This document shows positions 1 through 64,000 of a DNA stretch of 64,000 nucleotides, one piece after another. The position numbers and the translations under genes are program-made. Every line of letters begins with the position of its first letter. The stretch's first letter is position 1. This DNA comes from Ovis canadensis. Lineage: Eukaryota > Chordata > Mammalia > Artiodactyla > Bovidae. The stretch spans positions 6,842,501 to 6,906,500 of the forward strand of contig NC_091247.1 of the NCBI RefSeq assembly GCF_042477335.2. The letters are read 5' to 3'. The notes beneath the pieces were generated by a model. That model was not told where the DNA came from. It worked only from the letters and a program-made list of their open reading frames with translations, and did not search any database.

Positions 1-206
1 CGTGCACACCCAGTTGTGTCCAACTCTTTTTCGACCCCATGGACTGTAGCCCTCCAGGCTCCTCTGTCCACAGGACTTTTCAGGCAACAATACTGGAGTG
101 GGTTGCCATTTCCTTCTCTAGGGGATCTTCCTGACCCCAGCGATTGAACCCGTCTCCCATGTCTCCTGCATTGGCAGGCGGATTTTTTTTTAAACCACTG
201 AGACCC
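1..206 (-). mobile_element. Bov-tA SINE, cut by window start
   Basis: Minus-strand Bov-A tail (GTTGTGTCCAACTC) through tRNA-derived head (CCTGCATTGGCAGGCGG). Confidence 0.85.
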
Positions 207-237
207 TCCTATCTGCAGAAACAAATTTACTGGTTTT

Positions 238-361
238 TATTTTTTTTTTTTATGTTTTGGCCACACCGAACAGCACGCGGGATCTTTGCTCCCCAACCAG
301 GGATTGAACCTGCTCCCCCTTTGCAGTGGAAGCACAGTATCTTAACTGCCAGAGAAGTCCC
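238..361 (-). mobile_element. CHR-type tRNA-derived SINE
   Basis: Minus-strand copy: TGTTTTGGCCACACCG tail to GCCAGAGAAGTCCC head. Confidence 0.8.
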
Positions 362-1697
362 ACTCTTCTTCTTCTTCTTTTTTTTTTTTTAATTAAGGGC
401 CAGAACATGTGCCAGAGACACCCCCTCCCAAAGAGAAAGCTTCAGTAAGGTGCTCAAGGCCAGAGGACCGTGAGCATCGTCTTCCGGTAGGAGAGGCAGT
501 AAAGAGGAGCTTGGGCTGGAGCCCCGTCTGCCGAGCTTGCTTGGAAGGGAAGGGGCGGCTGGACTGGACTGAAGGGGCCGGGGGCTGGTGATCCCAATCC
601 CCTCTCCAAGTGAGGCTACCACCCTCCCTCTCCCTTGGGCCCGCAAATGCAGAGGAGACTTGATCTCGGTCCTAAAGTCTCCAGAGCCCAGCAGCCTGGG
701 TTGGGATCCCACCTCCTCCACTTTGCAGCCTTGTGACCTTGAGCTTGCCGCTGCTCCTCTCTGGGCCTGTTTCCTCCTGAAGAGGGCACGTGCTGGTCCC
801 CTCAGCAATGTGACAAATGGCCAGAGAGCTCTGACTGCCCAGGGCTCTGCCCACTCCACCCTGAGCCCCTGGGGACCACGCAGGCGAGTCCTCTTTCAGT
901 GTTTTAATGTTAAGGGGACTGACACCCTCTTCCCCCCACTCAGCATCCTAGCTCCTCACTTCCAGAACAAGAAAGCCTGGCATGGCTGGGAAAACCCAGT
1001 CTTTCCACGTATCTTCAAAGGTTTTCTATGAGACACTCTTCAAGGAAGCACGGGGTGGGGGTGCAAACCGAGGGGACCGACCCCCCTAGCCAAAGGCCCT
1101 GCGTGAGGCCCCCTCTTCTGCGTCAAGGCTGGGCTGGCCCAGCCTGACAGCACCGCCCTGCCCTTTTGCCTTCTCTCTGCTCTCCATTCCGCCTCCATCT
1201 AGCGGTACCAAACCATCTCCCCCGTGGCCCCATCTTCCTAACCTCCCCTGCTGGGAACGGTCGCTGCGGGTGGGTGGGGGGCCTGGGAGCCCAAGCACCG
1301 ACAACTGGGAGCTCTGATGGCTCAGCTCTGTGGCTCACTTCACAGGACCCCCGAGAAGGCCCAGAGGGCACAGCAGAGCACCCCGAGGCTGCGGCGGCCT
1401 GGGGGTGGGGCAAGCGGCTGACCCGCCACCGGGGCTGAGGACCATCTTGCGGTTGACGCTGATCTGATGCCAAACTGCGAGAGGCCCCAGTGAAATCCTT
1501 GTATTTCACAACCCCTACCCGCCCCGTGGGTTAAGAGCCCCCGTCCGAATCCATGCGTCAAAAAGCCTCCAATCCCTACATTTCCTTTGCCCTATTTCCT
1601 GCCCCCCTCCCCCTATTTTGGCATTTCTCGGCACGGCCCAAAACTCCTCGTCTTAGGGGAAGCTCTGACTCAGAACTTTAAAAAAATCTTACGCACA

Positions 1698-2480
1698 AAC
1701 TTAAGAAAACAAACTTTGGGGGCGAGGCGGGAAGAGTCCCCTGGCTCTCGCAGGGGGCGTGGAAGGGCTGGGCCTTCCGAGAGGGAGCCTTCCCTCGGGG
1801 GACCCCACCCGCAGGAGCCCAGCATCCCGGGGCCACTGGCCCATCCGGGCGGGGCGCTGGCCCGCAGGCGGGGACCGGAGTTGGGGGGGTAGGGTGGGGA
1901 GGGAAGGTCGCTTTTCCGCCCCCGCGGGTCTGGGGTCGGCCACGGAACCCAGGGGGTGCCCGCCCGGGCGCGCCCGCCGCCGCCCGTCCCTCCCCGCCAT
2001 GTGCGCGCCAGCCCGTGCGTGCGAGCCCGCCGCGCCGGTGGCGGCCAGAGCGGCGCCGGGGCACATCTGGTTCCAGGCGAGCCCCTGGCGCCTGCCTCGC
2101 CGCAGACCCGCGGCCCAGACACACAGACGTTAATAGATCGGCGCGCCCAGCCCCGCGCGGCTCGCGCCCTCCGCCGCCAAGCCGCTCAGCGCGAGAGCTA
2201 GGCGGCCGCCCGCGCGGGAGGGTGGGCGCAGTTGGAGGGGTGGGCGCGGGGCGGGCGCGGCCGGGGGCGGGGGGCGCAGCGCCCACCCTCCCTTCCCCCT
2301 TCCGGCAGCCTGTCTTCCCTCCTGCTCCGACGCCTCCGTCCCCACCCACCCTTCCCCCAGCCTCCGCTGGGTCCCGCGTCGGAGCTAGCACTGGCCTTCC
2401 CCATCCTGGGAAAACAAATTCAGTTAGCAACAGAGGTGGTTCCTGCTTGTCGGGGGCGTGTCGCGGGCTCCGGGGTGGAC
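1698..2480. promoter_or_regulatory. Orphan CpG island in PRRX2 intron 1
   Basis: CpG-rich sequence with dense GCGC/CGCC, about 32 kb downstream of the PRRX2 start and far from any recognised exon. A G-quadruplex-type run of four G tracts lies at 1883-1903. A MIR fragment begins just after it. No convincing exon or homeodomain code was found. It may be an alternative or non-coding RNA promoter, or a silenced regulatory island; sequence alone does not decide. Confidence 0.6.
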
Positions 2481-2494
2481 CCGGCTCGGCATAT

Positions 2495-2645
2495 CTCCGC
2501 ATAATAACCTTATGCGACAGGTACGCTGCTACCAACGCCTGTTCCCATTTCACAGGCCGGGAAACTGAGGCTCAGAGGTCACTGGCCCAAGATCACGCAG
2601 GGAGAAGGCAACCGCAGAGCTGGACTGTTGGGCTCCAGCCCCCAG
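2495..2645 (-). mobile_element. MIR
   Basis: Contains the reverse MIR core CCATTTCACAGGCCGGGAAA and GGTCACTGGCCCAAGATCAC. Confidence 0.75.
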
Positions 2646-3378
2646 GCAGATCCACATCCCTGGGACCGGAGGTCTCCCGAAGTTGGCAGCAACACGTGCC
2701 TTCATCTGGGGCGCCCCTCCCCTGCCTTTCTCGAGTGAGAAGCTCTTCTCACCCGCATCCCTGGTCCCTTATCTGAAAGGTCCTCTGACCCAAGCACCTG
2801 GGGGCAGTGAGGCTCCCAGGGGACTCCCAGGAATTCAGGTGGCTGCTTATTCCCCATCGCACCCCACATCAAACCCTGCACTTGGAGGGCACACTCCAAG
2901 CCCTCACCTGCTAAGAGAACTGCTCATTTGTAGAAGCTCCTTAAAACAAACAAACAAAAAATCATTCATGGCTATAAGAGGTGTTCTGCTTCTAAAGGGG
3001 GCTATGATCTTTACAAACAGTTCCCCTAAGAGTCCCCTCAGGGTTATAGGTCTGAGTGGGCTGAAGTGGGTGAGTGAGTGGAGGTGGGTTTTTGTCTTTC
3101 TCTTGTTTTATTTCTTTCTTTGCTTATTTTAACCATGGCCTTTAGCCCTACGGGCTAAGCATGTGTGCTTGCAAATTACATTGGCAAGTACTGTGTTGTG
3201 TCCAGGTTAAGTTTTAGCATCCCCTTTCTCCAAGGGGACTTAATAAGAAAAGGAGGCCATGGCAAAGTGCCACACTCAGCCTTAAACTGGAAGAAGAGCC
3301 TTTTCCTGAGATGCTTATATGACAGCAAAAGAGTTATGCTCAAAACTTTCCCATTCATACCCTCTGAATTCACTTGGT

Positions 3379-3391
3379 GGGGGGGGGGGGG
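3379..3391. repeat. G13 homopolymer
   Basis: An uninterrupted run of 13 G; length may be error-prone in assemblies. Confidence 0.9.
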
Positions 3392-4119
3392 TGCCTGTTA
3401 ACTCCGGCTGTCAGAAATTCTAGGGTTTCGAACAAAACCGCACTTTAAAGGTTCCCAGGCCGAGGGAGGGTAATCAGCTCTGTAATGGTGTCTGTGGACA
3501 TGCCCGGGCACTGAAAACCAACAGGGGAAAGAGTCTTTTTTTATTTTTCAGCCAAGTCCCACAGTAGAGGTTCCTGGCTTGTGGGACACCCCCTTGCCCT
3601 CCCCCTCAAAAGAGGTGGGGGTCTGGGGAAGACCAGGATGGTGCAGGAAAGGGAAGCTCAAACAAACTGGGGGCCCTGAACGGGCTCTCAGCTCTGATTC
3701 CCTCCCCTCCATCGTGGTGAGACGGGCCTCTTCCCTGGCAGGCTTGGGGACAGGGGGTGAAGGCCAGGCCACTGGCCAGGACTAACAGACACTGGCTCTG
3801 ATGTGTGAAAACCAAACCACAGAAGCACCCTGCTCAAGTGGGACCTGGGGCCAGTGACTGAATCCGGAGGAAGCGGATTCTACAGGCCTCCGTTGGTTCT
3901 GCATTCTTTCTCCCTGCAAAGGCAGTTTCTTTTGCTCCTTGAGAGGGCTTGTGGCGATTCCTGGTCCCAGAACTCGGTCTCCCAGCCTTCCTTTACCCCT
4001 CACTTCCCCGGAGTCAGAAACTTCTGGAACGGGTGCTGACTGACTCTGTCCACACTCCAGGGCTGGCGGTGGGGGAGGGAGTCCTGGGAACTTGCAGAGC
4101 AGCCCTGATCTCCACGAGG

Positions 4120-4296
4120 GTTTCCCTGGTGGCTCAGATGGTCAAGAACCAGCCTGCAATGCAAGAGACCTGGGTTCGATCCCTAGGTTGGGAAGATCCC
4201 CTGGAGAAGGGAAAGGCTACCCACTCCAATATTCTGGCCTGGAGAATTCCATGGGGTCACAAAAAGTCAGACACACCTGAGTGATTTTCACTCATC
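4120..4296 (+). mobile_element. Bov-tA SINE with perfect TSD
   Basis: Complete tRNA head plus Bov-A tail. Flanked by a perfect 12-base duplication ATCTCCACGAGG at 4108-4119 and 4297-4308. Confidence 0.92.
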
Positions 4297-4439
4297 ATCT
4301 CCACGAGGCCCATGAAACGCTGAACTTCCAGGCCAAAGGCTTGACCCAGCCATGAGGCGTGTGCTCGACCACGTGCTGACACCATATGATCTAAAAAGGG
4401 CTGCCCTCCGTGGAGCCCTCTAGGCACTTTCTTTACATG

Positions 4440-4645
4440 GTGACTTTGTGGGATCCTCACACCTGCAACCTTAGGAAGCAGGTAGCATCAACCCATCTTA
4501 CAGAGGAAGACACAGGCTCCGAGAGGTCTAGTAACTTCTCTAAGGTCACACAGCCTATTAGCAGAAGATCCGGGACTCACTCACACCCTGATGTACCAGA
4601 CTCCAGCTCATGTGCTCCTAACCACTGAGACACACTGCCTCCTGT
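4440..4645 (-). mobile_element. MIR
   Basis: Reverse MIR: CCATCTTACAGAGGAAGACA, AAGGTCACACAGCC, ending ACCACTGAGACACACTGCC. Confidence 0.8.
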
Positions 4646-4908
4646 TGGGAAGGTTTTAGCTGAGCACAGGTGAGTCTGTGCTTACCTCCTCCCGGGAAGC
4701 ATCCTGTACAGAGAGTCAGAGTTGCAAAGGGCCTCAGGGAGCACTCAAACCAGGGCTGAATCTCGGTGTCATCCTCCCCCGCCCACCCCCATCCTGGTCA
4801 CTCAGAGTAACAGTCTGATAACAGCTGGTTGGAACTCTGTGTTAAGGAGGATTCTGAGGAGCAGTGGTTGATTAGTTTTGTTCACTGCGCGCTCAGGAAG
4901 GGGATTCT

Positions 4909-5091
4909 ATTTTTTTCCTAATATTTATTTGGCTGCACCGGGTCTTAGTTGCGGTTTTCAGAATCTTTAATTGAGACATACACACTCTTGGTTGCGGCAT
5001 GTGGGATCTAGTTCCCTGACCAGGGCTCGAACCCAAGCCCCGTGCATTGGGAGCGTGGAGTCTTATCCAGTGAATCACCAGGGAAGTCCTG
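4909..5091 (-). mobile_element. CHR-type SINE with perfect TSD
   Basis: Minus-strand CHR copy. Flanked by a perfect 13-base duplication GGAAGGGGATTCT at 4896-4908 and 5092-5104. Confidence 0.9.
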
Positions 5092-5340
5092 GGAAGGGGA
5101 TTCTGAGAAGGAGGCAAATAATTGCCAATCCTGATCCTGGGCTTGAAGAGAGAGTTCTGGACAGGGCCACGGAGGGGATATGGGTTTCGCTCCCTGCTCA
5201 GGGCTCTTTCTCCCTCAAGGGATACAGCAAACAGGGTCACGTGTGCCACCATCTCACCACCCCTTGCCCCTGACATGTTCATCCTGGGAAGTTCCACACA
5301 GGTCACGAAAGTCCATTTGGAGAGAGCTATGGTAGTTCTG

Positions 5341-5577
5341 GGGCCTTCCCGGTGGCTCAGCAGTAAAGAATCCTCCCGCAGTGCAGGAGACACAGCTCCG
5401 ATCCCTGGGTCGGGAAGATCTCCTGGAGAAGGAAATGGCAACCCGCCCTAGTATTCTCGCCTGGAAAATCCCATGGATAGAGCAGCCTGGCGGGCGGCAG
5501 TCCACGGGGTCACAGAGGGGTTGATCTGAATATCACAGATCAGCTAACACACGCGTGAAGCGACTGAGCACACACGC
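5341..5577 (+). mobile_element. Bov-tA SINE
   Basis: Complete copy flanked by TAGTTCTG at 5333-5340 and 5578-5585. Confidence 0.85.
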
Positions 5578-5742
5578 TAGTTCTGCCTCTTTAAGGAAGT
5601 TGATGCATAGCACTCCGGTGTTGCCAGGAGACAAACCCTTGTCCAGGGCCTTGGTGGTGCAGGAAGAATTATCTAAACTTCTAAACACTCGAAAAGTAGG
5701 AGCAAGAGAGGATGTAATGTAGAACAGGATGAACATACTTAA

Positions 5743-5832
5743 CAATCCGCCTGCAATGCAAAAGACCTCTGTTCAATTCCTGGGTCGGGAAGATCTGCTT
5801 GAGAAGGGATAGGCTACCCACTACACTATTCT
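5743..5832 (+). mobile_element. Bov-tA SINE fragment
   Basis: tRNA-derived head (AATCCGCCTGCAATGC) truncated where the next Bov-tA begins. Confidence 0.75.
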
Positions 5833-6024
5833 TGGGCTTCCCTTGTGGCTCGGCTGGTAAAGAATCCACCTACAATGCAGAAGACCTGGAGTCCTGGGTC
5901 AGGAAGGTCCCCTGGAGAAGGGAAAGGCTACCCACTCCAGTGTTCTGGCCTGGAGAATTCCATGAACTGTATAGTCCATGGGGTCACAAAGAGTCGGACA
6001 CAACTGAGTGACTTTCACTCATTC
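5833..6024 (+). mobile_element. Bov-tA SINE
   Basis: Complete head and Bov-A tail in tandem with the preceding fragment. Confidence 0.85.
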
Positions 6025-6159
6025 ACTCGCCGTGTTATATACGAAAACTGAGACAGTAAATTCTGAGTTCTCATCTCCCTAGGATATTTTTCCATTTCTC
6101 TAATTTTTCATCTATATGAGATGATGAGTGTTCATTAAACTTATTGCATTAATCATTCC

Positions 6160-6250
6160 ATGATGTAGGTAAGTCAAATCATTATGCTGTACACCTTAAA
6201 CTTATACAGGGCCATATGTCAACTATATCTCAATAAAAACAAAAGAAAAA
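6160..6250 (+). mobile_element. L1 3'-end fragment
   Basis: TGCTGTACACCTTAAACTTA to CTCAATAAAAAC followed by an A-rich tail is the extreme 3' end of a ruminant L1. Confidence 0.7.
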
Positions 6251-6532
6251 AAATAGGGACAATATCCTACCTCCTGCATAGAAATACTACTAGATTTTGC
6301 CCCAAGAACAGGTCTTTTTTTTTTTTCTTAAGATTATCTACTGTGAGAAATTTTTTTTATAAAATTAAATTATAAACAGCCCAATTAAAAAAATGGCCAG
6401 AGCTTGTAATGGACACCTCACCTAAGTAGATACACAGATGGCAAAAAACACAGATGCAAAGGTGTTCTACATCACATGTCATCAGGGGAAATGCAAGTGA
6501 AACCAACAGTGAGACACCATCACACATCTACT

Positions 6533-6947
6533 GCGGCTGCTGCTAAGTCGCTTCAGTCGTGTCCGACTCTGTGTGACCCCATAGACGGCAGCCCACCAGG
6601 CTCCCCGCTCCTTGGGATTCTCCAGGCAAGAACACTGGAGTGGGTTGCCACTTCCTTCTCCAATGCAGGAAGTGCAAAGTGAAAGTGAAGTCGCTCAGTT
6701 GTGTCCGACTCTGTGCGACCCCATAGACGGCAGCCCACAAGGCTCCCCCCTCCCTGGGATTCTCCAGGCAAGAACACTGGAGTGGGTTGCCATTTCCTTC
6801 TCCAATGCATGAAAGTGAAAAGTGAAAGTGAAGTCGCTCAGTCGTGTCCAACCCTTAGCGACCCCATGGACTACAGCCTACCAGGCTCCTCCGTCCATGG
6901 GATTTTCTAGGCAAGAGTAGTGGAGTGGCTTGCCATTGCCTTCTCCA
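6533..6947 (-). mobile_element. Bov-A SINE with three tandem Bov-A monomers
   Basis: Three successive Bov-A units, near 6545-6672, 6690-6812 and 6835-6947, read on the minus strand. The usual Bov-A2 is a dimer. It is flanked by an 11-base target-site duplication with one mismatch: ACACATCTACT at 6522-6532 and ACACATTTACT at 6948-6958, within the L1. Confidence 0.85.
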
Positions 6948-7364
6948 ACACATTTACTAACATAGCCCAGATCGAGAACACTGGCAATATTCAGCGCTGC
7001 CGAGGATGCAAACAAATGGGAGCTCTTGTTCATTGCTGGTGGGAATGCAAAATGATACGTTCACTGGAGAAAAGAGTTTGGCGGTTTCTTATAAAACGAA
7101 ACCAACTGTTCCCATACAACCCAGAAAACATGCTTCTTGGTATTTACCTAAAGGAGCTGAAAACTTATATTCACACAAAAAGCTACACATAGGTGTTTAC
7201 AGCAGCTTCATTCATAATTGCCAAAACTTGGAAGCAGCTATTTGCCCTCAATATGTGAATGGATAAGTAAGCAGTGGTCCATCCAGATGACGGAATAATA
7301 TCCAACAATAAAAAAAAAGAAAGAACCATAAAGCTAAGAGAAGACATGAAAGAAGTTAAAATGC

Positions 7365-7561
7365 ATGAATGAAAGTGTCAATCACTCAGTCCTGTCCGAC
7401 TGTTGGCAACGCCAGGACTGTAGCCTGCCAGGCTCCTCTGTCCATGGAATTCTCCAGCCAAGAAATTCTTCAGGTAAGGATACTGGAGTGGGTTGCCACT
7501 CCCTTCTCCAGGGGATCTTCCCAACCCAGGCAGACACTTTTACCCTCTGAGCCACCAATGG
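7365..7561 (-). mobile_element. Bov-tA SINE
   Basis: Bov-tA read on the minus strand, inserted in the L1 3'UTR. Imperfect duplication AGTTAAAATG (7355-7364) / AGTTTAAATG (7562-7571). Confidence 0.8.
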
Positions 7562-7785
7562 AGTTTAAATGTATATTAATAAGTAAAAGAAGCCAGTCTC
7601 CAAAGGCTCTATATTGTATGATTCTGGAAACGACATGACATTCTGGAAAACGCAAAACTATGTAGAGAGTGAAAGGATAAGAGGTTGCTAGGAGTTGGGG
7701 GCAGGAGAAAGGGGAGGGATGAATAGGCAGAGCATAGAGGATTTTTAGGGCAATGAAACTATTTTGCATGATACTATAATGGGCC

Positions 7786-10700
7786 GGCAGCTGGGAGGAG
7801 CCACCCACGCCCCAGGCCAGGGCCGGCGGCCGGGGAGGAGCAACCCGAGGAGCAGCGGCTGCTCAGGGGCAGGAGGGCCTAGAGGAGCTATCCCACGCTG
7901 AAGGTCAGGAACGGTGGCGGTAAGGAGATACCCCTCGTCCAAGGTAAGAGAAACCCAAGTAAGATGGTAGGTGTTGCCAGAGGGCATCAGAGGGCAGACA
8001 CACTGAAACCATACTCACAGAAAACTAGTCAATCTAATCACACTAGGACCACAGCCTTGTCTAACTCAATGAAACCAAGCCATACCTGCGGGGTAACCCA
8101 AGACGGGCGGGTCATGGTGGAGAGGTCTGACAGAATGTGGTCCACTGGAGAAGGGAATGCAAGCCACTTCAGTATTCTTGCCTTGAGAACCCCATGAACA
8201 GTGGGAAAAGGCAAAATGATAGGATACCAAAAGAGGAACTCCCCAGGTCAGTAGGTGCCCAATATGCTACTGGAGATCAGTGGAGAAATAACTCCAGAAA
8301 GAATGAAGGGATGGAGCCAAAGCAAAAACAATACTCAGTTGTGGGTGTGACTGGTGATAGAAGCAAGATCCGATGCTATAAAGAGCAATATTGCATAGGA
8401 ACCTGGAATGTCAGGTCCATGAATCAAGGCAAATTGGAAGTGGTCAAACAAGAGATGGCAAGGGTGAATGTCAACATTCTAGGAATCAGCGAACTAAAAT
8501 GGACTGGAATGGGTGAATTTAACTCAGATGACCATTATATCTACTACTGCGGGCAGGAATCCCACAGAAGAAATGGAGTAGCCATCATGGTCAACAAAAG
8601 AGTCCGAAATGCAGTACTTGGGTGCAGTCTCAAAAACGACAGAATGATCTCTGTTCATCCAAGGCTATCCAAGTTATCACGGTTATCCAAGTCTATGCCC
8701 CAACCAGTAACGCTGAAGAAACTGAACTTGAATGGTTTTATGAAGACCTACAAGATCTTTTAGAACTAACACCCAAAAAGGATGTCCTTTTCCTTATAGG
8801 GGACTGGAATGCAAAAGTAGGAAGTCAAGAAACACCTGGAGTAACAGGCAAATTTGGCCTTGGAATGTGGAATGAAGCAGGGCAAAGACTAATAGACTTT
8901 TGCCAAGAAAATGCACTGGTCATAGCAAACACCCTCTTCCAACAACACAAGAGAAGACTCTACACATGGACATCACCAGATGGTCAACACCGAAATCAGA
9001 TTGATTATATTCTTTGCAGTCAAAGATGGAGAAGCTCTATACAGTCAACAAAGACAAGACTAGGAGCTGACTGTGGTTCAGATCATGAACTCCTTATTAC
9101 CAAATTCAGACTCAAATTGAAGAAAGTAAGGAAAACTGCTAGACCATTCAGGTATGACCTAAATCAAATCCCTTATGATTATATAGTGGAAGTGAGAAAT
9201 AGATTTAAGGGCCTAGATCTGATAGATAGAGTGCCTGATGAACTATGGACTGAGGTTCCTGACATTGTACAGGAAACAGGGATGAAGACCATCCCCATGG
9301 AAAAGAAATGCAAAAAAGCAAAATGGCTGTCTGGGGAGGCCTTACAAATAGCTGGGAAAAGAAGAGAGGCGAAAAGCAAAGGAGAAAAGGAAAGATATAA
9401 GCATCTGAATGCAGAGTTCCAAAGAATAGCAAGAAGAGATAAGAAAGCCTTCTTCAGCGATCAATGCAAAGAAATAGAGGAAAACAACAGAATGGGAAAG
9501 ACTAGAGATCTCTTCAAGAAAATCAGGGATACCAAGGGAACATTTCATGCAAAGATGGGCTCGATAAAGGACAGAAATGGTATGGACCTAACAGAAGCAG
9601 AAGATATTAAGAAGAGGTGGCAAGAATACACAGAACTGTACAAAAAAGATCTTCACGACCCAGATAATCATGATGATGTGATCACTGATCTAGAGCCAGA
9701 CATCTTGGAATGTGAAGTCAAGTGGGCCTTGGAAAGCATCACTATGAACAAAGCTAGTGGAGGTGATGGAATTCCAGTGGAGCTGTTTCAAATCCTGAAA
9801 GATGATGCTGTGAAAGTGCTGCACTCAATGTGCCAGCAAGTTTGGAAAACTCAGCAGTGGCCACAGGACTGGAAAAGGTCAGTTTTCATTCCAATCCCAA
9901 AGAAAGGCAATGTCAAAGAATGCTCAAACTACCGCACAGTTGCACTCATCTCACTTGCTAGTAAAGTAATGCTCAAAATTCTCCAAGCCAGGCTTCAGCA
10001 ATACGTGAACCGTGAACTCCCTGATGTTCAAGCTGGATTTACAAAAGGCAGAGGAACCAGAGATCAAATTGCCAACATCTTCTGGATTATGGAAAAAGCA
10101 AGAGAGTTCCAGAAAAACATCCATTTCTGCTTTATTGACCAGGTCAAAGCCTTTGACTGTGTGGATCACAATAAACTATGGAAAATTCTGAAAGAGATGG
10201 GAATACCAGACCACCTGACCTGCCTCTTGAGAAATCTGTATGCAGGTCAGGAAGCAACAGTTAGAACTGGACATGGAACAACAGACTGGCTCCAAATAGG
10301 AAAAGGAGTACGTCAAGGCTGTATATTGTGACCCTGCCTATTTAACTTCTATGCAGAGTACATCATGAGAAACACTAGACTGGAAGAAACACAACTGGAA
10401 TCAAGATTGCCGGGAGAAATATCAATAACCTCAGATATGCAGATGACACCACCCTTATGGCAGAAAGTGAAGAGGAACTCAAAACCCTCTTGATGAAAGT
10501 GAAAGAGGAGAGTGAAAAAGTTGGCTTAAAGCTCAACATTCAGAAAACGAAGATCGTGGCATCTGGTCCCATCACTTCATGGGAAATAGATGGGGAAACA
10601 GTAGAAACAGTGTCAGACTTTGTTTTTTTGGGCTCCAAAATCCCTGCAGATGGTGACTGCAGCCGTGAAATTAAAAGACGGCTACTCCTTGGAAGAAAAG

Positions 10701-11215
10701 TTATGACCAACCTAGATAGTATATTCAAAAGCAGAGACATTACTTTGCCGACTAAGGTCTATCTAGTCAAGGCTATGGTTTTTCCTGTGGTCATGTATGG
10801 ATGTCAGAGTTGGATTGTGAAGAAGGCTGAGCACTGAAGAATTGATGCGTTTGGACTGTGGTGTTGGAGAAGACTCTTGAGGGTCCCTTGGACTGCAAGG
10901 AGATCCAACCAGTCCATTCTGAAGGAGATCAACCCTGGGATTTCTTCGGAAGGAATGATGCTAAAGCTGAAGCTCCAGTACTTTGGCCACCTTATGCGAA
11001 GAGTTGACTCATGGAAAAGACTCTGATGCTGGGAGGAATTGGGGGCAGGAGGAGAAGGGGACGACCCAGGATGAGATGGCTGGATGGCATCATGGACTCG
11101 ATGGACATGAGTCTGAGTGAACTCCGGGAGATGGTGATGGACAGGGCGGCCTGGCATGCTGCGATTCATGGGGTCGCAAAGAGTCGGACACGACTGAGCG
11201 ACTGAACTGAACTGA
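7786..11215 (+). mobile_element. BovB LINE (RTE clade), near full length
   Basis: About 3.4 kb. It starts with the GC-rich BovB 5'UTR (GGGCCGGCAGCTGGGAGG) and ends in the typical BovB/Bov-A tail GACTGAACTGAACTGA. Most other copies in the window are 3' fragments of the same family. It sits inside an older L1: L1 3' sequence stops at about 7785 and resumes at about 11216. No clear target-site duplication was found. Confidence 0.93.
8381..10995 (+). pseudogene. BovB endonuclease-reverse transcriptase ORF, broken
   Basis: The frame codes an AP-type endonuclease (TWNVRS near 8402, GISELKW near 8483, then GDWNAKVG and GCGSDHELL-like SDH near 9080) followed by a reverse transcriptase (YRTVALISLASKVM, FIDQVKAFDC, YADD at 10436-10447). 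In an active copy it would drive target-primed retrotransposition of BovB and of Bov-A/tA SINEs that share its tail. Visible breaks: a frame change around 8645-8680, an in-frame TGA at 10329-10331, another frame change around 10385-10400, and a premature TGA at 10835-10837. The copy cannot make an intact protein. Long undamaged stretches, about 560 codons, suggest moderately recent insertion. Confidence 0.9.
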
Positions 11216-11336
11216 TCCGTCATTATATATTTGTCCAAGACCAATGGACTTCCTTGCCCCCTATACGTGTCAATTTAGGCTCATGGACTATAACAAACAT
11301 ACCACTCTGGCCAGGGGCAGGGGATGGGGGGTGGAG

Positions 11337-11602
11337 GGCTTCCCTGATAGCTCAGTTGGTAAAGAACCCACTTGCAATGCAGGAGACCCCAGTTTGATAC
11401 CTGGATGGGGAAGATCTTGGGCTTTCTTTGTGGCTCAGCTGGTAAAGAATCCGCCTGCAATGTGGGAGACCTGGGTTCGATCCCTATGTTGGGAAGATCC
11501 CCTGGAGAAGAGAAAGGCTACCCACCAGTATTCTGGCCTAGGGAATTCCAGACCATGGGGTGACAAAAAGTCAGACACAACTGAGCAACTTTCACTTTCT
11601 GG
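11337..11602 (+). mobile_element. Tandem Bov-tA SINE (one partial, one complete)
   Basis: A tRNA-Glu-derived head (to about 11415) is followed by a complete copy from GGGCTTTCTTTGTGGCTCAG to the Bov-A tail CAACTGAGCAACTTTCACTT. Confidence 0.85.
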
Positions 11603-12048
11603 TGGGGGATGTTGATAGTGGGGAGGGTGTGTATGTATGATGGGGGCAAAGGCTATGTGGGGACTCTCTGTACTTTCTGCTCAATTTTTCTGTGAACTTG
11701 AAATTCCTCTTAAAAATTAAAATCTACTTTAAAGGGAAAAAAGGAAAATAAAAAATTAAAATATAGCCTATGGTATGCTGGTAAATATTTTAACAACTGG
11801 CTCTCTGGGAGAGGAGACCCTTAATTTACAGTGTTTGCCAATTTCTGGAGTATAGATACTTCTACCACGGCCAATTTCTAGCTATAATGTGACATCAATT
11901 AGGGTAAAATTGTGTGGAGGCACATCAGTATATAGTATTTCCGCTAACTAGATATAAATAATCCCAAGTTCATACCTAGATAACAGTAAAATGTAGTAAA
12001 ATTACTAGAGAGAGGTAAGTTTTGAGTATATATTGCCTTTGTTTTAAA

Positions 12049-12269
12049 TATGTGCTGTGCTATGCTTAGTCGCCCAGTCGTGTCTAACCCTTTGTGACCC
12101 CACGGACTGTAGCCCATCAGGCTCCTCTGTCCATGGGGATTCTCCAGGCAAGAATGCTGGAGTGGGTTGCCATGCCCTCCTCCAGGGGATCTTCTCAACC
12201 CAGGGATTGAACCCAGGTCTCCCACAGTGCAGGCAGATTCTCTACCATCTGAATCCCCAGGAAAGCCCC
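12049..12269 (-). mobile_element. Bov-tA SINE
   Basis: Complete minus-strand copy with 8-base duplication GTTTTAAA at 12041-12048 and 12270-12277. Confidence 0.88.
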
Positions 12270-12664
12270 GTTTTAAAAGTAACTTGTATAACTGTAAGTT
12301 TATACAATTTAACTTTTGCGAGCATCTGTATTTGACAACCAGCTTCCAAAATTCTGGAAATTTAACAGTTGGTTCTCACAAGCCAGCACTAGCTACACCA
12401 CTACAATTTCCAGCCCATCTAAGGGAAGTGGTCTTGGCTTTGCCTATTTCCTCCCATCTTTATCCACCTGCAGGCATCTTTTGTCAGAGCTGGCAGCATG
12501 CTACACAACCTGTTTTTGATCTGCAAACCAGGTGTTGTAGTGACTAGCAACCCCCCCCGAAAATGGGGAATAAGGTGGGAGGGATGGAGGCAGAAAGGTG
12601 GAACTGGGGTCCTCAGTCCTAGCTGGGTTGGGTGGATGGCATAGGTGGAGTTTTTTGAAAAAAG

Positions 12665-12848
12665 AATGGGACTTCCCTGGTGGTCCAGTGGCTAAGACTC
12701 GCACTCCCAATGCAGGGAGCCCAGATCAGGAAACCAGATTCTACATGCTGCACCTAAAATAATCCTGAAGACTGCAATGAAAGACTGAAGGTCTTGCATG
12801 CTGCAACTAAGACCTGGGGCAGCCAAATAAATAAGTAAATATTAAAAA
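12665..12848 (+). mobile_element. CHR-type SINE
   Basis: GGGACTTCCCTGGTGGTCCA head through CAGCCAAATAAATAAG tail, directly abutting a BovB fragment. Confidence 0.82.
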
Positions 12849-12849
12849 A

Positions 12850-13140
12850 AAATACTAAAGGAAATCAGTCCTGAATATTCATTGAAAGAACTGATGCTGA
12901 AGCTGAAGCTCCAATACTTTGGCCACCTGATGCAAAGGACTGACTCATTGGAAAAGATCCTAATGCTATAAAAGATTGAGGGCAGGAGGAGAAGGGGATG
13001 ACAGAGGATGAGATGGTTGGATGGCATCACCAACTCGATGGACATGAGTTTGAGCAAGTTCTGGGAGTTGGTGATGGACAGGGAAGCCTGGCATGCTACA
13101 GTCCATGGGTTTGCAAAGAGCAACTGAACTGAACTGAGCT
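12850..13140 (+). mobile_element. BovB 3' fragment
   Basis: ACTAAAGGAAATCAGTCCTG onward to GCAACTGAACTGAACTGAGC; the last about 290 bases of BovB. Confidence 0.85.
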
Positions 13141-13395
13141 GGAAAAAAAAAAGAATGCCAAGCCCCACCCCTCCAGACTGGAGAGTCTGACTCAGCAGGT
13201 TTTGGGTGGGGTCTGGACATCGAACTCACTGACAGCTCTCCGGGTCATGCAATTGTGTAGTCAGGGTTGAGAACCACTGACAACGCCAAGTGCATGATCA
13301 TTGGCTATTAGACTGGTTTAGAGTCAAGTCCCAGCTGCAGGCCACTTACCCAAAATGAGTTTCTTCATGTGCCAAATGGAGATCTCCCTCCAGGA

Positions 13396-13447
13396 TTGGG
13401 TCGCCTGTATTGCAGGCTGATTCTTTACCATCTTCAGCCACCAGGGA
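13396..13447 (-). mobile_element. Bov-tA head fragment
   Basis: Only the tRNA-derived head remains (TGTATTGCAGGCTGATTC). Confidence 0.55.
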
Positions 13448-13719
13448 CTGAAGAGAAGCAGAAAGAGCAGAAGAAATGTGAGCCTAGGGAGCCTTCCTGG
13501 CCTTTCTCCTGCAGCATCGAATAGACCTTGTCCTGACATTGATGTGCTTCTTGGAGGAAAGATGAGATGGATGTGTACTGCACATGTTTAGGGAGTGGGG
13601 AGGAAGCTCCAGACAGAGGGACAGACGCTGAGATGGACAGCTCATGCTCAGGGACCACACCACAGAGCCTGGGTCAGACAACCTCCTTTCACATCATAAG
13701 ACCCTTCCAGTCCTCAAGT

Positions 13720-13932
13720 GTTAGACGCTCAGCCGTGTCGGACTCTTTGCGACCCCACGGACTGTAGCTCACCAGGCTCCTCTGTCCATGGGATTCTACA
13801 GGCAAGAATATGGAGTGGGTTGCCATGCCCTCCTCCAGGGGATCTTCCCGACCCAGGGATAGAACTTGCATCGCTTACGTCTCCTGAGTCGGCAGGCAGG
13901 TTCTTTACCACTAGCACCACCTGGGAAGCCCT
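13720..13932 (-). mobile_element. Bov-tA SINE
   Basis: Complete minus-strand copy ending CACCTGGGAAGCCC. Confidence 0.87.
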
Positions 13933-14189
13933 CAAAGCCTTCTTCATCCACACTCAGTGCACAGCAGGTGCTGGCATTACCTTGCTTTACAGGAGACACA
14001 GGCACAGAGGGTTGGTGTTCCTGCCTGAGCTTGCCCAGCTGGGATCTGAGCTAGAGTGTGTCTACTTACTCCCTGGGCCTGCTACCTTTCTGCTCCCCAC
14101 ATCTCAGGTGGATAAATAGGAGTAGCCGTCCCCTGCGGGGTCTTATCATGACTGCATGGACTCAGGTACAGTGATCAAAGTGGGCTGCC

Positions 14190-14289
14190 AGGGACTTTTT
14201 CAGTGGTCAGGTGGTTAAGACACCATGTTTCCATTGCAGAGGGCGGGGGCTCGATCCCTGCTTGGGGAAGTAAGATCCCGAATGCCACA
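14190..14289 (+). mobile_element. CHR-type SINE fragment
   Basis: Head only (CAGGTGGTTAAGACACC to AGTAAGATCCCGAATGCC), joined straight to a BovB fragment. Confidence 0.7.
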
Positions 14290-14740
14290 AGGCTATGGTT
14301 TTTCCAGTAGTCATGTAAGGATGTGAGAGTTGGACTATAAAGAAAGCTAAGCACCAAAAAATTGATGCTTTTGAACTGCAGTGTTGGAGAAGACTCTTGA
14401 GAGTCCCCTGGACTGCAAGGAGATCCAACCAGTCCATCCTAAAGGAAATCAGTCCTGAATGTTCATTGGAAGGGCTGATGCTGAAGCTGAAACTCCAATA
14501 CTTTGGCCACCTGACATGAAGAGCTGACTCCTTTGAAAAGACCCTGATGCTGGGAAAGATTGAAGGCAGGAGGAGAAGGGGATGACAGAGGGTGAGATGG
14601 TTGGATGGCAGCACCGACTCAATGGACATGAGTCTGAGTAAACTCCAGGAGTTGGCGACGGACAGGGAGGCCTGATGTGCTGCAGTCCATGAGGTTGCAA
14701 AGAGTTGGACACGACTGAGTGACTGAACTAAACTGATGCC
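14290..14740 (+). mobile_element. BovB 3' fragment
   Basis: Starts at the region coding for AMVFPVVM-like sequence and ends GAGTGACTGAACTAAACTGA. Confidence 0.87.
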
Positions 14741-14870
14741 TCAAGGTGTGGCCAAAATCTAGGAAAAAAAGAAGGGGTAGGGGAGTCAGTCAGGCTGCTG
14801 GTTCTGTGACCCTGGCAGGTCACTGCACTGCTCTGTGATCAGTTTCCCTGTCTGCATAGCCTGTCACTGG

Positions 14871-15084
14871 GCTTCCCCGGTGGCTCAGTGGTAAAGAATC
14901 CACCTGCAGTGCAGGAGCCACAGGAGACACAGGTGCAATCCCTGGGTAGGGAAGATCCCCTGGAGGAGAGCATGGCAACCCACTCCAGTATTCTTGCCTG
15001 GAGAATCCCTAAGGGCAGAGGAGCCTGGCGGGCTACCGTCCATGGGGTCACAGAGTAGGACACAACTGAAGCAACTTGGCATAG
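14871..15084 (+). mobile_element. Bov-tA SINE
   Basis: Complete plus-strand copy (GGGCTTCCCCGGTGGCTCAG to ACAACTGAAGCAAC). Confidence 0.88.
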
Positions 15085-15399
15085 CATGCCACTCATGATT
15101 GTGGTGACGATTCCATGGGATGATGCCTGGAAAGTGGGCAAGACAGGGGACCCACAAGTGTATCTGTGGCTGACAAGCACTTGGTCAGCCCTCCGTATGC
15201 CTCACCTATCCAGAGGGGTGGGTTGTATAGGCCAAGCTCCTGGCCAAGCCCGGAGCCCCTCTTTGGCAGTTCCCTTCCATGAAGCACCTCTCAAGGCTGA
15301 ATGCAGCCCACATCTCAGGCTCCCAGGGCTGAAGAAGCAACCTGTCCCCCTCATTCTAACCCCCCTCTATCCCCCTCCGCAGGGGGCTGCATGGCAGGG

Positions 15400-15530
15400 G
15401 GCTATCCTTCAGTCAGCACCAATCAAATATGGAAAAGAGCCTGCAGCAGGCTGGGTGCATTTGTTTAATTCTTCCCTAACCAGGGCCTGGCCCCCACCTG
15501 GGCACCTCTGATTTCATTAGCATTCTACCC
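15400..15530. promoter_or_regulatory. Candidate conserved non-coding element
   Basis: Unique block with CACCAATCAAATATGG, TTTGTTTAATTC and GATTTCATTAGCATTC, the last a homeodomain/POU-like motif. Weak evidence. Confidence 0.2.
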
Positions 15531-15949
15531 AGCCTCCCCCCTCGCCCCACCAGACCCACCAAGGCCCCCTACTCAAAAAATCAGTATGGCGGAGTTTTGT
15601 TTTGTTTTTTCCAGAGAGGAGGGGAGAGAGCCCCAGGTGGAGGAAGGGTAGCTAATTGTGAAGATGAATTTCAAATCTCCTGATGAGCAGGGACCTCTTT
15701 CTGAGCTGGCCCTACCAGGGAGGGAACCAAAAGGAGGGAGGTGCACCTCAGATACATCCTCCCCCCAACCCCCCCGGAACTTACACGAGCCCAGTAGCAC
15801 CTCCTTACAGTCTGCACCCTCTGTACCTCACTCCCCTCTCCCTAGTCCTGACCTGGAGAAGAGCCAACACACAGGGCCAGAGTCTAGAACCCATACTTAG
15901 GAGCCCCTGTCCCACCACAAACACCCCACCAGCCTCACTCTGTCACTTC

Positions 15950-16215
15950 CTGTCTTTGCCTATGCTGTTCTCTCTGGCTGGAATACTTTCCCCATGAAGC
16001 CGGATCTAGTCTTCACCTCTCAGCTTACGCACCACTTCCTGTAGGAATTCTCCTCTCACTGCTCAGAAAGGCCCGTCTCCCTCCCCAGATGCTTCAGTAG
16101 CTTGACCTAAACTCGCTTGGACACACCAGTGTTTCATCCGTCCCTCTCCAGGGTTCTGTGTGTTGATAGCGGCACCCACAAGGTAGGTGCTCAGGAAACA
16201 CTGGATGGATAAATG
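15950..16215 (-). mobile_element. L2 3'-end fragment with adjoining MIR-like tail
   Basis: Old LINE-2 pattern on the minus strand (CTGGCTGGAATACTTTCCCC, CACCTCTCAGCTTACGC). Confidence 0.6.
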
Positions 16216-16686
16216 AATGAATGGGTCACAGCCAATCTCAGTTTAGCCTTTAGGCCCACAATGCCTGAGGTCCAGGTGCTTTTCAAAATCTGATCTTTGG
16301 GACACCTGAAATACAGTTTCTTATTGCCTCCAAAATACGAGCACAACGGCAAGTAACAAATGGTTAATGACATGTGGACCGCGCATGACTGCATGTCAGC
16401 TGATCACCCAAAGCCCACCTCACCCTTGGCTGTGTGCGGATGAAGTCTATTTGACCGGGAGTGATTGATGGTATGGGAGGGGGACACTGATACGTAAGGG
16501 GGCCCAGCAAGACTCTCATGGGTAATACATGTGAAGCCCATGAAGCAGGGCTAGCGCTGTTTCGTGAACTCTTCCTTGTGAATGTGAGCTCTGTTGCGTC
16601 CCGAAGCATCGCTTTGGAGGCAAGCTCCCTGCATTCCGGGTCCAAGGAGTTCGGTTGAAGCCCCACCCCCCACAGTCCAGCTTTGG

Positions 16687-16725
16687 CCAATCAGCACGCA
16701 GCTCCTCTGCGGCCGCTGTGATTGG
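16687..16725. promoter_or_regulatory. Inverted CCAAT pair (NF-Y-like module)
   Basis: CCAAT at 16687-16691 (GGCCAATCAGC) and ATTGG at 16721-16725 (GTGATTGGCTCAG) are both in extended NF-Y consensus context, 34 bases apart. Paired CCAAT boxes at this spacing are typical of promoters and some LTRs. No gene is known to start here. Confidence 0.45.
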
Positions 16726-17276
16726 CTCAGAGTTGGGCAGGGACCTGATGTGGCAGCAAGATTCAGACCCACTCTGGCTGCTCCATTGTTTAAGCCCAGG
16801 ATCGAGTCGCGCCTGAAGTTCCACCCTGGATGTTTCAGTTTTGTACATTATCTTAGCTTTTCAAAAGCCACTTGGGGCCAGTTTTTCTATCCGTTGTAGG
16901 TGCCGATCCCGACTAGCATGCTGCCCAAACCTTACGTAGACCTGGACACCGGCAGAACTAGTAGAGTGCCCCCCTAACACACAGTAGGGGAACCCCCGCC
17001 TCCAAGTCTGCAGTGAACCGCACCAGAGGGGCTTGTGGACCTGCGTTCAGAATACTCTCTCCTCTGCTCCCAACTCCGCTCCTGCCTCGTTGGCTGCTCT
17101 TGGTTCCCTCTCCCGATTAACGTGGGATGTGTTCAGAGGGGCTCCCGTTAGCCACAGCCTTGGGCAGTGGGGACGCGAGGATGAGAGGGCTCTGGGCTGG
17201 CTGTGCAGTCTTGGGATGGTGACTCCTGTCTCTGAGCCCCAGATACTCTGTGCTTCTCAACTTAGTCGAATGATCT

Positions 17277-17458
17277 GTAGAATCCATCCGCCTGCCAACG
17301 AAGGAGACTTAGGTGGATCCCTGGGTCAAGAAGATCCCCTGGAGAAGGAAATGGCAACCCACTCCAGTATCCTTGATGGGAAAGCCCACGGACAGAGAAA
17401 CTTGGTGGGCTAGAGTCCATGGGGTCACAGAATCGGACATGATTGAAGCGACTGAGCA

Positions 17459-17460
<2 letters not shown>
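17277..17460 (+). mobile_element. Bov-tA SINE, 5' truncated
   Basis: Runs from the tRNA-derived head (ATCCGCCTGCCAACG) into the Bov-A tail; its 3' end opens directly into a (CA)n tract. Confidence 0.83.

Positions 17461-17500
<40 letters not shown>
17461..17500. repeat. (CA)n microsatellite
   Basis: About 18 CA units at the 3' tail of a Bov-tA SINE. Confidence 0.95.
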
Positions 17501-17501
<1 letters not shown>

Positions 17502-18244
17502 GCACTGTGCCATTATCAGTTAATTGACTGTCTCCTGTTACCTAGAAGCTGCTAGGGGCGATGGGCGATCTCTGCGGTGCCCGCACAAAATGCAGGCTCA
17601 AGAAATACATGCTGAGTAGAGGAGCCTCTGAGAGCTTCTCTAAAGATGAGGGGTGAGCTTGTACACTCTGGGGTTAGTGCAGGCCCCTTTAGGGAGATGA
17701 TGCGTTCACTGCTATGAAGGGGGTCCCGGCAAAGGCTCCCAGTGGAGTGACTTTGGCCAAAGAAGTGACATTAAAGGTGATGCGGCAGGCATGGGCCCAG
17801 CTGGAGGAGAAGAGGAACAATGCAGGCCATACTCAGAGGTCTCCATGCCAGAGATGGAAGCCCCTCCCCAGAGCTGCTCCTGCCCCAGCCCCTGTGTGCC
17901 CAAGACCGGGGTTGGGGGGGTGCGGGGAGGCAGGGAGTGCTGAGTTCCCCAGGATGGACACAGCCACTGCTGAGAGAAGGGTGGTCACACTGCCTGCACG
18001 CTCCCCACTCCATCTCACCCCAAACTTGCCAGAAGATGAGGGGAATAAACAAGCCCCACCCACACTGTCCACCCCAGGGTGGGGCTGGGGGTGGAGCAGC
18101 AAGGGAGCTGTCACCTTATATGGAGCTAGTTTGGGTTAGACAGTTCCCATGCTCATGCCGGGGAGACGAGGGACCCTGGGGACCAGCAGCTGCCCGGGGT
18201 GTGGCTGGGTCCCCACACGCATGCTGTCTCCAGGACCGCCTGTG

Positions 18245-18430
18245 AGTTGCCAATAACAGCGATGGCAGTAACGGTGACAGCAGCAGCTGGGCACATGCCA
18301 GGACTACGTGCAAGGCTTCCTGTCTCTGGACCCTCACCATTCACTCGCCCTCATTCCCACTTGACAGATGAAGAAACTGAGGCTCAGAAAGGGTAAGCCC
18401 CAGGCCCAGGAAGTCAACTGGGGTCAGTCT
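18245..18430 (-). mobile_element. MIR
   Basis: Reverse MIR core (TTGACAGATGAAGAAACTGA). Confidence 0.7.
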
Positions 18431-19174
18431 GACTTGCTGGCCCCACTCTGGCCCTCATCTCCCTAGGGCCTTTGGGTGCATTAGGAGGCCGCTGGCATAC
18501 CGCTGACCCCCTGGAACTGCTGCCCTCCTGCCAGAACCCAGGAGAAGGTGGGGAGAATAAAGTGTGCGTTGCAGAGGGCAGCCCCCTTGCCCAACCTCTG
18601 CTGTTCCAGTGGGAAGTAAGCAGCAAAAACATTCTCCACGATCCCCACCGTCCGCAAGAAGTTTCCTCGAACCGAACTCTCCAGAGGCCCACATTCTTCC
18701 ACAGGGGGCTCCGATCTGGCCCCCTGGGTGCCACAGTGGACATGCCCCACCCATGGCCTCAATGGAACGGGGCTCTTCCGGCTTGTCTCCCTCCCATCTG
18801 ATCAGGGCTCCATCCCACGCTGTCTGCCCTGTCCGCAGACCCACTGTTCACTTAGATTTCCATCTGGTTTTGGTTTTAGGGGGTGGAGGAAGGGGAGGGT
18901 TTGGGGAGAAGCTGAGAGCTGGCACCCGATGGAGGTTAACCCGCTACGTTTGCTCCTTTTCTTGGTGCCCCAAGCCCTGTGCCTTTTCCCCCCCCACCAT
19001 CCGCCTCCACAAATCTCCGGGCTGCTTGATTATCGCATAACCTGCTTCTTATGGACGGTTAGACGTCAGAGCCCTGGGCAGAAAAAGGAGCCAGCATCAA
19101 GACCAGCTTTCTCAGCATTGCAAACACCATGTCTAAACCAGTTTAGCTCAAGCCAGAGATCAGCTGAGCGCAAG

Positions 19175-19215
19175 TGTGGGTGTGGGGGGGTGTGGGTGTG
19201 TGCACGCACACATGC
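19175..19215. repeat. Imperfect TG-rich simple repeat
   Basis: GTGTGGGTGTGGGGGGGTGT and following TG units. Confidence 0.7.
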
Positions 19216-19299
19216 GTGTTCTAGACGTGTGGTGAGAACCCACCCGTAATTCCTGAAGGAGCGTATCTGAATATCTGTTCCCCCCCCCAAGCCATCTTA

Positions 19300-19450
19300 T
19301 CCAGCCACCCTCTAGAAGTTGCAGTTAATCTCTAATTTGAATTTTTAACCTCAAATGCCACATTATAAAAACAGTTGTGTTGTGTTTTATAGACGGTATT
19401 TGTCATGAAATTATACATGGTTACAATTTATGCCGTGGAAAAGAAAGCAA
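19300..19450. promoter_or_regulatory. Candidate conserved non-coding element
   Basis: AT-rich unique block (GTTAATCTCTAATTTGAATT, then AAAAACAGTTGTGTTG and AAATTATACATGG) with no match to a repeat family I recognise. Confidence 0.25.
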
Positions 19451-19879
19451 GCTGCTTTTTCTGCATGGGGGAATGCCAGCCTGGGTCTGCAGCAAAGCCC
19501 CATCCTCCCAGAGAGGGGACCCCAGGTCACTAGGCAGGGCTGGGCAGAGGCAGAGGGCTCGTGGTCCTGGGTGTGCATTGGATAACTTGACTCCTTTTTA
19601 GAAAGCATCATTAAAGAGCCAGCAAAGGCCACTGGGGTCAGCTCCTGGGACCCAGAACTCTGTTCCTGATCTCGACTCCTCTTCCTGCGGGGGGTCTTGG
19701 GAAACTTCTCCCGCCTTGGTATTTCCATCTCTAAAAGGGGGTTTGACAGTCCTAAACTGGTCATCTGCTTCTTTCCAAGTGTCAGGGAGCATGAGAAAGA
19801 AAACACATAGATGTTTACTGCACGCCTCCTGGAGACCAGAGGTAAAGCCCTGCCTTGCTTGAGTTCATCAACTCCACTG

Positions 19880-20040
19880 TACAGCCCAGGCCCCAGGTAC
19901 TGGCATTGTGCCCATTTTGCAGATGAGGAATTTGAGGCTCGGAGAAATGAGGTCCTTTCCCAAGATCATCCAGGAAACGGGGGTGAGATTGGAGCTGGAG
20001 TCCCACAGCTAAGCCAGGCAGCATGCCCTGCCTCTGAGAA
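19880..20040 (-). mobile_element. MIR
   Basis: Reverse MIR core (CCCATTTTGCAGATGAGGAA). Confidence 0.72.
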
Positions 20041-20369
20041 GGTCGGGGACTCACTGGGACATCAGGGCCAGCTCTCTGCTTCTATGCCTGGGTCATTGTC
20101 AAGCCGCATGGGAACAATGGGGGCAGGCAGTCCCTGTCCCAGGATCCTGGCCTGCCTGCCTGCCTGGGTCAAGGAGCAGTTCTGATTTCTGTCTGGCAAT
20201 CCTCTGCCCGGTGCTCTCACCACCCTCATCCATCCCTTTTTAAACAAGCCAAGAAAGGCTGAGTGAGGTCGGAATGAGCACAGCCCAGGGGCTCCAGGCC
20301 AGCAGGGGTGGGGAACACCCCGAAGACAAGGGTCCAAGGCCTGGAGCCCCCATGGCCTCCATGCACAGC

Positions 20370-20510
20370 CCATCTCTCTGGGCCTCCGCTTCCTCATCTG
20401 GGAAATGGGGCCATAAGACTGCCTACCTCCTGGAGGATCTGGGAGGAATTAATGAGATTTACACAGAGGGCTGAGCACAGAGCAGGTGCGCAATAAATGG
20501 TCCTGACTGT
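20370..20510 (+). mobile_element. MIR
   Basis: GCTTCCTCATCTGGGAAATG through GGTGCGCAATAAATGG, forward MIR. Confidence 0.72.
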
Positions 20511-21164
20511 CGGGGTCTCGGTGATGAGGAAGGTGAACACAAGGCCACTCAGCGCACCCCAGTCACCCAGCCCCCAACTCAGCCACAAGCACCCCACACT
20601 CTCTCCACTCCCCCGGGAGGCAGGGTTTGCAGTCAGACAGCATGGGCCGACCTTCCTCACCTTGTCAAGGAAACTGCCATCCCTGAAGCCCCGGTGTTGG
20701 GTCTGTGGCAGGTGCAGTTGCCCCACTGATGGAGTGGTGAGCCCCACTCTGGGCACGGGGACACCCTGCCTCGGGTTCTGCACTGCTCCTGGACCCACCC
20801 TTTCCTGACACAGGTTCTTGGATCTCAGACAGAAGGTGCACTGGGACAGACAGACGGCGCTTGTGGTCTGCTCCTTTGGAGATGGGGTGCCCACGAGGCT
20901 CTGGGCAGCCAGGACACAAGAGGTGTTCCCAAGTTAGCCATTCACTTCCCAGCTGACAGGAGATACCCGCCCAACGACACGCACCAGGGTGCTCTGCGCA
21001 CCCCCCAGTACCCACAAGGGACACAGCATTCCCACCCTTCCCAACACAAAAACTGCCAATCCTGAAGCAGGCCTTGCTCATTGGTCCTCTCAATGGGACT
21101 CCCTCCCACCTCCTCTGCTCCTGGAACAGCCCGTCTCTCTCTCTTCTGGTGTGCTGAACAGCAT

Positions 21165-21240
21165 GTAGAATCTTGGTTCCCCAACCAGGGATCGAACTTG
21201 TGAACCCTGCATTGGAAACATGGAGTCTTCTGTATCTGCT
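21165..21240 (-). mobile_element. CHR-type SINE fragment
   Basis: AATCTTGGTTCCCCAACCAG and the TGCATTGGAAACATGGAG head; tail missing. Confidence 0.6.
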
Positions 21241-21244
21241 GTTC

Positions 21245-21500
21245 CTTCCATCTGGAGCACCCTTCCCAACTTCTTCTGGTTAACTTCACTCATCCTTTAG
21301 AGCCCTTCTGAGAATCCACTTCCTCCAGGACGCCTTCCTTGAACCTCCAGACCAGGTAGGTGACCCCATTTTCTGTTCTCATCTCCTTTATAGCAGAGAT
21401 CACACCCCTTTGTTTCTTGATGGGACCCCAGGATCCAATCCTCAGACTGGCATGGAGTAGTAGATGCTCAAGAAATATTTCTGGAAGGGAGGCTGGAGGG
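21245..21500 (-). mobile_element. L2 3'-end fragment
   Basis: L2 pattern: CATCTGGAGCACCCTTCCC, CATCCTTTAGAGCCCTTC, AGGACGCCTTCCTTGAAC. Confidence 0.65.
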
Positions 21501-22020
21501 AACCTTCCCCATTTCCTCCCCTTGGAGCTCTGATCTGCCCCCAACTTGAAACCACTGCAACAGCAAGAGATTCCTTTAAATGACGACCCCACTTTCAGCC
21601 ACATTAGATCTTGGCCTGTTTTTTTTTTCCCCTCCCCATGAAACCAGAGTAGTTCGTTTTTACTTCTTGTCTCCAGCAATTTCCCACTTCGAACTCTGAC
21701 ACTCTCCTCACTTGGGGGTTTGGTGGCAGGGCAGCCGGCTCGGCAGGAGAGGCTGGCCTTCCAATTAGAACATGATGTCTCTCAGAAACTCGAGATTCCC
21801 AAAGGCTGGGGGCCCTCCCAAGCCGCCCCTCACTCCCACATCACAGCACAGCCCAGAAGCCCTCTGTCCTGGCAGTATGGGTCAGACTCTGCACAGGGAT
21901 GTTTCCCCGGAAAAGCAGTATCTCAGCCACTGCGGAGCTTTGGGGTAAGAACTGAGGGAACCAGAGGCACAGCCCCTCCGTGGCAGGGGCTGTGCTGATT
22001 CCAGCAAGAGGACACCACAG

Positions 22021-22325
22021 GGCTTCCCTGGGGGCTCAGCGGTAAAGAATTCTCCTGCCAATGCAGGAGACAGGGGTTCGATCCCTGGTCTGGGAAGATC
22101 CCACATGCTGCAGAGCAATGAAGACCCGAACACCACAGCCACTGAGACTGTGCTCTAGAGCCCGCAAAACTCAACTACTGAGCCCGTGTGCTGCGCCCAC
22201 TGAGGCCTGGGAGCCCTGGAGCCTGTGCTCCGCGCCGAGAGAAGTCACCGCAGTGAGAAGCCCGAGCAACTCAAGAAAAGCCTGAGCAGCAACGAAGACC
22301 CAGTGCAGCCAAAAACAAACTTAAA
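22021..22325 (+). mobile_element. CHR-type SINE, long form
   Basis: tRNA head followed by the long CHR body (ACTGTGCTCTAGAGCCCG) and an A-rich end. Confidence 0.8.
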
Positions 22326-22339
22326 AAGAGGACGCTGTG

Positions 22340-22730
22340 GCTCTCGGGCCATCTGCGGGCTCAGCACAGAGTGGTCAGCGTTGAACCTGGGCTCTGGGGA
22401 CCACAGTGCATATCCTGGGTGACGTTGAGCAAGTCACTTGGCCCTCAGTTTCCTCATCTATAGTGAAAGTCGCTCAGACCCTTTGTGACGCCGTGGACTG
22501 TAGCCCACCAGGCTCCTGTGTCCATGGGATTCTCTAGGCAAGAATACTGGAGTGAGTAGCTGTTCCCGTCTCCAGGGGATCTTCCCAACCCAGGGATCGA
22601 ACCTAGGTCTCCCACACGGCAGGCGGATTCTTTAAGGTCTGAGCCACCAGGGATAATACCGCACCTGCCTCATAAGGCTGCTGAGAGAACTCAGCATGAG
22701 GCAGCCTGTGAAGTCCTAAGCTCGGGCCCA
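22340..22730 (+). mobile_element. MIR split by a Bov-tA SINE
   Basis: MIR left part reaches CTCAGTTTCCTCATCTATAG at about 22461; the right part resumes at 22656 with ATAATACCGCACCTGCCTCA. A Bov-tA lies between. Confidence 0.78.
22462..22655 (-). mobile_element. Bov-tA SINE inside a MIR
   Basis: Complete minus-strand copy (AGTCGCTCAGACCC to TCTGAGCCACCAGGG). Confidence 0.86.
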
Positions 22731-22794
22731 GACAAAGGTAAAGAGCTGGGCATCAGGGTGCTCCTGCCTCTGCTCCACTCGCTGGTTAGGGACA

Positions 22795-23310
22795 AGCATG
22801 ACCAACCTAGACAGTGAGTTAAAAAGCAAAGACAGCACTTTGCTGACAAAGGTCCGCATAGTCAAAGCTATAATTCTTCCAGTAGTCATGTACGGATGTG
22901 AGAGCTGGACCATAAAGAAGGCTGAGCCTCAAAGAATTGATGGCTTTTGAACTGTGGTGTTGGAGAAGGCTCTTGAGCGTCCCTTGGACAACAAGGAGAT
23001 CAAACCATCTTAAAGGAGATCATTCCTGAATATTCATTGGAAGGACTGATGCTGAAGCTGAAATTCCAATACTTTGGCCTCCAGACGCGAAGAACTGACT
23101 CATTGGAAAAGACCCTGATGCTGGGAAAGATTGAGGGCAGGAGGAGAAGGGGACGACAGAGGATGAGGTGGTTGGATGGCATCACCCGCTCGATGGACAT
23201 GAGTCTGAGTAAGCTCTGGGAGTTGGTGATAGACAAGGAAGCCTGGCGTGCTGAGGTACATGGGGTCACAAAGAATCGGACACGACTGAGTGACTGAACG
23301 ACTCACCTGT
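22795..23310 (+). mobile_element. BovB 3' fragment
   Basis: About 515 bases, from CATGACCAACCTAGACAGTG to GACTGAGTGACTGAACGACT. Confidence 0.88.
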
Positions 23311-23929
23311 TCAGTGATGCCTCAAACAACACGCGTGTGCACGCAATGAATGAATGAATCAGTTCAGTTCAGCCAAATGAGTGAATGGATTAATGAATTA
23401 CATCCAGTGTTCTGGGAACCAAATAGCAAGGCATCGCTTGGAAGGGGACTGGGAGGGATGGAGTTTCACATACAGTCTTTTGGGGGAAGGTGGAAAGACC
23501 TGTTTTCTGTAGCCTGATCTTGAGGGAAATAGGGAACAAAGGGTCAATTTGTCTTTTCTCCAATTTCTGGGATGTTTTCCTGGCCTTTCTTCCCTCGCCT
23601 GGGATGCACACCCGGCCACCTGATTTGAGTTGTGAGAACCGTGCTTCAGGTCCTGGGAGGCAGCCAGATGTCCAGCCACGCGGGGAGGACCTTGCATCTT
23701 GAGGCATCTCTTGCTTCCAAGCCCACGGGGTTAGAGGTGGGGGGCATGGAGGGGTGCTGGCCTCAGGGAGGGCAGGGCTGGCCTGTACTCTCTCAAAGGT
23801 GAGTCTGTCCTCTGCCATCCGCACAGACCAGGCGTTCCCCAAGGGCAGGGGGCGCAGCAGATCCAGGTCTGAACATCGCCCTCACTTACGACTTCCTCAG
23901 TTCATGCTTCACGGGATCGTGAAAAGGAT

Positions 23930-24040
23930 GCAGACTCTGAGGCTCCAAACCTCGGCTCCTCCGCCCACTGTGGACCCTTGGCAAGTCATGCAACCACTCA
24001 GAGCCTCAATATCCCCAGCCGTCTTGAGAATGGCAGACTC
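23930..24040 (+). mobile_element. MIR fragment
   Basis: GGCAAGTCATGCAACCACTC and AGCCTCAATATCC, forward MIR core. Confidence 0.6.
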
Positions 24041-24079
24041 CCCATCTGACCTTCTCACGTGATCAGCTACGCTGCTGCC

Positions 24080-24185
24080 ATCACTTCCCTAAACCCTTAA
24101 AACCACCCCACAAGGGGCACGATTCTCCTGCCCCTGACAAACACGCCAGAGAGAAGACGACACTTGCCAAGGTCACACAGCTGGC
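24080..24185 (-). mobile_element. MIR fragment
   Basis: Ends with CTTGCCAAGGTCACACAGCT, the reverse MIR core. Confidence 0.55.
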
Positions 24186-24499
24186 CAAGCCCCAGCTCCG
24201 GCCCTTGAGTGGACAGCTGAGATGTCCTGTCCAGCAACTATCCCCTTGCAAAGAGACCCCTGGATTACTGGTTCTCTTCTGCAAGAGGAGAGGGCTGAAG
24301 ACTGGGTTGGAGGAGGATGGGAAGGCAGAGAAGGAGGCCCCCAGGTCCACAGGGTGCCAGAGGGGAGGCCCAGGAGGGAAGGGGAGGGGTGCCAGGCACT
24401 CCCGAGGGTCCTTGCCCACCTGGGGTGGGGGGGCGGCCAGGGCCTGAGCCCTGGACGATGGCTGGCTGCCCGCTGGCTGGACCAGCCGCCCGAGGCACC

Positions 24500-24790
24500 A
24501 TCTTGAGAGCATTAGGGGCTGCTGTTCACAGATGTTTTCTGTTACGTGTTATTTGTTAGTCTAATGAAAGGAGGTGCACGGGCTTTCAAGACCTCGGAGT
24601 TCTGCGGGGGTTTTATATGGGAGGCCCGCGCGGAGCTCTGGCGGCAAGAGGAGGCCGCGAGGCCCCTGCCAGGCGCGCCCGGCGGCTCCTGCTTTGATTC
24701 CGAGGTTTGCAGCCATCCGCGTGGTAATTCTAGCTCTGGTTAAATGTCATTTTTAATAACGCCATCTCTGGCATGTAAACGGCTGCGCCC
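24500..24790. promoter_or_regulatory. Candidate conserved non-coding element
   Basis: Unique, non-repeat sequence whose AT-rich blocks (TTACGTGTTATTTGTTAGTC, later GGTAATTCTAGCTCTGG and TTTTTAATAACGCC) stand out against the surrounding GC-rich DNA. No open frame or transposon explains it. Enhancer role is inference from composition only. Confidence 0.35.
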
Positions 24791-25562
24791 GCGGCAAGTG
24801 GGGCGGCTGGGAGTGGGAGGCTGGTGGGGGGGGGGGTGGCAGGGGGGATGTAGGTGGAAGGACAGGCAGGGAGTGAGGCAGGATTGGGGACCTGTGGACA
24901 AAACCCCCAGTGATGGTGGTCAGCTTCCTGGGGGCATGGATGCCCTATCCTGCAGACCACTGCGAGGAAAGCCTGTGGTGTTGTGAGGGGCAGAGAGGGT
25001 GGGGGGACAGGGAGGAGCAGGACAGACAGGCCGGACAATGGGAGGGGGCTTTTCCAGTGATGAGTGATAGAGACCCCCAGCTCAGGCTTCTGACCCCCAC
25101 CCCCGACCCCGTCACCCTGGCAGCAAGAGGGAGTCAGGATGCTCGAGGGGAAGAGACAGGATCTTCCACGTGGGAATGCCCCCTTCAGTCCAGCTCTGGG
25201 AGCCTTGGGCTGGTGCCCAGTGAGTGCCCACTGAGTGCTGGGAGATGCTCGCCAGTGACTGCACTCCCCTAGACCCAGCTGTGCGGCTTACAGTACAGTC
25301 GGGTCTCTGCGGGGCGGAGGCCGGGCTGGGCCTTGGAGCAGCAAACACCACCCCCCCACACACACATACTGGCCCCTTCTAGATGCTTCCAAATGATGCC
25401 AGTCCTCCCTGGCGGCTCCAGTGGGCCTCTCCATCCTCTCACGAGAGGACCATTATCCCCCCCGGCAAACTGAGGAGGATGACAGAGGGGCAGAATCAGC
25501 CCTGGAAGGAGCTTCCGAGAGCACAGCAGTGCACACGCTTTGATGCCTATAACAATGACTAG

Positions 25563-25773
25563 CTGTTCCGTAGTCGCTCAGTCATGTCCGACTCTTTGCC
25601 ACTCCATGGACTATAGCCCCGCCAGGCTCCTCTGTCCGTGGGAATCCCCAGGCAAGAATCCTACAGTGGGTTGCCATGCCCTCCTCCAGGGGCTCTTCTT
25701 GACCCAGGAACAGAACCTGAGTCTCCTGTGTTGGCAGGCAGATTCTTTATCGCCGAGCCACCTGGGAAGCCCC
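25563..25773 (-). mobile_element. Bov-tA SINE
   Basis: Complete minus-strand copy ending GAGCCACCTGGGAAGCCCC. Confidence 0.87.
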
Positions 25774-26944
25774 CAAAATGACTAGGACTGTGCCAAACGC
25801 AGAGGCCCAGGTCCGGGCTCCAGAGGGCTTCCTTCCCCAGGCCGGGACATGGGAATGTGCATTTCACCTGCTCCCAGGTTGATTCGAATGCAGTGATTCC
25901 TGGGCCCAGGTATTGACAAACAGAAGGTCCGACCCCCTCACCTGGGGACACTGAGGCACACAGAGTCAGGGAGTGTCCCGAGTTGCAGGGCTGGGCGGGT
26001 CCCGGTTCCTGACTCTTAGTCCTTCTCCTCCTCCTGCCTCCAGGGCAGCCTTGTCATCTCAGCTCTGGGTGGAAAAGCTTTTGCGGAAGCTTCCAGGTCT
26101 TGCAGTCCCTGGGCATCCCGCTCTCACTGCCCTGACCTCCCCCCAACCCAGAACCTTCTCCAAAGACCACAACGCCCCCAGCAGCCCCCGCCACCCATCC
26201 TCAGGCGGCCAGGTCCCATCCCAGCTTCTCAACTCCTCTGCAACTCACCGGCCCAGCATCCTTCCAAAGTCCCCATGCCCCTGCCCCCAGACTGGAAGGT
26301 CCCGGCTGCACCTCCCAAGCAAAAGAAAGCGGAAAGGATCACAAAGAGGGACCCGAAGTAATGTCTTCCAGAGCTGGCTTCAGTTTTAGGACACAATAAA
26401 AAATATCATGAGCCATAAAGGGCCCCAGGTGGACGGCGTCCTGTCATCACGGGGGCCCCTCGGAGCTGTGCTGGGAGCAAGCGGCTTCCCACATGCGGAA
26501 GGGACACGGGGCGAGGGGCCTGGCTGGTGAGGGGGGTGGCCAGCCCGAGCATCGGGGTCACATATTCAGTGACCTTCATTGCCAGGACACCTGGAGATTC
26601 CCTGGCTACCGGGGAGGCACGGCCTCTCACTAGCAGCAGCTCGGCTCTCTCTGGGCAGTGAGCACCCTGCCCTCTTGCCTCTGGGGGCTGCCAGGCACCC
26701 TGTCTCCCTGCGTCTGCTCAGCATGGGCGCCTGCCGAGACTACTTTCCCCAACTCTGTCTAAACAGGAAGCTCCCACGGTGCCTTTCTACTCACCACCTC
26801 GCAAAAGGCACTTAACCCCTGGCCCTGTCCAGGCGTGATCTGGCTGCAATCTGACTGCTGGTCTGTCCTCCAGCGGCCTGCGGCCACCCTGGCTGTCAAG
26901 AGCCTGGACCTGATCATTTGGGCCAGGCTGGAGCCTTAGGGACA

Positions 26945-27015
26945 GGGGCGTGAGGGTGAGTGTGTGTGTGAGAGAGAGCGTATGTGTGTGAGTGGTGGTC
27001 GTGTGTGTTGAGGCG
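26945..27015. repeat. Imperfect TG-rich simple repeat
   Basis: GTGAGTGTGTGTGTGAGAGA and related units. Confidence 0.75.
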
Positions 27016-27292
27016 GGTGGTATGTATCTCTGTGTCCGTGAGTCTGGGAAAGCCACCATGTGGCTCCCAAATGCCAGTCAGAGTTATCACCGACCCACTG
27101 CAAAATGAGGAAAATAGGGGCAACTTGCAAGCTTTCTGGTTAAGCCAAACTAAGTCTGTTTCAGGACCATTCTTGACTCTGAGATGAAGATAATGAGAGG
27201 TGCTCACTTGGATAAATGGATGGGGGCAGCAAGATGACAGGTGTTGTCAGTAAACGGCTTTTCTTGGCCACTTAAAACTGTTTCAGTTTATC

Positions 27293-27398
27293 TTTAATTT
27301 TTTGGCCATGCTACCTGGCATGCCATCCGGGGACTGAACTCATGCTCCCTGACGTGGAAGCAAGGAGTCTTAACCACTGGATGGCCAGGGAAGCCCCT
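27293..27398 (-). mobile_element. CHR-type SINE
   Basis: TTTTTTGGCCATGCTACC to GGATGGCCAGGGAAGCCCC. Confidence 0.78.
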
Positions 27399-27929
27399 CT
27401 TGGCAACTTCTTAAACTGCCCCGCTCTATGCCAGCTCTTCGAAGTGCCTGGAAATTCTCACCAGGGCTTGAGATCTGAAAGTCTAAGCAGCTGGTAGGAG
27501 CTGAAGGAGAGACACATAGTCGGTGATCAGAAAATCACTGCTGAATGCGTGAGTGAGTGAATATGGGAGCGGGGGGTAGATTGGAGAAGTCTTATTGATG
27601 GTCCTCAGTCAGGGACCGTCCACAGCTCTCCCCTGTCCACGTGGCCATTCTGGATGCTTCCAGGCAGGACTTCCACTCACTCTTATATCTTCCAAGCCCC
27701 CACCCCCAAGCCAGACAGTCCCCATGCTGCCAGGCCTGACCGCCTCACCCCAACCCCCAACCCCGGGACCCAGGCCACATTGCTGAGAACGTGGAGAAGA
27801 CCCCTCCCCCAGCTGCCTTGTGGTCCCTGAATGCAGCCTACACCAGCCTGGGAGTGGACATCCCTGGTCGGAGCACCCAGCATTCTGGGGGCTCCAGGGG
27901 TGGCTTCGGCCAGCAGTGGAGAGCAGGGG

Positions 27930-28085
27930 TTTGGGGACAGGTCTGGGCTGGAATCCCATATTCATTCGTGTGACTTTGGCAACCACTCAGCTTCTCTGAG
28001 CCTCGGTTTCTCTCTCCATAAAATGGGTATAATAACAAGACCCACTTCTGGTTGGTGGGAAGACTATGACGGGTGAAGCACGGGG
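27930..28085 (+). mobile_element. MIR
   Basis: GTGTGACTTTGGCAACCACT, then CCATAAAATGGGTATAATAA. Confidence 0.72.
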
Positions 28086-28699
28086 GTGCCCCTGGCCAGC
28101 AAACAGTAACCGGTCACCCTCACCACGTGCCATCAAAGGCACCTGCCTTCCCCTCAACTCCCATGGCCTCTAGCCCCAGGGTGCTACCCTGCTCAGGTTC
28201 CAACACCGAAGCTCCGTTTGTAGGATGTGTTCAGGGCAGCACTGGCTCCTTAAATTACTCCCAAGTTTCACTCCCACCTGAGATCAGCCCCTCCCCTTTG
28301 GGTCTGGCACACCAGGAAGGCCTCCCAAGTTTTGCCTTGTCGAGGCCGACCTCATATCCCTGCCCAGGACAAGACACTGAGAACCCTTCTTGCCTGTCTC
28401 TATCCACTTAGAAACCTAACACAGCTGAGGGTCATCCCAGCGCCCCACTCTGTGCCAGACCTCAGGACCTCCCTGACTGCTTTGATCCCCAAACCTCAGT
28501 CTCCGCAACAAGCAGGTAGGGCTTCCCCTGCCCCACCCCTCCAGCCCCAACACTGCGCTGTGCAGGAGAGGCCTGGACAAAACAAAGCCCACCCCTCCCT
28601 CCACAGCCAGGAGACCTCAGGCTGGTTACTTTGCCTCTCTGTGTTGCCCCTATAATAGGAATGGCAACCACTAGCCCGGACTGACTCACAGTGAGCATC

Positions 28700-28850
28700 A
28701 CCATGAGCTGTAAAGGAGGCCCTTTATTGAGCACCTACTATGCTCCGGGCATGGTCTCCCACATCCTATAAGGGACATCACTGTCCATCATCCCCATTTC
28801 ACAGATAGCAACACTGGGCCGCAGGGAGCTTCCCGGGCCTCAAGGGGGCC
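28700..28850 (-). mobile_element. MIR
   Basis: TTTATTGAGCACCTACTATG, later CCCATTTCACAGATAGCAAC. Confidence 0.7.
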
Positions 28851-29559
28851 AGCAGGCATTATCACTGCTGCTGCAAAGTCACTTTTCTGGAGTCTTCTGG
28901 AAGGGAACAGTGGAAGCTCCTGCCCTGTTGAGCTTCTATGGACCCTTGTGGGAGTGTCCGGTGGTCCCAGGCCCCCGTGCCAGGCTGGCAAGCTCTACTC
29001 AGATGATCTATTAAATAGAGCAGCAAGACCACCCTGGAACCATGGGCCATGCACGAACTAGCCAGAGTCCTCCCTGCTGACAAAAAGCCCGAGCTGCGGA
29101 TCACGGGCCCCTCCTACCAGGCGTCCAGCCGTTCTCAGACTGAATGCCCTGGGCTCTCAGCTCCTACGCCTGGTTCCTACGCCTGCTTCCTCAGCTCGCA
29201 TCACTCCTGTCTCCCTGCCCCTGGGCATGTGCTGAGGGAGGCTCTCACCTGTCGTGGGGAGGGGCAGGTCCAGGCTCAGCCAGGACCCAGGGCTCAGAGA
29301 TGCCACCTCTCTGGGGAGATGGGCCCATCCCAGGGCAATTTCTCAGCCCAGATCGAATCATGGAGGAGAGACAGGAGGTGTCCCACAGACACCTGCGTGC
29401 TGCCTCCCATCCTTCAGGTCGGGGCCTGGAGGTCACACACGGAGAGACGAGCCAAAGCCAGGAGCTGGACCCGGGTGTCCCGACCGCCCTCTTCCCGGGC
29501 TCATTCACAGCAGATTGCTCTGTCTCCCCACCCGTGCCCCTGAGAGGAAATGGATGGAG

Positions 29560-29590
29560 GGAAAGGAAGGAAGGGAAGGAAGGAAAGCAG
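29560..29590. repeat. (GGAA)n-like short tandem repeat
   Basis: Imperfect GGAAG/GGAA units just before the L1. Confidence 0.75.
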
Positions 29591-29756
29591 GCTTGTCTTT
29601 AAAAGGTCGGTTCTGAAGAAACACTTTTGTCTTTATCACCTACCGGCCCCGCCCCTGTCTCACAGGCTGGCATCTGGTACCACCCTCGTCTCCCTTCTCC
29701 ACGGCCCCAGAGGCTGCCGCTGCCATCTTTCAGAGCCAGTTAGAGGGAGGCTGGCT

Positions 29757-30310
29757 AAAAAGTCAGATGTGGAAGACAGTACGGCGGTTCTCAAAAAACT
29801 CAACATAGAATTCCACTTCTGGCCCCTCAAAGAACTGAAAGCAGGGACCACACCCACGTTCCCAGCAGTATCATTCACAGTCGCCCAACGGCAGAAGCAA
29901 CCGAGTGTCCACTGGTGGGGGAACGGGGAAATCAAATGCGAACTGTTTTCAACATGGTGGAATACTACTCAACCTTAAAAAGGAAGGAGATTCTAACACG
30001 TCATGTACACATCGTGAGAACATTATGCTAAGTGAAATAAGCTAGGCAACAGAAGGACGGGTACTGGACGATTCCGTATCTATGAGTCCTGAGGGTTGTC
30101 TAGTTCATAGAGACAGAAAATAGTGGTTGCCAAGGGCTGGGGGAGGGCGGATGGGGAGTTAGTGCTCAATGGGGGGCAAAGTTTCAGCTGGGGAAGACGG
30201 AAAACGTTTTGGAGCTAGATGGTGAGGGTGATGGTACAAGGATGCGAATGAACTTCACGCCCTTAAACTTGACGCTCCAAAATGACTGAAACAGTAAACC
30301 ATGGTAGATG
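29757..30310 (+). mobile_element. L1 3'-end fragment (older L1M-type)
   Basis: Collinear with the L1 ORF2 end and 3'UTR: ACAGTACGGCGGTTCTC, CATGGTGGAATACTACTC, GTGGTTGCCAAGGGCTG, CCCTTAAACTTGACGCTCC. Confidence 0.8.
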
Positions 30311-30689
30311 TATCTGACCACAAGAAAAATCCAAAAACTAAAGGCCAGTTGGCCCATCTCTCAAACTCAGTGGTCCCTTCAGGCCTCCCACTCAGATACT
30401 TGGCCTTGCCCGGCACCACTGGCAAGGGGGAGAGGGATGTGCCCACCCAAGCCAGGCGTGTCCGTGGCTTCCTTTTGCCAATCAACAGAGGTGACTCAGA
30501 GAACAGTTCCGTGGGGGTAGCCCAAACCCCCGGCCCAGGGCCCCAGCCCGCCCCAGCTCAGCCTGTGCCCTCAGGCTCCAAGGGCCCCACTCGGATCTCT
30601 GAGAAGGGAACCCACTGGGTTCAGGAGATTTTCCTAAACAGGTCGCAGCCCCACTGGGGCCAGGCAGCCTCCCTGGGTTGCGGGCTTCA

Positions 30690-31140
30690 TCCCTGCCGGG
30701 CTCCAGGGGTTTCGTTTATTTTCAGTGCATCCGCATTCCTGTTTCCGCCCTGCCCACAGGAGGGAATGTTTTAAGGAAAATCTCAGTTATTAATGTGGTT
30801 TCTTTTGTTGTAAGTCACTGCGAAGGCAGCAAACGAGAGTTTATTTTCCTAACGTGCTTGGCATAGCTCGGCGCCCCGGCCCAGACCTCAGCGTTTGACT
30901 TGGGAGGAACCCGAGACCCTGGTTTGCTCTGAGTCACCAGCGAAGCCACAACCTTCCCGGTCAGTTCCAGGGGGGAGCCTGGTCCAGGGAAATCATTGGC
31001 AAGAATAGGCTAGATCTACTGATGACTGTGAAAACGAAAGATTGAAAAATCTATTCAAACATTTTTGAGACTGCTAACCCGACAGGTTGAAAATACATCA
31101 ATTTTCTAACTCATCGGTTTCCCCATTAACCTTTATTTTT
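30690..31140. promoter_or_regulatory. Candidate conserved non-coding element
   Basis: Unique AT-rich segment with TTATTAATGTGG, TTCTTTTGTTGTAAG (SOX-like) and TTTATTTTTCTAATAAGG motifs, directly before a Bov-tA SINE. It sits 3.5 kb inside PRRX2 intron 1. No coding potential seen. Confidence 0.35.
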
Positions 31141-31167
31141 CTAATAAGGGTCACCCCATCTTTTTAT

Positions 31168-31375
31168 GGGCTTCCCAGGTGGTACCGTGGTGAAGAATTC
31201 GCCTGACAATGCAGAAGATGTAGGTTCAATCCCTGGGTGGGGGAAGATCCCCTGGAAGAGGAAACGGCAACCTGCTCCAGTATCCTTGCCTGGAGAATCC
31301 CGTGGACAGAGGAGCCTGGCGGGCTGCAGTCCATGGGTCTGAAGAGAGTCGGACCCAACTAAGCGACTGAACATG
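31168..31375 (+). mobile_element. Bov-tA SINE
   Basis: Complete plus-strand copy (GGGCTTCCCAGGTGGTACCG to CCCAACTAAGCGACTG). Confidence 0.88.
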
Positions 31376-31914
31376 CACGCATCTCTCTTTGGTTTCAGTC
31401 GCTGCCTTTGGATCTGGAAACAGCTCCAGAATCCACAAGAAAAACGTACTTCCAAGCGTGTCCACATCCTCAGCGAGGGGCCAGGACTCCCTCGGGGTCC
31501 AGAACTGGAGAATGAAACCACAGCCTAGGGCTCACGGCTGCTGGCCTGGGGACCAGAGTCCCAGCACCCCGAGGTTTGGCTGCCCGCTTATTAAAGGGGC
31601 CCTGTGACGCAGGCTGGGCTCATGAGGATGGGGACGGGAGGTCCCTTCTCCTCCACCTTTGGAGACTTCAGGAGTTGGGAATCCAGCCGCAGTGGGAGGG
31701 GGCACCTGCTAGAAAGAGGAAGTAGTGGAGCAGGGCAGGGTGCCAGCCTCTCCTCCATCCACCTTCCTGCTTGGGGGCCCGGACCCCTGAGCAAGCCAAT
31801 GGATTCTCTCTCCCAGGCAGGGCTGCCCCAGAGCGCCCCCAGTCCTGCCCCCCTGCTGCCTGGCAGCGGGCACCGCTGGAATGCACCCAACTGGCCTTGG
31901 GGAGCTGCTTGACT

Positions 31915-32140
31915 CGACATAAAACATTTGGGTTTCATGGCCTAGAGATTTGTTTTCAGTCTAAGGAATGAGTATAGGGTTACCTCCTTTTAATTTTGCC
32001 AAGCAAGGACATTAAAATAAAACCATCTCCAGCCATTATCCCTGTTTCATAAAAGAAAGTGCATTTTAACACCAAAAGTGAGCTAGGAAAGATGCAACCT
32101 CAAACAGAGAATTCTTTAAGCTAGGTTTTTGAGCTTCAGG
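31915..32140. promoter_or_regulatory. Candidate conserved non-coding element
   Basis: Unique AT-rich stretch (CATAAAACATTTGGG, CCTTTTAATTTTGCC, GGACATTAAAATAAAACC) flanked by GC-rich sequence, about 2.2 kb downstream of PRRX2 exon 1. Confidence 0.3.
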
Positions 32141-33989
32141 AACTCTCTGCAGTGTCCACGTTGGGCTTCCGTTTGTCTGTCTGTCGAGGCCTGGAGAAAA
32201 TGTCCCCAGGGGCTGCGGACCAGGAGGATGGGGCTGAGGTCTAGGGAGTAGGGGTTTCTTGAGCCTGGCCCTGACTCTGCCTGCGGCCCCCGGTCCCTCG
32301 CAGTGACGGAAGGAGACGCCCACCTCTGGGGGGCAGACTGGCCACTGCCCTCGGCCCTCTCCCGCCCGAGCCCACACCCGGGGGGGTCCTTTGTCTCCAG
32401 TGCCTGGGAATTCCCTGTGTGCAGAAGAGAAAGGGCTCCCGGGCCCTCAGTGAGGGAGACGCAATCCCAGGGGGGTTGCTGGGGAGGCCTGGCGGTTTGG
32501 GGGCTGCCAGAGGCCCTAGCCGAGCACTTGTGACCCCAGCTATTCTGGGACTCCCCCAGAAAAGCCCCCCACTGGGAGCCCTTCTAGTCTGTGAGCAGAA
32601 GAAGCAGGACCATCTCCTGTCCATCCCCACGGCCGCGGCCAGGGCAGAAGTCCACACCCACGGCGGCCAGGACTTGAGGACAAAGCCGCCCGGCCTCCTT
32701 CCTCCTCTCTCCACCCCACCTGTACTCCTTCTCCTTTCCTGCCTTTCTTCAACATGCTCCTCCTTCTGATCCCAGCCCCCAGGGGTCCCCCATGCCTCAG
32801 GGGAAACTCGGAGACCTCCCCTCTGCCCTGCGGGGAAGCTGGCTCAGAGCCAGCAGGAGACCCGACGACCACCACCAACCGGCTGGCAGGACCCACTCGA
32901 CACCAGAAAAGGGCACCCCACTTTTCTCTTGGCCCAAACCAGACACTGTCCTTCCACCAGGGAAACGCCAGCTCCCAGGAAGGAGTCAGCCTGCTTCCTG
33001 ATCCCCTGGGTGGGTGAACAGAGGCCAGAGGGGCCGGTGAGAGGCAGATGGACGCCACTGGGAAGGACCTGGAGGTCATGGCATGTGGCTGGCACCAGGC
33101 GGGCACCCTCTGAGACGCACCATGACAGTCAGGTCTGTGTCGGCCATACTTCTTGGGTACACCCAGGCTCCTGGACAAGGCTTCCGACAAGGCTGCTGAC
33201 GCCTCACCCTTTCCTGCATCTCCTCTCATTTGAAAAGTGGGGTACACAGCCACCCTGGGCTTCCTTGGTGCAGGAAGTTGGGGACCCCAGGGGCAGGTGG
33301 GAATGCTTCTGGAGTCAAGTGGGTGGCTCTTAAAGGGCCCAGAGTCTTCTGCAGGTCTTTCGGCTCCCCAGAGCTAGGAGAGCCGGCAGTGGTCTCAGAG
33401 GACCCCCACACTCCTTTCCAGGGGCCGGGGTGAGCTATGCGGACTCCAGCCCTCCCCCTCTCTCCAGCAAACTCTCCTCGGCCAGGATCTTTGCTTTATC
33501 TTCATCTCCTCTCCCAGCCACTCCCCCTCTTACCAAAGGCTCAAGACCCTGCAGTCCTCTGTGACTTTTTGAAGGAAAAAAAAAAAAACCACTTGGGTGG
33601 GTTGTTTGTTTTTAAAGCCCCTTCCTGATGACCTTTAACCTCGGCAGGGTAAGAGAGGCCTAGCTGGCTTTTCAGGGCTGGGCGGCTCCCCCGAGGGAGC
33701 TGCTAGCAGCGGGGCAAACTGGAGGGGGAGGGCAGCATCGATCGCCCAGCCAGGGCACCCTTCTTACAAAAGCCTAGCGGTCGCTGAGTTGGTGTCCCGG
33801 AGGAGAGGGGGGCAGAGTTGGAGACCCCGCTGTGCGACTAGGTCTCTTCGCCCCACTCGGAAGCCTCAGTTTCCCCAGCAATAATCGCACCCACTTCGCC
33901 CAGGCTGTTTGGGAGTGGGGGGCTCAAGGGGTGCCGCCCGGGGCAGGGCACAAGGCAGCAACAGCGCCGTTCTCCCGAAGACTGGAGGC

Positions 33990-34930
33990 GGATCTGGCCT
34001 CCCCCAGCCGACAGCGCCCGTCCCGTCCATCGCGGACATATAGCCTCAGCGAGGGCGGCGGCGGCGGCGGCCACGCCAGCCGCTCGGGAGGCGGCGCCCA
34101 GCGCCCGCACCCCCGGAGGTCCCGCCGCGGCGCCTCCTTCCCAGGCCGGGGTCCGGCAGAGCCAGCCTCCCCGCTTCCGTCGCCGGTCCCGCGCTCGCCC
34201 CTTCCGTCCCACGAGCCTCTGGCCCCGCATCCCCGGCGCCCCGCCCGGCCGCGCGCCCGGGCCCCGGCCCCGCGCACTCACCGTCCTGCGGCGCCGCCTC
34301 GCTGCCGCTGCTGCCCCCGGACGGCTCGCGCGCCGCGCCCTCCCGCGCCTCGGCCCTGGGCGCGGGGCGCGCCGCCAGCCGCCCGGCCGCCGCCACCTCC
34401 TCCAGGTCCAGGAGGTGGCTGACCGTGAAGTTCTTGCGCGCCTGGGCGCAGTCGCCCGGCCCCAGCGCGGGCGGCGGCGGCGGCGGCCCCGGGCCTAGCG
34501 CCGGCTTGTCCGGGGCGAAGGCGGGGCCGGCCGCGCTGTCCATGCCCGCGGACCGCCCCGGGGTCGCCGGCGGCGGTGGTGGGCGCGGGTCCGAGGCGCG
34601 GGTGGCAGGCGCGGGTCGGAGCGAGCGCGCCCCGGCCGCCCCGCGCTCGGCCCCGCTCCCGGCCGCCTCCTGGCTCCGCGGCCCGCCCGGCGCTGACGTC
34701 GGGGGAAACCAACTTTCTTCCCTCCCCTTCTCTGCCGCCTCGCGCGCTCCCAAGTTGCTCCGACGCGAGCTCCTCCGGCCACACGCCCCTTCTTGAAGCA
34801 GACCTCGCCCCCTGCCTCTCCTCCTCCCCCTTCCCCTCGCCTCGCCCGCCCCCACCGCTCCGGCTGCGGGAGGGAGGGGGTCCCGCGCCCGGCCGGCTGG
34901 AGGCTGGGGGCGGGGAGGGGGGAGAAGAGA
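33990..34930 (-). promoter_or_regulatory. PRRX2: PRRX2 CpG-island promoter and 5'UTR
   Basis: A long, very GC- and CpG-rich block surrounds PRRX2 exon 1 and extends about 400 bases upstream of its ATG (to higher coordinates). No TATA box is obvious. A CRE-like TGACGTC lies at 34694-34700, about 150 bases upstream of the start codon. The transcription start cannot be fixed from sequence. Long open frames on both strands here, for example 34046-34963 on the minus strand, arise from lack of stops in GC-rich DNA and are not separate genes. Confidence 0.8.
34282..34543 (-). CDS. PRRX2: PRRX2 coding exon 1 (paired-related homeobox 2, N-terminal part)
   Basis: This exon encodes the first 87 residues of PRRX2, a nuclear homeodomain transcription factor of limb, craniofacial and other mesenchyme. 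The ATG is at 34543-34541 and the frame runs to a GTGAGT donor just after 34282, leaving one base of a split glycine codon. Seen in the protein: MDSAAG start, a proline run (LGPGPPPPPPALGPG, about residues 16-30), the Prrx-conserved block around NFTVSHLLDLEEV (residues 38-50), then an Ala/Arg/Ser-rich linker ending SGSEAAPQD. The N-terminal block and linker match mammalian PRRX2 closely. The homeodomain and C-terminal OAR tail come from later exons. No homeodomain-coding segment was found at lower coordinates, which fits the very long first intron known in mammals. Identity is confident; only a third of the protein is visible. Confidence 0.95.
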
Positions 34931-35914
34931 GGGGTGTCCTTCTTTCAGCGTCCCCACCCGCATTTGGAGGAATGGGAAAGTTCAGTGTTTGGGTATGTGT
35001 CTGTCTTTTTTCTTTTTTTAATCCCCCAACAAGTGTCTGGAGAGGTGACAGTGGAGGGATTAGCAGCCCCGCTTCCATTTACAGATTCCTCCGCAGGGAA
35101 CCGGGGGAGCGACGCTGGGGCAGACGGATTCCACGGCAGATCTGAAACCTCCCAACCCACCTTTACCCTCATGCACCCTAATGCTGCCGTCCCTGCCCAG
35201 ACGGAGGAGAGTCCTGGGTCCGCCTGGTTCACGCCACCTCGCACCAGGGTCTCTGCCCCAGAAGGCAGTACATCATCAACCCTCTAGGGGTGTAGCATCC
35301 CCCTAGCCCACCTCGGGGATAGTCCAGGCCCTCCCCAAGGAAAACCAAAGCAAGAGGAAGGAGGTTCCTCCCCCCTCCCCCTCCCCGTCCCGCCCCAGAA
35401 TTCCTAGTTTACACACGGAAGATGGATAGATAGCCAGACGACAGCCAGACTGACACATGGGTGACAGAGAGTGAGAGAGAGGCCTGCCTGGGTCTCTGCT
35501 CTTGTTTTGTTTTGCAAGGAAAGCACAGCTAAGATGCCCCCGGTGGTGAAGCGAGACTGTAAGCCGTCCAGATGCTGCTGGTCTTTCCCCAAAACTGCTC
35601 TTGGAGGCCTGGCCTTCCATTGTCCCCTCCACCACTGCAGAGCCATAACGTTTGAGCAAGAAAAATAATCCCACCAGGAGAAGACCTTCAGAAACTCCTT
35701 TCTGGGCTGCTGCAAAGGAAACCCAGCCGGCACTCACCCCTGAAAACCTGTAGAGGAGCAGCCAGGTTCTGCATGAGCCAGGATTTTTCCCAGAAAGGCA
35801 TCACCCCCAAGATGAGGCCATGTGTCCCCCACATTAGCCACAGCCATCCATAAGAGCACATGCAAGGGTAGGTTGAGGACCTGGAAATGATGAGAGATGA
35901 GCTTCTTCTTTTTT

Positions 35915-36040
35915 TCCAAATTTATTTTATTTTATTGGTCATGCCACAAAGCACATGGGATCTTGGTTCCCTTCCCAGGGCTAGAACCCTCACCCCCCGG
36001 CACTGAAAGTACAGAGTCTTAACCATTGGACAGCAAATTC
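35915..36040 (-). mobile_element. CHR-type SINE
   Basis: TTTATTGGTCATGCCACAAAG tail to TCTTAACCATTGGACAGC head. Confidence 0.75.
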
Positions 36041-36377
36041 TTCTTCTTTGGAAAGTTGCCCAGTGAGTGTCCAATGAGAAAGAGATCCAGGGGCTCCAGT
36101 GGTCCCCAGCGCTGCCCACATGTGAGTGGTTGAATGACTTTCTGAGGGACTGAGCAGGGCTGGGCGGTGACTGGACTCTAGGAACTGCCTGGAAGAACCT
36201 CTCCCCTGCTGGAGCACCCAGCAAGCGAAGGGTAGGGGGCGCTTATCCCGGGGAAAGCACAGCCAGCGTTCAGAGCAGCACTGGTGTCAGAGACCAGATG
36301 CCAGGCCCAGTCCATCACGCACTGCTGTGGGACCTCAAACATGTCCCCCACCCCCTCTGAGCCCCCCTCCTCCCTTG

Positions 36378-36592
36378 TGAAGTGAAGTGAAGTCACTCAG
36401 TCGTGTCTGACTGTGATCCTGTGGGCTGTAGCCTACCAGGCTCCTCTGCCCATGGGATTTTCCAAGCAAGAGTACTGAAGTGGGTTGCCATTTCCTTCTC
36501 CAGGGGATCTTCCCGATCCACGGATCGAACCCAGGTCTCCTGCATTGTAGGCAGACACTTCATCTGTCTGAGCCACTAGGGAAGTCCTCCCT
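36378..36592 (-). mobile_element. Bov-tA SINE
   Basis: Complete minus-strand copy ending GAGCCACTAGGGAAGTCC. Confidence 0.87.
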
Positions 36593-36714
36593 TGTAGAAG
36601 GGGTCTGATGTTGCACCTACAGCTTGGGCTCTATGGGCATTCCATCAGAGTGCAATCCTGGGCGTATGGCCTAGAGCACAGGACACTGTCAGCGTCAGCC
36701 TGCAGAGCTGGAAA

Positions 36715-36895
36715 GGGCCTGAACATCATCCGGGTTCAAATGCAGACCTTGCATTTCCCAGCTGTGAGCCTTGGCAGTCTATTAATACTTGCTTTTCAGT
36801 TGCCGCATCTGTAAGATGGACTCTTAGGAGGATTCAGTAGGTTGATATATATGGGGCACCTGGTACCTGGGGAGCAATCAGTTAGTGTTAACGGT
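36715..36895 (+). mobile_element. MIR
   Basis: CCCAGCTGTGAGCCTTGGCA and GTTGCCGCATCTGTAAGATG. Confidence 0.68.
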
Positions 36896-36907
36896 TACCA
36901 TTTTTAG

Positions 36908-37190
36908 GGAACAACCCTGGACGTCCACTGGTTAAGATTCCACTTGCCAATACAAGAGACACAGGTTCCATCCCTGGTCCTGGAAGATTCCACGTGCCAC
37001 GTGGCAACTAAGCTCGCGTGCCACCACTGCTGAACCCACGTGCCCTAGAGCCTGTGTTCCACAACCAGAGAAGCCTCTGCAAGAAGCCAGGGCACTGCAA
37101 TGAAGAGTAGCCCCTGCTCGCCGCAACTAGAGAGAAAGTGCAGCAAAAAAGACCCAGCGCAGCCAAAAGATAAATAAATAATATTTTTTT
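36908..37190 (+). mobile_element. CHR-type SINE, long form
   Basis: Head GGACGTCCACTGGTTAAGAT through CAGCCAAAAGATAAATAAAT. Confidence 0.8.
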
Positions 37191-37239
37191 AAGATTAAAA
37201 AAAAAAAAGCATTTATTCCAAGAAGTCATGGAAGGCAGT

Positions 37240-37400
37240 GATGGCAAACTCAAGCTTTAGGGCTAAGGAGACACCAGTTTGAATCTGCGCATTGCCATTT
37301 GCTAGCTGTGTAGCCTTGAAGAGGTCACTTGCTGGTCCTCCCTGACTGTAATCTGTCATCTGTGTGATAAAGGGACGAATTTGAAAGGATTCTTGTGAAT
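37240..37400 (+). mobile_element. MIR
   Basis: GCTAGCTGTGTAGCCTTGAA and CTGTCATCTGTGTGATAAAG. Confidence 0.65.
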
Positions 37401-37929
37401 TGGCGTTCTTCACGTTGTTGTTATGAGGGTGCGAATTCCCCTGGTGGGTCCTAAGGCTGGTGGCTGGGGTGGTACAAGGATGGCAGAGTAGGGCAAGTGG
37501 CATTGACTGCTATTGTATAGCTCAGCACTTGAGCAAGAGCTCCAGGCCTGAGGCAGCCTGGAATGCACCCCAGGAAACTCCAGTTAACCTGGGAAGGATG
37601 GAACTCATTACCCGAAAGGGATACAGCTAAAAGATAAATGACTCCCATGGTGATTTAGACAAATCCTGTGATGCTAACCCAGAGTGGGCAATGAAGGGAG
37701 AATAAGATCCCAGTTTGGAACGTCTCTGTTCAGCGAGTGGTTATTGAAGCAGGCCCTGCTCTAAGCAGGGGGGAAGGGGAGGAGGGGGAAGGAGCCGAGA
37801 GAGCCCCTGCTCTGTGGTGAGAAGCTTATCCTTGGTTGGCAGCTCTGTTCGAGACTGGCTTCCGAGTCTGAGCATGAGTAAAAATGCATATTTGCCCCAG
37901 TCTTGAAAGCTTGCATGCTTTTAAAAAAG

Positions 37930-38420
37930 TTAACTTCTCTTAGTACAGAAGTGGCATGCTTATTGCAGAGATTTTAGAATACACGAATAAAATTAAGACA
38001 ATAAAAGCACATATATCCCACTCCTAGAGATTTCTGAGACACAATAGATTTTATATACATATATATATAAAGTTGGTTTAATGAAAGAGATTGATGATAA
38101 TCTTCCTATTTATTCAGTATTGAATTGAAGACTGAGAAGAAGCTATATGACAAGAAAAAGGCGTGAGCTGAAAATAAAGAGTATATCTTTCTAGCTTTTA
38201 TCAATATTCTAGATTGATGGAGAGAATAGTTAAATACGTTATAAAAGTCAAATTATGTTGTGCTTTTTAATAGCTTGCATTATGTCATTAGTCTTGTCCA
38301 CTATTATTTTTATTGAAAATCTAGTGATATATTATTCCCTATTGCTGTACATCAGTCCCTATTACTATACATCCATAGTTACTTTCTTGATCATAAATAC
38401 CTAGAAATAGGATATCTGGA
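37930..38420. mobile_element. Old AT-rich L1-derived sequence
   Basis: TAGAATACACGAATAAAATT and TATTATTCCCTATTGCTGTAC look like decayed L1. Orientation is not certain. Confidence 0.45.
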
Positions 38421-38424
38421 TGTG

Positions 38425-39085
38425 GTAGGCAGATAGTAACCTCCCAAAGATATTGACATAATCCCTGGAAATTGTGGATATGGCAAAGCAAAATTAAAAC
38501 AGCAGATGGAATTAAGTGTTCCTATCAAGCGACCTTAAAACAGGGAGAATGTTTTGGACCATCTGAATGGGTCCTTTAAAGTGGAAGAGAGAGACAGGAG
38601 AGTCATTGCTGGAGTGATGCAATGTGAGAAACGGCTGGGCAGTGCTGGCTTTGAAGGTAGAAGAAGGCGGCCACTGACTAAGGAACACAGACAGCCTCTA
38701 CACTGGAAAAGGCAAGGAGACAGAACTTCCCTGGAGCCTCCAGAAGGAAATGCAGCCCTGCAGGACGTGGATTTTAGCCCAGGACTTCTGTTTTCTGAGA
38801 AAGACTGAAGGCAAAAGGAGAAGGGCATGGCAGAGGATGTGACGGTTAGATGGCATCACTGACTTAATGGACATAGATCTGAGCAAACTCCTGAAGATGC
38901 TGGAGGACAGAGGAGCCTGGCATGCTGCAGCCCATGAGGTTGTAAAGAGTCCAATGCACAGAGTAGCGACTGGACAACAACAACATCTATTCTCTGAAAA
39001 GGTTAACATATTGCCTTTGTATTGTTTTAAAACACTAGGCTTGTGATCATTTGTTACAGCAGCAAACGGACAGCTAAGGCACTGA
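38425..39085 (+). mobile_element. Ancient interspersed repeat, split by a BovB fragment
   Basis: AAAGATATTGACATAATCCC to GTGATCATTTGTTACAGCAG is a familiar mammalian old repeat whose family I cannot name with certainty. It is broken at 38806-38985 by a BovB 3' fragment (GACTGAAGGCAAAAGGAGAA). Confidence 0.6.
38806..38985 (+). mobile_element. BovB 3' fragment
   Basis: GATGTGACGGTTAGATGGCA and CTTAATGGACATAGATCTGA are diverged BovB 3' sequence. Confidence 0.75.
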
Positions 39086-39117
39086 GTCACAGATACTGAC
39101 CAAAGACTTTAAGACTT

Positions 39118-39190
39118 TTGATAATATTGCTTCATAGCCTCCAAAAAGCTTGTATCAATTTCTACCCCTGAAGAACACAGCACCACTTCA
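39118..39190. mobile_element. Decayed L1 fragment
   Basis: CTCCAAAAAGCTTGTATCAA resembles an old L1 segment; short and weak. Confidence 0.35.
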
Positions 39191-39629
39191 GTTATTTTAG
39201 TATATATAGTTATTTTCTCTACTGATGGCACAAGTCTCCATGGTTTTATTTAGCGTGAATAAAACGTGCCCAAGAGCTGTCCATTCACTTTCTTTGCTGC
39301 ACAGCCTCTTCTTGGGATGGGGGACTCTGATGGCCGGCTGCTCTTCCAAGATATCTTTGTAGCTGTTAAGGAAACAGCGTGGACACTCTCAGCACACTTA
39401 GATCTGTTGCACATCAGCAACCTTGTTACTTCCAGCTTCTTGATGCCACAGATCAGGAGCTTCAGGAAGCCACTGGACAGCCTGTACTCGCTTCCTTGTT
39501 GCTCCCATGACCTCTGCTGGGCATGGAGAACAGGCCCTTGAATCTTCTCTGTATCCCATTGTGAATGCCTCTGAGTTCCTGCCCAACTCCTCCTCTTGTC
39601 AAACTGCCGACAGACCAGGAAGAAGGATG

Positions 39630-39652
39630 ATGATGATAATAATAATAATAAC
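39630..39652. repeat. (GAT/AAT)n short tandem repeat
   Basis: GATGATGATGATAATAATAATAA. Confidence 0.9.
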
Positions 39653-39654
39653 CT

Positions 39655-39912
39655 GGACTTCCCTGGTGGCCCAGTGGTTAAGAACCTGTCTGCCAGTTCA
39701 AGGGGCATGGGTTCCACCCATGGTTCGAGAAGATTCCACATGCTGTGGGGCAACTAAGCCCGTGGGCCACAATTACTGAAGCCCACACCCTAGAGCCCAG
39801 GCTCTGCAACAAGAGAAGCATCGCAATGAGGAGTCCGAGCACCACAACTGTAGAGTAGCCCCTGCTCGCTGCAACTAGAGAAAGCCCAGGCATAGCCCTA
39901 AACAAATAAAAC
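39655..39912 (+). mobile_element. CHR-type SINE, long form
   Basis: GGACTTCCCTGGTGGCCCAG through AACAAATAAAACAATAG. Confidence 0.83.
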
Positions 39913-39967
39913 AATAGTAACAACTTACTTTTAAGTTTAAAAGACATTTTCTTCTTTTAATATGTAT

Positions 39968-40195
39968 GTTGTTGTTGTTTTTCAGTCGCCCAGTCATGTC
40001 TGACTCTTTGCGACCCCATGGACTGCAGCATGCCAGGCCTCCCTGTCTGTCCCTTACCACCTCCCAGAATTTGCCCAAGTTCATGTTCATTGCATCGGTG
40101 ATGCCTTCCAGCCATCTCATCCTCTGACACCCTCTTCTCCTTCTGCCCTTGATCTTTCCCAGCATCAGGGACTTTTCCCGTGAGTTGTCTGCTTG
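39968..40195 (-). mobile_element. BovB/Bov-A 3' fragment
   Basis: Starts with (GTT)n and TTTTCAGTCGCCCAGTCATG, the BovB 3' end read in reverse. Confidence 0.82.
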
Positions 40196-40196
40196 C

Positions 40197-41258
40197 ATCA
40201 GTTCAGTTCAGTTCAGTTGCTCAGTCGTGTCCGACTCTTTGCGACCCCATGAATCGCAGCACGCCAGGCCTCCCTGTCCATCACCAACTCCTGGAGTTCA
40301 CCCAAACTCACATCCATCGAGTCGGTGATGCCATCCAGCCATCGTATCCTCTGTTGTTCCCTTCTTCTCCTGCCCCCAATCCCTCCCAGCATCAGAGTCT
40401 TTTCCAATGAATCAACTCTTTGCATGAGGTGGTCAAAGTATTGGAGTTTCAGCTTTAGCATCAGTCCTTCCAGAGAACACCCAGGACTGATCTCCTTCAG
40501 AATGGACTGGATCTCTTTGCAGTCCAAGGGACTCTCAAGAGTCTTCTCCAACACCACAGTTCAAAAGCACCCATTCTTCAGCGCTCAGCTTTCTTTACAG
40601 GCCAACTTTCACATCCATACATGACCACTGGAAAAACCATAGCCTTGATTAGACGGGCCTTTTTTGGTAAAATAATCTCTCTGCTTTTCAATATGCTATC
40701 TAGGTTGGTCATAGCTTTTCTTCCAAGGAATAAATGTCGTTTAATTTCATGGCTGTAATCACCATCTGCAGTGATTTTGGAGCCCCTCAAAATAAAGTCT
40801 GACACTGTTTCCACTGTTTCCCCATCTATTCGCCATGAGGTAATGGGACCTGATGCCATGATCTTAGTTTTCTGAATATTGAACTTTAAGCCAACTTTGT
40901 CACTCTCCTCTTTCACTTTCATCAAGAGGGTTTTGAGTTCCTCTTCACTTTCTGCCATAAGGGTGGTGTCATCTGCATATCTGAGGTTATTGATATTTCT
41001 CCCGGCAATCTTGATTCCAGCTTGTGCTTCTTCCAGCCCAGTGTTTCTCATGATGTACTCTGCATGTAAGTTAAATAAGCAGGGTGACAATATACAGCCT
41101 TGACATACTCCTTTTCCTATTTGGAACCAGTCTGTTGTTCCATGTCCAGTTCTAACTGTTGCTTCCTGACCTGCATACAGATTTCTCAAGAGGCAGGGCA
41201 GGTGGTCTGGTATTCCCATCTCTTTCAGAATTTTCCACGGTTTATTGCGATCCACACA
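40197..41258 (-). mobile_element. BovB, 5'-truncated, RT region open
   Basis: About 1.06 kb. The minus-strand frame 41255-40578 stays open for 225 codons and covers the end of the reverse transcriptase with RYADDTT and GSKITADGD blocks. It is 5' truncated before the palm domain and cannot be functional. Confidence 0.9.
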
Positions 41259-41530
41259 GTTTGCATCAAGTGACCAAAATACTGGAGCTTCAGCTTCAGC
41301 ATCAGTCCTTCCAGTGAATATTCAGGGTTGATCTCCCTTAAGGTTGGCAGGTTTGATCTCCTGGCTGCCCAAGGGAGTTTCAGGAGTCTTCTCCAGCACC
41401 ACAGTTCGAAGGCATCAATTCTTTGGTGTTATGCATTCTTTAAGGTTCAGCTCTCACAGCCGTATGTTACCACTGGGAAGACCATAGCCTTGACAATACG
41501 AACCTTTGTCGGCAGAGTAATGTCTCTGCT
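41259..41530 (-). mobile_element. BovB 3' fragment
   Basis: A second, separate BovB piece (AATACTGGAGCTTCAGCTTC) directly next to the preceding one. Confidence 0.8.
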
Positions 41531-41559
41531 CAAATTAATCACTGAATGGGAATATTTAA

Positions 41560-41668
41560 TGGCTACTCTTTTTTATTTTTTAATTCAGTTTTATTTTATA
41601 TTGGAGTATAATTCATTTACATTGTTGTGTTAGTATCAGATATGTAGCAAAGTGATTCAGTTATACAT
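41560..41668 (-). mobile_element. L1 3'-end fragment
   Basis: TATTGGAGTATAATTCATTT and AAAGTGATTCAGTTATACAT are the L1 3' end read in reverse. Confidence 0.65.
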
Positions 41669-41671
41669 ATC

Positions 41672-42165
41672 AGCTCAGTTCATTCAGTCGTGTCGGACTC
41701 TTTGTGACCCCATAGACTGCAGCACACCAGGCCTCCCCGTCCATCACCAATTCCCCCGCTTGCTCATACTCATGTCCATCGAGTCAGTGAAGCCATCCAA
41801 CCATCTCATCCTCTGTCGTCCCCTTCTCCTCCTGCCCTCAGTCTTTCCCAGCAGCAGGGTCTTTTCCAGTGAGTCAGTTCTTTCCATCAGGTGGCCAAAG
41901 TATTGGAGTTTCAGCTTCAGCATCAGTCCTTCCAATGAATATTCAGGACTGATTTCCTTGAGGATTGATTGGTTTGATCTCCTGGCAATCCAAGGGATTC
42001 TCGAGAGTCTTCTCCAACATCACAGTTCAAAAGCATTCATTCTTTGGCGCTCAGCTTTGTTAATAGTCCAACTCTCACATCCATACATGACTACCGGAAA
42101 AACCAGAGCTTTGGGTAGACAGACCTTTGTTGGCAAAGAAACGTCTTTGCTTTTTCAGATTCTTT
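41672..42165 (-). mobile_element. BovB 3' fragment
   Basis: From CAGCTCAGTTCATTCAGTCG to TTTGTTGGCAAAGAAACGTC; about 495 bases. Confidence 0.88.
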
Positions 42166-43299
42166 TCTCATAGAGGTTATTAGTTTAACGGCTACTTGTA
42201 TTTATTTGCAAAATGTCTGATTATATTCACTACTCATTTTTCTTATGGAATTGGTTCTGTTTCTATAATTGGGCCTTTCTTTCATTGTAACAACCTCTGC
42301 AGGACACTTGACTGTCAATCACTAAAGGACTAAGCCCATTTCACAGATGAAACAGAGACCAAGGACGACATGGCATCCTGCAGCTTTTCTGTTCCCCTGC
42401 AGCCACAAACCCAAGAGCCTCTTCTGAAGGAGACAGTTCAGCAGGGACAGCACACAGAGGCTCGCGGACCAAGCTGTGTTCACTGCTGCTCGTCTGGGGA
42501 ATCGTAAACACCACAGGCTGATGTGCCTCAGATGTGACCAGGCGTGACCGTGGCAGATCACAGGACTCTGTAAATATTGTGTCAGGTTGCTCTCACAGCG
42601 GGTCTCCCTGCTCACCCCAGACCCCGGTGCACCCTCTGGGAAGTGGAGCCGAGCCCAAACGGGGCAGCACATCTGGTCCCCTCCCTCAGCTCACCGCCCA
42701 GACTTTTCCCAGCCTCAGTTGCTTCCCAAGGACCCTCCACACCAGGAAATCCTACTGAAGTGACTGGTTCTCAGTTCTTGGCAAGGGATGAAATATTATA
42801 TCCCTTTGAAAAATGTTTCTGCTCTACCTGCAAGTCCAAAGATAGGTATGTCCTCCAGATAGAGGGGACTCGTTACTCACCGAGCCTTCCTGTAAGCCCA
42901 GAGACGTATTGAACTGCATCGTCTAAAGCACCGTCACAACAACCATGAGGGGAGGGGGACGGACACTTGGACAGCTTGAGCTCTGTCTCCTGGTAAGCTT
43001 GTCAGGCTTCTAACCATCACGACAAGTTGTCCCATAGAGAATTTAGGGCTAATAAGTCACTTGTTTCTCTTGAAGCATTATGCTCCCTCCTTAAAAAATA
43101 AAGACCAAGGAATGCGATCTGTATAACCCATTGCATTTCCCTTCTTGCCCTGGCTACCAGGAATCCCAGATAATGTTAAGACATAATCACAGTAACTCTC
43201 TGTCCAGGAGGCAAGTCCGTGTATTAACTTCTCTTTTCCTCTCCTTTCACGTGACTTTTCATTTTCCTGTGTTTGTTTTAAATCTTTCTGATGCAGTGG

Positions 43300-43500
43300 C
43301 CCCTGTGTTCGACATTTTCCAGCTGCATGACGTTCACTGGGTCACCTAACCTCTTGGCCTTTTAGTTTCTTCACCTGTAAGATGGAGGTAACAATGAGAC
43401 CTATCTCACAGGGCTGTTGTGAGAATCAAATGAAATGATCTGTGTAAGAGTTGAGTAAAAAGCCTAGCATGAACCTGGCAAGTGGAAAATAGTCAATAAA
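43300..43500 (+). mobile_element. MIR
   Basis: TTAGTTTCTTCACCTGTAAG, CACAGGGCTGTTGTGAGAAT, a clear MIR right half. Confidence 0.78.
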
Positions 43501-43532
43501 CAGCACCGATGGGTGTAGTAACAGGCTTTGGG

Positions 43533-43697
43533 AGGCTTCCCTAGTGGTCCAGTGGTTAAAACTTCATTTTCCAATACAGGGGGCTCAGGTTTGATCCCTG
43601 GTCCAGGGACTAAGAGCCCATGTGCCTCGTGGCCCAAAGACCGAAACCAAAACATAAAACAGAAGCAATATTATAACAAATTCAATAAAGGCTTTAA
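43533..43697 (+). mobile_element. CHR-type SINE
   Basis: GGCTTCCCTAGTGGTCCAGT to an A-rich end. Confidence 0.8.
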
Positions 43698-43739
43698 AAA
43701 AAAAAAAGGCTTTGATAAAGTCAAGAGAGCACAGAGAAC

Positions 43740-43960
43740 CTGTCCTAAATGGGAAGACTTGGCTGGATATGAGGCTGGCCTGCTGTGTGTCTGCTGTGGA
43801 CCTGCTGTGTGACTCTGGGCTGCGTGCTTTCCTCTCTGAGCCTTGGCGTCCCGTCTGTAAACTGCCTGCGCTATCCTTTACACCACCGTGTCTGCAGAGC
43901 CTGCACGGAAAAAGAAAGGAGAAGTGATGCAGGCCCTGACCCAGCACACAGTAGGGCTCC
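43740..43960 (+). mobile_element. MIR-like fragment
   Basis: TGTGTGACTCTGGGCTGCG and GCGTCCCGTCTGTAAACTGC. Confidence 0.55.
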
Positions 43961-44338
43961 ATGAAGGGTCATTTTGAAAGAGAATGGGTTGAATGGCTGA
44001 TCTCTACTGCCCAGGACACACCTGGCTGGCGGGATGCACTAGGTCTAGGCCACGCTACAATGGCATTCAGGCAGTTCTGGGGACCCAAGGACCCGCCCAG
44101 GGCTGGGACAGGCCCAGATCTGGGTCTCAGGCCAAATGACAGGCTCCTATTAAGAATCTGCTGTGTGCAGGGCTCCCGGTGGGCATGGCATGGTGCCCAG
44201 GTTACTTACACTCTGGACCTGCGACAACCCCTCTTAGCTGACCTTGGGGTGGGGCTCACGGGCTTCATAGGACCAATGTGAAATGGTCCTGAACAACTCA
44301 TTCCACAACGATTTACTGAGCACCTACTGTATACAGAG

Positions 44339-44535
44339 GGCTTCCTGGGTGGTGCCAGTGGTAAAGAACCCACCTGCCAGTGCAGGAGATGTAAGATCCC
44401 TGGGTGGGGAAGGTCCCCTGGAGGAGGGCATGGCAACCTACTCCGGTATTCTTGCCTGGAGAATCCCCATGGACTGGTGGATCCATAGGGTTGCAAAGAG
44501 TCAGACATAACTGAAGTCACTGGGCATGCACTCAC
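44339..44535 (+). mobile_element. Bov-tA SINE
   Basis: Complete plus-strand copy (GGCTTCCTGGGTGGTGCCAG). Confidence 0.86.
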
Positions 44536-45009
44536 GCACTGAATACTGGCATTTTGGAGAAGCACGAAGCCACAGGGGGACACTCAAGTCTTCCAAGCTG
44601 TGGGCTTCAGGCTCTGGGGACCCATGCGACTCCCAGGTTGAGCCTTGCTGGAGAAGTCCTTTCTGTTATAGGTGGACAAACTGAGTCTTGGAGGGGAAAG
44701 GCACCCCCTCCAGCCAGTGATCTATCCCACCCCCTCCAGCCCTGGCTTCCCCAGGAATCCAGGGAAGGATGCAGGGCGAGGGGCATGGGCCTAGCTAGGC
44801 CCAAGGCACCCCCAGCCTCCACAAAGGCTTCCGGAGCCCTCAGGCCCTGCCCTGGCTCCCTCGCGGGCCCGCCAACATCTTGCTGTGATTACTCTGCGGT
44901 GAGCAGAGTGGAGCTGCTCGAGGCCCTTCGCCCGCACTCAGCATGGGGGCGGGGGCCACAGTGGCGGAGGATAAGGTGGGGCTGAAAGACAGGGCTGGGG
45001 CGGTCAGCT

Positions 45010-45560
45010 CACCGGCTTAATTGGGGATCTAATAGTTATTATTATTTATAACTCGATCTTGAACCCTCGCCAGGAGAGTGTGTTCACAGCCTGTACGATC
45101 CAGGCAGGCGTTAAATAATTAAACCAAGGGCCTAATCGGTGGTTAAACTCCCCATGGGCCCCCACTTCCTTAGTTCGCTGATTGCTGATATTTGGGGGGT
45201 GAAATATGACCATTTTTACGATCAAAGAGATCAGAGTTCCAAAGGCAAGAAACGAAAAAAAAAAAAAGGAGATGGGGGTGGGGGCTCTTCCAGTTTTCTT
45301 TTCCTCCGACTTAGTGGTCTGGTAAAGTTTCTTTAGACATGCAAAGATTTACACACCTTTCTGCAGGGAGCCTTAAATTACTCCCGATTCCTCACACATT
45401 TCCCTCGAGCAGCCAGGAACAGTAAGTCATTGAGAAATGGACCGGCCTCCCGGTAATCACTCGGCAGCCTTTGAGAAGGAGAATGCCTAATGACTTTTTT
45501 TTGAAGTGGAGGTCAAGGTTTTTTAAATAAAACAATCTGTATTAATGCAATTTCCTTTTT
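45010..45560. promoter_or_regulatory. Candidate enhancer upstream of PRRX2
   Basis: The most distinctive unique AT-rich block of the window, about 10.5 kb upstream of PRRX2. It is dense in homeodomain-type cores: TTAATTG at 45017-45023, TAATTAAA at 45116-45123, and CTAATAG and CCTAATCGG. A TCF/LEF-type GATCAAAGA lies at 45220-45228. No repeat, exon or long conserved frame explains it. Regulatory role is inferred. Confidence 0.45.
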
Positions 45561-46049
45561 AGCTGTGGCAATGGATTTTTTTTCCCCTCTTTTCTTTTTT
45601 TTCTTTGGCCAGGGTTGGGGGAGGGATGGGAGGCGGGAGTGGGGAAGAGCATGGCCATTTTTTCTCTCTCCAGACAATGTGCCCCTAAGGACATACATTT
45701 ATTTAAAATTCTGTATATCATCACCCTGTCAGGGCCTCCAAGTGGGACCCCGAGCCTCCCTCCTGGTTTGTTTCGTATCCCTGGGCCGTGTGGACGGCCC
45801 AGCAGGCTGGCTGCTGGGGCTTGCCACTGGTCTTCCTGCTCCTTCCCCTAGGGCGGCTGGACCCCTGCCCTGTGTGGCCCCCACCCCCACCCTGTCTGAT
45901 CACCCAGCTCTCAGTGCAGCCCTTTGGCCTCTGGTCCCTCACCGTCCCATCCCACCCCACCTAGCTGCTTCCCACCGCTCAGCGTGGGGTGGGGAGCCCC
46001 CCTCAGGTTCCTGGAGACCTTCTTTCCCTGCCCTCCGAGAAGACATGAC

Positions 46050-46240
46050 TCCACGGTTACGCAGTGACAGACTGGCATAACCACCCCAGACAGCGCCGAG
46101 TTCCAGTCCCAACTTGGGCACTCTCCAGTTCCCCGCCCAGTTTCCCTAAATCTTCCTTTATTTATCTGTCCAATGGGAGGATAAAAAGAATTAATTACCT
46201 GTACCCCTTGGGTCACCACAAGGCTGCAGAACGCCTCTGC
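46050..46240 (+). mobile_element. MIR
   Basis: CCAGTTTCCCTAAATCTTCC, TGTCCAATGGGAGGATAAAA. Confidence 0.55.
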
Positions 46241-46342
46241 TGGTCATCCCTAACCTGTGCCGGATGCCTGCCCCCCCAGAGCACACTCCACTTATTATAG
46301 CGGCCACATCACCACCGCCATTACTCCCCCAGACCTAGAGCA

Positions 46343-46550
46343 GGCTTGCCTGGTGGCTCAGCAGTAAAGAATCCGCCTGCCAATGCAGGAGTCACAGGTT
46401 CCATCCCTGGGTCAGGAAGATCCCCTGAAGAAAGAAATGGCAACCCCCTCCAGTATGCTTGCCTGGGAAATCCCATGGACAGAGGAGCCTGGTAAGCTCT
46501 AGTCCCTGGGGTCACAAAGAATCGGAGGTGACTTAGCAACTAAACAACAA
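46343..46550 (+). mobile_element. Bov-tA SINE
   Basis: GCTTGCCTGGTGGCTCAGCA to GACTTAGCAACTAAACAAC. Confidence 0.86.
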
Positions 46551-46888
46551 AAACTACAGGCCTAGAGCAGAGCCCTAGGGCAGGACCAGGCCTGTTTCCA
46601 CACCTGCCCCCACACCCCACCACTCCCACCCAGCCTCAGCTCACAAGCTGGTCCATCCAAATGCAGGGGTTAGTGCCTCTATCAACACATTTTCACTGAT
46701 TGCCTTCCAGTCCTGGGAGTCGGCTGGAGCACGGGGGATAGAGCAGTGACCCAGACAGCCTGGTCCTGCAGAGATGTCAGTAAGCCAGTCTCAGCAGAGA
46801 AGTGAACAGATTAAAGCTCCACGTGGGAGAGGGCTGCGGGAGGGCACCGGGGAGGGCTTCCCCAAGGAAGCTGTGCTAAACTGACTCT

Positions 46889-46996
46889 TGAAGCCTGCCT
46901 GGAGAATTCCAAGGACAGAGGAGCCTGGCGGACTACAGTCCCTAGGGTTGCAAAGAGTCAGGCACAACTGAGTGACTAACACTTTCCACTTTGCAG
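46889..46996 (+). mobile_element. Bov-A 3' fragment
   Basis: Only the Bov-A tail is present (GCCTGCCTGGAGAATTCC to CTGAGTGACTAACACTTTCC). Confidence 0.75.
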
Positions 46997-47849
46997 GTTA
47001 CAGGGGACAGAGTCTAGGGGCAGCCAGGCAGGAGACCCAGCACATGCGAAGGACCCACAGCCTCCAACCTTACCTGTTCCAAGCATCCTTTTTGTTCTTG
47101 CTCTGCCTCGCTTTCCCCTCCCAGCCAAGGGCTTAAATGACCTTTTTCAACTGCTCTGCATACACCAAGGTCATGAGGCATCCATTCCACAGGCAGGTGC
47201 CACCCTCCTCCCTGTGCCTGTTCTGGGCTGGACCTGGGACCACGGCAGGGACCAGGCTGCCCTCTGGACTCACACCCTGCAGATGAAGCGTGAAGACGCA
47301 TACTGAACTCAGGGCAGAACTTCAGCCATCCTGGGCAGGGATGGGAAGGTGGGATCCGGGAAAGGACCCCAGGCTGTGCAGGCTAGTGGGGATGTATTGG
47401 GTTTTAGGGGAGGAAGAGAATTAGCCCAGAGGTTGTCTGACCAGAGGAAAGACCCAGCCCTGGCAGGGGACTCTGGGGCCTGGGGGGTGGGAGTTGGCAG
47501 GCTTGGGGAAGTCCAGGGGCAGGGTTTCTAATGTGCAGGCATCTGGCTGCGAGGGAACTAGGTTAGTGTCAGATGGCTCAGCCACTGGGGTCAAGGCCAG
47601 GAGGCTGCCCACCCATTCCCCTGCCCGTGAATACCCACACTGGCCTGGCTTGGGGCTGCAGCCTAGGTGGGGTCTGGAGAGTCCCACTCCACAGGGGTAA
47701 GAGATAGACAAGGCCTCTGACCTCACCCCCTCTCTCAGTCAGCTCTTGCCCACGAAAGCCTAAGCTTGTGCCCAGCACTAGTTGCCCAGAAAAGGAATCG
47801 CAGTCACTGTGACCCACGCAGCACGTCTGGGCAGAATCCAGGAAAGTCT

Positions 47850-47985
47850 GGGATCAAACCCCGGTACTGCCACCCACCCGTGTGCTCTGCGACGCTAGGC
47901 AAGTCACTTCTCTCTCATCTGTACCTACACTTCCGGAGGATTCACCCACAATGCATTTCAAGCTGGGCAGGGCCTTGATAAACGC
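47850..47985 (+). mobile_element. MIR
   Basis: GCTAGGCAAGTCACTTCTCT. Confidence 0.6.
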
Positions 47986-48374
47986 TGGCTTGAGGAGGGA
48001 CCCTTGGCTGAGCGTGTGGATTTCTGGGATTTTCTGGAACCTACTCTCTGGGTCTGCGAAGTAGACCTTGACCTCTGGTCACTGCTGACTCCCCTGAGGC
48101 CGAATCCCAGGGAACAGCTCCCCGCGCCGCCCCCAGGCCTCTTCTGCCCTGGCTCTCCCGTCCCTGCCTCTGCCCCTGTGTTCAGCCAGCTCCTCTGCCT
48201 CTGTGCCTTCTCCACGGTTTCCCTGTCTTTGGTTTCCCTCCGTCTTTGTCTGCCAGGAACTGTGTCCCGGAGGAACCAATACTCCAGGGCTTTTCTGTGT
48301 CCCTTTTCCAGAAATGGGGAGAGGGAGGCAGGGAATGAGAGAAAGAGAAGAGAGGAGGGGAAAAAATCAAAGCG

Positions 48375-48485
48375 CACATATTGGTTCCAGATGTGGCTCT
48401 CTCTCCCAGCCCTCTCCAGCAATTTAATTAAATTCCCCCAGACAGCCAGGAGGGTTTCTTAATGATCAAATTTCCCGGCTCCCCT
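48375..48485. promoter_or_regulatory. Candidate element with a 14-bp AT palindrome
   Basis: AATTTAATTAAATT at 48421-48434 is a perfect palindrome with overlapping homeodomain TAAT cores. CTTAATGATCAAATTT follows 25 bases later. The surrounding DNA is GC-rich and repeat-free. Confidence 0.3.
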
Positions 48486-49224
48486 CCTAGAACGGGCCCT
48501 CTCTGTCTCCCTGACGGATGGCCGACGGGACTCTTCCTGCCGTCAGCTTTGCCAAGCAGGGCCCACGGCGGTGGAGTGGGGTGGGGTAGGGGCTTCCCCG
48601 GAGCACAAAGGACCCTGCTCTGTGCCCCCCTCTGTCTCCCTCCATCCCCAAGGGCTCTGAGCCCTCCTGAGCCTTCCCTTGGCAGAGCCTCGCACTCAGC
48701 TGAGCTGCAAGGGGTGGAGGGCTCTGAGTGGTTCTTGCCCTGAGCTCCACCTCTGGGCCAGCCTGCCAGGAACTGAGGCCAAGCGGGCGACAGTGGGGGT
48801 CAGATGGGGAGTCTGGGTGAATCAAGACTCTGGGTTCACAGACCAGTGAGGCATGGGGCAGGCTCAGACCTCTTGGGCACCCTCCCCAACCCATTTTGGC
48901 AAGGAGATAGACTAAGGCTCATTGAGGGCAAGGCCTGGGCCGAGATTACAGATACCTGCCTGCCAAGGATGGAAAGGCATATACAGATGGTCTAGCATTT
49001 AGGTGGAGAGGATGTGCCCAGAGGAGGCCTGGGATGGTTCCCACATGTGAAGTTCAGTGTCCTTCTCAGTAGGACCCCTGACTTCTGGAGCAGGAAGGAA
49101 TCTAGGTGAGCCTCGAAACCACCATTTTCTTGTGCCCATGAGGCAGCTAAGTTGAGAACAAGCCAGGCCAGACCGCAGGCCCCAAACCTCCTCCCATCTT
49201 GAGATGGGGGTCCTGAGGGGCTCT

Positions 49225-49545
49225 GCACGGGCTGAACATTTGTATTCCCCACCCAGCAAATTCATACATGAACACCCTAACCTCCAATGCGATGGCGTTA
49301 TAAAGTGAGACCATTGGAAGGCGTCACCTTAGATGAGGTCATGAGGGTGGAACCCCCACAATAGGATTAGTGCCCTATGGTCACGTGAGCACACAGGGGA
49401 TGGCGGCCACCTACAAGCTGGAAGAAGAGGCCTTGGAATGAAACCTGCCTTGCTGGCATCTTGATCTTGAACTTCTCAGCCTCCAGAACTATGAGAAATG
49501 AATGTCTATGGTTGGAGCCACCTAACCTATGGCGCTAAGACAGGC
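49225..49545 (+). mobile_element. Ancient interspersed repeat
   Basis: CATTTGTATTCCCCACCCAG, GATGAGGTCATGAGGGTGGA, CAGCCTCCAGAACTATGAG. This is a very common old mammalian repeat; I do not assign the family. Confidence 0.6.
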
Positions 49546-50361
49546 TGCAGGTACCTTCTCTCCCTGTTCTCCTTCTGATCCCTAAGGACTCACCTCTTCT
49601 GGAAGAGGCTCGGGGGTCAGGTGAGGCCTCCGATGTGGGCACACAAGGACGGCAGAGAAAGGGGAGGGGTCCCTCAACATCCCCTCTGCGGCTCTGGGCT
49701 GCCCATCTTGGGGCTTTGTCAGGGGCTAGCTCAGCCCACAGCTGGCTCTCATAGGCCCCACATCAGGACCACTTGGCAACGTCTGGATGCAGAATGCGGT
49801 GGGGACATGTCAGGGAGGAGGCTGCCCTTGGAGCAGGGGCTGCAGCCGGCAGGGCTGGACTTCCTGGAGGGGGCAGGTGGTGGGAAAAAGCAGGGTAAAG
49901 ATGGGGGCAGAGATGTCCCTGGGGGTTGGGGGGTCTTGAAAATGCTCCTGAGTGCTTCCTAGGAGAGACACAGAACGAGGGAGGGGACAGGGCAGTCTTT
50001 CCCCGCCCAGCCCAGATCCTTCTGGCCACTCCTGCTCCCAGTCCCCTGGTCCCTCAGCTGCCCTCTGAGCCCCACAGAGGGCCAGGCCCTTCAGCGTGGG
50101 GACTGCAGCCAAGCAGGCTGGGCCGCTTGTGAGGGTTGCTGGGGGTCAGGGTGGGGTCAGGTGTGGGGGAGGGGAAAGGAGACAGAGAGGAGTTTGGGGG
50201 GAGCACACACAGGAGAAAGCCCAGGGTGGCGGCGGTGGCCCCACGGCCTCACCAGAGGGGGTCCGCCCAGTCTGCCTCTCTGCCGGGACCGCCAGGCCTG
50301 TGGCTCGCAGCCCCACTGAGGAGAGGAGGGAGACTAGCCCTGGTGCGGACTGCTGTGTTCT

Positions 50362-50570
50362 CCAAGTGGTGGCTCAGATGGTATAGAATCTGCCTGCAAT
50401 GCAGGAGACCCAGGTTCGCTCCCTGGGTCCGGAAAATCCTCTGGAGAAGGAAAGGGCAACCCGCTCCAGTATTCCTGCCTGGAGAATCCCATAGACAGAG
50501 GAGCCTGGCGGGCTACATACAGTCCATGGAATCGTAAAGAGTTGCACACGACTGAGTGACTAACTAATAC
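50362..50570 (+). mobile_element. Bov-tA SINE
   Basis: Plus-strand copy (AAGTGGTGGCTCAGATGG to CACACGACTGAGTGAC). Confidence 0.85.
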
Positions 50571-50744
50571 CAAGTATCTTACTGTAAGGAAACTGCCAAA
50601 TTGAAAGAGAGAGAGAAATAAAAGGGGAGGGGGGTTTTACCAATTTCCCCCTCCAGGGCCCCCCTCCTGGCTGCCAACAGGGGGCACTGGGAAGGTAGGG
50701 TGCTGGGCTGGGGCCATGGCATTGGCCCTCCTGCAGCCTCAGCC

Positions 50745-50930
50745 CTGAGTGTGTGTGCACTCGTGTGTGAACGCGTGTGCATGACTGTGTCTCAGCAAGT
50801 GAGTGCGTGTGAGAATGTCTTGCGAGTGTGAATGCAGTGGCACACGCACGTGTGGGTGTGCGAGGGTGCCTGTGTGTGAAAGTGAGCATGAGCGTGTGTG
50901 AGCGTGTAAAAGGGTGAGCAGGAGTGTGGG
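50745..50930. repeat. Imperfect TG-rich simple repeat
   Basis: Degenerate GTGTGTG/GTGAGTG repeats; it generates spurious His/Thr-rich frames on the minus strand. Confidence 0.8.
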
Positions 50931-51165
50931 GGGAGGGCAGCGGGAGAGAGTGTGGGGGGCCATGGCTGGGCAGGCGGTGGGTTTCCAGGGAGATGCCAAG
51001 GGCCAGGCTCAGGCTCGAGGCCTGGGGAGCCGCTTGCTGGCCGGCTGCCCTGGAGCAGGTCAGTCCTCTCTGCAGGCCTTGGTCTCCTGGACTAGGACCC
51101 AGGAATATGGCTGCCGCTTTCTTCCTGGGGTGTTCTGACCAGTCGATGGGACCTCCACGTGAAGT

Positions 51166-51356
51166 GAAATGAAGTGAAAGTCGCTCAGTCATATCTGACT
51201 CTTTGTGACCCCATGGACTACACAGTCCATGGAATTCTCCAGGCCAGAATACTGGAGCGGGTAGCCTTTCCCTTCTCCAGGGGATCTTCCCAACCCAGGG
51301 ACTGAACCCAGGACCCACACTGCGGATTCTTTACCAGCTGAGCCACCAGGGAAGCC
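51166..51356 (-). mobile_element. Bov-tA SINE
   Basis: Complete minus-strand copy ending GCCACCAGGGAAGCCC. Confidence 0.87.
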
Positions 51357-51476
51357 CAAGAATACTTCCCAAGAACACTGAAGTGGGTAGCCTTTCCCTT
51401 CTTCAGGGGATCTTCCCAAGCCAGGGATCAAACACAGGTCTCCTGATTCTTTACCAGCTGAGCCCCAAGGGAAGCC
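51357..51476 (-). mobile_element. Bov-tA SINE fragment
   Basis: Head half of a second copy in the same orientation, missing the Bov-A end. Confidence 0.75.
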
Positions 51477-51689
51477 ATGCAGAGCTTCTAATCTGATGCA
51501 TGGGCCCAGGACGCCCTCCACCAGAGGCTGCTGCTGTCACCAGTGTGCCACTCATACGGTCAACCTGGGCCCTGCGGTGCCAGAGGACTGGGGAGGGCAG
51601 CTGGGGGAGGCGGGGGCGTTCAGGAGGGCCTCGGGGGAGGTGACTTGTGTGCTGGGAAGGATGTCCCTGGGTGAAGTTGGGAGAAAAAG

Positions 51690-51867
51690 TTTTTTAAATT
51701 AATTTATTTATTTGGCTGCGCTGGGTCCCAGTCCCAGGACGCAGAATCCCCGATCTTCAGCTCTGATATGTGAACCCTTAGTTCAAGTGGGGTCTAGTTC
51801 CCCGACTAAAGGCTGGACCCGGGCCCCCTGAACAGAGTCCTGGTTACTGGGCCACCAGGGGAGTCCC
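51690..51867 (-). mobile_element. CHR-type SINE
   Basis: ATTTATTTGGCTGCGCTGGG to GCCACCAGGGGAGTCCC. Confidence 0.75.
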
Positions 51868-52014
51868 AGGAGGAGAGAAGTTTCTGGGAACAGACCATGC
51901 TCTGGTTCTCTACGGTCTTGCCTTCAACCCCCAGGAGTAAGAGGGTTCAGGGCCGGATCCTGCCTCTGGCTGGTTTAGCATTTTGAGTCTCAGGTAAGAC
52001 CCAGTCCTTGGTAA

Positions 52015-52590
52015 GAAGGTGGAAAATACACAGAAGCACAAAGAAGGTCAAAGTTTCCCTGATCCCAGCCCCTAGAAATAGTCACCGCTAACATCTCAGT
52101 ACGGGACCATTGAGAATTACTCCTGGGGACTACCCTGGTGATCCAGTGGTTAAGATTCTGTGTTTCTAATGCAGGGGGTGTGGGTTTGATTCCTGGTTGG
52201 GGAACAAGGATCCCAGATGCCATGCAGCACAACCAAAAATTTAAAAATAAATAGAAGAATTAGTCCTTCCCATGCACACATGTACACACACACACTTTTT
52301 CCCAAGTGGGATCAGACAGTACCTACTGTTCTGTAACTTACTTTGCTGAGCTTCTATAGAACAGAATCGACCATGTGGTAAGCCCCATATGTCAGCTGTT
52401 TTCACTGTTAGTGTTGAAAAGCTGGAGAGACTACACTTCTCTCCTTATTTTGGTCGACCCTTTTTCATCCTTTGTGACATGCCTGTACATGTCCTTTGAT
52501 CATTCTTCTCTTAGTGTTTTCGTTTTCTTCTTGTTGATTTTCAACAGTTCTTTATATATGAAGGTTATCCCCTTCTGTGTGTTAGGTACT
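52015..52590. mobile_element. Old L1-derived sequence split by a CHR SINE
   Basis: AAAATACACAGAAGCACAAAG before the SINE, and GTCCTTTGATCATTCTTCTC with TTTCAACAGTTCTTTATATA after it, look L1-derived. Orientation uncertain. Confidence 0.45.
52126..52250 (+). mobile_element. CHR-type SINE
   Basis: GGGGACTACCCTGGTGATCC to CAACCAAAAATTTAAAAATA. Confidence 0.8.
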
Positions 52591-53029
52591 CAGAGTAACT
52601 CCCTGGGGAGGAGGGGGCAGGGACAGACCCTGCTAGGGTCTGAGCACTGGGTGCTTGGCCCCAGGCCCACTGCCTGCTAAGAAGCCTGGAGTTGGGTGGC
52701 AGGAAGTGGCTGGACTGGCAGGATAGTGAGAGGCAGGGGAAAAAAGAGAAGGTTCAGAGCTGAAATGAGAGTCTCTGAGTGACAGAGCCTTAATGGGAGG
52801 CAGATGGAGGAAACAGGATTGCCCTTGCTGACGGGAAGGAGGTCATGGGTCACAGAGCTTTCTAAAGATAGGAGTCTGGGAGACGGGCAGGCGACAGGGC
52901 CTACTCCATGGTGTGGTGCCCAGGGGCTGGGACAGAGCAGGGGTCAGCCCCTCCCTTCTGCATGTCCAGACCCTCTCAGGCCCAGAAGCAGAAGAGCTGC
53001 AGGCACCTGACCCCTGGAGGCCAGGTATG

Positions 53030-53400
53030 TGGAAGAGACCCCCAAACTTGGGTTAATGACCCAGCCCGGCTGTGTAGCATTAGGCAAGCACTCAAATCTC
53101 TCTGAGCCTTAGTTTCCTTGTTGAAAAGGGTGTAATACCAACACCTACTTATTGCTGTTCAGTCTCTAAGCCATGTCTGACTCTTTGAAACCTCATGGGC
53201 TGCAACACGCCGGGCTTCCCCGTCCTTCACTATCTCCCAGCATTTGCTCAAATTCATGTCCATTGAGTCAGTGATGCCATCCAACCATCTCATCCTCTGT
53301 CACCCTCTTTAGGAGGGTATATTAAGATAAGTATGTCAAACGTTACTATAGAACGGGCTCAGTAAATAAAAGTTAACTTGTGATTGTTACTGTTCTAATC
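53030..53400 (+). mobile_element. MIR split by a BovB fragment
   Basis: MIR left part ends near 53150 after GAGCCTTAGTTTCCTTG. The right part resumes near 53315 (GGGCTCAGTAAATAAAAG at about 53356). Confidence 0.68.
53150..53315 (-). mobile_element. BovB/Bov-A 3' fragment
   Basis: TTGCTGTTCAGTCTCTAAGC to CCATCTCATCCTCTGTCACC, minus strand. Confidence 0.75.
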
Positions 53401-53559
53401 ACTAGACACTTATTCTTTTCTTGCTGGTAGAGGCCATTGGCGGCATCAAGGATCTCTTCATTGGCTCCAACTCTGTCAGAGCCAAAGGCCTTTGAGTTAT
53501 AGGTGGGGAAACTGAGGCCCAGCATCCAGAAGGGCCATACCTGGGGTCATCCACTGGAG

Positions 53560-54870
53560 TGGCTGTGTATCCTCCAAAGAGATATTTTAGATCCTAATCT
53601 TGAGGAACCTATGACCATGGTCTTATTTGGAAATAAGGTTTTTGCAAATATAATCAAGTTACGGTGAATTCATACTGGATTAGGGTGGGCCCGCAATCCA
53701 GTGACTGGTGCCGTTTAGAAAAGACAGGGAGATCTGGGCACAGACACAGATGCAGGAAAGAAGGCCGCGTGGAGACAGAGGCGGGCAGAGATCAGTTCAG
53801 TTCAGGTGCTCGGTCGTGTTCAACTCTTTGCGAACCCGTGGACAGCAGGCCTCCCTGTCCATCACCAACTCCTGGAGTTTACTCAAACTCATGTCCATCC
53901 AGTCAGTGATGCCATCCAGCCATCTCATCCTCTGCTGTCCCCTTCTCCTCCTGCCCTCAATCTTTCCCAGCATCAGGGTCTTTTCCAATGAGTTAGCTCT
54001 TTGCATCAGGTGGCCAGAGTATTGGTTTCAGCTTCAACATCAGTCCTTCCAATGAACAGTCAGGACTGATTTCCTTTAGGATGGACTGGTTGGATCTCCT
54101 TGCAGTCCAAGGGACTCTCAAGAGTCTTCTCCAACACCATAGTTCTAAAGCATCAATTCTTTGGCGCTCAGCTTTCTTCACAGTCCAACTTTCACATCCA
54201 TACGTGACCACTGGAAAAACCATAGTTTTGACCAGACGGGCCTTTGTTGGCAAAGTAATGTCTCTGCTTTTGAATATGCTATCTAGGTTGGTCATAACTT
54301 TTCTTCCAAGGAGCAAGTGTATTTTAATTTCATGGCTGCAATCACCATCTGCAGTGATTTTGGAGCCCCCCCCCAAATACAGTCTGTCACTGTTTCCACT
54401 GTTTCCCCATCTATTTGCAATGAAGTGATGGGACCAGATGCCATGATCTTAGTTTTCTGAATATTGAGCTTTAAGCCAACTTTTTCACTCTCTTTCACTT
54501 TCATCAAGAGGCGCTTTAGTTCTTCACTTTCTGCCATAAGGGTGGTGTCATCTGCATATCTGAGGTTATTGATATTTCTCCCGGCAATCTTGATTCCAGC
54601 TTGTGCTTCTTCCAGCCCAGCGTTTCTCATGATGTACTCTGCATATAAGTTAAATGAGCAGGGCGACAATATACAGCCTTGATGTACTCCTTTCCCTATT
54701 TGGACTCAGTCTGTTGTTCCACGTCCAGGCAGAGATCAGGTGATACCGACATAAGCCATGCCCAGAGATGCTAAAAACCTTCTCCATTGTCTTCAGAGGG
54801 AGCATGGCCCTGTGGACAATTTGAGGTCAGAGTTCTGGCTCCCAGGACTGGGAGAGAACAGATTTCTGTT
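53560..54870 (+). mobile_element. Ancient interspersed repeat, split by a BovB insertion
   Basis: CCTATGACCATGGTCTTATT before and GATTTCTGTTGTTTTAAGCC after the BovB belong to the same old repeat type as at 38,425-39,085. Family not assigned. Confidence 0.6.
53796..54727 (-). mobile_element. BovB, 5'-truncated, with perfect TSD
   Basis: About 0.93 kb BovB 3' end covering the RT YADD region to the TTCAGTTCAG tail. Flanked by a perfect 12-base duplication GGCAGAGATCAG at 53784-53795 and 54728-54739. Confidence 0.92.
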
Positions 54871-55375
54871 GTTTTAAGCCACCCAGTTCCTGGTGCTTTG
54901 TTGTCACAGCCTCAAGGAATGAATGAAGCCAGGGTAGAGGCTGGCCTCGGGCCAGGCTGAGTCCACCCATCCCAGTTCTGCCCTGGACCCTATAGAATGG
55001 TCTAGAAGATGGGCCTCCTGCAGTTACTGACCACATGCTCTAGCCTTCTCCAGGCCCCTTAGGCCCCTCACCTGTGCCATGGAGCAAGTGACTTGGGGTC
55101 AAACAGGGCTGTGAAACCCGGGGGTCACTTGGGGGTGCCTGTGCCATTCAGGGCCCCGGGATCAACTGAGGGGTGGGGTGTGAATCCTTTAAAAAGGGGC
55201 AAACATCCCCAGACTCCCAAGGGAACTCCTGTAGAGACTGAGGTGCGCCAGAGCCAGGGCCCCATCCAGAGGGATCTTGTTGCCACAGGAATTTGGGCCC
55301 AGGTGTCCAGTCTTCCGATTTTACATGACAAGCTGGAAATCTCCGCTTCTGTGTGAGTAAAATAACTTTTGGACT

Positions 55376-55410
<35 letters not shown>
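55376..55410. repeat. (TG)n microsatellite
   Basis: About 16 TG units at the 3' tail of the neighbouring minus-strand Bov-tA. Confidence 0.95.
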
Positions 55411-55411
<1 letters not shown>

Positions 55412-55590
55412 GTCGCTCAGTCGTGTCCAACTTTTTGCGACCCCATGGACTGTAGCCTACCAGGCTCCTCTGTCCGTGGAATTCTCCAGGCAAGAATACT
55501 GGAGTGGGTTGCCATTTCCTCTTCCAGGGGATCTTCCCGACCCAGGGATCGAACCCAGGTCTCCTGAATTACAGGCAGATTCCCTGCTGA
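55410..55590 (-). mobile_element. Bov-tA SINE
   Basis: TTAGTCGCTCAGTCGTGTCC to GAATTACAGGCAGATTCCC. Confidence 0.86.
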
Positions 55591-56189
55591 TCCCCCTACC
55601 ACTTTTCTTGCTCCTTTAGGCAATGGAGGGGGAAGCAAAATTAGGTCTTCTGAGACCTGATGGGGATTTTAAAGGTTCATCTCTTGATCTGCACAACAAC
55701 CTTGTGAACTGAAGAATTATAAGCAAGCAATTGTCCAGCCCTTGCTGCATACTGGACCCTGCTGGGTCCCCATCGCTGGCCTGGAAGGCTTTGGATTGCG
55801 TTTTTCTTGGTGGCCGGGGTCGGGGATGGGGGAGCCCTACTCTACCCATTTTTTTATGTTTAATTGTAGGCACATGGGGTTGTCTTTAAATTCATCTCTA
55901 AACGTTTTCCACTTCCTTCAAGACTTGTCCCTGAGGAGTGTCAGGTGGGAGAGACTCCCAAGCCCACGTGGTGGAGGGTGGGGGCGATGGGAGACCAAGG
56001 CTGCCACCTGAGCGGCTGGGACTGGCACACCCCTTCACGACGAGCTATCCAGAATCACGAAGGCATCAAGGCTCCACCCTGGGCCTCAAGGTTGTGGACG
56101 TTCGAATGCAAGGCCCAAGGCCAGACACTACTTCTTAGAAAAGTGGCCCCAGCCTTGGGCTCATTCCTGTTAGATTCAGCTGACAGTAA

Positions 56190-56280
56190 CAGAGCTCTTG
56201 ACCCAAGATCTTGCGTGGGTTTGATTATCCCCATTTTACAGATGAAGAAAGTAAAGTTCATTGAGTCCATCAAGGCAGAA
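56190..56280 (-). mobile_element. MIR fragment
   Basis: CCCCATTTTACAGATGAAGA. Confidence 0.6.
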
Positions 56281-56439
56281 AGTGGAAGCCCCAGTAGGCT
56301 GCAAGGGCTAAGGAATCGTCCCCATCGCCCGTCAGGGTGAGTGTGGTCCAGTCAGCCTGGGGAGAAGGTGAAAGCCAGGCCCAACCGTGGTCCGACCCAA
56401 CTCCCACCCAAGTCGGGGGCACCGGGGGTCCTTCCTGGG

Positions 56440-56895
56440 AGCTGGGCACGGATCCGGCCGGTGTGTGCTCGCTCAATGGGCGGAGCTAGGACGGCGCCCA
56501 GCGGCCGCGAGCGGGATAGCAAGGCGGAGCTGGGCCGGGCCGGGAAAGGAGCTTCCGGGCCTAGGGCTGAGATCGGACTTGGCTGCCGGTCTGCGCCCTC
56601 CAGTCCTGCGGAGCTGTCCCCGCAAGGCACCCCTAGCTTGCGCGCCCAATCGCACCGCGATCCTCCGAAACCGCAGAGGGCGCTGTCGCCGCCGCCGCGA
56701 TCCCTTCCCCGGGGCTTGAGCGGGCCGGAAGCGCGCGGGTGACTTCCGGCGCGTAGCCCCGGGTTGGGCGGTGCACCGGGCCGGGCGCGGGGCGGGGGAC
56801 TGGACCCAGCGAGCGGCCGAACCTGGTCAGGACCGCGGGCTCCGCGACGTATCCCAGTCGACGTCTCGGCCTCGGTGGAAGGTGCGGCCGCCGCC
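56440..56895 (+). promoter_or_regulatory. ASB6: ASB6 CpG-island promoter and 5'UTR
   Basis: GC- and CpG-rich, TATA-less DNA leads directly into the ASB6 start codon. Two ETS-type sites face each other, CCGGAAG at 56725-56731 and ACTTCCGG at 56742-56749, about 150 bases upstream of the ATG. The layout is typical of a housekeeping gene. The start codon has a strong Kozak context (GCCGCCATGC at 56891-56900). The exact transcription start is not visible; it probably lies between about 56,740 and 56,880. Confidence 0.75.
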
Positions 56896-57008
56896 ATGCC
56901 GTTCCTGCATGGCTTCCGGAGGATTATCTTCGAGTACCAGCCGCTCGTGGATGCTATCCTGGGCTCCTTGGGCATCCAGGACCCCGAGCGGCAGGAGCCC
57001 CTGGACGG
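56896..57008 (+). CDS. ASB6: ASB6 coding exon 1
   Basis: Codes for residues 1-37 plus two bases of codon 38, from MPFLHGF to ERQEPLD. It is followed by a GTAACT donor at 57009. This N-terminal tail lies before the ankyrin domain. Confidence 0.95.
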
Positions 57009-60000
57009 GTAACTCGCGCCCTTCCCCGCCTCAGACCGGCGCGGCACCCCTTTCCTTGTCCCCACAAATATGGCGGGCGGTGTCCTCATCTGTCAGAGGA
57101 GACCGAGGGCGGGCGGGGATGGGTGGAGGCGGCCGCGGCCCGCTCAGGGAGGCCCGTGGGGCGGGGTGGCGGCAGGGCCTCTGCCTCAGCGCCCCACCCT
57201 GCGCCCTGCCGGTCCTGTGCCCTCTACCTGGAGCTGCAGAGGAGCAGGATGTAGTCGGTAAACGCGGCGCGGGATGAGCTTTCTGTAGCCCGGAGTTTCT
57301 CGTTTGGTATAGACAGGCGCGCGTCTGTCATACGTTAGCCTGTGGGAAGGCTGTTCAGAAAGCGCATCGTTTAGAGGTTACATCGGCGAGCTAAAACCCT
57401 CACCCTTCGTGGTGATCGTGCTACCAGAGAGAGGCTGACAGTGGTTAAAGTGGTATATACTGCCTTACGTGGAGTGGAGAAAAGAGCCGAGGAGAGGGGG
57501 GATCGGGGGTGTGTTTTGGGCATCAGTTGGAATTGGCGAGGGGGGGTAGGCGGGTTGGGGCTGTGGTGCAAAGGGCTTTCTGGGTCCCTCAGCCTTTGGT
57601 GGACCAAACCGTCTCTGAGTGTGATCGGGCTTTGGGAGGTCTTCTGACCGCCCTGGCTGCTGGGCGGCCTGAGCTGGGGTGCAGCACCTTCTGCAGCCCC
57701 GGGTTAGTCGGTGTCTGGTTCTTGCCTTTGGCCGCAAGGGTTTCCTTCAGTGCCAACAGCGCAGGTGTATGAGGCTTTGTACCTAAGTCAGGGGCCAGGT
57801 TGTATGGGTGACTTGGAAGGAGGTTGATGACAGCCCCAGTCCTTTCTCAGCAAACCTGGAGTCTGCTCCATTGAAAAGATCCAGCTTGGTCCACCAACCT
57901 TTTCGGAAGAGACTTTCTGCCCCATGGAGCCAGGGCCCTGCCTGGGGTGGGGGTGGGGGCGAAGTGGGGGTGACTGCAGGAGACCAAGGCCACTTACCCG
58001 CAGGGTGCCCTGCCAACCTGTCCCACCCTCAGCTGCTCCTCTCTCCTGCCCCAGGCCCAGTTATGCTGCCAGCGAGGAGAGCCGCATCCTTGTTCTCACC
58101 GAGCTGCTGGAGAGAAAAGCCCACTCTCCATTTTACCAGGAAGGCGTGAGCAACGCCCTGCTGAAGATGGCCGAGCTGGGGCTGCCGCGCGCAGCCGCCG
58201 TGCTCCTGCGGAATGGAGCCAACCTCAACTTTGAAGGTCTGCCGGAGCCTGGAGGGCTGGGGTGGATAGATGGCTTGAGTGTGGCCTGCCGGGGGTGGGC
58301 AGTCAAGCCTCCAGGCTCTGCCCTCATCTCTTCAGGGGTGATGCCTGAGGAAACCCACACTGGGTGGCCTCCCACCCCCTGCAGTTTCCCAGAGGCCCTC
58401 AACCACCTCTGATCAGGAGCAAGTTTGTCGCTGCTCCTATCAGGCGACTGACTTAGCAAACTTTCCCCCAGCTCCCAGCTAAATCCTTGCTTCCATTAAT
58501 GCAAAAATGGGGCTGCTGGCGCTGTGCCCAGAGCTAAGGGAAAGTAATTTTCTGCCGCTGGTTCTGAGCCATGTTGCATGCTGGTTCCTGCCACAGGGAG
58601 AGGGGGGAAACAGATAAGACACATTGGGCATAAATCACGGACTGATGGTGTTGGCGTCTAGCTGGTGTGCCCGGGAGGTGCTGATGGAGCCATCTTCCTT
58701 CCCTCTTTGTTTTGCCCTGGGTGGGGGGTTGGGGGGGGCAGGCAAGGTCAGCCAGGAGACACTCGGGACTGACTTGTTCCCGAATGGGGTTTTTGTGCTG
58801 ATACAGGACGTGCCAGGCGTGTCTCTCCTCCCCTTTGGAGGACAGGCTCAGAGGCGGCTGGGCTCCTGGGAGGTCAAGGAGCGGGGGAGGCGTTCTGCAG
58901 TCAGTCACTTGGGAGACCCAGCTTTGAGCATTTGTGGGTGTTCCTCCCCACAGCCTTGTTTTAGGTCCTATTTTACAAAAGGGACTAAAACCCAGATTAA
59001 GTACCTTGTCCGTTCACTGGAACACCTCCCCAGGACCCGAACCTAGGCCTGACTGAGCACCCTAGCGTCTGACGAGGACAGCTGTGTCCTGACCCCTCAC
59101 GGTGCCAGGAGCCCTTGGGTCGGAGCGTTGGGGCTAGGCTGCCAGGCTGGTCCTGGAATCCTGTGAGAATGTGCCGTCGGGCAGGGCTGATGTGAGCTGT
59201 GTCTGCGCCTTCAGACCCGGTCACCTACTACACGGCGCTGCACATCGCCGTCCTGCGAAACCAGCCTGACATGGTAGAGCTGCTGGTGCGCCACGGGGCC
59301 GACATCAACCGGAGGGACCGGGTAAGAGCCAGCCCTGCTCTGAAGGAGGCATGTGGCTGGGGCCCTGAGCCGCTCACAGGCCCCAGGGCCAACCTGGCTG
59401 TGCTTTCTTGGCTCAGATCCACGAGAGCAGCCCCCTGGACCTGGCCAGCGAGGAGCCGGAGCGCCTGCCCTGCCTGCAACGCCTCCTGGACCTCGGAGCA
59501 GACGTCAATGCGGCCGACAAGCATGGTGGGTGCTCCTGGGAGAAAAGCAGGATAGGCTGGGGCCAGACTGCCTCGTGAGGTAACCCTGGGCGTGCTGGGG
59601 TGATGGCTCGGCAGGCAGGCTGGAGGCAGCCCGTCTGACGGCAGAGCATGGCTGGATGCGTGCTGGTGCCTTCTGCTGACTCACAGAGGCTTGGGAGGTG
59701 GTGCATCGTGGCCCCACAAGGGCGTCTGCAGGAGCTGGACCTGTGTGCTCAGCTCCTGAGTGACAGGGCTTCCTTCCACCCAGGCTGGGTCTCAGGTAGC
59801 ATCTCAGGGCCCAGAAAAATCCTCCTTCTCCTGGCCCTTCTGGTCCAATGTTTGTGTCAATGGAGAGAAAACGGCCAGAAACCTGTCACCCTCAGCCGTA
59901 GCTGAGAGGTCAGTTTGGTGTTTTGTTTTTGTTTATTTTGGGCTGTGCTGGGTCTTTGTTGGTATGTGGACGTTTATCTAGTTGTGGTGAGTGGGGCGAC

Positions 60001-61528
60001 TTTCTGGTTGGAGTGTGCAGGCTTTCCATGTTGGAGGCTTCTCTTGGGAACATGGGCCCTAGGGCGTGTGGACTCAGTAGCTGTGCTCCCGGGCTCTCCA
60101 GCACGGGCTTAGTGGCTCTGCGGATATGGGATCTTCCAGGCCAGGGATCAAAGCTGTGTCTCCTGCACGGCAGGTGGATTCTTTACCACTGAGCGGCCAG
60201 GGAAGCCCAAGATCAGCTTTGGTTTCCTTTCATTTGGCTGCACCGGGTCTTAGTTGTTGCACGTGGGATCTAGTTCCTTGACCCGGGATCAAACCCAGAC
60301 CCCCAGCATTGGGTGCACAGAGTCCTAGCCACTAGGCCACAGGGAAATCCCCAAGATCAGTTGTTTTTAGCCTTCATTATCTGGTCCCGAGGGTCTGTAT
60401 TTCCTCCGGGCTGGCCTGGCCTGGCCTGGGCTTCCCCAGCCCCGCCTCTCCGCCTCACTGGCTCTCCCTCACTAGGTAAGACAGCCCTGCTGCATGCTCT
60501 GGCCAGCAGTGACGGGGTGCAGGTCCACAACGCCGAGAACATCCGGCTCCTGCTGGAAGGAGGTGAGCCCCACCCTTCCACTCGGCCCCCAGACCGTGAG
60601 GCGCGGCCACCCAGGCTGAGGCCTCCTCCCACCTCCTCTTCCCCCTCCTGGCTCTCCTAGGAGGTGAGCCCCACCCTTCCACGCACCCCTGGACCATGAG
60701 GCGCAGCCCCCTGGGCCGAGGCCTCCTCCCACCTTCTCTTCCCCCTCCTGGCTCTCCTAGGAGGTGAGCCCCACCCTTCCACGCGCACCTGGACCATGAG
60801 GCGCAGCCCCCTGGGCCAAGGCCTCCTCCCACCACCTCTTCCCCCTCCTGGCTCTCCTAGGGGCGGACGTCAAGGCCACCACCAAAGACGGGGACACAGT
60901 GTTCACCTGCATTATCTTCCTGCTGGGCGAGACGGTGGGAGGCGACAAAGAGGAGGCCCAGCTGATCAACCGCTTCTGTTTCCAAGTCACGCAGCTGCTG
61001 TTGGCCCACGGCGCCGACCCCAGCGAGTGCCCGGCCCACGAGTCCCTCACGCACATCTGCCTCAAGAGCTTCAAGCTCCACTTCCCCCTGCTGCGCTTCT
61101 TGCTGGAGTCGGGAGCCGCCTACAACTGCTCCCTGCACGGCGCATCCTGCTGGTCCGGCTTCCACATCGTCTTCGAGAGGCTCTGCTCCCACCCAGGCTG
61201 CGCGGAGGACGAGAGCCACGCGGACCTGCTGCGCAAGGCGGAGACCGTGCTGGATCTCATGGTGACCAACTCCCAGAAGCTCCAGCTGCCCGAGAACTTT
61301 GACATCCACCCTGTGGGCAGCCTGGCGGACAAGATCCAGGCCCTGCACTTCTCCCTGAGGCAGCTGGAGAGCTACCCCCCGCCCCTCAAGCACCTGTGCC
61401 GAGTGTACATCCGCCTCTACCTTCAGCCATGGCCCGTGGACGCCAAGGTCAAGACCCTACCTCTGCCTGACAGGCTCAAGTGGTACCTCCTCAGTGAGCA
61501 CAGTGGTGCCGTCGAGGACGACATCTGA
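56896..61528 (+). CDS. ASB6: ASB6, ankyrin repeat and SOCS box protein 6 (complete, six coding exons)
   Basis: CDS is join(56896..57008, 58055..58236, 59215..59321, 59417..59525, 60476..60562, 60861..61528): 1,266 nt, 421 residues plus TGA, the same length as human ASB6. All introns are GT-AG and the frame is unbroken. ASB6 is a substrate receptor for a Cullin-5/Elongin B-C E3 ubiquitin ligase; ankyrin repeats choose the target and the SOCS box docks Elongin C and Cullin-5. Ankyrin-like units are visible around residues 68-98, 102-133, 136-168, 171-208, 212-253 and 257-288, with hallmark TALHIAV and LLLxGAD patterns. The C-terminal SOCS box spans about 371-415, with BC-box LKHLCRVYIRL (375-385) and Cul5-box LPLP (399-402). 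Nothing looks degraded. Intron 5 is unusual: it contains a threefold tandem repeat that copies the splice sites. Confidence 0.97.
58055..58236 (+). CDS. ASB6: ASB6 coding exon 2
   Basis: A CCCCAG acceptor precedes 58055. The exon completes Gly38 and codes to Glu98, including the first ankyrin-like unit (SNALLKMAELG...ANLNFE). The donor is GTCTGC, weaker than consensus, but the reading frame and family alignment require this boundary. Confidence 0.94.
59215..59321 (+). CDS. ASB6: ASB6 coding exon 3
   Basis: Codes for residues 99-134 with a textbook ankyrin repeat (TALHIAVLRNQPDMVELLV, HGADI). The donor is a strong GTAAGA. Confidence 0.95.
59417..59525 (+). CDS. ASB6: ASB6 coding exon 4
   Basis: Separated from exon 3 by an intron of only 95 bases. 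Codes for residues 135-170 plus one base, the third ankyrin unit (SPLDLASEEPERLPCLQRLL, LGADVNAADKH). Confidence 0.95.
59930..60212 (-). mobile_element. CHR-type SINE in ASB6 intron 4
   Basis: TTTATTTTGGGCTGTGCTGG tail to CTGAGCGGCCAGGGAAGCCC head; antisense to ASB6. Confidence 0.8.
60220..60350 (-). mobile_element. CHR-type SINE in ASB6 intron 4
   Basis: TTTGGCTGCACCGGGTCTTA to CACTAGGCCACAGGGAAATC; second antisense copy in a row. Confidence 0.78.
60476..60562 (+). CDS. ASB6: ASB6 coding exon 5
   Basis: Codes for residues 171-199 plus one base (GKTALLHALASSDG to NIRLLLEG). The true donor at 60563 (GTGAGC) is followed by two near-identical copies of itself at 60664 and 60764, caused by the tandem repeat in intron 5. 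Confidence 0.94.
60561..60860 (+). repeat. Tandem triplication of about 100 bp forming ASB6 intron 5
   Basis: Three head-to-tail units of about 100 bases (60561-60660, 60661-60760, 60761-60860). Units 2 and 3 are nearly identical; unit 1 has diverged in its middle. Each ends with the acceptor sequence GGCTCTCCTAG, and each begins at an exon-5-like donor GAGGTGAGCCCCACCC. The intron therefore contains three donors and three acceptors in register. Confidence 0.95.
60861..61528 (+). CDS. ASB6: ASB6 coding exon 6, ankyrin repeats and SOCS box
   Basis: Longest exon, 668 nt, coding residues 200-421 and the TGA at 61526-61528. It carries the last ankyrin units, a helical linker (about 305-370) and the whole SOCS box. 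The acceptor CTCTCCTAG ending at 60860 is duplicated exactly at 60660 and 60760. Confidence 0.96.
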
Positions 61529-62340
61529 CCGTCCGGGCTGTGGGGCGGGGTCTGGGCAGCCCCGTCCGCCTGTGGGTGATTGAAGTACCAGGGTGGCCCG
61601 AGGGGACAGCCTTCGGTCCGCCTGTTAGAAGGTGCAGGGTGGAGCCAGGCGGCTGCAAGCACTCCAGCGGGGGAAGGCCTCTCTCTGCAGGGAGACTGCC
61701 CCCGCTTCCCCTGCAGCGACTCCGAGCCTTGGCCCACAGTGGAACCGGAGACAGGGTTTAGGACAAGCACAGACCCTCCTGGTGGGAGGGAGTGCCAGGC
61801 ACTGAGAGAAGCAAGAGGGCTCCATGCCCACGCCCTCCTGAGGAAGCCGGCCTGCCCCAGCCCGAGTGGAAACACCAGGAGGGGCCTGTGGGGTGCAGCC
61901 CAGCCGAGACCCTTGACTCTTCACTCAAGATTCTGTCAAAAAAATAAGTGTTTCAGGGCAGGTAGGGAGAGAGCTGAGCTAACTCTGGCCAGCTTCTATA
62001 GCTCTCGGGCCAAGCCACCCACCACCCTGCCCACCAAGGGGCAGGGCTCTGCTCTGGCAGCAGCTCCGTTTGTGCCAAACGTGGGGTTTGGGGACCACGC
62101 CTTCTAAAAAGCAATCATGCATGACCGTGGGCTGTCTTTCTGAAACGTCTCACATCGTGAGGGCTCATCTGATGGGAAAAGCTACCAAGGCTGAAAGCCA
62201 ACCTCCGCCCTCTGTTGAGCCCTCACCAGGCCGCCTGCGGGTCACACAAGGTGGTCATTGTGAATTGTGTAACCGCCTTGGAGATAAGCTGAGGCGACTA
62301 AAGGATATATTTATAAAATTAAACTGATTTCTCTTGGCCT
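61529..62340 (+). other. ASB6: ASB6 3'UTR
   Basis: About 0.8 kb of non-coding sequence follows the ASB6 stop and runs to an ATTAAA signal at 62318-62323. No transposon is recognisable in it. The open frames here lack support as genes. Confidence 0.75.
62318..62323 (+). terminator. ASB6: ASB6 poly(A) signal ATTAAA
   Basis: The common ATTAAA variant sits about 790 bases past the stop, with GT-rich sequence (CCTTGTGTAAC) about 25-35 bases downstream. Cleavage is expected near 62335-62345. Confidence 0.65.
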
Positions 62341-62357
62341 TAAAGGTCCTTGTGTAA

Positions 62358-62361
<4 letters not shown>

Positions 62362-62392
<31 letters not shown>

Positions 62393-62408
62393 CCACACAC
62401 ACACACCC
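62362..62408. repeat. (CA)n microsatellite, interrupted
   Basis: About 23 CA dinucleotides interrupted by a CCCC stretch, between the ASB6 and NTMT1 poly(A) signals. Confidence 0.95.
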
Positions 62409-62577
62409 CACCTTCCCTGAGTTCAGGATAAAGGATCCCCCGGCAGCCGGGAGGGAGGGGTGGCAGGCACAAGATGCCACGCTTAGAGCAGTTTGCAAGC
62501 CGCATGACACGGCTGTCCCAGTAAAGACGAGCACCACTCCAGACGGGCGAGGGCCTTTCCAGCATAGGCTTCACCCT

Positions 62578-62583
62578 TTTATT
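62578..62583 (-). terminator. NTMT1: NTMT1 poly(A) signal AATAAA
   Basis: TTTATT on the plus strand is AATAAA on the minus strand, about 750 bases past the NTMT1 stop. It is the first canonical signal I noticed downstream of the stop. Cleavage is expected near 62550-62568, leaving about 0.2 kb to the ASB6 end. Confidence 0.6.
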
Positions 62584-62705
62584 TTTAACTGAAAATGCCC
62601 CCCCGAGGAGAAGCCACAGGCACAGCTGGGAGTGATGCTCCGGTCTCTCTCCTTGCCACAGGCTGCGGTGACCATCATGTTAGGAGGCCAGGGCCCCATC
62701 ACCAC

Positions 62706-62884
62706 AGCACCAGCAATGTGGACATGCCCCCATCCCCCAACAGCACCAGGAACATGGACATCCCCCCATCCCCCCACAGCACCAGCAATGTGGACACGCC
62801 CCCACCCCCCCAAGAGCACCAGGAACGTGGACATGCCCCCACCCCCAACAGCACCAGGAACGTGGACGTGCCCTCAGCCCCACG
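62706..62884. repeat. Minisatellite, five units of about 36 bp
   Basis: Units start at 62706, 62742, 62778, 62815 and 62850. Each begins AGCACCAG and continues with a conserved AATGTGGACATG-like core and a C-rich tail. Spacing is 36, 36, 37 and 35 bases. It lies in the inferred NTMT1 3'UTR. Confidence 0.93.
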
Positions 62885-63328
62885 ATTCAGCAGGTGCCAT
62901 GTGGACTCGCAGCCAGGAGGTCCACAGCTGTAGGCCCCACAGTCCCAGCTCCCCCCCTTCCCCGAGGCACAGTCCTCAGCAACTGCATTAAGGGTCATTC
63001 TCTTCCTCCTGAGGCAGCCAGGCCTGTGGCTGGAGGGCCAGCCAGTGTCTTGGAGGTGAGGGACTCACTCTTGCTCCTGCTGGGAGCACAGTGGCTCAGG
63101 GGTCACCCACTCCCCACCTCGCTGCAGCCTCACCGCCCCATCCAGCAGCACTCCTCTGGACCAGGTTCCCTTATGCCTTTTTGAAAAAGAGCCTGTTTGG
63201 CAGTGGATGGCAGACAGGTGTATTTAGTGACCCCACTCAACACTCCCGAACCATCAACGTGGAGCGTCTGGGCCTCACCTGGCCGCCAGTCCCCAGTCCC
63301 ACACCGGCCCCGTGCTCCGCCGGCCCGC

Positions 63329-63585
63329 TCATCTCAGGGCGAGGCTGTAGACGTGGTAGATCTCGTCCGGGAGGTTCTCCTGCCGCTCCTGGGCCAGGAG
63401 GCTGAGGCCCGCGCTGCGGACGATCCTGTGCACCACGTCCAGGGCGCGGCACACGCTGCTGTCCACGTCATCCAGGATGACGCCCTCCTGGGCCATGTTG
63501 TCCTTGATGACGACAATGCCGTTGGGGCGCAGGCCCTGCTTGCAGCGCCGCAGGAACTCGGCCAGGTGCTCATCAGTCAGGTGGC
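63329..63585 (-). CDS. NTMT1: NTMT1 (METTL11A) last coding exon, C-terminal 84 residues
   Basis: On the minus strand a pyrimidine-rich CCCCCAG acceptor precedes 63585. Two bases finish a glycine codon, then 84 codons run to TGA at 63331-63329. The protein reads HLTDEHLAEFLRRCKQGLRP at its start, then PNGIVVIKDN, MAQEGVILDD and ends YHVYSLALR, matching the C-terminus of the 223-residue N-terminal Xaa-Pro-Lys methyltransferase NTMT1. The enzyme methylates the alpha-amino group of proteins such as RCC1 with S-adenosylmethionine, mainly in the nucleus. This part forms the end of the Rossmann-like methyltransferase fold; the SAM-binding motifs are in earlier exons beyond 64,000. The frame carried by a visible ATG here (63573-63334) is a shadow; the real frame has no ATG at its start because it is an internal splice product. 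Confidence 0.93.
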
Positions 63586-64000
63586 CTGGGGGAGGCAGAG
63601 GCCGTCACTGGGGAGAGGCGGGCTCCGCCAGGCCCCTGCGCGGCCTTCGGCACTGCCACTGACTTCCTGAGAGCTGACTGTGCTGAATACACAGGGTGTG
63701 CTGGCTCTCAACAGCCCAGAGGGGTTCACCAAACCCCACTTTGAGCGGAAATGGGCGCAAAAGCCACCTGCCCCACACCTGCCCTCCACCCATCCTTCCT
63801 AGCCCGGGCCAGTGGTGCGCACCCAGCTGAGTTCCTCACCTACATTACAACCCCAAACAGAACTCAGGGCTGGACCCCCACGGGCTCCCAGCAGGCCTGG
63901 GCCGCCCAGCTTGCAGTGGGGAGGCCTGCTGCCAGGTGGGCAACCCGAGAAGAGCACCCTGAGTGTGCCGTCAGGCTAAGTGGGTGCAGGATAGGACAGC
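63586..64000 (-). other. NTMT1: NTMT1 intron (partial)
   Basis: Sequence upstream of the last NTMT1 exon to the window end. No further exon or repeat is recognisable. Confidence 0.7.

Follow-up and report, generated by a model that had tools for sequence, protein, structure and literature searches.

Does an intron that carries three donors and three acceptors still splice as one intron, and how could it come to carry them? The question is raised by the last coding intron of a gene within the window, the whole 64,000-nucleotide stretch of Ovis canadensis DNA analysed here. We take the gene to be ASB6 from its protein, as did the sequence-only reading that drew attention to the locus.

Gene model

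The ASB6 coding region was assembled in silico from GT-AG boundaries and one open frame, with the following parts.

56896..61528, + strand: ASB6 coding region, six coding exons, 421 aa
56896-57008, + strand: exon 1 (first coding)
58055-58236, + strand: exon 2
59215-59321, + strand: exon 3
59417-59525, + strand: exon 4
60476-60562, + strand: exon 5, 87 nt, ending in GGA G|
60563..60860, + strand: intron 5, 298 nt, phase 1, three tandem units
60861-61528, + strand: exon 6, last coding, 221 whole codons and the stop, carrying the SOCS box

The coding sequence is complete within the window, and its introns 1 to 5 measure 1046, 978, 95, 950 and 298 nt, the array being located in the fifth and last one. 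Pfam matches to Ank and SOCS_box are found in the 421-aa protein, where the SOCS box covers residues 372-410.

Structure of the intron 5 array

Tandem Repeats Finder (TRF) identifies a single array at intron 5 (60558-60861, period 100, 3.0 copies, 91% matches, score 501). As a control, 1,000 dinucleotide shuffles of the 801 bases at 60300-61100 gave a top TRF score of 72, with 21 rows scoring at least 50. Alignment of the units gives the following arrangement.

60558..60658, + strand: unit 1, 101 nt; single-unit intron 60563-60660, 98 nt
60659..60758, + strand: unit 2, 100 nt; single-unit intron 60664-60760, 97 nt
60759..60858, + strand: unit 3, 100 nt; single-unit intron 60764-60860, 97 nt
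60659..60668, + strand: inner junction 1, acceptor AG at 60659-60660, GAG at 60661-60663, donor GTGAG from 60664
60759..60768, + strand: inner junction 2, acceptor AG at 60759-60760, GAG at 60761-60763, donor GTGAG from 60764

In each of the three units the last bases of exon 5 are followed by a donor, a GC-rich stretch, a pyrimidine tract and an acceptor. The donors D1, D2 and D3 start at 60563, 60664 and 60764; each reads GAG|GTGAGCCCCACC, and they are identical letter for letter from -5 to at least +12. The acceptors A1, A2 and A3 end at 60660, 60760 and 60860; each reads GGCTCTCCTAG, and they are identical across the last 25 nucleotides of the intron. The exon side of the acceptors differs, with GAG after A1 and A2 and GGG after A3. 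The sequence-only reading had described intron 5 as a threefold tandem repeat that copies both splice sites, and TRF and the unit alignment together confirm this; the donor and acceptor coordinates and motifs that it gave are exact.

The array thus consists of units of at least 10 bp inside an intron, as an intronic minisatellite does, and its unit includes the donor and acceptor sequence of the host. The copies are 88-95% alike. Per 100 compared columns, 11 mismatches are found between units 1 and 2, 12 between units 1 and 3 and 5 between units 2 and 3, and a 1-nt gap separates unit 1 from the other two. AGGAG, the last five bases of exon 5, is common to the inner unit boundaries. Both inner junctions read CTAG|GAG|GTGAG, that is TAGGAG|GTGAG, a NAGNAG acceptor abutting a donor. 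At the sequence level, an acceptor is therefore directly joined to a donor inside intron 5, as in recursive splicing, and the junctions are possible 3-nt exons (with the first AG) or zero-length ratchet points (with the second AG). The string CTAGGAGGTGAG has exact matches in the window at both inner junctions; with one mismatch allowed there are two more, at 48479-48490 on the - strand and at 63049-63060 on the + strand, where 0.62 are expected in shuffles. No special RNA fold of intron 5 is found, with a z-score of 0.24 and 113 of 200 shuffles folding at least as well. An extra weak donor-like CCGTGAGG is observed in unit 1 at 60594-60601, where units 2 and 3 have CCATGAGG, a CpG-type change.

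Splice patterns and protein products

Enumeration over the six sites gives 13 splice patterns including retention. Four of them keep the reading frame and the C-terminus, and the other nine lose the SOCS box. Use of the outer sites, D1-A3, adds nothing and yields 421 aa. D1-A1 combined with D2-A3, or D1-A2 combined with D3-A3, leaves 3 nt and one extra glycine (422 aa), and separate removal of the three units leaves 6 nt and two extra glycines (423 aa). By alignment to a DARPin, the extra glycines would be located in the loop that precedes the ankyrin GADV motif (LLEGG-ADV). The product is 234 aa long for D1-A1 alone and 379 aa long, with the frame shifted, for D1-A2 alone; the patterns in which D1 is unused give 231 aa, the stop codon being the TAG of the unit-1 acceptor. 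The 13 patterns result in ten product sizes (+0, 3, 6, 100, 101, 103, 104, 200, 201 and 298 nt), and only +3, +103 and +201 are each common to two routes.

By the usual 50-55-nt rule, and assuming an intron-free 3' untranslated region, only one of the nine patterns without the SOCS box has a stop placed for nonsense-mediated decay, namely D3-A3 alone, whose stop precedes the last junction by 103 nt. Most of these products would escape decay, since no coding intron follows intron 5.

The arithmetic of the earlier suggestion, that upstream acceptors would add 200 or 100 nt and cost the SOCS frame, is right by this enumeration. The further suggestion of 3-base micro-exons or stepwise splicing needs refinement: the CTAG|GAG|GTGAG junctions exist as described, and complete stepwise removal keeps the frame. 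Each step leaves GAG behind, hence one or two glycines, and stepwise removal is therefore the sole other route by which the protein is spared. It is also possible for the GAG to be lost, given that TAGGAG|GTGAG is a NAGNAG acceptor abutting a donor.

Use of the outer splice sites

We consider it likely that a tandem duplication of the whole intron gave rise to the array and that the outer donor and acceptor are used, leaving the ASB6 protein unchanged. The spliceosome would join the outermost sites, D1 at 60563 and A3 at 60860, in most transcripts, and minor products probably come from the inner sites. Since the sequence close to the sites is equal among the donors and among the acceptors, the context must decide; judged from the letters, scoring restricted to the sites cannot prefer the outer donor and can barely separate the acceptors. 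The context favours D1-A3, since D1 alone is preceded by a real exon and A3 alone is followed by one, while A1 and A2 both meet a full donor within 3 nt. In addition, the intact 421-aa frame needs either D1-A3 or a complete stepwise route, and nine of the 13 patterns destroy the C-terminus.

One feature of unit 1 points in the other direction. The best branch-site candidate, GGCTG[A]GG with its adenosine at 60619, lies 41 nt before A1 and scores 3.6 bits against 2.2 bits, by a rough, approximate matrix. The candidate motif is CTGAG in unit 1 and CCGAG and CCAAG in units 2 and 3. If these differences are read as CpG changes, unit 1 would have acquired CTGAG more recently; the candidate would favour A1, against the outer pair.

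The nearest measured precedent is the VNTR in intron 18 of human ABCA7, and its low one-unit retention would by analogy favour D1-A3. This retention makes up 2 ± 1% of transcripts (PMC5954066), when the two frameshift figures are taken in the order of the events listed in that report. The ABCA7 frameshift products rise when cycloheximide blocks decay (PMC5954066). The 2% is a steady-state value, and the second donor is therefore used in more than 2% of splicing events.

Alternative explanations

A different route to an intact frame would be removal of the intron in steps, in which D1 is joined to A1 first, the donor 3 nt past this junction is reused, and so on, with one or two glycines gained. 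In a variant of the same route, splicing to the second AG of TAGGAG would leave nothing behind, as at a zero-length ratchet point. Both inner junctions have the sequence CTAG|GAG|GTGAG, the routes ending at A3 keep the frame (+3, +3 and +6), and each unit is close in size to ASB6 intron 3 and carries a complete set of splice sites. However, GAG is the poorest NAG acceptor, and the U2AF and U1 sites, only 3 nt apart, should clash. Recursive splicing is reported in small human introns, but conventional lariats are favoured over recursive ones in introns below 1,000 nt (PMC10156609). Furthermore, the exon junction complex in human cells represses donors just downstream of a new exon junction, at up to 15 nt after it, and in HeLa cells depleted of the complex only 5.3% of putative cryptic microexons showed increased inclusion (PMC6224609). 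We thus regard stepwise removal as unlikely, and a working stepwise intron in a vertebrate intron of 298 nt, with identical pairs of sites spliced successively to give 0, 1 or 2 glycines, has a slim chance of being real. If it were, the length of ASB6 would depend on the number of units per allele and on the activity of the exon junction complex.

It is likewise improbable that the inner sites are used often enough to provide a regulated share of ASB6 without the SOCS box. The count of patterns would allow it, as nine of the 13 lose the C-terminus and only one of these nine has a decay-placed stop. The best-scoring branch-site candidate by the rough matrix is held by unit 1, and the blocks next to the splice sites are invariant between the copies. 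On the other hand, selection would be expected to act against losing the SOCS box in a large fraction of transcripts, and the second donor of ABCA7 accounts for about 2% of steady-state transcripts, a figure which is an underestimate because of decay (PMC5954066).

An assembly or collapse artefact, with the animal carrying a different number of units, is very improbable. One assembly stands behind the sequence, and tandem arrays vary in copy number. However, the copies differ at 5 to 12 of 100 positions in a unit-specific way, which stuttering of a single copy would not give, and being 88-95% alike they make an assembly stutter unlikely.

A mobile introner-like element inserted repeatedly is hardly credible: introners have boundaries that coincide with splice sites, as the units do here, but they leave similar copies in many genes, whereas a search of the Ovis canadensis assembly (2.97 Gb, 42 contigs; very common words skipped) with the array returned one match, itself, the copies stand head to tail at one position, and no inverted repeat of at least 12 nt with both arms inside the array was reported.

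Origin and age of the array

The history of the array can be proposed as follows. The ancestor would have been a short, GC-rich intron of about 98 nt, which was duplicated in tandem as a whole, donor and acceptor included. A second duplication would have followed and resulted in the three-unit intronic minisatellite. Since intron 3 of ASB6 has 95 nt, an ancestor of 98 nt would be ordinary for this gene. The match between the copies reaches back to -5 (AGGAG) at the donor and is unbroken at the acceptor only as far as +1 (AG|G); these limits overlap in AGG, a 3-nt breakpoint homology. The duplication was probably joined at these 3 nt, common to the end of exon 5 and to the acceptor, by a mechanism that we infer. 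That an ancestral intron of this size was duplicated with the last bases of exon 5 had been proposed before, and the AGG breakpoint and the divergence pattern support it.

The order of events may be read from the divergence. As units 2 and 3 differ from each other at 5 positions and from unit 1 at 11 and 12, the first duplication likely gave unit 1 and the ancestor of units 2 and 3, and the second split unit 2 from unit 3. Of the 15 variable columns, eight show CG/TG/CA alternatives, all of them in the middle of the unit, which by their letters are CpG decay in the ancestral unit. When the CpG-type columns are left out, every pair of units differs at 4 of 90 positions. These distances are equal, and the proposed order hence depends on a 1-nt gap, seven CpG-type columns and two further columns, which distinguish unit 1.

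From the CpG-free divergence and a rate of 2.2 × 10^-9 per site per year, the age of the array would be roughly 10 million years. The range of 2 to 38 million years comes from three mutation rates (1.5, 2.2 and 3 × 10^-9 per site per year) and Poisson limits, and the apparent age would be lowered both by selection on the splice motifs and by gene conversion. The duplications would have been close to neutral.

At its two ends, which take in the splice sites, the unit does not vary between the three copies (24 and 23 of 101 columns). If the 15 variable columns were placed uniformly, so narrow a span would have P 0.0003, and P 0.0035 with 12 events, in which three CpG column pairs are counted once each; both forms of the test were chosen post hoc. 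The inner sites could be under selection or homogenised, a hint and no more, and the argument from the invariant ends for maintained inner sites is weakened by the fact that the CpG-type changes are all in the middle of the unit.

Comparison with known systems

Repeats that carry a donor are known from IFI6 and ABCA7, and going by what these reports describe, the less usual feature of ASB6 is that donor and acceptor are copied together. In human ABCA7 the VNTR of intron 18 has a 25-bp unit beginning with the first intronic base and thus with the donor of exon 18, and its copy number is highly variable, with 23.7 copies in the reference (PMC5954066). Both cases are intronic tandem repeats whose unit includes the donor of the exon, and retention of one unit, which shifts the frame, is observed in ABCA7. 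In contrast, the ASB6 unit is the whole intron with donor, pyrimidine tract and acceptor, while the parts of the ABCA7 report used here describe no copied acceptor. In the IFI6 (6-16) minisatellite, two downstream units are alternative donors and three mRNA species result (Turri et al. 1995, cited in PMC4526556). This repeat, unlike that of ASB6, multiplies donors only, as far as it is cited there, and its alternative donors are reported to be used (PMC4526556).

That introns can be gained by tandem duplication is well documented (PMC4974935, PMC3443670). Similar to ASB6, the tandem duplications in ATP2A1 and potato RdRp supply new splice sites, and the potato case copies signals of the parent intron/exon structure (PMC4974935). 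They differ from ASB6 in that they add a new intron, while ASB6 copies an existing intron with 3-5 exon bases inside the old one. An engineered reporter with a 6-nt microexon (PMC6224609) resembles the inner junctions of ASB6 in having a donor a few nucleotides beyond an acceptor; in ASB6, however, the distance is 3 nt and the arrangement was born by duplication, occurs twice in a 298-nt intron and is known from sequence alone. Among the matches listed in the literature search, which covered titles and abstracts with most subscription journals outside it, no mammalian repeat multiplying donor and acceptor together was apparent. No description of the ASB6 array was among the matches listed by title and abstract either, which does not prove that it is unpublished.

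The choice between splice sites has classically been tested with donors and acceptors that were duplicated artificially. The ASB6 array is a natural test of this kind, in which three donors and three acceptors that hardly differ in sequence recur every 100 nt. In sheep, amplicon or junction data could reveal which factor is decisive, be it exon context, proximity or the order of transcription, and also whether re-splicing at natural junctions is blocked by the exon junction complex. The array further suggests a way to copy a whole intron inside a gene that costs the protein little. It is also a pitfall for gene annotation, as aligners may put reads on the wrong unit.

Genomic neighbourhood

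The window corresponds to C3:6842501-6906500, on a contig of 232 Mb. TRF was also run over 264 kb of the same chromosome (the window and 200 kb alongside, with 70 N), which gave 15 rows at eight places (period 30 or more, 1.8 copies or more). The motif YAG-N0-6-GTRAG is found only in the ASB6 array among these eight, at both inner boundaries and once inside unit 1. Preceded by a pyrimidine-rich stretch, it is present 26 times on the two strands of the 264 kb (about 0.1 per kb). With one place in eight carrying the motif, the coincidence of repeat boundary and splice site is no habit of the local repeats, eight places being too few for an estimate of its rarity genome-wide.

A search of the same genome for a retrocopy of spliced ASB6 mRNA, which would have preserved the exon 5/6 junction as a fossil, found none: from seven scored candidates there were three matches, which are exon 6, exon 5 and one stretch of 36% identity with stops on C16. 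Relatives of exon 6 were, as expected, absent from bacteria/archaea and viral contigs, where 32 and 5 pattern matches, respectively, were not confirmed.

Convergent with ASB6 is an open frame on the - strand at 63329-63604, whose translation we take to be the C-terminal end of NTMT1. A second minisatellite, with a 36-nt unit in 4.9 copies and no YAG-N0-6-GTRAG motif, is located between the two genes at 62704-62881. The tandem arrays at 6545-6948 and 39981-40405 have units of 143 and 227 nt and are head-to-tail SINE-like copies, presumably of the ruminant tRNA-derived/Bov-A type. By eye, the open frame at 54292-54705 on the - strand resembles a fragment of a LINE reverse transcriptase. About 97 kb downstream of the window, a compound minisatellite (L024, 7048-7563) shows overlapping periods of 40, 68, 148 and 188 nt.
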